Origin: a bacterium
GTDB lineage: Bacteria > Vulcanimicrobiota > Vulcanimicrobiia > Vulcanimicrobiales > SCRA01
Reading direction: 5' to 3'
DNA length: 36,204 bases
Assembly: GCA_004298675.1 (NCBI GenBank)
Contig: SCRI01000049.1
Span: 1 to 36,204, forward strand
Of this stretch, positions 1 through 36,204 are shown piece by piece. Each line of letters opens with the position of its first letter. Within the stretch, counting starts at the first letter, position 1. Below the pieces are notes generated by a model. The model saw only the letters and a program-made list of their open reading frames with translations. It was not told where the DNA came from and ran no database searches. Both the position numbers and the translations under genes were made by a program.

Positions 1-171
1 TCCGCGTATAACAACCCGGCGATCACCTATACGACGACGCCGTCGCCGATCTACGTCTCCCCCATCGGTGGAACGGTCGATCTCTACTATGACTTCCAGT
101 TGAAGCTTCCCAGCACGGCCTCACTCGGGCCGTATTTCGTCTATATCGTCTACACGGTGGTGCCCAACTGA
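1..171 (+). CDS. C-terminal end of an exported beta-rich protein (partial)
   Basis: The first 56 codons of the window form an open frame ending in TGA at 169-171, so the gene is cut by the window edge. The visible end is rich in Tyr, Val, Thr and Pro and closes with alternating hydrophobic residues (YFVYIVYTVVPN), as in the last strand of a beta sandwich. The next two proteins end in a similar pattern (AVYSLYY and VTFTWIAN), which suggests related modules. The stop codon overlaps the next start in an ATGA arrangement, so the two are translationally coupled. Function is not recognised. An adhesin or pilin-like surface subunit is an inference from composition and neighbours. Confidence 0.6.
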   Translation, partial: SAYNNPAITYTTTPSPIYVSPIGGTVDLYYDFQLKLPSTASLGPYFVYIVYTVVPN

Positions 172-884
172 TGAAGACAACGTGGCCGCGTACCGCGATG
201 CTGCTGCTGCTCGTCGCCGCGGGTGCCGTCGCCTTCGCGCAAGGGGACGCGCGTGCGTTTGGCATCACCGCCATGCGCGCGCAGAAATCCGTGTATGTGC
301 TGATCAACGTCACGCCGTCCCCGATCGTGTACCGCCCGCGCTCGACGCCGCACGGCCATGGCGGTCACTACGCGTTCGGGTTGGCCGCCGCGCGCGCAAG
401 CACGCGCGAGGCTGGCTGGGTCGCCGATACGGACCCCGTCCAGGTAGCGCAAGTCTCCGCTCAAGGTGCGGTGCCGGTCCAGGCCAACGTCACGCCCGAT
501 CCCACGTCCTCGCTGCTCCACACCAATACGGCGGCGATCTCGCTTTCGGGTACCGCCGGTACGACCATCAAGGCCGCGTGCGCCTTCACGGTGACCGTCG
601 GTACCACGGCTCCGAGTTGGACGCTCTACACGGGTCTGAGTGCGGACTTCGCGGGCACGACGTTCCCCGGGAGCGACCTGGCATACAACATGTACGTCAC
701 GACGCCGGCGAGTCCGGAGACGTACACAGCCTACGTCGTGTATCCCGACAACAACAACAATTGGGCCGTGGCAACGCCGGGGAACAGCCCAGCGACCTAT
801 TGCGTGGATTTGCAGCTGACCATCCCCGGGAGTGTGCCGGGTGGGTCGTACAGCTCGAATGCCGTGTACTCCCTTTACTATTAG
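171..884 (+). CDS. Exported beta-sandwich protein, function unknown
   Basis: This 237-residue protein opens with a clear Sec signal peptide: MKTTWPR, a Leu/Ala/Val core to about residue 21, and likely cleavage after AFAQ near residue 24. The mature part has a short linker and then, from about residue 115, a Thr/Ser/Gly-rich beta domain containing PSWTLY and closing on AVYSLYY. The 1302-residue neighbour has a comparable motif (GWQLY) and terminal strand, so I infer a shared C-terminal module. No cysteine-rich, sortase or enzyme motif is visible. The start overlaps the upstream stop by one base (ATGA). It is probably secreted or surface-attached. The fold resembles spore-coat-U or WxL-type modules in general pattern only, and no chaperone or usher gene is visible. 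Confidence 0.75.
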   Translation: MKTTWPRTAMLLLLVAAGAVAFAQGDARAFGITAMRAQKSVYVLINVTPSPIVYRPRSTPHGHGGHYAFGLAAARASTREAGWVADTDPVQVAQVSAQGAVPVQANVTPDPTSSLLHTNTAAISLSGTAGTTIKAACAFTVTVGTTAPSWTLYTGLSADFAGTTFPGSDLAYNMYVTTPASPETYTAYVVYPDNNNNWAVATPGNSPATYCVDLQLTIPGSVPGGSYSSNAVYSLYY

Positions 885-893
885 GCAGCGACG

Positions 894-3800
894 ATGCGAG
901 CGATGATTGAGATGGCAGCCACACTCCTGCGCGATCCCGAGAAGCGGGGCGCGTTGGCGTTGACGCTCGCCCTGATCGCGCTTGCCGCCGGCTCCTCCGC
1001 GAGTGCAGGTACTACCCCCGACGCCTCGCGCGGTCTCTCACGGCCGGCGATCGCACAACCGGCGCGGCTGTTGACCCCGCCACCGCTCGTCGTGCCCGCG
1101 CCCGGCGGCACGTCCTCGGCAGCCCGTCCGCTGCCACCATTGCCCCCTCCGCCGGTGGCGGGCGGCGCGGTGCGTCGCCCACGCTCGGCGAGCGGCGCTA
1201 CCTTCACGGTCGCGCCCGTCTCGGGCTGCAGCGGCAACGCGAGCAGCACCGTCTTTCCGGTTGGCTGTGTGCTGCAGGTTCAAGCCGTCAGCCTCCCCAC
1301 GACGGGAAACCATCAAGACTATATCGTGCCCGCGTGGAACGGCACACCGAGCACGATGGGCGGCTCCTACTCGGGGGCTACGGGCGGCGTCGACTACATC
1401 AGCATCGTGCACTACGGCACGTTCATCGTGGCCTCGCTAAATCTGACGACGAATCAGTGGGACGCCATCGTCTATCTCACGGCCGGCGTCTCCCTCTCGT
1501 TCGATACCTTCGGAGACTCATTCCTCAAGATTCCGCGGCATACGTTCACGGACGACGGCTCCACGCCGGTCTACATCAACGCAACTGGACTGACCACCTC
1601 GCACCATTACGTCGTCACTATCGAGAGCACGTCGGTCACTGGGCGTTGCGTCTTTATCGGGCCGACGCCGTCATCGCTTGGCACCAGCCTCTGTAATCCC
1701 AACACCTCGAACGTAACCGGCGCCAATCCAAACTCCTCGGGCAGCCTGACGGTCACGTGGACGCCGGCTGCGGGGCTCGGCTCCGGCACGTACTCGGTCT
1801 CGCTCTTCGACCAAGATCAGCAGCAGCCGGATTCGAACTACGGCGAGCGCATGGGGCAGCGGCAGATCGCCCTCGTAAGCCCGTCGAACAGCTCGCGCTG
1901 GAGCCTGGTGCCCACGGGAGGCAATCCATCGCCGAACCCGGCGCCGGCGGGAACGCCAAGCTCCGTCTTCGACTACGATGGCAGCTCCGATCAATCGGAT
2001 AAACAGATCACGGCAGCGGTGGGCAGTCTCGCAGCATCGCACGGATATATCGTCGCCGTTTCCGATCCCAATGGCGCGGTGCAGTATCATAGCACGATCA
2101 ATTCGAGCGGCGCCGGGACGCTCTCGTTCACGTGGCCGTTCTCAAACCAGCAGACGCCCTCGAACTATATCCAGAACGTGTATACGCTGAGTTTGCAGGA
2201 CGCGGCGACGAGCGGCGTTGTCACAACTGCGGCATTCCAGATTTTAGGATACAGCGCGGCGGTGCAGTTCACTTCGCCGCCGGGAACCGCGATCTCCATC
2301 GCCACCGGAAGCGTGACGAGCGGAATGCAGTTCACGAACAATGGCGCCTCCTCGTTTGGGACCAACAATGCCGATGCGCTGCAAGGTTTCGATCTCCTCA
2401 CGCCCGCAAAGGGCATGGTGCTCTCTCTCAACGGCAGCACGAGCTGTGGAACCAACTGCCAGACGCTTAACGTCGTCGACAGTCAGGGTCAGACCTGGGT
2501 CGCGACGAACGTCTGCCTTGGTGGGTGCGGGTCCGGCAACGCGCAGTACCAATTGACGCTGTTGCCGCAGACGCCAGGGCAGTCGCTGGCCGTCGGGCAG
2601 AGCATCGCGGTCTCAAGCATCACGTTCACGGATGCGCCCGGCGGGCATTGCACGACCAGCGGCTGCGCGCTGACCACAACCATCCTACCCGTCAACGGCT
2701 TGACGTGGTCGTCTTCAACCTCGACTACGGCGGCCAATCTCATCTATCTGACCAACGGAAGCGGCACCAGTTACGCCGGCACCGGGCATATCGCGCTGAT
2801 CGGCTACGACCAGTACGGTACGACAACCGCCGGGCCGGAGGGGCACTACTATACACCACGCTTCAAGCAGGCGGTATACGAAAGCGTTCCCTCGTTCCCG
2901 GCGCAGGCCCAAGACGTCTTCGCCTATACGGTGAGCAACACGTCGAGCGCCGGCTCGGGCTCTATCACAAAGCTGCAAGTGACGCTGCCCGCATCGTTCA
3001 ATAACACGAATGCACAAGTCGACGGCGGTTCGCCCGCCAACTGGAGCGTGATCACGTGTCCGACGAGCCAGCCGGCCAACGTCATGTGCTTTGCGGCAGG
3101 AGGTGGTAACACCGGTATCGCGCCCGGCACGAACCAGACGTTGTGGTTCGACGTGAACGCACCAACGAGCTCGTTCTCTTTCACCGACGTCTTGGGGCAA
3201 GCCATCACGCCGTCGAGTTTCACCATCACAGCCGACGGCACGTCCACCGTCTTCGTGGGATCGACCAATCCACAAACCGTCGATAGCACTGCGCTAGCCT
3301 CCTACTCGCTGCTCTCGAATCTGATGACTGGGCAGTTCTCGCCGAGTTCCGTCGGTACGGGCAGTCATGCGGTCAGCCTCACGCTGCAGAACACGTCGAC
3401 ATCGCAGGATCCGTTTCCCGACTATCTCGACGCCGTCGTCATTCAGTTGCCCACAGCCAATTCGCTGTCAAGCATCACCACGAGTACACCGGGCTGGATC
3501 TACGAGGGCACCACCAGTCCAGGCGGCGGCTATACCGACTACTGGTTCGGCGTCTGCTCGACTCAAGCGACCAGCGGCAACACACCGCCCAACGACGGCC
3601 TTCCGGCATGCACGACCGCGCAGGAGCAGAGCGCGTTGGTTCCCGGCGCGACCCTGACCGTATCGGCAACGATCAACGCCGGTACCTCTCCCGGGACCAT
3701 TCAGGCCGCGGCCTTCGCCCATGGGGCCAACGGTGGCGGCTGGTCGAACTATCAGTACGGCGGCGGAAGCGGAACGACGTTCTCGCTGACGGTCAGCTCG

Positions 3801-4802
3801 CTGACGGCGGCGGTTGGCTTCAACCAGCTCGGGACGTACGGAAGTCCCACTCTCGTGCCGGTCAACACGACGCCGGCGATCGGGGCCGACAGCGATTTGA
3901 CGTACGGCAATAGCTATGTTTACGCTATTCAGAATACCGGCAGCGTAAACGTCACGAGTGCCACCATCACCGTACCAGGCACCGACACGGCCGGGGGCAG
4001 CGGTGCGGATTCCAGCGGGCAGGCCTGGCAGATCACTTCGGTTCCGACGCTGAGCGGCAGCGGGTTCAGCGGCTGTTCCGTGACGAGCTACGCGAGCGCG
4101 ACTGCGCCTAGTACGAACGGCTCGATCGCGATCGGCGGTGCGTCGTGCGCGCTGACGCCGGGCAGCACGATGTACGTCAGCTTCAGCGCGAAGGCACCCT
4201 ATAAGGTCAACGATACCTACCAGTTCTCGACGCGCGTCACGGGCGGCGGGGCAGGCCCACTCGCGGCATCGGAACGTTGGTGGAGCGATAGCGACGTAAA
4301 TATGGTCCTCACTGGCAACGTCGTCGTAACGCTCGATCCCACGAATCCCGGACCCGGCGGCTCCACGCCGGCGGTGGGATGTACCGGCTGTACCTTCAAC
4401 ACCGGGACGAATACGATCGACTTCGGTACGGTGCCGAATAACACGACGACCAACTATACGGACGTCGTACGAGTCAGCGTGTACACGGATGCGGCAAGCC
4501 CTATCGGTTGGCAGTTGTATGCGGTGGCAAATGTCAACCCGGCGCGCGCTCCGAGTACGCCCACCAACGAAGGGCTGACGTGGATCGACTCCGCAACGTC
4601 CGGCGGCTTGAGCGGAATGACGTTGACGACGACTCCAAGCGTCATCCCGACGAGCGGGAACGGCGTACAGCTCATCGGCACCAGTGGCACGACGGCCCGT
4701 CGACTGCCCTTCGACGCGATCAACTCCTATCAGGTGAACGTAGGCACGGAGGTCTTGGCCCCCGCGAACGTGACAGTGACCTTCACCTGGATCGCAAACT
4801 AG
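894..4802 (+). CDS. Large exported surface protein (1302 aa)
   Basis: This very long secreted protein is built almost entirely of Ser, Thr, Gly, Asn and Val. Residues 1-17 are polar, residues 19-37 are a hydrophobic signal segment ending ASASAG, and residues 58-95 are Pro-rich like a linker. The rest reads as successive Ig-like or DUF11-like beta domains with scattered cysteines that could form disulphides. Near the end GWQLYAVANVN and a closing VTFTWIAN resemble the preceding two proteins. I see no LPXTG motif, no C-terminal membrane anchor, no autotransporter barrel and no enzyme signature. Start choice is uncertain: ATG codons at 894, 903 and 912 are all in frame and none has a strong Shine-Dalgarno. 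It follows the previous gene by 9 bp and probably forms one unit. Adhesin or cell-surface coat protein is inferred. Confidence 0.75.
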   Translation: MRAMIEMAATLLRDPEKRGALALTLALIALAAGSSASAGTTPDASRGLSRPAIAQPARLLTPPPLVVPAPGGTSSAARPLPPLPPPPVAGGAVRRPRSASGATFTVAPVSGCSGNASSTVFPVGCVLQVQAVSLPTTGNHQDYIVPAWNGTPSTMGGSYSGATGGVDYISIVHYGTFIVASLNLTTNQWDAIVYLTAGVSLSFDTFGDSFLKIPRHTFTDDGSTPVYINATGLTTSHHYVVTIESTSVTGRCVFIGPTPSSLGTSLCNPNTSNVTGANPNSSGSLTVTWTPAAGLGSGTYSVSLFDQDQQQPDSNYGERMGQRQIALVSPSNSSRWSLVPTGGNPSPNPAPAGTPSSVFDYDGSSDQSDKQITAAVGSLAASHGYIVAVSDPNGAVQYHSTINSSGAGTLSFTWPFSNQQTPSNYIQNVYTLSLQDAATSGVVTTAAFQILGYSAAVQFTSPPGTAISIATGSVTSGMQFTNNGASSFGTNNADALQGFDLLTPAKGMVLSLNGSTSCGTNCQTLNVVDSQGQTWVATNVCLGGCGSGNAQYQLTLLPQTPGQSLAVGQSIAVSSITFTDAPGGHCTTSGCALTTTILPVNGLTWSSSTSTTAANLIYLTNGSGTSYAGTGHIALIGYDQYGTTTAGPEGHYYTPRFKQAVYESVPSFPAQAQDVFAYTVSNTSSAGSGSITKLQVTLPASFNNTNAQVDGGSPANWSVITCPTSQPANVMCFAAGGGNTGIAPGTNQTLWFDVNAPTSSFSFTDVLGQAITPSSFTITADGTSTVFVGSTNPQTVDSTALASYSLLSNLMTGQFSPSSVGTGSHAVSLTLQNTSTSQDPFPDYLDAVVIQLPTANSLSSITTSTPGWIYEGTTSPGGGYTDYWFGVCSTQATSGNTPPNDGLPACTTAQEQSALVPGATLTVSATINAGTSPGTIQAAAFAHGANGGGWSNYQYGGGSGTTFSLTVSSLTAAVGFNQLGTYGSPTLVPVNTTPAIGADSDLTYGNSYVYAIQNTGSVNVTSATITVPGTDTAGGSGADSSGQAWQITSVPTLSGSGFSGCSVTSYASATAPSTNGSIAIGGASCALTPGSTMYVSFSAKAPYKVNDTYQFSTRVTGGGAGPLAASERWWSDSDVNMVLTGNVVVTLDPTNPGPGGSTPAVGCTGCTFNTGTNTIDFGTVPNNTTTNYTDVVRVSVYTDAASPIGWQLYAVANVNPARAPSTPTNEGLTWIDSATSGGLSGMTLTTTPSVIPTSGNGVQLIGTSGTTARRLPFDAINSYQVNVGTEVLAPANVTVTFTWIAN

Positions 4803-4806
4803 GGCT

Positions 4807-6678
4807 TTACTCTCCGCTCGCGGCTAACGCGGGCGGCTTCTTGCCGAAGTACTTCGCCAGAGCGTAGGCGGCTACAGGCGCTGCGATCGTCGCGCCGTAG
4901 CCGCCCGTGCGCTCCATGTAGACGGCGATCGCGATCTTGGGATGATCGACCGGTGCGAAAGCTTCGAACCACGTCGTGTTCGGGCCGTGACCGCCGTCGG
5001 TCTCCACCGTTCCAGTCTTGCCGCCGTACGGGAGCCCCGGAATCGTCAATCCGAACGCGGTACCGCCCGCGCCCGTCACCAGCGACATGCCTTTGCGCAC
5101 CACCGCGAACTCCTGTGGCGGCACCGTGATGCGGCGGATCGCCGCCGGCGCGATCACCTTGACCGTCTTACCCTGCCAGTTGCGAATCGAGGTGACGATG
5201 TGCGGCCGCCACAGCGTGCCGCCGTTAGCGATGGCGGCCACGGCGTTGGCCATCTGAATGGGCGTGGCTTCCATCGCGCCCTGACCGATCGCCAGGATGC
5301 AGGCGTCGGAAGGCTCCAGCGGCAGACCGTAGACTTTCATCATCCACGCGTTGGTGGGCCAGTTGCCCTCGTACTCGCCGGGGAGATCGATACCGCTCTT
5401 GGCGTCGAGACCGAACTGCAGCGCGTAGTCGCGCAGACGCGCATGGCCCAGCAGATCTCCGAGATGGTAGAAGTAGACGTCGTCGGAGGCGGCGATGGCC
5501 TGGTACATGTTGATCGAGCCCAGCGCCTCGTTCTCGAAACCATGGAACCTGGCGCCGTGGCAATAGTAACTGCCGCCGTCGTAGAAGTGCGCGTCGGCGG
5601 AGATCACGTGCTCGGCCAGTGCCGCGGCGGCGACCAGCGGCTTGAACGTGGAGCCCGTCGCTGTCGCCGCCGCGATCGCGCGATCGTAGAGCGGGCGGCG
5701 TGGATCGGTGACGTAGCGCGTGTAGTTCCGTTGACTGATACCGTCGGAGAAGTCATTGGGATTGTAGTTGGGCATCGAGACCAGTGCAAGCACCCCGCCC
5801 GTATTCGGATCGATCGCCACGGCCGCACCCGCCAAGCTCCTGCCGGTGAGTTTGCTCTGGCGCTGCAACTCACGACGCATGCCGGTCTCCAGGTACGTCT
5901 GCAAACGCCAGTCGAGCGAAGTCACGAGGCTGTCGCCGGGCTTGGGATCGGCGTAGCCGATGTTGCGCACGACGTTGCCCTGCGCATCCACCACCACGCG
6001 CTTGCCGCCCGGCGTGCCGCGCAGCCAGCGGTCGTAGATCGTCTCTAGGCCGTCCTTGCCGACGACGTCGTTGGGAGTGTAGCCGAAGTGCTTGAGGCTT
6101 TGATACTCCTCTTCGGTGATCTGGCCGACGTGGCCTAACAGATGCGATCCGGCCGAGCCGTACGGATAGTCGCGTACGGCCTGCACCTCCACATCGATGC
6201 CGGGAAGATCCTCACTGGCCTCGACCAGCCGTGCCACTTGCGCCGGATGCAGCGCGCGTGCCAGAATCACGGGGCCGTATGGCTCGTAGACTTGCAACTC
6301 CTCGAAGCTCTTGTAATTGATGCCGCGGTGGTGGAGCAGGCGCCGCCACAGTTCGCTGGACGGGTGCCCGATGAGCGCCGCCACCTTCGCGATCGTCCGC
6401 TCCGGTTTCGCAACCTCCGACGGGATGACCGCCAGCACGAACGAAGGGCGGCTGCGCGCGATCACGGCACCGCGCCGGTCGAGGATCAGACCGCGCGGCG
6501 CGGCAATCTCGATCTGACGGATCTGGTTGGCGCGCGCCGCGGCCTCGAATTGCGCGCCGTGCAGCAACTGCACGTCGACCAAGCGTGCCGCCAGTGCCGC
6601 CACGATCAGCGCCAGCGCCGCCACGAACGCCCACAGGCGCCGTCCGCTTAGCGGCTGCCGTTCCGATTCCGCAGCCAC
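4807..6678 (-). CDS. mrdA: Penicillin-binding protein 2 (peptidoglycan transpeptidase of the elongasome)
   Basis: Class B PBP that cross-links peptidoglycan during side-wall growth with RodA and MreBCD. A short cytoplasmic end is followed by one transmembrane helix at about residues 15-37, the PBP dimer domain, and the transpeptidase domain. With a GTG start at 6678 the protein has 623 residues. The active-site SxxK is S343-K346 (GSTFKP), the second motif is S398-D-D400, and the third is K554-T-G. SxD rather than SxN is common in PBP2. An upstream ATG at 6732 would overlap mreD by 85 bp and lacks an SD. The GTG at 6678 has GGAG 9 nt upstream (6688-6691) and overlaps mreD by 31 bp, so I prefer it. 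It is the last gene of the rpmA-to-mrdA operon. No rodA follows, because the next gene is convergent. Confidence 0.93.
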   Translation of the reverse strand: MAAESERQPLSGRRLWAFVAALALIVAALAARLVDVQLLHGAQFEAAARANQIRQIEIAAPRGLILDRRGAVIARSRPSFVLAVIPSEVAKPERTIAKVAALIGHPSSELWRRLLHHRGINYKSFEELQVYEPYGPVILARALHPAQVARLVEASEDLPGIDVEVQAVRDYPYGSAGSHLLGHVGQITEEEYQSLKHFGYTPNDVVGKDGLETIYDRWLRGTPGGKRVVVDAQGNVVRNIGYADPKPGDSLVTSLDWRLQTYLETGMRRELQRQSKLTGRSLAGAAVAIDPNTGGVLALVSMPNYNPNDFSDGISQRNYTRYVTDPRRPLYDRAIAAATATGSTFKPLVAAAALAEHVISADAHFYDGGSYYCHGARFHGFENEALGSINMYQAIAASDDVYFYHLGDLLGHARLRDYALQFGLDAKSGIDLPGEYEGNWPTNAWMMKVYGLPLEPSDACILAIGQGAMEATPIQMANAVAAIANGGTLWRPHIVTSIRNWQGKTVKVIAPAAIRRITVPPQEFAVVRKGMSLVTGAGGTAFGLTIPGLPYGGKTGTVETDGGHGPNTTWFEAFAPVDHPKIAIAVYMERTGGYGATIAAPVAAYALAKYFGKKPPALAASGE

Positions 6679-7157
6679 GTCGAGACGCTCCAGAGAATGG
6701 CGAACGCGATGATGCCTAACAGCGCGCTCCACAGCGAGCGGTGGAAGTGCAGCGTACCCAAGCCGTCGGGGTAGCCGCCCAGCGACATCGTGCTCCAGAA
6801 GACCGCACTGTTTAGCACGGTACCGGCGGCCACGATCCCGGCGATGGCGAAGACGGAATCAGGCAGCACGAAGCGTGAGCCTAGCCCACAGATGGCGCCG
6901 GTCACGCCCAGCGCCAACATGTGCGCCGCGCCGCTGCGCACGGCCAACGCGTCCTCAGCCAATCCGCACAGTATCCCGTAGATCATCCCGCGCGTTGGGC
7001 CCGCGGTCGCGGCGTACCACGCCACCAGCACGGCCACGAGGTCGAGCGCGCCGCCGCGCAGACGCAGATGGCTCAGCCACGTGCTTTCCAAGACGATGGC
7101 GACGGCGGCGGAGAGCGCCAGACTCTGCCACGGCGCGGGGCGCGAGACCTCGTTCAT
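6648..7157 (-). CDS. mreD: Rod shape-determining protein MreD
   Basis: Small integral membrane protein of 169 residues with about five hydrophobic helices, separated by short loops, and a basic C-terminus. MreD is part of the MreBCD complex that positions cell-wall synthesis. MreD sequences diverge widely, so the call rests on size, the membrane pattern and exact placement between mreC and mrdA. The ATG is 4 bp after the mreC stop, and the 3' end overlaps the likely mrdA start by 31 bp. Nothing unusual is visible. Confidence 0.88.
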   Translation of the reverse strand: MNEVSRPAPWQSLALSAAVAIVLESTWLSHLRLRGGALDLVAVLVAWYAATAGPTRGMIYGILCGLAEDALAVRSGAAHMLALGVTGAICGLGSRFVLPDSVFAIAGIVAAGTVLNSAVFWSTMSLGGYPDGLGTLHFHRSLWSALLGIIAFAILWSVSTWLRNRNGSR

Positions 7158-7161
7158 CGGC

Positions 7162-7995
7162 TCACTTTGTCGTCGAGCCGGGTCTAGGCAGCACCAGGAC
7201 GCGTGCGAGGCGGCCGAAATTCGCCGACGGCTCGATCTTCGCCACCTGGTAGAGGCTGGCGTCGCCGCGCACCACCGCGGTGATGTGTCCGATCAAGAGC
7301 CCTGCCGGGAAGACACGCCCCTGCCCGGTCACCACGCGCAGACCCGGTTTCAGCGCGGCGTCTTGCGAGATGTACGTCATCTGCACGCGCGTCTGCGAGC
7401 CGCGCACGATACCCCACCAGCGCCCCTGCTGCACGACGGCGGGGACACTGGAGGTGTAGTCGGTGATCAGCAGTACCTTGGCTGCAAAGGGACTCACCGA
7501 CTCCACGCGTCCCACCACGCCGCCGGCATCGACGACGCCGGCGTCGCGCACCACGCCCGCGCGTGAACCGCGATCGATGGTGACGATGTTCAGCGAGTCC
7601 GTGGGATCGAATCCGACGACGCTGGCGGGGATGGCTTGGCGCAGGTTCGTCTCGCGCGCCGCGAACGCCAGCGCTTCGGGTGCGAGGGAGGCTGCCTCAC
7701 GCAGCACGGCGTCTTGCGCGCGCAACGTGCGAACCTCTTCGCGCAAACCGGCGTTCTCGCGCGCCAGACGCGGAAGATTCACGACGCCCGCGCCTGCGCC
7801 GTGGGCTGCGGAGCCCACGGCGGTCAAGGCGTTCTCGACGGGGAGGGTCACGGTGGTGAGGAGTTCTGAGAGGAAACTCTCCTGGCTCTTGCGGGCGGCG
7901 TCGATCTGCAGCAGCGCCACCAACGCAAGCAGAATGACGACGCCGATTACGGCGAGTAGCTTTCCTTCACCCCGAGACGTATAGATCGGTACCAC
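7162..7995 (-). CDS. mreC: Rod shape-determining protein MreC
   Basis: Bitopic protein that links MreB filaments to the periplasmic wall-synthesis enzymes. It has a hydrophobic helix at about residues 14-32, a coiled-coil stretch (ARENAGLREEVRTLRAQ) and the double beta-barrel domain typical of MreC (SVVGFDP..., GVVGRV..., ITDYTSSVPAVV). The frame stays open to an ATG at 8106, but that start would overlap mreB by 160 bp and add an arginine-rich stretch that MreC proteins lack. The GTG at 7995 gives 277 residues, a usual length, with a 49-bp overlap with mreB. It lacks a convincing SD, so the start is uncertain and translation may be coupled to mreB. Confidence 0.9.
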   Translation of the reverse strand: MVPIYTSRGEGKLLAVIGVVILLALVALLQIDAARKSQESFLSELLTTVTLPVENALTAVGSAAHGAGAGVVNLPRLARENAGLREEVRTLRAQDAVLREAASLAPEALAFAARETNLRQAIPASVVGFDPTDSLNIVTIDRGSRAGVVRDAGVVDAGGVVGRVESVSPFAAKVLLITDYTSSVPAVVQQGRWWGIVRGSQTRVQMTYISQDAALKPGLRVVTGQGRVFPAGLLIGHITAVVRGDASLYQVAKIEPSANFGRLARVLVLPRPGSTTK

Positions 7996-9020
7996 CTCGT
8001 CAGTCGGTCGGCCTGCGGTGCCACGCGCTCGAGCAGGCTGGGAGTCGCCAGGATCTCGCCCGCGCCGCGCGCGACGCAGAGCAACGGTTCCCCAGCCACG
8101 GAGCACGGGACCCGCGTACGTTCGCCGAGGAATCCCGCCAACCCCGGCAGCAGCGCACCGCCGCCGGTGAGGATAATGCCGGTTTCGAGCAGGTCGGCCG
8201 CGAGGTCCGGCGGCGTGGCCTCGATCACGAAGCGCACGGAGCGCGCAATCGCCTCCAGCGACTCGAGCAGGGCCTCGCCTACCATCTCCTCGGGGATGGA
8301 GCGCCCCGCGGGTCCGGCCGCCACTTGATCCATGCCGCTCACCCGCAACGGCTCGCGGCCGAGCGCGCGGCCGGCGTAACCCAGTTGGATCTTCAGCCGC
8401 TCCGCCGTCAACGACCCGATGTGAAAATGGTCCGAGCGCAGGCGCGCCGTGATGGCGCGGTCCATGCTCTCCCCACCCACCTTGATCGAGTGCAGCACGA
8501 CCACGCCCGAGAGCGCAAGCATGCCGACCTCCGTCGTCCCGCCGCCGATATCCACCACCATGGAGGGGTGCGCCTGGGAGACTTCCAGCCCGGCGCCCAC
8601 GGCGGCGGCCACAGCCTGTGGCACGAAGACGGTCTTACGGGCGCCGGCCTGGGCCACCGCCTCCTCGACCGCCTTGCACTCGATGTCGGTGGCGCAGCCG
8701 GGGACCCCGATGATCACGCGGGGGTGCAGCGTGCCCTTGAGATTCAGGGCGCGCTCCAGCAGCGTGGTCACCAACGTGTGCGCGGCGCGGAAATCGGAGA
8801 TCGTGCCGGCGTGCAGCGGGTGCACGACCCGGATGCGATCGGGTACCTTGCCCTCCATCGCCCGCGCCGCGGCCCCCACCGCCACGACCCGGTTGCCGCG
8901 TCTGGCGTCGAAGGCAACCACCGACGGCTCCGAGAGCAGGACGCCACTCTGGCGTTCGTAGATGACCGTGTTGGCCGTGCCGAGATCGATGCCGACGTCG
9001 GGGAAAAGCGAATGAATCAC
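7947..9020 (-). CDS. mreB: Actin-like rod-shape protein MreB
   Basis: Bacterial actin homologue that forms membrane-bound filaments guiding lateral wall growth. The phosphate-1 motif DVGIDLGTANT is at the N-terminus, phosphate-2 is MVVDIGGGTTEVG in the middle, and the adenosine motif is GIILTGGGALLPG near the end. An ATG at 9047 is in frame but has no SD. The GTG at 9020 overlaps the maf stop in a GTGA arrangement and gives the short N-terminus (VIHSLFPDVGIDLGT) expected of MreB, so I chose it; the protein has 357 residues. Length is normal. One copy only is seen here, placed between maf and mreC as in many bacteria. Confidence 0.95.
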   Translation of the reverse strand: MIHSLFPDVGIDLGTANTVIYERQSGVLLSEPSVVAFDARRGNRVVAVGAAARAMEGKVPDRIRVVHPLHAGTISDFRAAHTLVTTLLERALNLKGTLHPRVIIGVPGCATDIECKAVEEAVAQAGARKTVFVPQAVAAAVGAGLEVSQAHPSMVVDIGGGTTEVGMLALSGVVVLHSIKVGGESMDRAITARLRSDHFHIGSLTAERLKIQLGYAGRALGREPLRVSGMDQVAAGPAGRSIPEEMVGEALLESLEAIARSVRFVIEATPPDLAADLLETGIILTGGGALLPGLAGFLGERTRVPCSVAGEPLLCVARGAGEILATPSLLERVAPQADRLTRWYRSIRLGVKESYSP

Positions 9021-9607
9021 AGCAATCGGTACCCCAAAGCCTCGCATTCGCGGGCCAGCGTCGCTAGCGGGAGCCCCATTACCGCGTAGAAGTCGCCGTC
9101 GATGCGGTCAACCAAGAGCGCCCCGCGCCCCTGGATGCCGTAGGCACCGGCTTTGTCCATCGGCTCACCCGTAGCGATGTAACTCTGAATTTGTTCCTCA
9201 CGCAATGTGACGAACGTCACGTCCGAACTGACGCAACCGCAGCGCTCACCGCGCGCGTCGTGCAGGCAGTATCCGGTGTGCACGCGGTGGGTCCGCCCCG
9301 AGAGCGTGCGCAGCATGACGGCCGCCTCGCCGCGGCTGGCCGGCTTGCCGAAGAGCCGCCCGTCCACGTCGACGACGGTGTCGGCGGCAACGATCAGCGG
9401 AGCATGCCCGTCGAGCGTGCCCGCGACGTTGCGCGCCTTTTCGCGCGCGTGATGGGTAGCCAACTCCCGTGGCTCCAACCCCGCGATCTCCCCTTCGCCG
9501 TAACTGCTCGGGCGTACCAGCACTTCCAGCCCCAACGAGCGCAGCAATTCGATACGCCGGGGGGAGCGGCTTGCCAATACGACCGTGGCGAGTCTCTCTA
9601 ACACCAT
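9017..9607 (-). CDS. maf: Maf-family nucleotide pyrophosphatase (septum formation inhibitor family)
   Basis: Maf/YhdE-type hydrolase, 196 residues, that removes pyrophosphate from dTTP, UTP or modified nucleotides; the family is linked to house-cleaning and division control. Visible signatures are LASRSPRRIELL at residues 11-22, AADTVV with the catalytic Asp, GKP, and GEPMDKAGAYGIQGRG near residue 150. The start ATG lies 9 bp after the lysA stop. An AGG abuts the ATG directly, so a start a few codons downstream is possible. Its last bases overlap the mreB start (GTGA). The maf-mreBCD neighbourhood is common in bacteria and supports the call. Confidence 0.93.
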   Translation of the reverse strand: MVLERLATVVLASRSPRRIELLRSLGLEVLVRPSSYGEGEIAGLEPRELATHHAREKARNVAGTLDGHAPLIVAADTVVDVDGRLFGKPASRGEAAVMLRTLSGRTHRVHTGYCLHDARGERCGCVSSDVTFVTLREEQIQSYIATGEPMDKAGAYGIQGRGALLVDRIDGDFYAVMGLPLATLARECEALGYRLL

Positions 9608-9616
9608 CCTAGCAAA

Positions 9617-10903
9617 TTACGTATCGACATCAAAGCGCAACGTTTCATCGTCGCGCTCGCGCCGGACCCACAAAGTGTGCGCGCCGTCCGCTGTCAGCAC
9701 CACCGCCGGCTTGGCGAAGCGGTTGTAGTTGGAGGCCATGCTGTAGGTGTAGGCGCCCGTGGTGCAGACCGCGAGCAGGTCGCCGCCGCGCAGGTCCTCC
9801 GGCAACTCCACCGTCATCATCTCATCGGACTCGCACGAGCGCCCGCAGATGGTGGCGGCGCGCAGCGCGCCCGTGACCGGACCGTCGGCCCGCACCACGT
9901 GATGGTAGGAGCCGTAGAGGGCGGGGCGCGGGTTGTCGGCCATGCTGCCGTCGACGATCACGAAGCGGCGCGTAGCGTGTTCCTTCACCGACATGACGCG
10001 GTAGAGCGAGAGCCCCGCCTCGCCCGCCAGTGCGCGCCCCGGCTCGATGCCCAAGCGCGGCGTCGCGACGCCCGCGTGCTCGGCCCCTTGGCGGACGGCG
10101 TCCAGGAGACGCTGGGCGATGGCGCCCGGCGCCGGCGCGGGCGGCTCCTCCGGGCGGTAGCGGACGGCGAAGCCGCCCCCGGCGATCAGCTCGTCGACGG
10201 CGATGTTCACGCTGTGGAGCGCCGCGGCCAGCTCGAAGAGTGGCTCCACCGCGTCGGCCAGGAAGCGGGGCTCGTAGATCTGCGAGCCGATGTGCGAGTG
10301 CAGTCCCGCCATGCGCAGATACCGCGAGTCCGCGACGCGGCGTGCCGCGGCGAACGCCGGCTCCGGGAGCAGGCCGAACTTCGAGTTCTCGCCGGCGGTA
10401 CGCACCATCTCGTGGGTGTGGGCCTCGATCCCCGTGTTCACGCGCAGGATCACCGCGGCCGGCCGCTCGAGCCGTGCCGCGGCAGCCTCCAGCCGCTCCA
10501 GCTCCTCGCGGTTGTCGACGATGATGCGCCCCACGCCCGCGTGCAAGGCCGCCTCCAGCTCGTCGTCGCCCTTGCCACAGCCGTGGTAGCGTAGACGCTG
10601 CATGGGGAACGCGGCGGCCTGCGCCGTGCGCAACTCGCCCAGGCTGCAGACGTCCATGCTCAAGCCCAGCGCGGCCACGCGCCGTGCCAACGCCACGCAG
10701 AGGAACGCCTTGGCTGCGTACGAGATGTCGGTGTCCGGGCCGAACGCTTCGCGAAAGGCCGCCACACGCGCGTCGAAAAGCGCGCCGTTGAAGACCACCA
10801 GCGGCGTTCCGTACGCTGCGGCCAGCGCTTCGAGAGCGACGCCGCCGAAGGCCAGCGTGTCGCCCTCCAGCCGCGAGAAGCCCGGCGCGAGCCACTCGCT
10901 CAT
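9617..10903 (-). CDS. lysA: Diaminopimelate decarboxylase
   Basis: PLP enzyme converting meso-diaminopimelate to lysine, the last step of the DAP pathway. The 428-residue protein has the PLP lysine in DISYAAKAF, HSHIGSQI, the phosphate-binding GGGFAVRY, EPGRALAGEAG, and the CGRSCESDE motif that contributes across the dimer interface. The same frame is open upstream to 11545, but that extension lies over nadD and reads as arginine/proline-rich non-coding sequence. The ATG at 10903 overlaps the nadD TGA (ATGA) and gives a normal length. Its place between nadD and maf-mreB is unusual. Since meso-DAP is also a peptidoglycan precursor, co-expression with the wall machinery may matter (inference). 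An ornithine or arginine decarboxylase of the same fold is less likely, given the Cys/Glu motif. Confidence 0.9.
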   Translation of the reverse strand: MSEWLAPGFSRLEGDTLAFGGVALEALAAAYGTPLVVFNGALFDARVAAFREAFGPDTDISYAAKAFLCVALARRVAALGLSMDVCSLGELRTAQAAAFPMQRLRYHGCGKGDDELEAALHAGVGRIIVDNREELERLEAAAARLERPAAVILRVNTGIEAHTHEMVRTAGENSKFGLLPEPAFAAARRVADSRYLRMAGLHSHIGSQIYEPRFLADAVEPLFELAAALHSVNIAVDELIAGGGFAVRYRPEEPPAPAPGAIAQRLLDAVRQGAEHAGVATPRLGIEPGRALAGEAGLSLYRVMSVKEHATRRFVIVDGSMADNPRPALYGSYHHVVRADGPVTGALRAATICGRSCESDEMMTVELPEDLRGGDLLAVCTTGAYTYSMASNYNRFAKPAVVLTADGAHTLWVRRERDDETLRFDVDT

Positions 10904-11484
10904 CGCGCCACCTGGGCGTGGTAGAGCGCGCGTTCGGTGATGTAGGCGGCCACGGCGTCTGGTACCAGGTAGCGGATCGGGCGCCCCGCGCGCGCTAGCG
11001 TGCGGATGCGGCTGGCGCTCGTAGAGAGCGGCGGGATCTCCAGGTGCTGCACGTGCCGGTCGATCTGGGGCGGCAGCGGCGCGTCCACGCCTGCGCGCGT
11101 CGCCACGACGAAGCCGTCGAGTGCGGCGAAGATCTCGTCCAAACGGCGCCAAGGCGAAGCCACGAGCGAGTCGGCGCCGGCGATGAAGTGCAACTCGTCG
11201 CCGGGATACTTCGCACGCAGGCGCGGAATCAAGTCGGCGGTGTAACCCGTGCCGGTGAGATCGGCGTCCTCGAACCTGAATGCGGGGTTGGAGGCAATCG
11301 CTAAGCGCAGCATCTCCACGCGATCGGACAACGGCGCCCCCGGCTCCTGCGCGCGATGGCGGAACGAGCCGGTGGGCGTGAAGAGCACGGCGTCCAGCGC
11401 GAACGTGGCGCGTGCCGCCTCCGCCACGTAGAGATGCGCGAAGTGCACGGGATCGAAGGTTCCGCCGAGGATTCCGAGTCTCAC
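10900..11484 (-). CDS. nadD: Nicotinate-nucleotide adenylyltransferase
   Basis: Transfers AMP from ATP to nicotinate mononucleotide to form deamido-NAD in NAD synthesis. The 194-residue protein has the nucleotidyltransferase signature GILGGTFDPVHFAHL at residues 4-18, FIAGADSL in the middle and a STSASRIR motif (the family ISSTxIR) towards the end. It starts with GTG at 11484, overlapping the obgE stop as GTGA, and ends in an ATGA overlap with lysA. obgE-nadD is a widespread gene pair. The usual downstream rsfS (ribosome silencing factor) is absent here and is replaced by lysA. Confidence 0.95.
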   Translation of the reverse strand: MRLGILGGTFDPVHFAHLYVAEAARATFALDAVLFTPTGSFRHRAQEPGAPLSDRVEMLRLAIASNPAFRFEDADLTGTGYTADLIPRLRAKYPGDELHFIAGADSLVASPWRRLDEIFAALDGFVVATRAGVDAPLPPQIDRHVQHLEIPPLSTSASRIRTLARAGRPIRYLVPDAVAAYITERALYHAQVAR

Positions 11485-12719
11485 GAGTATTCGAACTCCA
11501 CGTCGCCGATACGGACGGTGTCGCCGGCGGCGATGCCCAACTCACGCAGTCTGCGCTCTACGCCCAGCTTGTCGAGCGCGCGCTCGAAGCGTCCCAGGGC
11601 ATCGTCGTTCTCGAAGTCGGTCATCGACGCCAAACGCTCCACGCGTGCTCCGCTTACCACGAACACGGGGCCGTCGCGCTCCACGTGGAACGGCTCGCTG
11701 GGCGTGAGGTCAATGCGCGGCGCCTCCTCGAAGGCGAAGTTTGGCGCCGGCGTCTCTTGGATCACCCGCCAGGCGGCGTACAGCAGCTCGCGCACGCCTT
11801 CGCCGGTAGCCGCCGAGATCGCCGTCAGGCCGGGGATCTCCTCGCGCAGCGCCGCGAAGGTCTCGCGCGCCTGCGGCAGATCCAACTTGGAGATCACGAG
11901 GATGCGCGGCTTCTCGAGCAGGCCCGCCGCGCCTAACTCGGCTTCGATCGTGGCGCGTTCGGCGCGCGCCTGTTCGGGCGTGTCCATGCCGTCGATGAGG
12001 TGGATCAATACGCGCGTGCGCTGGACGTGGCGCAGAAACTGCAGTCCCAAGCCCGCGCCCAGATGTGCGCCGGCGATGAGGCCGGGAACGTCCACGGCCA
12101 AGAAGCTACTCTCTTCGTCCAACCGCACCACGCCCAGTTGCGGCTCGAGCGTGGTGAAGGGATAGTCGGCGATCTTCGGCTTCGCCGCCGAGATCACGGA
12201 GAGCAGCGTCGATTTCCCCGCATTGGGGACGCCCACGATGCCGGCGTCGGCCAGCAGGCGCAACTCCAGCGCCAGCTCGTGCTCCTCGCCGGGCTCACCC
12301 TTCTCGGCGTAGCGCGGCGCTTGGCGGCGCGCGGTGGCGAAATGCTGGTTACCCAAGCCGCCGCGTCCGCCTTTGGCCACCAGTGCGCGTTTGCCGGGCT
12401 CGCCCAAATCGGCGAAGGGGCTGCCGTCGCGGGTGACCAGCGTCCCGACGGGGACGGGGATCAGCAGATCGGGGGCGGAGCGCCCGGACTTGTTGGAGGT
12501 GCCGCCGTGCTCGCCGCGCTGCGCCGCGAAGTTGCGCTTGTAGCGGAACTCCACCAGCGTGTTGACGTTGGGATCGGCCACCAGGAGCACGCTCCCGCCG
12601 TGGCCTCCGTCGCCGCCGGCGGGGCCCCCTTTGGGTACGTACTTCTCGCGGCGCCAGGCGACGATTCCGTCGCCTCCATCTCCGCCCTTGACAGAGATGG
12701 CGGCCTCATCGATGAACAC
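11481..12719 (-). CDS. obgE: Obg-family ribosome-assembly GTPase
   Basis: GTPase that acts in late 50S subunit assembly. It has the glycine-rich Obg fold at residues 1-156 (KGGDGGDG, KGGPAGGDGGHGG), the G domain with P-loop GVPNAGKST, the switch DYPFTT, DVPGLI, and a C-terminal OCT domain from about residue 335. The G4 motif reads SKLD instead of the more usual NKxD. A GTG at 12773 is in frame, but the typical Obg N-terminus (MFVDE...) aligns with VFIDEAAISV, so I place the start at the GTG at 12719 (412 residues). No SD is visible, so translation may depend on rpmA coupling or the leader hairpin. It lies 84 bp after rpmA in the same operon. Confidence 0.93.
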   Translation of the reverse strand: MFIDEAAISVKGGDGGDGIVAWRREKYVPKGGPAGGDGGHGGSVLLVADPNVNTLVEFRYKRNFAAQRGEHGGTSNKSGRSAPDLLIPVPVGTLVTRDGSPFADLGEPGKRALVAKGGRGGLGNQHFATARRQAPRYAEKGEPGEEHELALELRLLADAGIVGVPNAGKSTLLSVISAAKPKIADYPFTTLEPQLGVVRLDEESSFLAVDVPGLIAGAHLGAGLGLQFLRHVQRTRVLIHLIDGMDTPEQARAERATIEAELGAAGLLEKPRILVISKLDLPQARETFAALREEIPGLTAISAATGEGVRELLYAAWRVIQETPAPNFAFEEAPRIDLTPSEPFHVERDGPVFVVSGARVERLASMTDFENDDALGRFERALDKLGVERRLRELGIAAGDTVRIGDVEFEYS

Positions 12720-12751
12720 GAAGTTGGCGTTTTTCGTTGTGGAACGCGCGA

Positions 12752-12769
12752 GGCCCGCCGAGGCGGGCC
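12752..12769 (-). other. GC-only hairpin between rpmA and obgE
   Basis: GGCCCGCC and GGCGGGCC form a perfect 8-bp inverted repeat separated by only two bases, 35 nt after the rpmA stop on the minus strand. No run of T follows in that direction, so it is not a canonical intrinsic terminator. It could protect the 3' end of a short rpmA transcript or lower obgE expression relative to rpmA; this role is inferred. Confidence 0.45.
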
Positions 12770-12803
12770 CCACGAGTCAGAGCGTGCGCGTATGGCGCCG
12801 CGA

Positions 12804-13085
12804 TCAGGCGACTGCGGGCACCACCGTCACGTACGTACGCTGATTCGAGGTGCGGAAGGTCACCGTACCGGGCGTGAGAGCGAAGAGCGTGTGGTCTTTG
12901 CCCATGCCGACGTTGTCGCCGGGATAGAAACGTGTGCCGCGTTGGCGCACGATGATGTTGCCGGCGATGACCTCTTGGCCGCCATAACGCTTCACGCCCA
13001 GGCGCTGCGCGTTGGAGTCGCGGCCGTTCTTGGAGCTGCCGCCGCCCTTCTTATGGGCAAACAGTTGAAGGTCGAAAACGAACAC
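12804..13085 (-). CDS. rpmA: Ribosomal protein L27, with a Prp-type cleavable N-terminal extension
   Basis: 50S subunit protein whose N-terminal tail reaches the peptidyl-transferase centre. The 93-residue sequence has the family core ([14 protein letters not shown], then [30 protein letters not shown]). The conserved HKKGGG is preceded by [10 protein letters not shown], close to the Firmicutes extension ending LQFFA, which the cysteine protease Prp removes. No start codon lies nearer the core, and the GTG at 13085 has GGGAG 9 nt upstream (13095-13099), so the extension is really translated. rplU, normally just upstream, is missing; a lipoprotein gene sits there instead. No prp gene is visible in the window. 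It is the first gene of the long minus-strand operon. Confidence 0.96.
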
Positions 13086-13107
13086 GTCGATCTACTCCCA
13101 GAGAAAA

Positions 13108-13134
13108 TGGACCCTGGCAGTATACCAGGGTCCA
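13108..13134 (-). terminator. Intrinsic terminator after the lipoprotein gene
   Basis: TGGACCCTGG and CCAGGGTCCA form a perfect 10-bp stem with a 7-nt loop, followed on the minus strand by TTTTCTC. It starts 30 nt after the stop of the 13165-14115 gene. This is a good intrinsic terminator and separates that gene from rpmA, whose promoter overlaps it. Confidence 0.7.
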
Positions 13135-13148
13135 GGGCTGGCTGTCCA
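13119..13148 (-). promoter_or_regulatory. Predicted sigma70-type promoter of the rpmA operon
   Basis: Read on the minus strand, TGGACA (13143-13148) is followed after 18 bp by TATACT (13119-13124). Each hexamer matches the consensus at five of six positions. Transcription would start near 13112 and leave a leader of about 27 nt that contains the GGGAG ribosome site of rpmA. The -10 element lies in the loop of the terminator hairpin at 13108-13134. Confidence 0.6.
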
Positions 13149-13164
13149 GCGAAATAACGGAATG

Positions 13165-14115
13165 CTAGTCTTTGAGCGTTCCCACGGCCGTGGTTTGGCC
13201 GCCGGTCACCGTGAACGAGCCGGCAACGTTCACGCTGGTTGCGCAGGTCGTTGCCGGGGCCGTGATGGTGCACCCAGTGGCCGTACCGGCCTGGCCGCCG
13301 GCGGTGGTGTAGGCGTTCAGAATCTCGAGCGTGTAGCTGCCAGCCGGCAGGGCATTGATCGAGAAGGCTCCGCTGGCGTCCGTGAGGCCGGCGTTCACGA
13401 CCGTGGTCCCCTGCAAGGCCTCGACTTCCGCGGCTTGCACGGCAGCGCCGGAGGCGTTGGTCACCTTACCGCTGAGCGAGCCTGCCAGAGTGGTGGCGGT
13501 CGCCACGATCACGGGCTTCATCTTGAAGGTGCCGCTGCCGGTGAGCACGATCGATTGACCGGCGTTGAAGTCCAGCAAGAAGCCGTAGGCGTTCCCAGCC
13601 TGTGCGCTTAGGTCGACGTTGACTTTCACGCCCGCCGTACCTGGGCCATCACCGCCGTCCGCGCCGCTGCCGCTCCCCAAACCGCTGGCCGGTCCGGTAG
13701 CGCTAGGGACGCTCAACGGAACCGTGTGCGAAGCGCCGCCCGAGTCGGTGTACGTAATGGTGGTGGTAGCGGTGTCGAGCAACAGGCGGATCTGGCTGTA
13801 GGTGCCAGCGGGAATCGTGCCCGTAAAGGTGAGGGGGCTCGACGGCGAGGTCAGGGAGAGCAGATTGACGAGGTTCGGGGTGGTGTAGCTCGTGACAGTC
13901 GCGGGCGCCGACCCGTTGCCCACCACTTCGACCTTATCGATTCCCAGCGTCACGGCCGTGATGGTGTCACCACTCATCTGGAGCTGCCCGTCCACCATCC
14001 CGATGCTCATGGATGCGTTGCCCGGCCCCGCCGGGACCGCACCCCCAGTGCCGCCGCCCCCTCCGCAGGCGGCTAGCGCCAACGCAGCAAGCATCGCGGT
14101 CATGCGTACCTTCAT
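13165..14115 (-). CDS. Lipoprotein with DUF4382-like and carboxypeptidase-regulatory-like domains
   Basis: Predicted lipoprotein of 316 residues: a basic start, a hydrophobic stretch and the lipobox LALAAC at about residues 12-17, followed by a glycine linker. The first domain, to about residue 190, has the pattern of DUF4382 (SIGMVDG..., ITAVTLGIDKVEV, IPAGTYSQIRLLLD). The second, from about residue 205, looks like a CarboxypepD_reg beta-sandwich (GSLSGKVTNASGAAV, LPAGSYTLEI). Both are extracellular binding-type folds without enzymatic residues. An ATG at 14133 is in frame, but the ATG at 14115 has GGAGG 6 nt upstream and is preferred. It is divergent from fabF and ends at its own terminator, so it is probably monocistronic. 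Confidence 0.8.
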   Translation of the reverse strand: MKVRMTAMLAALALAACGGGGGTGGAVPAGPGNASMSIGMVDGQLQMSGDTITAVTLGIDKVEVVGNGSAPATVTSYTTPNLVNLLSLTSPSSPLTFTGTIPAGTYSQIRLLLDTATTTITYTDSGGASHTVPLSVPSATGPASGLGSGSGADGGDGPGTAGVKVNVDLSAQAGNAYGFLLDFNAGQSIVLTGSGTFKMKPVIVATATTLAGSLSGKVTNASGAAVQAAEVEALQGTTVVNAGLTDASGAFSINALPAGSYTLEILNAYTTAGGQAGTATGCTITAPATTCATSVNVAGSFTVTGGQTTAVGTLKD

Positions 14116-14293
14116 CGTTCTCCTCCGTACCAAATTTGAAAGGTAACCTCGTGGTTCCCCAAGGCCAACGTATCGTCACCCATAAACGTTGGTGCTCCCC
14201 TGGAAGTGTGACCGTTCCCACGCGGCCAGGCACGCGGCGGGAGGAGCGTCTTGAAACTACCCGAATCCACGTCCGGTTTGCAGGGAGGTGCAC
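14116..14293. promoter_or_regulatory. Divergent intergenic region between lipoprotein gene and fabF
   Basis: This 178-bp gap must hold promoters in both directions, but I find no convincing -35/-10 pair. Two features are visible: the ribosome sites at its ends (GGAGG for the lipoprotein, GGGAGG for fabF) and an inverted repeat CCAACG...CGTTGG around 14164-14191 with a 16-nt spacer, a possible operator. Confidence 0.35.
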
Positions 14294-15547
14294 GTGGCTG
14301 ATCGTCGTCGCGTGGTGATCACGGGCTTGGGGGCTGTGACGCCGCTCGGCAATACCGCTCCCGAGTTCTGGCGCCGGCTGATCGCTGGCGAGTGCGGTAT
14401 TGGGCCCATTACCCAATTCGACCCGCAGTACGTGACCACCAAGATCGCCGGGGAGGTCCTCGATTTCGACGCGGATGCCGCGCTCGGTCGCAAGGAGGCC
14501 CGGCGCCTGGATCGTTTCGCCCAACTGGGCGTGACGGCGGCCAAGGAGGCACTAGCCGACAGCGGCTTCCAGATCAGCGACGAGAACCGCAACGACGTGG
14601 GGGTCTTCATCGCCACCGGCATCGGCGGCATCCTCACACTGGCGGAGTGGGCCAATCGCTTGGGTATCGAGGGGCCGAAGGTGGCGGGGCGCGTCAGTCC
14701 GTTCTTCGTGCCGATGCTGATGGCCAACGCCGCCGCCGGCACGGTAAGTATCATGTTAGGCGCGCGCGGCCCGTCGCTCTCCACGGCCAGCGCCTGCGCC
14801 AGTTCCAACAACGCCATCGGCGAGGCGCTGCGCAAGATCCAGTACGGCGAGGCCGACGTCATGCTCGCAGGCGGCGCCGAGTCCACGATTACGCCCTTGT
14901 GCGTGGGCGGTTTCTGTTCCATGAAGGCGATGTCGACGCGCAACGATGAGCCCACCAAGGCCAGCCGCCCCTTCGATCGCGAGCGCGACGGCTTCGTGCT
15001 CTCGGAGGGTGCGGCGGTCCTGGTGCTGGAGGAGTTGGAGGCGGCGCAGCGGCGCGGCGCGCGCATCTACGCCGAACTGATAGGCTACGGCGTCAGCTCC
15101 GATGCGTACAATATCGTGCAGCCCGAGCCCGAGGGCTCGGGTGTGCGCCTGGCGCTGGAGCGCGTCTTCTGCGACGGCGGCATCACGCCCGCCGACGTGC
15201 AGTACGTCAACGCGCACGCCACGGCCACGCCGCAGGGCGACGTCGCGGAATCGAGGGCTATCCGCCGTCTGTGGGGCGAGTACGCCGACAAGGTCGCGGT
15301 CAGCTCCACCAAGGGCGCCCACGGCCACGCACTCGGCGCCGCCGGCGCAATCGAGGCTGTCGCCACCGTCATGGCGATCTCTACGGGCATCCTGCCGCCC
15401 ACGATCAACCTCGACTATCCCGACCCCGAGTGCGATCTCGACTACGTGCCCAACGTCGCGCGCAAGGCGGCGGTGGACGTGGCGCTCTCCAACTCGTTCG
15501 GCTTCGGCGGCCACAACGCCGTCCTCGCGTTCCGCAAGCTGCGGTAG
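14294..15547 (+). CDS. fabF: Beta-ketoacyl-ACP synthase II
   Basis: Condensing enzyme of type II fatty-acid synthesis that extends acyl-ACP with malonyl-ACP. The 417-residue protein has the thiolase fold with the nucleophilic Cys in STASACASSNNAIGEAL, the first His in NAHATATPQGD and the second in KGAHGHALGAAGA, ending with SNSFGFGGHNAVL. A GTG at 14288 is in frame, but the GTG at 14294 has GGGAGG 5 nt upstream and begins MADRRRVVITGLG, so I chose it. It is followed by rnc after 4 bp, as in the common acpP-fabF-rnc-smc order, although acpP is not upstream here. Confidence 0.95.
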   Translation: MADRRRVVITGLGAVTPLGNTAPEFWRRLIAGECGIGPITQFDPQYVTTKIAGEVLDFDADAALGRKEARRLDRFAQLGVTAAKEALADSGFQISDENRNDVGVFIATGIGGILTLAEWANRLGIEGPKVAGRVSPFFVPMLMANAAAGTVSIMLGARGPSLSTASACASSNNAIGEALRKIQYGEADVMLAGGAESTITPLCVGGFCSMKAMSTRNDEPTKASRPFDRERDGFVLSEGAAVLVLEELEAAQRRGARIYAELIGYGVSSDAYNIVQPEPEGSGVRLALERVFCDGGITPADVQYVNAHATATPQGDVAESRAIRRLWGEYADKVAVSSTKGAHGHALGAAGAIEAVATVMAISTGILPPTINLDYPDPECDLDYVPNVARKAAVDVALSNSFGFGGHNAVLAFRKLR

Positions 15548-15551
15548 CACG

Positions 15552-16274
15552 GTGGCGGGCGAGCAGCATCGTCGGCGTCTGCGCGCCCTCGCGCGCCGTC
15601 TCGAAATCCCCGCGGAGCAGCTGCCGTTACTGGAGCGCGCCTTCGTGCACGCCTCCGCACTGAGCGGGAACGCGGGCCCAGGCGACTCCAACGAACGGCT
15701 CGAGTTCCTCGGGGACAGCGTACTGGGCCTCGTCGCCGCCGATTATTTGGAACGCACGTATCCGCTTGCCAGCGAAGGCGAGCTCTCCAAGCGCAAGGCG
15801 CGGCTGGTCTCCGGGGAGCTGCTGGCCATGAGCGCGCGGCGCCTGCGCTTGGGGGAGCTGCTGGTGCTGGGGGCGAGTGCCGCGGCCACCGGCGGCGGCG
15901 CGCAACGCCCTTCGCTCCTCGCCGACGCGTTCGAAGCGCTGGTAGCGGCGCTCTATCGCGCGCGCGGGTTAGCGGCGGCGGCGGCATTCATCGAGCGCGA
16001 GCACTTGACGCGCGTCAGCGAGGAGCAGCTGCGCGAAGGGAATGCCAAGACGGCTTTGCAGGAGTGGACGACGGCCCACTTCAAGTGCCTGCCGGTCTAC
16101 GCCGGCAGCGTCGAGGGGCCGCCTCACGCGCGCACCTTCACCGCGAGCGTGAACGTCGGCGAGCGCGCGCTGGGCAGCGGGACGGGGCGCAGCAAGCGCG
16201 CGGCGCAGCAGGCGGCGGCGGCGCAGGCACTCGAGATTCTCAGGCACGAAGCGGCGGACGAGCAGGAAGTGTAA
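15552..16274 (+). CDS. rnc: Ribonuclease III
   Basis: Endonuclease for double-stranded RNA that processes rRNA precursors and regulatory RNAs. The 240-residue protein has the catalytic signature NERLEFLGDSVLGL at about residues 48-61, the second acidic motif LADAFEALVAALY, and a C-terminal dsRNA-binding domain (KTALQEW ... GSGTGRSKRAAQQAAAAQAL). The start is GTG at 15552, 4 bp after the fabF stop, with only a weak ribosome site. The frame is open upstream into fabF, but that sequence is the fabF gene in another frame and not part of the protein. It is followed by smc after 7 bp. Confidence 0.95.
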   Translation: MAGEQHRRRLRALARRLEIPAEQLPLLERAFVHASALSGNAGPGDSNERLEFLGDSVLGLVAADYLERTYPLASEGELSKRKARLVSGELLAMSARRLRLGELLVLGASAAATGGGAQRPSLLADAFEALVAALYRARGLAAAAAFIEREHLTRVSEEQLREGNAKTALQEWTTAHFKCLPVYAGSVEGPPHARTFTASVNVGERALGSGTGRSKRAAQQAAAAQALEILRHEAADEQEV

Positions 16275-16281
16275 GAAGTCT

Positions 16282-19200
16282 ATGCGGCTCAAGTCGGTCA
16301 AACTCTTCGGCTTCAAGACGTTCGCAGAGAGCACGACGTTGGAGTTCGAGCCCGGAATCACCGCGGTCGTCGGCCCCAACGGGTCGGGCAAGTCGAACTT
16401 CGTCGAAGCGATCCGCTGGGTGTTGGGTGAGACCTCGACGCGCTCGCTGCGCAGCGCGAAGCTGGAAGACGTGATCTTTGCCGGTAACGAGCGCCGCAAG
16501 CCCTTGGGCCTAGCTGAAGTGGTGCTCACGTTCGACAACGAGAGCGGCCGGCTGCCGGTGGACTTTCGCGAGGTGGCGATCACGCGGCGCGCGTACCGTG
16601 CGGGCGAGAGCGAGTACTACATCAACCGCAATCAAGTGCGTCTGCGCGACGTGCTCGATCTGTTGATGGGCACGGGTCTTGGACCCGGCTCCTACGCCAT
16701 CGTTTCGCAGGGGCAGATCGACGCCATTCTCTCGTCTAAGCCGCAGGAGCGCCGCGAGCTGTTCGAAGAGACCTCCGGCGTCAACCGCTTTCTCGTCAAG
16801 AAGAAAGAGGCTACGCGCCGCTTGGAGCAGACCGAGCAGAACGCCATTCGTGTCAACGATCTGCTCAGCGAGCTCGAAAAGCAGGTGCCGGAGCTGGAGA
16901 CGCAGGTGCGGCGCGCCAAGCGCCACCGCCGTCTCTCCGAGCGTCTGCGCGACTTGGAGATATTGTCGTACTTGCGTAGCTCGGCTTCGCGGCGCGAAGA
17001 ACGCGAGCGGCTGCGCGCGCAGTTGGACGAAGGCGAGGCGCAGCGTGCGGCCGCGCAGGCGCAGGCCGCCGCGCGCAGCGCCGAGCTCTCCACCGCGCGC
17101 TACCGCTCCTATCAGCAGGAGTTGGCGCTAGAGGAGCAGCGCGCCGCCGCGCAGGCGGCGCGGGCGGAGCAGGCGCGTTTGGAGGCCGAGCTTTCCGCTG
17201 CAAGCGCGCGTTTGGAGGCACTGGAGGCGCAGTCGGCGCGGGCCGACGAGGGCGGGCAGCGCGCGGAGGAGGAGCGTGAGGCGCTGCAGGTGCGCCTGCG
17301 CGAAGTGGACGACGAGCGTGGACCGTTGACCGGGCAGGTGGAGCGTGCGCGCACTGACGAGGCGCAGGCGCAGGAGCGTGAGACGGCGCAGCGCCGCCGC
17401 CTGGAGGCGCTCTTCGGCGCGCTGCGCGACTTGGAAGCCAGCGTCGCCGAGCAGGCCGCGCGCGAGGCCGAGCGCCGCGCTCAGGCGGAGTCGGCGCGCA
17501 AGGAGTTGGAGCGGCTGCTCGCGGAGGCCGCCGAGGCGCGCCGCAGTGCGGAGGCGTTGGAGTCCGAGCTGGCGCGCAAGGAAGAGCACGTGCGCGCGCA
17601 ACGCGAGCGCATCGGTGAGTTGGAGGCGCGCGTCGAGCGCGCCGTAGCCGAGGAGAGCGCCGCCGGCGAGCGTGTGGCGCAGGCGCGCGAGCGTTACGCG
17701 CAGGTGCAGAGCGCGCTGAAGTCGCTGGCCGCCGAAGAGGCTGCCGCGACCTCGCGGCTGCACACGATCGAGGAGTTGGAAGCCTCATACGAAGGTCACG
17801 TCCCCGGCACGCGCGCGGTGGTGCAGGCGGCGGAGCGCGGAGACGTGGACGGCTTGATCGGCGTGGTCTCCAATCTCATCCAGGTCGACGAGCAGTACGC
17901 GCGCGCTCTGGATGTGGCCTTCGGCGCGCGCCTGTCGAACATCGTCGCGCGCGGCTCCGCCGACGCGGAGCAGGCCGTGGCCTGGCTCAAGCGCCACGAG
18001 GCCGGGCGCGCCACGTTCCTGCCGCTCGATTTGCTGGGGCGGCGCGCGGGCCGCACCCTGCCGTCGCAGTTACGCGGTCGCCATGGCGTGATCGCCTATG
18101 CGCACGAGCTGGTCACCTGCGATTCGGCCTATGCCGGCATCGTCGCGTTCTTGGTGGGCAACGTGCTGGTGGTGGACGAGTTGCGTACCGGTATCGCGCT
18201 CGTACGCAGCGGCGAAGTGCACGACTCCGTCGTGACGCTCGACGGCGATCAGATCATGGGTGGCGGCGCCATCACCGGCGGACGCTTCAAGCGCGAGCGC
18301 GCGATCCTGGAGCGGCGCGCGCAGGCGCAAGCGTTGCGGGGGCGCCTGCAGACGCTCAAGGCGGAGTTGGAGCGCAACGAGAGCATCGAGAGAGATCTGG
18401 CCGGTGAAGGGCAGACGGCCGCGGCCGAGTTCGAGCGCGCGCGCCGCCGCCACCAGGGCGAAGAGGTGGCGTTGGGACAGGCGCGTACGGCGCTGACCGC
18501 AGTAGTAGCCGAGGCGGAGCGGGCGCGGCGTGAGATCGCGACGCATCTCGAGAAAGGCGCCGCGCTGGTGAGCGCGTCGCGGGAGGCTGAGGGGCGTACG
18601 GCGGCGCTGGAGGCAGCCGTCTACAGCAGCGATGATACCGCCGCCGAGCGCGCGCGTCTGGAGCGTGACCTGGAGGCGGTTCGCGCGGCGGTGGCCGCTG
18701 CGGAGAGCGAACGTGCCGAGCGCGGTGCGGCCGCTACGGCGTTGCGCGAACGCCTGGCGGCCCTCTCGGCCGCACGCGATGCCGCCGCGGCACGTCTGGC
18801 GGCGCTGGACACCGATGCCGAACGCGCGCGCACCGCGCGCGACGCCGCTCGCGGTGAGTTGGAAGCGTTGCGCGGACGCCGTGGCGAGTTGGAGCAGAGC
18901 ACGCAGTCGGCGCGCGCGCACGCCGATGGGGCCGAGAGCGACGCCGTGCGCGCGCGCGGCGAGCGCGAGGGGCTGACGGCTCGCGTGACGGAGTTGGAGG
19001 CGGCGGTGCGCGAGGCGGAACACCGCGAGCGCGAGCTCTCGCAGTCGCTGGAGTCGGCGCGCATTCGCTTCGCTGAGATCGAGGCCGAGCTCAACGTGCT
19101 GGCGCAGACGTTCGCACAGCATCCCGCCACCGAGCAGGAGCAGGGTGACGTGCTCTCGCGCTACGCTGACTACGACGGCGACCCCGCCGCCGACGTCCCC

Positions 19201-19833
19201 AAGCTGCGCGAGGACCTTGCGCGTTTGGCCAACGTCAATCTCAACGCCGAGTCGGATCTGGAGGCGCTGGCGGAGCGCGAGCGCTTCCTCAAAGAACAGA
19301 TGGACGACCTGCATGCCGCGCGCGAGAAACTGCTGGCGGTGATCGCGGAGATCGAGTCCAGCGCGCAGGAAACGTTCAACAAGACCTTCGAAGCGGTACA
19401 GGCGTCCTTTACCGAGACGTTCGCGCGTCTCTTCCCGGGCGGCGTGGCACGCATGTGGCAGACCGATCCCGAGCATCTCTCGGAGACGGGGATCGAGATC
19501 GCCGTCGCGCCGCCGGGCAAGAAGATGATGAGCCTGCAGGCGCTTTCCGGCGGCGAGCGCGCGATGGTATCGGTGGCGCTGATCTTCGCGATCCTGAAGG
19601 TGAAGCCCAGCCCGTTCTATCTCTTCGACGAGATCGATGCGGCGCTGGATGAGGCCAACGTGAGCCGCTTCAGCGATTTGGTCAAGGAGTTCGCGCAGGA
19701 GTCGCAATTACTGATCGTCACGCACAACAAGCGCACGATGGAGTTAGCCGATCGCATCTACGGCGTGACGATGCGCGAGCCCGGCATCTCCACGATCGTC
19801 AGCGCACGTTTGGAGGCCGCCGACGTTGCCTAG
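16282..19833 (+). CDS. smc: Chromosome segregation ATPase SMC
   Basis: Condensin-type ATPase that forms the Smc-ScpAB complex organising and segregating the chromosome. The 1183-residue protein is full length: N-terminal head with Walker A GPNGSGKSN near residue 35, a long coiled coil very rich in Ala, Arg and Glu, a hinge at about residues 500-650 (EGHVPGTRAVVQAA ... ITGGRFKRE), a second coiled coil, and the C-terminal head with ABC signature LSGGERAMV and Walker B FYLFDEIDAALDEANV. It starts 7 bp after rnc. Its last 8 bp overlap purH, where ftsY would be in many genomes. scpA/scpB are not in the window. Confidence 0.97.
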   Translation: MRLKSVKLFGFKTFAESTTLEFEPGITAVVGPNGSGKSNFVEAIRWVLGETSTRSLRSAKLEDVIFAGNERRKPLGLAEVVLTFDNESGRLPVDFREVAITRRAYRAGESEYYINRNQVRLRDVLDLLMGTGLGPGSYAIVSQGQIDAILSSKPQERRELFEETSGVNRFLVKKKEATRRLEQTEQNAIRVNDLLSELEKQVPELETQVRRAKRHRRLSERLRDLEILSYLRSSASRREERERLRAQLDEGEAQRAAAQAQAAARSAELSTARYRSYQQELALEEQRAAAQAARAEQARLEAELSAASARLEALEAQSARADEGGQRAEEEREALQVRLREVDDERGPLTGQVERARTDEAQAQERETAQRRRLEALFGALRDLEASVAEQAAREAERRAQAESARKELERLLAEAAEARRSAEALESELARKEEHVRAQRERIGELEARVERAVAEESAAGERVAQARERYAQVQSALKSLAAEEAAATSRLHTIEELEASYEGHVPGTRAVVQAAERGDVDGLIGVVSNLIQVDEQYARALDVAFGARLSNIVARGSADAEQAVAWLKRHEAGRATFLPLDLLGRRAGRTLPSQLRGRHGVIAYAHELVTCDSAYAGIVAFLVGNVLVVDELRTGIALVRSGEVHDSVVTLDGDQIMGGGAITGGRFKRERAILERRAQAQALRGRLQTLKAELERNESIERDLAGEGQTAAAEFERARRRHQGEEVALGQARTALTAVVAEAERARREIATHLEKGAALVSASREAEGRTAALEAAVYSSDDTAAERARLERDLEAVRAAVAAAESERAERGAAATALRERLAALSAARDAAAARLAALDTDAERARTARDAARGELEALRGRRGELEQSTQSARAHADGAESDAVRARGEREGLTARVTELEAAVREAEHRERELSQSLESARIRFAEIEAELNVLAQTFAQHPATEQEQGDVLSRYADYDGDPAADVPKLREDLARLANVNLNAESDLEALAERERFLKEQMDDLHAAREKLLAVIAEIESSAQETFNKTFEAVQASFTETFARLFPGGVARMWQTDPEHLSETGIEIAVAPPGKKMMSLQALSGGERAMVSVALIFAILKVKPSPFYLFDEIDAALDEANVSRFSDLVKEFAQESQLLIVTHNKRTMELADRIYGVTMREPGISTIVSARLEAADVA

Positions 19834-21397
19834 TCCCCGGAATGCCTTACTCTCCGTCTCCGATCGCACGGGATTGATCGATCTGGGACGCGCGCTGCGC
19901 GGCGCTGGTTACACCATCTATGCCACCGGCGGAACGCAGGCGTTTCTCGCGCAGCGCGGCATCGAGGCGGTGGAGATCGGAGAGCTGACGGGCTTCCCGG
20001 CGTTGGCGGACGGCCGCGTGAAGACGCTGCACCCCAAAGTGTTTGCCGGCATTCTGGCGGATCGCGAGAAGCCGCGCCACCTGCAAGAGTTGACGGAGCA
20101 CGCTATCCCGCGCATCGACGTGGTAGTCTGCAACCTCTATCCCTTTGAGGCCACGGTGGGCCGCCCCGGCGTCACCATCGGCGAGGCCATCGAGCAGATC
20201 GACATCGGCGGCGTCTCGCTCATTCGCGCCGCCGCGAAGAACTTCGCCGGTGAGCTCTGCGTGCTGGTGGACCCCGACCAGTACCCCGCCTTCATCGAGC
20301 ATCTGCAAAGCGGCCGTTACCCGGACACGCAAGAGCGTAAAGCGCTGGCCGTGCGCGCCTTCGAGCGCGTGGCGGAGTACGACGCCGCCATCGCGCGCTA
20401 CATGGAGGCGGGGCAGAGCGGTGCGGCGCTGCCGGGGTCGCTGGCGCTGACGATGCCGCTGGAGTCGCCGCTGCGTTACGGTGAAAATCCGCAGGCGCGT
20501 GCCGCGTTCTACCTTCCGGCGGGGCAACCGTTCCCCAAGCAGCTGCAAGGGAAGGCGCTCTCCTACAACAACCTGTTGGACTTGGACGCGGCGCTGCGCC
20601 TGTTGGCGCGTCCCACGGTGCCCGCCGGCCACCCCGGCTTGAGCGCCGGCGCGAGCACGCGCGTGGCGATCGTGAAGCATACCGTGCCCTGCGGCGTGGC
20701 CGAGCGCGCGAGTGTGGGTGAGGCGGTGCGCGTCGCGCTCGACGCCGACCGCATCTCGGCCTTCGGCGGCATCGTGGCCTCCGACGCACCGATCGACGGC
20801 GAAGCCGCGAACGCCCTGGGGGCGTTCTTTCTGGAGATCGTGGCGGCGCCGGCGTTCACGCCCGACGCGCTGGCGGTCTTCGCCAAGAAGAAGAATCTAC
20901 GCGTGCTGCTGGTGGAGCCCTCGCTGCCGCGCCGCCTGCTGGGCGAGCTGCGCGTGCGCAGCGCCCTGGGCGGCGTGCTGGCCGACGAGCCCGATCCCAG
21001 CAACGCGCCGGAAGCGTGGGAGGTCGTCTCCAAGCGCGTGCCGGAGGGGCGCGAGTGGAGCGATTTGCTCTTCGCCTGGGGCATCGTGCGCTGGGTGAAA
21101 TCCAACGGCGCGGTGATCGCCAAGGACCGTGTGAGTTGGGGCGTTTGCGGCGGGCAGACCAACCGCGTCTGGGCCGTGAGCATCGCCGGAGAGCGCGCGG
21201 GCGAGCACGCGCGCGGAGCCGTCTGCGCCACTGATGGCTTCTTTCCGTTTGCCGACGGGTTGGAGGCGGCGGCAGCGGCCGGCTGCACCGCCGTCGTCGC
21301 GCCGCGCGGCTCCATCCGTGACGCCGAGGTGGTCGCCGCCGCGGACCGCGCCGGCATCGCGCTGGTCTTCTCGACCCACCGGTTCTTCCTGCATTGA
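19826..21397 (+). CDS. purH: Bifunctional AICAR formyltransferase / IMP cyclohydrolase
   Basis: Carries out the last two steps of de novo purine synthesis, AICAR to FAICAR to IMP. The 523-residue protein has the IMP cyclohydrolase domain first (LLSVSDRTGL, YATGGTQ, VKTLHPKVFAGIL) and the transformylase domain from about residue 200, with LRYGENPQA, LSYNNLLDLDAA and KHTVPCGVA (usually KHTNPCG). The start is TTG at 19826, supported by GGAGG 9 nt upstream inside smc. The gene overlaps smc by 8 bp and the next gene by 4 bp (TTGA), so it is part of the fabF-rnc-smc operon. Confidence 0.95.
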   Translation: MPSPRNALLSVSDRTGLIDLGRALRGAGYTIYATGGTQAFLAQRGIEAVEIGELTGFPALADGRVKTLHPKVFAGILADREKPRHLQELTEHAIPRIDVVVCNLYPFEATVGRPGVTIGEAIEQIDIGGVSLIRAAAKNFAGELCVLVDPDQYPAFIEHLQSGRYPDTQERKALAVRAFERVAEYDAAIARYMEAGQSGAALPGSLALTMPLESPLRYGENPQARAAFYLPAGQPFPKQLQGKALSYNNLLDLDAALRLLARPTVPAGHPGLSAGASTRVAIVKHTVPCGVAERASVGEAVRVALDADRISAFGGIVASDAPIDGEAANALGAFFLEIVAAPAFTPDALAVFAKKKNLRVLLVEPSLPRRLLGELRVRSALGGVLADEPDPSNAPEAWEVVSKRVPEGREWSDLLFAWGIVRWVKSNGAVIAKDRVSWGVCGGQTNRVWAVSIAGERAGEHARGAVCATDGFFPFADGLEAAAAAGCTAVVAPRGSIRDAEVVAAADRAGIALVFSTHRFFLH

Positions 21398-22338
21398 GCG
21401 GCCTGCCGACCGTCGACGACGTCCGCGCGGCACGCGAACGCCTCGCCCCCTACGTGCGCCGCACACCCACGTACGCGCACGACGCGATCGCCTTCAAGTT
21501 GGAGTTGCTCCAGGTTACCGGGTCGTTCAAAGTGCGCGGCGCCTTCAACGCGGTCTTGCAGTTGCCGCCGGAGCAACACGCGCGCGGCGTGGTGGCGGTG
21601 AGCGCGGGGAATCACGGCTTGGCCGTGGCCCATGTCGGCAAGACGTTGGGTATTCGAGCCACGGTGGCGATGCCGGAGAGTGCCCCGGCGCGGACGGTGG
21701 AGCGCATGCGCGCCGATGGGGCCGAGGTGATGCTGCTGCCGACGGTAGCGGAGGCGTTCGCGCTGGCCGAGGAGCGGCGCGCGCAGGGCCAGACGCTGAT
21801 CCATCCCTATGATGACCCGCGCGTGATGGCGGGGCAGGGCACGATCGGTTTCGAGTTGCTAGAGGACGTTCCGGATCTGGAGACGCTGGTGATCTCCGTC
21901 GGCGGTGGCGGACTGATCGCGGGCATTGCGACGGTGGTCAAGGCCTTGCGGCCGCGCGTGCGCATCTACGGCGTGGAGACGGCCGGCGCCGATACCATGC
22001 GCCAGGCCTTGGATGCCGGTGAACCCGTGACGCTGCCCGCGATCACCTCGATCGCCACGACGCTGGGCGCGCCCTACGTCTCGCCGGCCACCTTCGATGC
22101 CGCCCAGCGCTTGCTGGAAGACGTGTTCGTGGTCAGCGACGCCCAGGCGATCGAAGGGATGCTGGCGGCGCAGGAGGCGCTGAGCGTGCTCCCGGAGCCG
22201 GCGGCCGCATGCGGGTACGCCGCCGTGCTCGCGGGGCTGGTGCCGCGGCCGCACCGGGGCACGCTAGCCATCTTGCTCTGTGGCGGCAACGTCAGCATCG
22301 ACGACCTCGTACGCTGGCGGTCGACGCTCACCGTATAG
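21394..22338 (+). CDS. Threonine/serine dehydratase-like PLP enzyme (short form)
   Basis: Fold-type II PLP enzyme of 314 residues. The PLP lysine is in TGSFKVRGAFNAV near residue 45, the catalytic neighbourhood is VSAGNHGLAVAH, and the phosphate-binding glycine loop is SVGGGGLIAGI near residue 170. The protein stops after the catalytic domain and has no C-terminal ACT regulatory domain, so it resembles catabolic TdcB, serine racemase or threo-3-hydroxyaspartate dehydratase more than biosynthetic IlvA. Substrate cannot be decided from the sequence. The start is TTG at 21394, overlapping the purH stop (TTGA), without a separate promoter. Confidence 0.85.
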   Translation: MSGLPTVDDVRAARERLAPYVRRTPTYAHDAIAFKLELLQVTGSFKVRGAFNAVLQLPPEQHARGVVAVSAGNHGLAVAHVGKTLGIRATVAMPESAPARTVERMRADGAEVMLLPTVAEAFALAEERRAQGQTLIHPYDDPRVMAGQGTIGFELLEDVPDLETLVISVGGGGLIAGIATVVKALRPRVRIYGVETAGADTMRQALDAGEPVTLPAITSIATTLGAPYVSPATFDAAQRLLEDVFVVSDAQAIEGMLAAQEALSVLPEPAAACGYAAVLAGLVPRPHRGTLAILLCGGNVSIDDLVRWRSTLTV

Positions 22339-22622
22339 TGGCCACCTACGTCTTGGCTCTGATCGGCTGCGCGGTGGTCTTCGGTGGCCTGGCGCAGTAC
22401 GGGCAGATCCAGATGGCCAGCTGGGATCCCGAGGGTTTGGCGGCCGTTCCCGCGCTGCTGCGGGGGGTGAGCGTCGCGGGAACGCTCGTGATTCCGGCAT
22501 TCTTGGCCTCCCGCAGGCTGCGGGCGCTGGGGGCCTTCCTGTTCGGGCTCGTGGCGGCCGTCCTGGTCACGGGCCCCATCTTTGCCTTGCTGGCTTTGGA
22601 GGGCCGGCTGCCGCATTTTTGA
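22338..22622 (+). CDS. Small membrane protein, function unknown
   Basis: Predicted protein of 94 residues with three hydrophobic segments at about residues 3-20, 36-58 and 64-88, separated by short loops with a few basic residues. The start is GTG at 22338, whose first base is the last base of the preceding TAG, so translation is probably coupled. The frame is open further upstream, but that part lies over the dehydratase gene and is arginine-rich, typical of a shadow frame. I do not recognise a family. It is the last gene of the plus-strand operon that begins with fabF. Confidence 0.65.
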   Translation: MATYVLALIGCAVVFGGLAQYGQIQMASWDPEGLAAVPALLRGVSVAGTLVIPAFLASRRLRALGAFLFGLVAAVLVTGPIFALLALEGRLPHF

Positions 22623-22768
22623 GTGGGCTTGCTCGTCCGCTCTTTTTCTGCTACTTTGGTCTTAGTCTAAGGGTTTGAGTCTCTCGGTTCTGTGGTTGCG
22701 ATCCTAGCTGACGTAGACGATCCCCGACGATGTTTGATCACTACTCAGCATAAGGATAACCATCCAGA

Positions 22769-23083
22769 ATGTACCAAGACGAAACCCTCACCTGCGTCGA
22801 CTGTGCGCGTCCGTTCACGTTCAGCGCCGGCGAGCAGGAGTTTTTTGCGCAGAAAGGCTTTACCAACAAGCCGTCGCGTTGCCCCGACTGTCGCTCCGCG
22901 CGTAAGGCGCAGCGCGGCGGTGGCGGCGGCGGTGGCGGTAGCTACGGCGGCGGACGTCCGCAGCGCGAGATGTACACCGTGACCTGCAGCCGTTGCGGGA
23001 ACGAGGCCCAGGTCCCGTTCCAGCCGCGCGGTGACCGTCCGGTCTACTGCCGCGACTGCTTCCAGTCGGCAAACCGCTACTAA
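22769..23083 (+). CDS. Double zinc-ribbon protein
   Basis: A 104-residue protein with two zinc ribbons joined by a glycine hinge. The first ribbon is CVDCARPF ... CPDC (residues 9-41) and the second CSRCGNEAQVPF ... YCRDCF (residues 73-99). A run of eight glycines plus a SYGGG repeat at about residues 48-62 lies between. The pattern CxxC-GxxxxVPF is that of the CxxC-x17-CxxC (zf_Tbcl-like) ribbons common in Chloroflexi, Firmicutes and candidate phyla, often as small abundant proteins, possibly nucleic-acid binding. AAGGA lies 12 nt upstream of the ATG. It is separated from the upstream operon by 146 bp and ends at a hairpin, so it is probably monocistronic. Confidence 0.85.
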   Translation: MYQDETLTCVDCARPFTFSAGEQEFFAQKGFTNKPSRCPDCRSARKAQRGGGGGGGGSYGGGRPQREMYTVTCSRCGNEAQVPFQPRGDRPVYCRDCFQSANRY

Positions 23084-23105
23084 GCACTAGCGCGCGAAAC
23101 ACACG

Positions 23106-23129
23106 GAGGGGCGGCCTTGGCCGCCCCTC
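23106..23129. terminator. Bidirectional hairpin between convergent genes
   Basis: GAGGGGCGGCC and GGCCGCCCCTC form a perfect 11-bp inverted repeat around TT, in the 60-bp gap between the zinc-ribbon gene (+) and acetoacetyl-CoA synthetase (-). The T-run is poor on both sides, so it is a terminator by position and stability rather than a textbook one. Confidence 0.6.
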
Positions 23130-23143
23130 TCGCGTTCATTACC

Positions 23144-25132
23144 CTAGCCGGCGGCCGTTCGCGCCGCTGCGAACTCCAAGAACCAGTCCAGTGAGGCCGG
23201 GTTGGCCATGGCATCGACGGAGAGCGAGCGCTCGGGCGGCATGCCCAAGAGAATCCGTTTGACTGGAACCTCCAGGCGTTTACCGGTGAGGTTCTTCGGC
23301 ACGTCCGGCACCTGGTAGATCGCGTCGGGTACGAAGCGCGGTGAGACGCGCTCGCGGATGGCGGTGGCGATGCGCTCGCGCAGTTCGTCGTCGAGCACTG
23401 CGTGCTCGCGCAGGCGTACGAACAGCGGCATGAACGACTCGCGGCCGAGAAATTCCAAATCCACGACCAGGCTTTCGAGCACGTCGTCGATCGCTTCGAC
23501 GGCACGATAGATCTCGATCGTGCCCAAACGCACGCCGCGGCGGTTGATGGTGGCATCGGAACGGCCGTAAATCACGACGCCGCCGCTGGGCGTAACGGAG
23601 ATCCAGTCGCCGTGGCGCCAGATGCCGGGGTAGACGGTGAAGTAGCTCTCGCGGTAGCGCGTGCCTGCGGAATCGTTCCAGAAATACAGCGGCATCGAGG
23701 GCATCGGTTCCATGATGGCAAGCTCACCCACGCTGTCCGTCAGCGGCACGCCGCGCTCGTTGAGCGCCTCCGCGCGCGCGCCTAAGGTACGGCATTGGAT
23801 CTCGCCGGCGCGCACGGGCAGTAGCGGAGAGCCGCCGACGAAGGCCGTGGCTACCTCCGTGCCGCCGGCCACCGACGCCAGATAGAGATCGCGCTTGACG
23901 TGCTCGTAGACCCACGTAAACTGCTCGGCGGTCAGCGGTGAGCCGGTGGTGCTGACGGACTGCAGCGCGCGCAGATCGTGGTCGCGCGAAGGTTCTAGTC
24001 CCGCTTTCATGCAGGCGGCGATGAAAGCGGGGCTGGTGCCGAAGAGCGTGATCCGCGCCTGCTGTGCAAGCTGCCACAGTACAGCGCTGTCTGGATAGGC
24101 GGGGTTACCGTCGTACAGTACGATCGTCGCGCCGGCGAGCAGTCCGCCCGCGAGGATGTTCCACATGATCCAGCCGGTCGTGGTGAACCAGAAGAAACGG
24201 TCACCAGGGTGCAGGTTGGAGTGCAGCGTGAGGAACTTCAGGTGCTCGATCAGCACGCCGCCGTGACCGTGCGCCACGGCCTTGGGCAGCCCGGTGGAGC
24301 CTGAGGAGTAGACCACCCACAGCGGATGGTCGAAGGGCACCGGCTCGAAGGTGAGCGTCGCGTTACCGTTCATCGCCAGCAGATCGTTCCAGACGATGGC
24401 GCCGGGGATGGCCGTGGAGCCGGCATAGGGAGTGTCGTTATCGTCCAGGTAGGGTACGGCGATGGTGAAGCGCAGGCTGGGCAGCGCCTCTTGGATGCGG
24501 TGCACCTCCTCGGCGCGCTCGAAGCGTTTCCCGTTGTAGTAGTAGCCGTCGACGGCGATCAGCACGGTGGGGTCGAGCTGCTTGAAGCGGTCGATGACAC
24601 TGGGCGTGCCGAAGTCCGGCGAACTGCTGGACCAAGTGGCGCCGATAGAGGCGCACGCTAAGAATGCGATGATTGCTTGCGGGATGTTGGGCAGGTAGGC
24701 CACCACGCGGTCACCGCTCTTGATGCCCAAACCGCGTAGCGCCGCGGCGCAAGCGGCGACCTCGCGCTCCAACTCTTTCCACGAGATCTCGCGCAGGGTG
24801 CGGCGTTCGGATTGGAAGAGCAGGGCGGGATGCTCCGGCGTGGCGTTACGGAAGACGTGCTCGGCGTAGTTGAGCGTGGCACCTTCGAACCAGCGCGCCC
24901 CCGGCATCGCATGCGAGGAGAGCACCGCGCGGTACCGCGTGTGCGCGTGAATGTCGAAGAACTCCCAGAGCGAGGCCCAGAAGTCTTCCACGCGCTGCGT
25001 CGACCACTGCCAGAGTTCGTCGTACGTGCCCAGGTGCAGGTTGCGATGCGTCTCCAGCCAGTGTAGATAGCGCGTGAGGTTGGCGGCAGAACGAAACTCC
25101 GCCGGGGGATCCCAGAGGACCGGATGCTCCAT
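23144..25132 (-). CDS. Acetoacetyl-CoA synthetase
   Basis: ANL-superfamily ligase that activates acetoacetate with ATP and CoA, feeding ketone bodies or PHB breakdown products into central metabolism. The 662-residue length fits. An acetyl-CoA-synthetase-type N-terminus (LWDPPAEF, then WQWSTQRVEDFWASLWEFF) is followed by the phosphate loop VVYSSGSTGLPKAV, the FWFTTTGWIMWN motif typical of this subfamily, SVAGGTEVATAFVGG, and the C-terminal GRSDATINRRGVRLGT with the usual lysine region NLTGKRLEVPVK. The frame is open to 25441, but the ATG at 25132 gives the family start and avoids the upstream GNAT gene, 17 bp away. It is co-transcribed with two small genes upstream. Confidence 0.88.
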   Translation of the reverse strand: MEHPVLWDPPAEFRSAANLTRYLHWLETHRNLHLGTYDELWQWSTQRVEDFWASLWEFFDIHAHTRYRAVLSSHAMPGARWFEGATLNYAEHVFRNATPEHPALLFQSERRTLREISWKELEREVAACAAALRGLGIKSGDRVVAYLPNIPQAIIAFLACASIGATWSSSSPDFGTPSVIDRFKQLDPTVLIAVDGYYYNGKRFERAEEVHRIQEALPSLRFTIAVPYLDDNDTPYAGSTAIPGAIVWNDLLAMNGNATLTFEPVPFDHPLWVVYSSGSTGLPKAVAHGHGGVLIEHLKFLTLHSNLHPGDRFFWFTTTGWIMWNILAGGLLAGATIVLYDGNPAYPDSAVLWQLAQQARITLFGTSPAFIAACMKAGLEPSRDHDLRALQSVSTTGSPLTAEQFTWVYEHVKRDLYLASVAGGTEVATAFVGGSPLLPVRAGEIQCRTLGARAEALNERGVPLTDSVGELAIMEPMPSMPLYFWNDSAGTRYRESYFTVYPGIWRHGDWISVTPSGGVVIYGRSDATINRRGVRLGTIEIYRAVEAIDDVLESLVVDLEFLGRESFMPLFVRLREHAVLDDELRERIATAIRERVSPRFVPDAIYQVPDVPKNLTGKRLEVPVKRILLGMPPERSLSVDAMANPASLDWFLEFAAARTAAG

Positions 25133-25149
25133 GATTGCGCGTCCTACGG

Positions 25150-25752
25150 TCAGCGGCCCAGCCTGTCCTCCAGGCCTGTCTTGACCGTTGGCCACTCCGT
25201 GTCGATGATGCTGAACATCACGGTGTCGCGGACGAAACCGTCGTAGGGGCGGATCATGTGCCTGCGCAGCACCCCTTCGCGCACGCCGCCGATACGTTCG
25301 ATGGCGCGCTGCGAGCGCAAGTTGCGCGCATCGGTCTTGATCTGCACGCGGATGGCGCCCTGCGCTTCGAAGGCATGGCGCAACAGCAGATACTTGCACT
25401 CGGTGTTGATCGCGGTGCGCCGCGCTGCGGCACCCAGCCACGTCCAGCCGATCTCCAAGCCGCGTTCGGGACGCCGGATGTCCAGGTAGCGGGTGGACCC
25501 GGCGACGCTCCCGCTTTTGCGGTCGATGATGGCGAAAGGGATCTGGCTGCCGTTACGCGCATCGGCCAGCGCCCGTTCGATGAAGATGCGCGCGTCGTCG
25601 AGCGTACGCAATGGCGGGATGAAGAGATAGAGCCAGAGCTCCTCCTCGCGGCCAGCCTCCAGCAAGCCCGCTGCGTGCGCCAGGGCCAGCGGCTCCAGGC
25701 GCGCGTGCGTGCCTTCCAGAGTGACTGGCTTAGGATCGAACGGAAGGGTCAT
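25150..25752 (-). CDS. GNAT-family N-acetyltransferase (RimJ/RimL type)
   Basis: A 200-residue acetyltransferase with the pattern of the RimJ/RimL-like Acetyltransf_3 family: the N-terminal strand LEGTHARLEPL, the beta4 segment (YLDIRRPERGLEIGWTWLG), the acetyl-CoA region around AARRTAINTECKYLL, and RVQIKTDARNLRSQRAIERIGG near residue 150. Relatives act on protein N-termini or small molecules; the substrate here is unknown. It is 15 bp downstream of the zinc-ribbon gene and 17 bp upstream of acetoacetyl-CoA synthetase. Confidence 0.85.
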   Translation of the reverse strand: MTLPFDPKPVTLEGTHARLEPLALAHAAGLLEAGREEELWLYLFIPPLRTLDDARIFIERALADARNGSQIPFAIIDRKSGSVAGSTRYLDIRRPERGLEIGWTWLGAAARRTAINTECKYLLLRHAFEAQGAIRVQIKTDARNLRSQRAIERIGGVREGVLRRHMIRPYDGFVRDTVMFSIIDTEWPTVKTGLEDRLGR

Positions 25753-25767
25753 GCGCCCGGCACGCCG

Positions 25768-26064
25768 CTAGCCGGATAGCTCGGGAGGCAGATCGAGGCC
25801 GTCGGTCAGCGGCATGGTCAGATCTTCGAGCACGATGTCGACCATGCGCTCGGTGAAGTGCTCCATCATCTGCGGATGCCAGAGCGTGGAGATGGGGAAG
25901 CCGCAGGTGCGGCAAGAGATGACGAAGATCTCGTAGCTGATTCCCTCTGCCGCCATCTTCGTGCCGCGCAGGCGCAATGGCACTTTACAGCCCGGACAAG
26001 CGGGCCCTACTTCAGCGGCGGCGGAGAAGTCCGTCATCGGAACGTCGTCATTGTAATCTATCAT
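25768..26064 (-). CDS. Small zinc-ribbon protein, function unknown
   Basis: A 98-residue protein with one zinc ribbon (CPGC at residues 23-26, CRTC at residues 51-54) in a short acidic protein that ends HPQMMEHF...LPPELSG. No family is recognised. The start ATG at 26064 has a weak AGGGTG ribosome site; a second ATG nine codons downstream is possible. It is the first gene of the minus-strand set with the GNAT and acetoacetyl-CoA synthetase genes, and it is divergent from the 26204 gene. Confidence 0.65.
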   Translation of the reverse strand: MIDYNDDVPMTDFSAAAEVGPACPGCKVPLRLRGTKMAAEGISYEIFVISCRTCGFPISTLWHPQMMEHFTERMVDIVLEDLTMPLTDGLDLPPELSG

Positions 26065-26118
26065 GGAACACCCTTGCTGCTAAGGTCTTCGGCCGCGGTG
26101 CGGGGGAGCCACCAGCGT

Positions 26119-26136
26119 CTTTACGAGGGCTTTACG
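26119..26136. promoter_or_regulatory. Direct repeat CTTTACG-N4-CTTTACG
   Basis: Two identical 7-bp units with a 4-bp spacer give an 11-bp period, the geometry of sites bound by OmpR/PhoB-type response regulators. It lies in the divergent region between 26064 (-) and 26204 (+). Only two units are present and no regulator is adjacent, so the call is tentative. Confidence 0.35.
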
Positions 26137-26164
26137 TTTCTTAATGCCCGATTCCGGGTGTGCA

Positions 26165-26197
26165 TGCCAAACTATTGGCACGCCCGTGGCCTATTCT
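26165..26197 (+). promoter_or_regulatory. Palindromic promoter element, copy A
   Basis: TGCCAAACTATTGGCA (26165-26180) is followed by CGC and, 11 bp after the palindrome, by TATTCT (26192-26197). Transcription would begin at about 26204, exactly the ATG of the next gene, so the mRNA may be leaderless. The same arrangement occurs at 27358-27390 (minus strand) and 33776-33808. Confidence 0.6.
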
Positions 26198-26203
26198 AGG
26201 TCC

Positions 26204-26752
26204 ATGTATGAGGAACTGTTCACACTGGGGGGAGTTAGCCTCCGGTGCGCTGTGGATGATGAACAGGCCTATCTCTGGTCGAGTGCCATGTGGGGCGCCG
26301 ATCCGTTGCCGGTCTCGGTGCTCACCGATGCCCGCGAGCGTCTACGCGCGAACCATGGAAGGGACGTTGCCGTCTATGCGGTGCCGCCGCCTGAGCTCAT
26401 AGCAGGCGGTCCCATTTCGCCCGCGCGCTTCCGCGCGGCGGTCACCGGCGCTCTGCGGGCCATGGGCGCCGGTGACGACGACATCAGGGACGTGGAGGAG
26501 GGCTTCGGCATCGCGGGGATGCCCTACGACTACCGTAGCGGGCTCGATAAAGCGTACGAGAAGCTGCAGGACCTGATTGCTTTCGGTCCCGGCGGGGGCG
26601 TGCCGCCGCGCATCGATGCATCGCACGCGGAGACGTTCTGCCTAGCCATCCGGGCCGTGCTCTTTGCGTTCCGGGGGCGTGGAGATCTTCTCTACTTGAA
26701 TATGGCGCAGGCGATCAGCGAGTTGGAGCAGTTGGCGGCGGAGTTTTCGTAG
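26204..26752 (+). CDS. Unrecognised protein under the palindromic promoter
   Basis: A 182-residue, mildly acidic protein starting MYEELFTLGGVSLRC. I recognise no family. It contains a glycine-rich segment (FGPGGGVPPR) near residue 130 and helical stretches at the end (LYLNMAQAISELEQLAAEF), with no signal peptide or membrane segment, so it is probably cytosolic. The frame is open to 26144, but that start lies upstream of the predicted promoter, so I use the ATG at 26204. There is no proper SD; the predicted transcription start falls on the ATG. Its last 38 bp overlap the 3' end of the convergent gene 26715-27341, which carries the same promoter element. Confidence 0.65.
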   Translation: MYEELFTLGGVSLRCAVDDEQAYLWSSAMWGADPLPVSVLTDARERLRANHGRDVAVYAVPPPELIAGGPISPARFRAAVTGALRAMGAGDDDIRDVEEGFGIAGMPYDYRSGLDKAYEKLQDLIAFGPGGGVPPRIDASHAETFCLAIRAVLFAFRGRGDLLYLNMAQAISELEQLAAEFS

Positions 26753-27341
26753 GCGGGCGCAGGCCCAGCTCGCGGCGCAGCAGCGCCAGCAACTCTCCGG
26801 CGCGCGGGAGCGCGCGCAAGGGCTCGCTGCAGGCTGCCAGGCGCAATTCAATGCACAAACGTTCTAGCAACGTGCGGATGCGCCGTGTGGTAAGCGCCAG
26901 CGGGCGCGGGCGGCGGTCGCCCAGGCGCGTGAGGCCGTCCCAGCGCTGCCCCACATGCCACACGCGCAGGTGCTCCGGCTGGAATCCGGCCGCGAGATCC
27001 GCGCCGGCAAGGGTGGCGGGGCGCTCGAAGATCAGCTCGTCGATCTCGAAACGTTGCGCGCGCAAGAGCAGGCCGCCGCGCATCGAGCGATGCTCGCTTT
27101 CGGCGACGCGCCCGTAGCGCGTTAGGCGGGTTCGTTCGGCCGGGGGAAGAGCGTGGACGGCGCCGGCGGGCAGGTACCGGCCACGGTCGTCCACCAGATG
27201 CAGCGACGGACGCATGACCGCCCAGCCGTCGGCGACCGGCAGCGGTGGGCGCCCCGGATCGAGCACGGTCGTGCCGTCGGAGCGGGTGTCGAGGGCGTCG
27301 TCCCAGCATGTCGCGAGTGCGTTGGCCGTCGAGTATCCCAT
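26715..27341 (-). CDS. Unrecognised arginine-rich protein under the palindromic promoter
   Basis: A 208-residue protein beginning MGYSTANALATCWDDAL, with many Arg and Leu residues, an internal RVWHVGQRWDGLTRLGDRR stretch, and helical C-terminal segments ending in a Pro/Thr tail. No family is recognised. The frame is open to 27632, but the ATG at 27341 has GGGAGG 4 nt upstream and sits just after the predicted promoter. It is divergent from the WYL regulator (97 bp between starts) and converges with the 26204 gene, overlapping it by 38 bp. Co-regulation of these two genes is inferred from their shared element. Absence of transmembrane or signal segments suggests a cytosolic protein. Confidence 0.6.
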   Translation of the reverse strand: MGYSTANALATCWDDALDTRSDGTTVLDPGRPPLPVADGWAVMRPSLHLVDDRGRYLPAGAVHALPPAERTRLTRYGRVAESEHRSMRGGLLLRAQRFEIDELIFERPATLAGADLAAGFQPEHLRVWHVGQRWDGLTRLGDRRPRPLALTTRRIRTLLERLCIELRLAACSEPLRALPRAGELLALLRRELGLRPPTKTPPPTAPTR

Positions 27342-27357
27342 AGCGCCTCCCGACGCT

Positions 27358-27390
27358 ATCATCCGCCTCGTGCGTGCCACCAGTTTGGCA
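27358..27390 (-). promoter_or_regulatory. Palindromic promoter element, copy C
   Basis: On the minus strand, TGCCAAACTGGTGGCA (27375-27390) is followed by CGC and, 11 bp after the palindrome, GATGAT (27358-27363), a weaker -10. The start point near 27351 would leave about 10 nt carrying GGGAGG before the ATG at 27341. It lies in the divergent gap with the WYL regulator gene. Confidence 0.6.
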
Positions 27391-27438
27391 CAGTAGCCGG
27401 ACAAGGGACCGGGGCGGCCGGTTGCCAACGTCGTGGGC

Positions 27439-28455
27439 ATGGGTGCTGCTATCGTGACGCCGGGAAACGGCGATGGCGCGGATGCCCCCAGCGCCTCCAC
27501 CGTCCGCAAGCTCATGCTGTTGGTGTGCTTGATGCGTCTTGGACGCGTGTCGATGGCGCATTTTCTCGAGCGCTTCGACGTTTCCGAGCGCAGCTTCAAG
27601 CGCGATCTCAAACACGTGCGCGAGTTGGCCAAGGAAGCGGGCTTTGTGATCTCGCCGATTCACGACGGTATCGTGACGATGACGCTGCCCAGCGGCGGCG
27701 GTTTGGCGCTGCAGATCGACAAAGGGCGCCGCGACGTGGAGCAGCTGTTGGATACGTTGGCACGCGTGTTGGGTGAGCCCGTCGGGCGGCAACTCAAGGG
27801 CGTGCGTAGCGACGACGATGACGCCGGTGGGGGCCTGCTTTCACGCCCCTTCTTGCACTTCGCGTTTCCCGCGCTGGTGGGCGACACGTGGGTGGCCGAC
27901 GTGTACGATGCGCTGGCGAAGATCTGGAACAAAGGCGCATATGCGCGCTTCATGTATCCCAAGCACGATCGTCCACGCGGCGTGGAGCGCTTGGTGGAAC
28001 CGCACGCGGTAGTGGCGCGCGCGGGGCGCTACTATCTGATCGGTTTTGCGAAGGTGGCGAAGGGCTGGCGCTATTTCGCACTGGATCAGATCTTGAGCAA
28101 GCCGCAGCCCGCGGGAAAGATCGTCAAGCCGCACGAGTTGCCGGAGCACATCGGATTGGACGACTCGATCGGCATGATCATCGGCGACGACAAGACCAAG
28201 CGCATGGCCGTGACCGTGGAACTAGCGTCGCCGATCGCGCGCTCGGCGGTGAGCCGGCGCTGGCAGCACGACCAGGAAACGCTGCTGCACGAGGACGGGA
28301 GCGCGAGCATCACGCTGCACGTGACTGACGTGGATGAAGTGGTGCGCTGGGCGCTGGGCTTTGGGGGGGCGGCCCGTATTACGTCCCCGCCGGAGGCAAT
28401 GGCGCGAGCGGCACAAATGCTGGCGACGATGGCGGCGCAGTACCGCGAAAGCTAG
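27439..28455 (+). CDS. WYL-domain transcriptional regulator
   Basis: A 338-residue regulator of the YafY/PafBC type. An N-terminal winged-helix DNA-binding part (residues 23-70: LMLLVCLMRLGRVSMAHFLERF, then DVSERSFKRDLKHVRELAKEAG) is followed by a WYL domain with the hallmark AGRYYLIGFAKVAKGWRYFALDQI and a C-terminal WCX region ending ALGFGGAARITSPPEAM. WYL domains bind ligands such as nucleic acids or nucleotides, and the regulators often control DNA-damage or phage-defence genes. Start choice is between GTG 27433 and ATG 27439, neither with a strong SD. It sits next to copy C of the palindromic promoter element, so it is the natural candidate to bind it (inference), and it precedes two nuclease genes. 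Confidence 0.88.
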   Translation: MGAAIVTPGNGDGADAPSASTVRKLMLLVCLMRLGRVSMAHFLERFDVSERSFKRDLKHVRELAKEAGFVISPIHDGIVTMTLPSGGGLALQIDKGRRDVEQLLDTLARVLGEPVGRQLKGVRSDDDDAGGGLLSRPFLHFAFPALVGDTWVADVYDALAKIWNKGAYARFMYPKHDRPRGVERLVEPHAVVARAGRYYLIGFAKVAKGWRYFALDQILSKPQPAGKIVKPHELPEHIGLDDSIGMIIGDDKTKRMAVTVELASPIARSAVSRRWQHDQETLLHEDGSASITLHVTDVDEVVRWALGFGGAARITSPPEAMARAAQMLATMAAQYRES

Positions 28456-28501
28456 CCGGTGATGTCGAGACGGAGCTGCAATTCCGAAGAAGTTCGAGCT
28501 C

Positions 28502-29419
28502 ATGGGTGAGTTCCGGATCAGCGTCGCCGTCACCGACTGGGACTGGTTCTCATTTCTGCGCCGGCAACCGGGCGTTGACGAAGTCAACTTCTGGCAGCCA
28601 AGCCCCACCGGCACGACCTCCGAGCCTGGGACACCCTGGCTCTTTAAGCTCCACGCGCCGCGGAACGCGATCGTCGGCGGCGGGTTCTTCGCTTACTACA
28701 CGCGCATGCCGCTCGGCGTAGCGTGGGAGGCGTTTGGCGAGAAGAATGGCGTCGGCTCACTCTACAAGATGCGCAGCCGCGTGGCCAAGTATCGCAAGGT
28801 CGATATCATGGCGCCGCTGGAGATCGGGTGTGTGGTTCTGTCGCAACCGTTTTTCTTCGAACAGCGCGACTGGCTGCCGGCGCCCGCGGACTGGAAGCCG
28901 AATATCGTCAAAGGTCGATACTACGGCGTAGACGATCCGGTGGGGATGCAGCTGTGGCGGAGCGTTCAGGATCGTCTCGACGCTGTGGCCATATCCGCGC
29001 CGCCGCCACCGTTGGTCTCCAGTTACGGAAAGCCGGTGCTGACTCGCCCACGCCTTGGACAAGGTGCGTTCCGGCTCATGGTTGCGGATGCGTACCAACG
29101 CCGGTGTGCGGTCACGGGAGAGAAGACCCTGCCCGCCCTGGATGCTGCGCATATCCGCCCGTTCGTTGACGTGCAGGAGCACGACGTCCGAAACGGCCTG
29201 CTGCTGCGGTCGGATATTCACAATCTCTTCGATCTGGGGTACGTTACCGTGACGCCCGAGCATCGCTTCGAGGTCAGCCGCTCCATTCGCGACGAGTTCG
29301 AGAACGGGCGGGACTACTATGCGCTGCACGGTACGCTGGTTCGCCTTCCCGCTCGACCCGAAGCGCACCCCGATGCCGCCGCGCTCGAGTGGCACGCGTC
29401 GAAAGTGTTTCGAGGCTAG
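28502..29419 (+). CDS. HNH endonuclease with PUA/EVE-like N-terminal domain (putative modification-dependent restriction)
   Basis: A 305-residue protein. The C-terminal part is an HNH_2-type nuclease: C202AVTG, AAH at residues 215-217, then DVRNGLLLRSDIHNLFDLG at residues 228-246 with H240. The N-terminal 140 residues (FWQPS..., WLFKLHAP, GGGFFAYYTRMP, VAWEAFG, GCVVLSQPFFFE) look like a PUA/EVE-like base-reading domain by pattern only. PUA- or SRA-HNH fusions are known to cut DNA with modified cytosine, so a type IV restriction role is plausible. The gene is 46 bp after the WYL regulator and converges with the nuclease-helicase gene. Confidence 0.75.
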   Translation: MGEFRISVAVTDWDWFSFLRRQPGVDEVNFWQPSPTGTTSEPGTPWLFKLHAPRNAIVGGGFFAYYTRMPLGVAWEAFGEKNGVGSLYKMRSRVAKYRKVDIMAPLEIGCVVLSQPFFFEQRDWLPAPADWKPNIVKGRYYGVDDPVGMQLWRSVQDRLDAVAISAPPPPLVSSYGKPVLTRPRLGQGAFRLMVADAYQRRCAVTGEKTLPALDAAHIRPFVDVQEHDVRNGLLLRSDIHNLFDLGYVTVTPEHRFEVSRSIRDEFENGRDYYALHGTLVRLPARPEAHPDAAALEWHASKVFRG

Positions 29420-29455
29420 GAGGGCGATGCTCGTCATGAGGTGGCAAGCCCAAGG

Positions 29456-31339
29456 TCACGATAGCTGGAGCATCGACGATTCAAACTTCTGACGAGCGGA
29501 GTCGTCGAGAAACGCTACGTAGCAGCCTTTGAGACCGCGCGTGAGTAAGACGCGGTAGACGTTCTTGACGTACTGCGTGAAGGAGTCTGGCTTGCTGCGC
29601 TTTACAGCGGAATCAAATGAGAAGGCCTTTATCCCTTCCCAGCGGGCGTGTACGTCGTCGAAGTGCAGGTCGGGACCAATGATGACGCCCACGTAGTCGA
29701 ACTCAAAGCCCTGGGCTGTATAGATGCAGCCAATCTGATCGATGCCAGCGCTATCGGTCGCCCAATAACTGGCCTTGGGAATACCTCTCGCAAGCTTACC
29801 AGTATCGCCTTTCGCATTCCACGGACGGCGAAAGGAACCGATCACTACATCGTCGACAAGAGCGCCCTTGTCGGTCGGATCCGACCACGGCCAGCAGAAG
29901 CCTGCTGCTAGGCGGGCGGAATACCCCTCCGCACTTCTTGTGCGTATCGTCTGATCGAGCTCTTCAACCGAATCTACGATACGGAACTCGAAGGCCTCGT
30001 CCCCTGTCCACTGGAGTTGTTGATCGTACTCACCGATTTGCAGCACCGCGTTGATCCAGTCGATGAACTTGTCGGAGCCCGCGCAACGGAACTGCGTTTC
30101 TAGTTGGGTCTCGATCAGGGTCGCATGGTGGCGCTTTGCCGCCTTCCGAATCACTTCGGCGCTTCCGATCTCGCCTGGGCGGACGACTTGATGGTCGTCA
30201 ATGAGAAAGACGGAGACCTTTGCAGCGTCGATCATCTCGTCGATCTGGGCCTTATCCGACCGCCGCTCATGCGGCGTGAAGCGGCTGTTGCTCGACTCCC
30301 TGATACGGTGAGCCTCATCCGCGATGAGAACGTCGAGATCGTTGGCGGCGGCACTCATATAGCTGTTGAAATACCTAAACTGCGCCGACGCGCGCTGGCC
30401 GACGGCCTTGCGAATATTTTCGGTAAAAGCCTTCGAACCGGTCGCGTGCTGCGTATTGTATCCGGCTGCCAGCAGCCTGCTCTGCGCATTCAGTGCGATA
30501 AGCGATTTACCGGTGCCAGGGCCGCCTTCAATGAGGACGACGGTCTTGGTTGGGTTATGGAAGCCTTTCCGGGCATACGAGACGATGGCGTTACATGCAA
30601 CGATCTGCTCGTCTAGCAGCGTGAACCGCGGCTCACCGGCGAGCACGGCCGCAGTGTGCTCGAGCAACTTCTTGCTGGCGCGATACTTGCTCTTCGTGAT
30701 GCGGCGCAGGACATCTGAACCGTCCCCTTTTCGCAGGCGCGTGTCGAGGAAGCGAGCGAAATCATCGGGCTGATCGCCAGTGAACAACGGCGTAGTAGCT
30801 AAGACATCCCGGAATTGCGGCGCAAACAGTGGAGATATGCTATCGAACTGGAAGTTGTGAAGGAACGAGCATGACGTAAGGATCACGTGCTCTTCGGAGC
30901 CGTTAAAGGCTCCGTGTGTGTCGTCGAGATATTGGCGATAGTTACGGGCCTGGACGGAAGGATGCGCTACCGTCCGCCGTTTCCGGGCGAGGACGGTTTC
31001 GACGCATTCGTCAATGTCGGATTCCCAAACGGTCGACCATTGCTTGAGTTCCACCAAGACGGCTTGGTCGCGTGCTTCGTCGTCCCGGCCGGTGATGAGG
31101 CAATCCAGGCGCGCGGACGTCAGCGGCAGCTGCATCTCTAGAATGATCCCGTGGTCGTCGAGCCCCGTGTGCATGATCTGCAACGCCATGGCCATGAGGG
31201 AGTTTTGCCATGACGTCAGCTCGGAGACACCGACACGATAATGATAGGCGTTGGTGAAGCGCTCGTTGAGCTTCTCAGCGATCGTGTGTTGTGTGACGTC
31301 GCGAACGAATTGCTTGGTGGTTCCGCGATAAAGTTCCAC
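29456..31339 (-). CDS. PD-(D/E)XK nuclease fused to DUF2075/Schlafen-type helicase
   Basis: A 627-residue protein. Residues about 60-100 carry a PD-(D/E)XK nuclease pattern: E69, D79 in SARLDCLI, and E97-L-K99 in VLVELKQW. From residue 265 follows a DUF2075-like P-loop domain with Walker A GGPGTGKS ending at K278/S279, Walker B VLIADEAHR, LIDDHQVVRPGE, LETQFRCAGSDKF and a C-terminal helicase motif TAQGFEFDYVGVIIG ... YRVLLTRG. Such nuclease-helicase proteins occur in defence islands, but function is not established here. The start is GTG at 31339. The DNA is visibly less GC-biased than the housekeeping genes, which suggests acquisition by transfer. Its 3' end is 36 bp from the HNH gene. Confidence 0.85.
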   Translation of the reverse strand: MELYRGTTKQFVRDVTQHTIAEKLNERFTNAYHYRVGVSELTSWQNSLMAMALQIMHTGLDDHGIILEMQLPLTSARLDCLITGRDDEARDQAVLVELKQWSTVWESDIDECVETVLARKRRTVAHPSVQARNYRQYLDDTHGAFNGSEEHVILTSCSFLHNFQFDSISPLFAPQFRDVLATTPLFTGDQPDDFARFLDTRLRKGDGSDVLRRITKSKYRASKKLLEHTAAVLAGEPRFTLLDEQIVACNAIVSYARKGFHNPTKTVVLIEGGPGTGKSLIALNAQSRLLAAGYNTQHATGSKAFTENIRKAVGQRASAQFRYFNSYMSAAANDLDVLIADEAHRIRESSNSRFTPHERRSDKAQIDEMIDAAKVSVFLIDDHQVVRPGEIGSAEVIRKAAKRHHATLIETQLETQFRCAGSDKFIDWINAVLQIGEYDQQLQWTGDEAFEFRIVDSVEELDQTIRTRSAEGYSARLAAGFCWPWSDPTDKGALVDDVVIGSFRRPWNAKGDTGKLARGIPKASYWATDSAGIDQIGCIYTAQGFEFDYVGVIIGPDLHFDDVHARWEGIKAFSFDSAVKRSKPDSFTQYVKNVYRVLLTRGLKGCYVAFLDDSARQKFESSMLQLS

Positions 31340-31618
31340 GATACCCCCGATGTCGTGATGTCTCGTTGCATAAGCGGCTCCGCGCCATAGGGGCGGTAGT
31401 GCTATAGGTGCGATGGGTGTTGCCCGAGTTTAGTTGTCATCCCTAGGCAAGCGAATGCGCGCGTTTTCGCGCTCTTCGCCTCCGGCGCGCGCAGCTAGCC
31501 GGACATGCTACGTCGCGCAGTAATAGGGTAAGGCCAGAGCCCCCGGCGCTGGTTGAGGGCCGGCCCTGCTGGGCGAGCGAAGCGCCGGCTTGTGGATGTA
31601 TAGATGGAGAGGTAGAAT
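31340..31618. other. Divergent intergenic region with nested inverted repeats before vapBC
   Basis: This 279-bp gap between the nuclease-helicase gene (-) and vapB (+) contains no convincing ORF. A CCGGCGCT/AGCGCCGG pair (31543-31550 and 31581-31588) encloses a 12-bp palindrome AGGGCCGGCCCT (31556-31567). VapBC complexes commonly bind inverted repeats here, so it is a candidate autoregulatory operator. A smaller GCGCG-TTTT-CGCGC hairpin lies near 31457. No clear -35/-10 pair was found. Confidence 0.4.
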
Positions 31619-31876
31619 ATGGACATGGCGTTGAGTATCAAGGACCCGGAGGCGGACCGGCTGGCGCGCGAGCTCTCGGCCCGTACTGGAGAGACGCTGA
31701 CCGAGACGATTATCGTGGCGCTGCGCGAGCGGCTGGCGCGGATGAGGGCTAGACGTACGCCGAGCCTGCGAGCGGAGATCGGCCGGATCGCGCGCCGGGC
31801 TTCCCAGCGTCGCGTGCTGGATGCCCGCTCTCCGGAGGAGATTCTGGGCTACGACGAGCGAGGCCTACCTCGCTAG
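31619..31876 (+). CDS. vapB: VapB-type antitoxin
   Basis: An 85-residue, Arg-rich antitoxin of the PSK_trans_fac (Rv0623-like) type. [27 protein letters not shown] forms the ribbon-helix-like DNA-binding end, followed by a helical basic stretch and a tail ([13 protein letters not shown]) that would insert into the toxin. A GGAGAGG ribosome site is 6 nt upstream of the ATG at 31619; a second ATG two codons later is possible. The stop is one base before the vapC start, the usual coupled arrangement. It probably neutralises VapC and represses the operon. Confidence 0.9.
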
Positions 31877-31877
31877 C

Positions 31878-32288
31878 ATGGTCATCGACACCTCCGCGCT
31901 CGTCGCCATACTCAACGACGAGCCCGAGCGCGCCGGCCTCGCCGAAGCTATCGAGCGCGATCCCGTCCGCCTTGTGTCAGCTGTGAGTCTGTTCGAGGCG
32001 AGCATCGTGGTGCAGGCTCGCTATGGCGAGGACGGCGTTGATGATCTCGATCTCTTGCTAGCCAAGATTGACGCGGAGGTCGTAGCTTTTCTTCCAGAGG
32101 ATGTGCCGCTGGCGCGGCAGGCGTATCGTGATTACGGCAAAGGACGCGATCGCGCGGGCCTCAATTTCGGCGACTGTTTCGCGTATGCGCTTTCGGTGAA
32201 GACCGGGGAGCCGCTCCTATACAAGGGCGATGACTTTGCACACACAGACGTCGCGTCCGCTACCGTTGCCGCCGCTACTGAGGATTGA
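31878..32288 (+). CDS. vapC: VapC PIN-domain toxin ribonuclease
   Basis: A 136-residue PIN-domain toxin of a type II toxin-antitoxin pair. VapC proteins usually cut tRNA or rRNA. The acidic metal-binding residues are present: D4 in MVIDTSALVAIL, E in SLFEASIV, D in GDCFAYALS and the following D in YKGDDFAHTD. The gene begins 1 bp after vapB, at ATG 31878; an upstream ATG at 31821 lies within vapB and is not used. Its last 14 bp overlap the 3' end of the convergent gene 32275-33192. All four catalytic positions are intact, so it is predicted to be active. Confidence 0.92.
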   Translation: MVIDTSALVAILNDEPERAGLAEAIERDPVRLVSAVSLFEASIVVQARYGEDGVDDLDLLLAKIDAEVVAFLPEDVPLARQAYRDYGKGRDRAGLNFGDCFAYALSVKTGEPLLYKGDDFAHTDVASATVAAATED

Positions 32289-33192
32289 AAGGCGAGAGTT
32301 CGAGCAGCGTCCACGCATACGGGATCGCGCTCGCAGTTTCGACAACGTTTTCTACGGAGAAACGGACGGCGCGTTCCACGCCGGCTGGAACGAAATCGGC
32401 AAAGTCGGCGCGATCCCAGAGCACCTCGGCGCGCCCGGTCACCTGCAGCATCGAGCCGCCCTCGAAGTCCAAGAACAGCAGCGCCGCGTGGCTGTTGGCC
32501 GTGATATTGCCCAGCGAGTTGAAGAGATCGTTGCCCTTGTAGTCGGGGAACAGCAAGCTGCGGTTAGAGAGCACGCGTACGAAACCGGGAAGCCCGCCAC
32601 GGTGCTGGGCGTCGGCGTCCGTCTGCGGGTGGTGCGTGGCGATGAAGAACGTGTCGGCGCGTTCGATCCATTGCCGTTGCCGCTCGGTCAACGCCTCGCC
32701 CGACGCAACCACCGCCGGTGCCTCGATCCGCGTTACCATCTCGTCGACGACCCGCCGTTGGATGTACTTGTGGCAAATCGAGTAGACCCGCCGCGCATGC
32801 AGTACGGGCACCCCGTCACGTAGCTCGAGGATACCCTTCACCTTCATGCGGCGCCGCGAGTCGAGATCGATGCCCAGCAGTCCCATGGAGCCGCTCGCCG
32901 ACGGGTCCAGCCGTGCTCGTGACGCGGACGAGGCGTCGATCCGCACTGCGCGCGCTTCATCCGTCACCGACAAGAAGCCGCGCGGGCCGAAGAGGGGCAC
33001 CGCCCAGATCTGGCCGTTGCCGTCGAGTACGCCTGCGATGGCATACGTTCGATCCGCCAAGAACTGCGCGGCGATCGGCGGGATGTCGCTGCGCATCCGC
33101 GATCCCAGACGCGCAGCCTGATCGCGTACGCCGGCGCATGTTTGCACCTCGATTTCGCCGTCGTGGAACGGCGTCTCCACATGTACTGCCAC
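32275..33192 (-). CDS. Pyridoxamine 5'-phosphate oxidase-like flavoprotein
   Basis: A 305-residue protein of the PNPOx-like split-barrel superfamily (COG3576-type). A first barrel (AQFLADRTYAIAGVLDGNGQIWAVPLFG) is followed by linking helices and a second barrel with HPQTDADAQHRGGLPGFVRVL, DYKGNDLFNSLGNI, and ALLFLDFEGGSMLQVTGRAEVLWD. It is likely to bind FMN, F420 or haem, but the substrate is unknown. The start is GTG at 33192; no ATG is nearby in frame. The 3' end overlaps convergent vapC by 14 bp. It is the last gene in a pair with the VOC gene upstream on the same strand. Confidence 0.82.
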   Translation of the reverse strand: MAVHVETPFHDGEIEVQTCAGVRDQAARLGSRMRSDIPPIAAQFLADRTYAIAGVLDGNGQIWAVPLFGPRGFLSVTDEARAVRIDASSASRARLDPSASGSMGLLGIDLDSRRRMKVKGILELRDGVPVLHARRVYSICHKYIQRRVVDEMVTRIEAPAVVASGEALTERQRQWIERADTFFIATHHPQTDADAQHRGGLPGFVRVLSNRSLLFPDYKGNDLFNSLGNITANSHAALLFLDFEGGSMLQVTGRAEVLWDRADFADFVPAGVERAVRFSVENVVETASAIPYAWTLLELSPFNPQ

Positions 33193-33224
33193 TATCCCAT
33201 TATCCGATCGCCTTGAGAGTTGAT

Positions 33225-33241
33225 CGCGCTAGACCAGCGCG
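33225..33241 (-). other. Hairpin between VOC and PNPOx-like genes
   Basis: CGCGCT and AGCGCG pair as a 6-bp stem with a 5-nt loop, starting 12 nt after the VOC stop. On the minus strand no T-run follows, so it is not a standard terminator. It may be a transcript-end or processing hairpin. Confidence 0.3.
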
Positions 33242-33253
33242 TTAAAAGAACCC

Positions 33254-33679
33254 TCAAGTCGGGGCCGCGCTGGCCGGCGCCTTTTCGGCCTCCATGCCGG
33301 TTGGCGCGAAGATCTCCAAGCGATTGCCGTCGGGATCGTCGAAGAAGATGCCGCCGGATGCCGCGCCTTCGGCATGTGGCACCAGCCCGTCGTAGTAGAT
33401 GTGGGCTTTCAAGGCCCGCACGCGTTTCTCCGCGCTCTCCACGTCCTCGCGCGCTGCGACTTGGAACGAAAGGTGGTGCAGTCCAGGCTGACCGTGGTTC
33501 GGCCGGCCCGTGCTCTGCTCCCACAACGTGATCACAAGCGCGTCACCATCCCCTAGAAAGCCGAAGCGGCGCGCCCCTTCGCGCGACTCGCGCAATACGG
33601 AAAGCTGAAACACTTCACGGTAGAAGGCTATGGAACGATCGAGATTCGTGACGTTGATCCCGACATGACCAGTGCGCAT
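33254..33679 (-). CDS. VOC-family (glyoxalase/dioxygenase-like) protein
   Basis: A 141-residue protein with two beta-alpha-beta-beta-beta units of the vicinal oxygen chelate fold. GHVGINVTNLDRSIAFYREVF opens the first unit; LHHLSFQVA and DPDGNRLEIFAP make the second. The usual metal ligands (His near the start, His in HHLSF, Glu in RLEIF) are present. Members include glyoxalase I, dioxygenases and resistance proteins, and the substrate cannot be told. An upstream ATG at 33727 is in frame, but ATG 33679 has GGAGG 4 nt upstream and gives the family start, so I chose it. It is divergent from the lipoprotein gene at 33851. Confidence 0.9.
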   Translation of the reverse strand: MRTGHVGINVTNLDRSIAFYREVFQLSVLRESREGARRFGFLGDGDALVITLWEQSTGRPNHGQPGLHHLSFQVAAREDVESAEKRVRALKAHIYYDGLVPHAEGAASGGIFFDDPDGNRLEIFAPTGMEAEKAPASAAPT

Positions 33680-33775
33680 ACCACCTCCAAGCGCGCCGTC
33701 GCGCGCCACTTCCTGTTCTAACGACACAAGGGGATACGAAGCAGTTGCAGCGTTGGATGTTAGGAGCGTGGTATA

Positions 33776-33808
33776 TGCCAGACTGTTGGCACGCTTCTAT
33801 CGTATAGT
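33776..33808 (+). promoter_or_regulatory. Palindromic promoter element, copy B
   Basis: TGCCAGACTGTTGGCA (33776-33791) is followed by CGC and, 11 bp after the palindrome, TATAGT (33803-33808), a good -10. Transcription would start near 33815 and leave about 36 nt with GGAGG ahead of the ATG at 33851. It matches copies A and C in sequence, orientation to the gene and spacing. Confidence 0.65.
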
Positions 33809-33850
33809 GGACGGACAGACGCTCATGTCACCTTATTTTTCGGAGGATCT

Positions 33851-34408
33851 ATGCAGCTCAAACTCTCTTGGTACGCCTTGCTTCCTCTTGTTCTCGCCGC
33901 GTGCGGCGGCGGAGGAGGAGGTGCGGCGGCAACGCCGGGTGGACAGCCGTCTTCGGGCGCAAGCCCGAGCGTCAGCGGCGACATGATGGCGATTGCTCCG
34001 AGCCGCGGCTGGAACTACCATGGTTCCCTTAATGGCCAAGCCGTTACCGTAACGCTCTATGCCGACCCCACGCAGGTTAATGGCACGACGAGTCTGGTGA
34101 TGTTGTCTGCGGCGGGGACGCTCAGTAATGCGACAGGTGGGGTGAAGGACGGCGCGATGACGGTGGAGCCGACAAGCGCGGGTGCTACGGTCAACACGTA
34201 CACGATCTATAACATCGACGGTACGATCTATTCGAACGGCGGACTGCCGTCACCGCAGTTGGTGCCCTCCACGCTCACGCAGGGTCAAACGTTCTCGCCG
34301 TATGTTGGGATGAGCGCGACGGTAACCAGCGTCGGCGCGGTGCCCGGTGCCTCGGCTTGCGTGAGTCCCGCCACGGGCGCGAGCGTGCAATATTCGTATC
34401 TCGGGTAG
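33851..34408 (+). CDS. Lipoprotein, ending at an in-frame TAG
   Basis: A 185-residue lipoprotein: basic start, hydrophobic ALLPLVL and lipobox LAAC at about residues 15-18, followed by a Gly/Ala-rich linker and a beta-rich domain (WNYHGSLNGQAVTVTLYADP, TVNTYTIYNIDGTIYSNGG). It has GGAGG 4 nt upstream of the ATG and is driven by copy B of the palindromic promoter. The TAG at 34406-34408 interrupts a frame that continues with the same character for 72 more codons, so the natural protein is probably about 258 residues long. The gene is either a recent nonsense mutant or is read through. Function is unknown. Confidence 0.75.
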   Translation: MQLKLSWYALLPLVLAACGGGGGGAAATPGGQPSSGASPSVSGDMMAIAPSRGWNYHGSLNGQAVTVTLYADPTQVNGTTSLVMLSAAGTLSNATGGVKDGAMTVEPTSAGATVNTYTIYNIDGTIYSNGGLPSPQLVPSTLTQGQTFSPYVGMSATVTSVGAVPGASACVSPATGASVQYSYLG

Positions 34409-34627
34409 ACGTATCAGATCTCATACGTGCCCGGTTGCGGCATGACGCAGTACGTCGGCAACCACGGTGAGGTCTTTACGCTCGCCTCGATCGGCAGCTA
34501 TCCGCAACTCGGAACACTTGGTGACGTCCGGCACATGTCGTCGCTGACGCTCTTCGACACCGTGAAGTCGGCGGCGCGCATCCTTGCGGCGCACCAGATG
34601 TGGCAGTCGTCGTTTCCACGGCGGTAA
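34409..34627 (+). pseudogene. In-frame continuation of the lipoprotein after the TAG
   Basis: The frame of the lipoprotein continues uninterrupted for 72 codons to TAA at 34625-34627. The join reads YSYLG, stop, TYQISYVPGCG, with the same Tyr-rich beta pattern on both sides, followed by YVGNHGEVFTLASIGSYPQLG and a helical end (DTVKSAARILAAHQMW). No ribosome site precedes the ATG at 34427, so independent translation is unlikely. A single CAG (Gln) or TGG (Trp) to TAG change would explain it. Confidence 0.6.
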
Positions 34628-34767
34628 CAAGCTGGCCACCGCTTGCCTAAGGAAGTGCCGACTTGCGGAATGACACCCCATACTGAGCCTAAAATCACAG
34701 CGCCGCCTCCGCTCGGTGTGGCACGCTAAGCTGCGGGCCGGGAGTCATCGTTTGGGAGATCGCATTC

Positions 34768-34920
34768 ATGCAAGGTCTTCGTGTTTTCCATAGTGTCGGT
34801 GAGGCCTTACGCGCGGGGTTCGAGATAGCCGACCGCACCGCCAACGGCTATCTCGCCCGCATCCGAACCGCACAGGGTTGGGCAATGGCGATCGTAGAGG
34901 TGGCATCGGCTTCGGAGTAG
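34768..34920 (+). CDS. Small ORF (50 aa), function unknown
   Basis: A 50-residue frame, MQGLRVFHSVGEALRAGFE..., preceded by GGGAG 9 nt upstream of the ATG. It is amphipathic, with a basic/aromatic middle (NGYLARIRTAQGWAMAIVEV) and no membrane segment. It ends 73 bp before hisS. No family is recognised. The ribosome site and sensible composition support it, but the short length leaves doubt. A leader-peptide role for hisS is unlikely because it contains only one histidine. Confidence 0.45.
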   Translation: MQGLRVFHSVGEALRAGFEIADRTANGYLARIRTAQGWAMAIVEVASASE

Positions 34921-34924
34921 GCGC

Positions 34925-34989
34925 GCTCGGCGGATGCCCGCTTAGGAGAGGACCGGCGCGGGCTCCCCGTTGAACCCGGGCTGCCGAGC
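34925..34989 (+). ncRNA. Candidate structured leader of hisS
   Basis: The 65 nt just before hisS can fold into a three-way junction. The closing stem is GCTCGGC with GCCGAGC (34925-34931/34983-34989), extendable by a G.U and a G-C pair. Hairpin 1 is GCCCGC (34936-34941) with GCGGGC (34958-34963). Hairpin 2 is CCCG (34966-34969) with CGGG (34977-34980). The stem ends 4 nt before the hisS ATG, and the only SD-like sequence (AGGAGAGG) lies inside hairpin 1. It does not match a T-box or a tRNA. In GC-rich DNA, chance pairing is possible. Confidence 0.35.
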
Positions 34990-34993
34990 ATTC

Positions 34994-36204
<1,211 letters not shown>

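What the first reader, a model, noticed from the sequence alone, without database searches (positions are those of the whole stretch)
33851..34627. Lipoprotein gene interrupted by a single in-frame TAG
The frame ending at TAG 34406-34408 continues open for 72 codons with matching composition (YSYLG, stop, TYQISYVPGCG), and the downstream part has no ribosome site of its own. It is either a fresh nonsense mutation, a base-calling or assembly error, or programmed readthrough. Since the gene also carries the shared palindromic promoter, it is likely to be expressed.
Basis: seen in the sequence. Interest (0 to 1): 0.6.

Follow-up and report, generated by a model that had tools for sequence, protein, structure and literature searches.

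The report
Lipoprotein gene with fresh nonsense mutation
A predicted surface lipoprotein gene in an uncultured bacterium carries one premature stop codon that none of eight related genes carry, so it is most likely a recently broken, dispensable gene, which is an ordinary event.

Summary
The ATG frame at 33851 hits TAG at 34406-34408 and runs on, open, for 72 more codons to TAA at 34625-34627. Length alone is weak evidence: 20-25% of stops in this GC-rich window are followed by an open run that long. Homology settles it. All eight distinct relatives in Eremiobacterota genomes are full length, with a sense codon at the TAG (Gln in four; Leu, Thr, Tyr or Asn in the others). None ends there. Against the same-genus orthologue the 72 codons are 89% identical, have dN/dS about 0.11 and no indel. 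So the TAG interrupts a conserved C-terminus. Within the sampled species the stop is unique to this genome and looks young.

Nothing supports readthrough or recoding: RF1 is present, none of 43 tRNAs reads UAG, there is no pyrrolysyl-tRNA synthetase, TAG ends 7 of 11 other genes examined in the window, and no unusual downstream RNA fold was found. A congener with the same flanking genes lacks the gene entirely, so it is dispensable. Best reading: a recent nonsense mutation truncating an accessory lipoprotein. A consensus error or strain polymorphism cannot be excluded without reads. The shared palindrome upstream is real and conserved in a second species.

The parts
33776..33793 (+). Palindrome TGCCAGACTGTTGGCACG upstream of the lipoprotein gene; probable operator or promoter element
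   Evidence: Identical 18-mer in front of the G002 orthologue; same motif upstream of two other genes in the window (26165, 27373) and of their G002 counterparts
33842..33847 (+). Shine-Dalgarno-like GGAGGA
   Evidence: Sequence; GGAGGA conserved in the G002 orthologue
33851..34408 (+). Truncated lipoprotein ORF, 185 aa, ending at TAG 34406-34408
   Evidence: lipobox Cys18 and the region after it conserved in the homologues
34406..34408 (+). Premature in-frame TAG; sense codon in all eight distinct homologues
34409..34627 (+). Severed C-terminal 72 codons plus the original stop TAA; carries the conserved YVPGCG motif
   Evidence: 89% aa identity to the G002 orthologue, dN/dS about 0.11, no indel; homologous in all relatives

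Best explanation
The locus is an accessory Eremiobacterota lipoprotein gene, originally 258 codons from 33851 to 34627, that has acquired one recent nonsense substitution at codon 186. Translation stops at UAG through normal RF1 termination. The product is a 185-residue lipoprotein lacking the last three predicted beta-strands and the conserved second cysteine (in the YVPGCG motif), so it is probably misfolded or non-functional. Shown: the stop is unique to this genome among the sampled species, the downstream codons are homologous and show no sign of decay, no dedicated UAG decoder was found, and the gene is absent from one congener at the same locus. Inferred: that the base is real, that it is fixed in the population, and that the truncated protein is inactive.
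For: Eight distinct homologues (G002, G056, G030, G055, G112, G126, G114, G128) all run through the position with sense codons (Gln in four, then Leu, Thr, Tyr, Asn). C-terminal identity to G002 is 89% against 82% upstream, and dN/dS is 0.11 against 0.13. If the tail had been unconstrained for 30% or more of the branch since G002, 20-29 nonsynonymous changes would be expected; about 10 are seen (P < 0.01). RF1 present; 43 tRNAs, none with anticodon CTA; no PylS over its cut-off; TAG is the stop of 7 of 11 other genes examined in the window. In G003 the flanking genes are syntenic but the whole gene is missing, so it is dispensable. No second intact copy in the genome. In the predicted structure of the G002 orthologue the truncation point is at the turn before strands 185-192, 196-201 and 207-215.
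Against: There are no reads, so a consensus error or a minority strain cannot be excluded. The tail shows no extra decay, which would also be expected if it were still being made. Activity of the truncated protein is unknown because the function of the family is unknown.
Confidence: 0.8

Rival explanations
1. A consensus base error, or a minority-strain allele, in the metagenome assembly; the living population has an intact gene.
For: The assembly is a draft of 87 contigs. It is a single substitution with no other lesion in the gene. [quoted passage not shown]
Against: The other genes of the contig that could be compared with G002 or G003 (WYL regulator, HNH protein, HisS, glyoxalase-like) are uninterrupted. 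Assembly figures are good: 98.5% complete, 0.4% contaminated. The site lies 1.8 kb from the contig end, not at the very edge.
Confidence: 0.13
2. Tolerated or programmed UAG readthrough: most ribosomes stop, a fraction insert an amino acid and make the full-length lipoprotein.
For: The downstream frame is intact and constrained. The position accepts Gln, Leu, Thr, Tyr or Asn in relatives, so most misincorporated residues would be harmless. The base after the stop is A, not the U that reduces readthrough (PMC5289835). Frequent readthrough of in-frame stops in bacteria has been proposed (PMC7918605).
Against: The stop is not conserved in any relative. No suppressor tRNA or PylS. No unusual RNA structure downstream (z -1.2 and -1.05). 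No Rfam match over a gathering score. A young mutation explains the intact tail without readthrough.
Confidence: 0.05
3. Two separate genes: a natural 185-aa lipoprotein followed by an independent 66-aa ORF starting at GTG 34427.
For: GTG and ATG codons exist in frame at 34427 and 34442.
Against: No Shine-Dalgarno sequence. All eight distinct homologues encode both parts in one frame, and the family's conserved motif YVPGCG spans the proposed start.
Confidence: 0.01

Closest known systems
Nonsense substitutions in otherwise intact bacterial genes (young pseudogenes or population polymorphisms; Belinky et al. 2021, PMC7918605)
   Same: Single in-frame stop where relatives have a sense codon, with purifying selection on both sides of it
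   Different: Their set was limited to stops shared by two or more species to reduce artefacts; here the stop is seen in one genome only
Programmed stop-codon readthrough or amber suppression, including pyrrolysine
   Same: Open, homologous frame beyond UAG
   Different: No conservation of the stop, no decoder tRNA, no PylS, no stimulatory structure; TAG used as an ordinary terminator in the window
YmcC-like exported protein of Bacteroides fragilis (3fzx), best structural look-alike
   Same: Exported protein with a remote structural match; Foldseek E 1.1e-3
   Different: TM-score only 0.33-0.39, 11% identity; not enough to assign the family

Membership tests
Young pseudogene / nonsense allele | Orthologues have a sense codon at the stop | tested here: met
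   Eight of eight distinct homologues
Young pseudogene / nonsense allele | Downstream sequence homologous to the orthologues' C-terminus | tested here: met
   89% aa identity to G002, no indel
Young pseudogene / nonsense allele | Base supported by reads and present in the population | not testable with these tools
   No reads held; one genome per species
Young pseudogene / nonsense allele | Loss of function | not testable with these tools
   Inferred only: three predicted strands and a conserved Cys are lost; function of the family unknown
Programmed UAG readthrough or recoding | Stop conserved among orthologues | tested here: not met
   No relative carries it
Programmed UAG readthrough or recoding | UAG-decoding tRNA or pyrrolysyl-tRNA synthetase, or loss of RF1 | tested here: not met
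   43 tRNAs without anticodon CTA; no PylS over cut-off; prfA present
Programmed UAG readthrough or recoding | Stimulatory RNA structure 3' of the stop | tested here: not met
   Fold z-scores -1.2 and -1.05
Programmed UAG readthrough or recoding | Full-length product detected | not testable with these tools
   No proteomics
Bacterial lipoprotein | N-terminal signal with lipobox and invariant Cys | tested here: met
   Leu-Ala-Ala/Ser-Cys, Cys18 invariant in the alignments
YmcC-like exported protein | Same fold | tested here: inconclusive
   Foldseek E 1.1e-3, TM 0.33-0.39 on a model of mean pLDDT 65; no Pfam or NCBIfam match over cut-off

The most novel reading that the evidence does not exclude
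The UAG is a reversible on/off or dosage allele: the lipoprotein is kept low by leaky readthrough at a position that tolerates many inserted residues, and the population alternates between stop and sense alleles.
Probability: 0.04. Interest if true: 0.45.

Novelty: new member of a known kind. Interest (0 to 1): 0.12.

Why it matters
Little by itself. It shows a small accessory lipoprotein family of Eremiobacterota interrupted in one genome and absent at the same locus in a congener, which suggests it is dispensable. Annotation should treat 33851-34627 as one interrupted gene rather than two ORFs.

Tried and rejected
Genetic-code reassignment: rejected. Pyrrolysine: rejected (the two weak hits are below the cut-off, and such weak hits ring in most control genomes). 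Downstream RNA element: nothing convincing. A backup intact paralogue in the genome: none. Known protein family: none in Pfam or NCBIfam over cut-off; the weak PDB sequence hits to a protease are chance-level. Branch order of the four congeners from hisS: unresolved, so I do not claim which lineage is sister to the window genome.

Full report
What is there. The window is a complete contig (C34, 36,204 bases) of a 3.03 Mb draft genome, 98.5% complete and 0.4% contaminated. Named records for four of its more distant relatives are Candidatus Eremiobacterota MAGs; the same-genus record is titled only 'bacterium isolate FW021_bin.48'. The ATG at 33851 follows GGAGGA and opens a lipoprotein frame (MQLKLSWYALLPLVLAAC) that reaches TAG at 34406-34408. 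The same frame then runs 72 codons to TAA at 34625-34627. In this 66% GC sequence 20-25% of stops are followed by an open run at least that long, so the open frame alone is weak evidence.

Orthologues decide. A protein search of 61 related genomes found a same-genus full-length orthologue (G002, 83% identity, 257 aa, no stop) and three more distant ones. A profile search of 149 genomes of the phylum added four. In the alignment of all eight distinct homologues every one continues through the TAG position with a homologous C-terminus (YVPGCG in seven, VPYCG in G128). The codons at the position encode Gln in four, and Leu, Thr, Tyr and Asn in the others.

Age. Between the window and G002 the 72 downstream codons are 89% identical in amino acids (82% upstream), with dN/dS about 0.11 (0.13 upstream), no frameshift and no other stop. 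A simple Poisson estimate rejects neutral evolution of the tail for 30% or more of the branch (about 10 nonsynonymous changes seen, 20-29 expected, P < 0.01). Either the stop is recent, or the base is not real, or the tail is still made.

Readthrough. RF1 is present. All 42 tRNA places found by the covariance model were read; ARAGORN names 43 tRNAs and none has anticodon CTA. There is no pyrrolysyl-tRNA synthetase over its cut-off. Seven of eleven other genes examined in the window end with TAG, as do two of the family's own homologues, so TAG terminates in this group. Downstream folding is ordinary and Rfam finds nothing above its gathering scores. The position tolerates many residues, so incidental readthrough could still give a working protein, but nothing points to a programme.

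Dispensability. In congener G003 the same neighbours (PNPOx-like, glyoxalase-like, a conserved 50-aa ORF, hisS) are in the same order, but no part of the lipoprotein gene is detectable; about 150 bases lie where the window has about 980. The family is patchy: a full-length-type match in 9 of 149 genomes of the phylum, this one included (the remaining matches are short and confined to the N-terminal part). I found no intact second copy in the window's genome.

Protein. No Pfam or NCBIfam family matches over cut-off. The AlphaFold2 model of the G002 orthologue (7 sequences, mean pLDDT 65; block means 83-93 over residues 141-210) is mostly beta. The TAG falls at the turn before strands 185-192, 196-201 and 207-215 and before the invariant Cys195 (G002 numbering). 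Truncation would remove about half of the best-predicted region. The best structural look-alike, the YmcC-like 3fzx, has TM-score 0.33 only, so no function is assigned.

Promoter. The palindrome TGCCAGACTGTTGGCACG at 33776 is identical in front of the G002 orthologue. The motif TGCCA-N6-TGGCACG occurs four times in the genome, three of them on this contig, each upstream of an ORF; the G002 counterparts of the other two genes also carry it. One site lies between a WYL-domain regulator gene and a divergent ORF, so that regulator is a candidate binder (inference).

Verdict. A recent nonsense mutation in a dispensable accessory lipoprotein gene (0.8), with consensus error or strain variant as the main rival (0.13). 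Ordinary.

Noticed in passing
26165-26182, 27373-27390, 33776-33793: Palindrome TGCCA-N6-TGGCACG upstream of three ORFs (26204 +, 27341 -, 33851 +), four copies genome-wide, conserved in front of the corresponding genes in same-genus genome G002. One copy lies between a WYL-domain regulator gene (27433-28455) and the divergent ORF, suggesting a small regulon of that regulator.
   Followed up: partly
34768-34920: Conserved 50-aa ORF (MQGLRVFHSVGEALRAGFEIADRTANGYLARIRTAQGWAMAIVEVASASE) between the lipoprotein gene and hisS, present in G002 and G003; likely a real small protein gene.
   Followed up: partly
L096 (G003:C43) 2457-3506: In congener G003 a glycosyltransferase-like ORF sits between the 50-aa ORF and hisS and also has a TGCCA-N6-TGGCACG palindrome about 100 bases upstream (2337), hinting that genes are swapped in and out at this locus.
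   Followed up: no
36086-36202: The hisS sequence at the contig edge is repeated with 100% protein identity at G000:C86:16768-16884, so contigs C34 and C86 probably join there.
   Followed up: no
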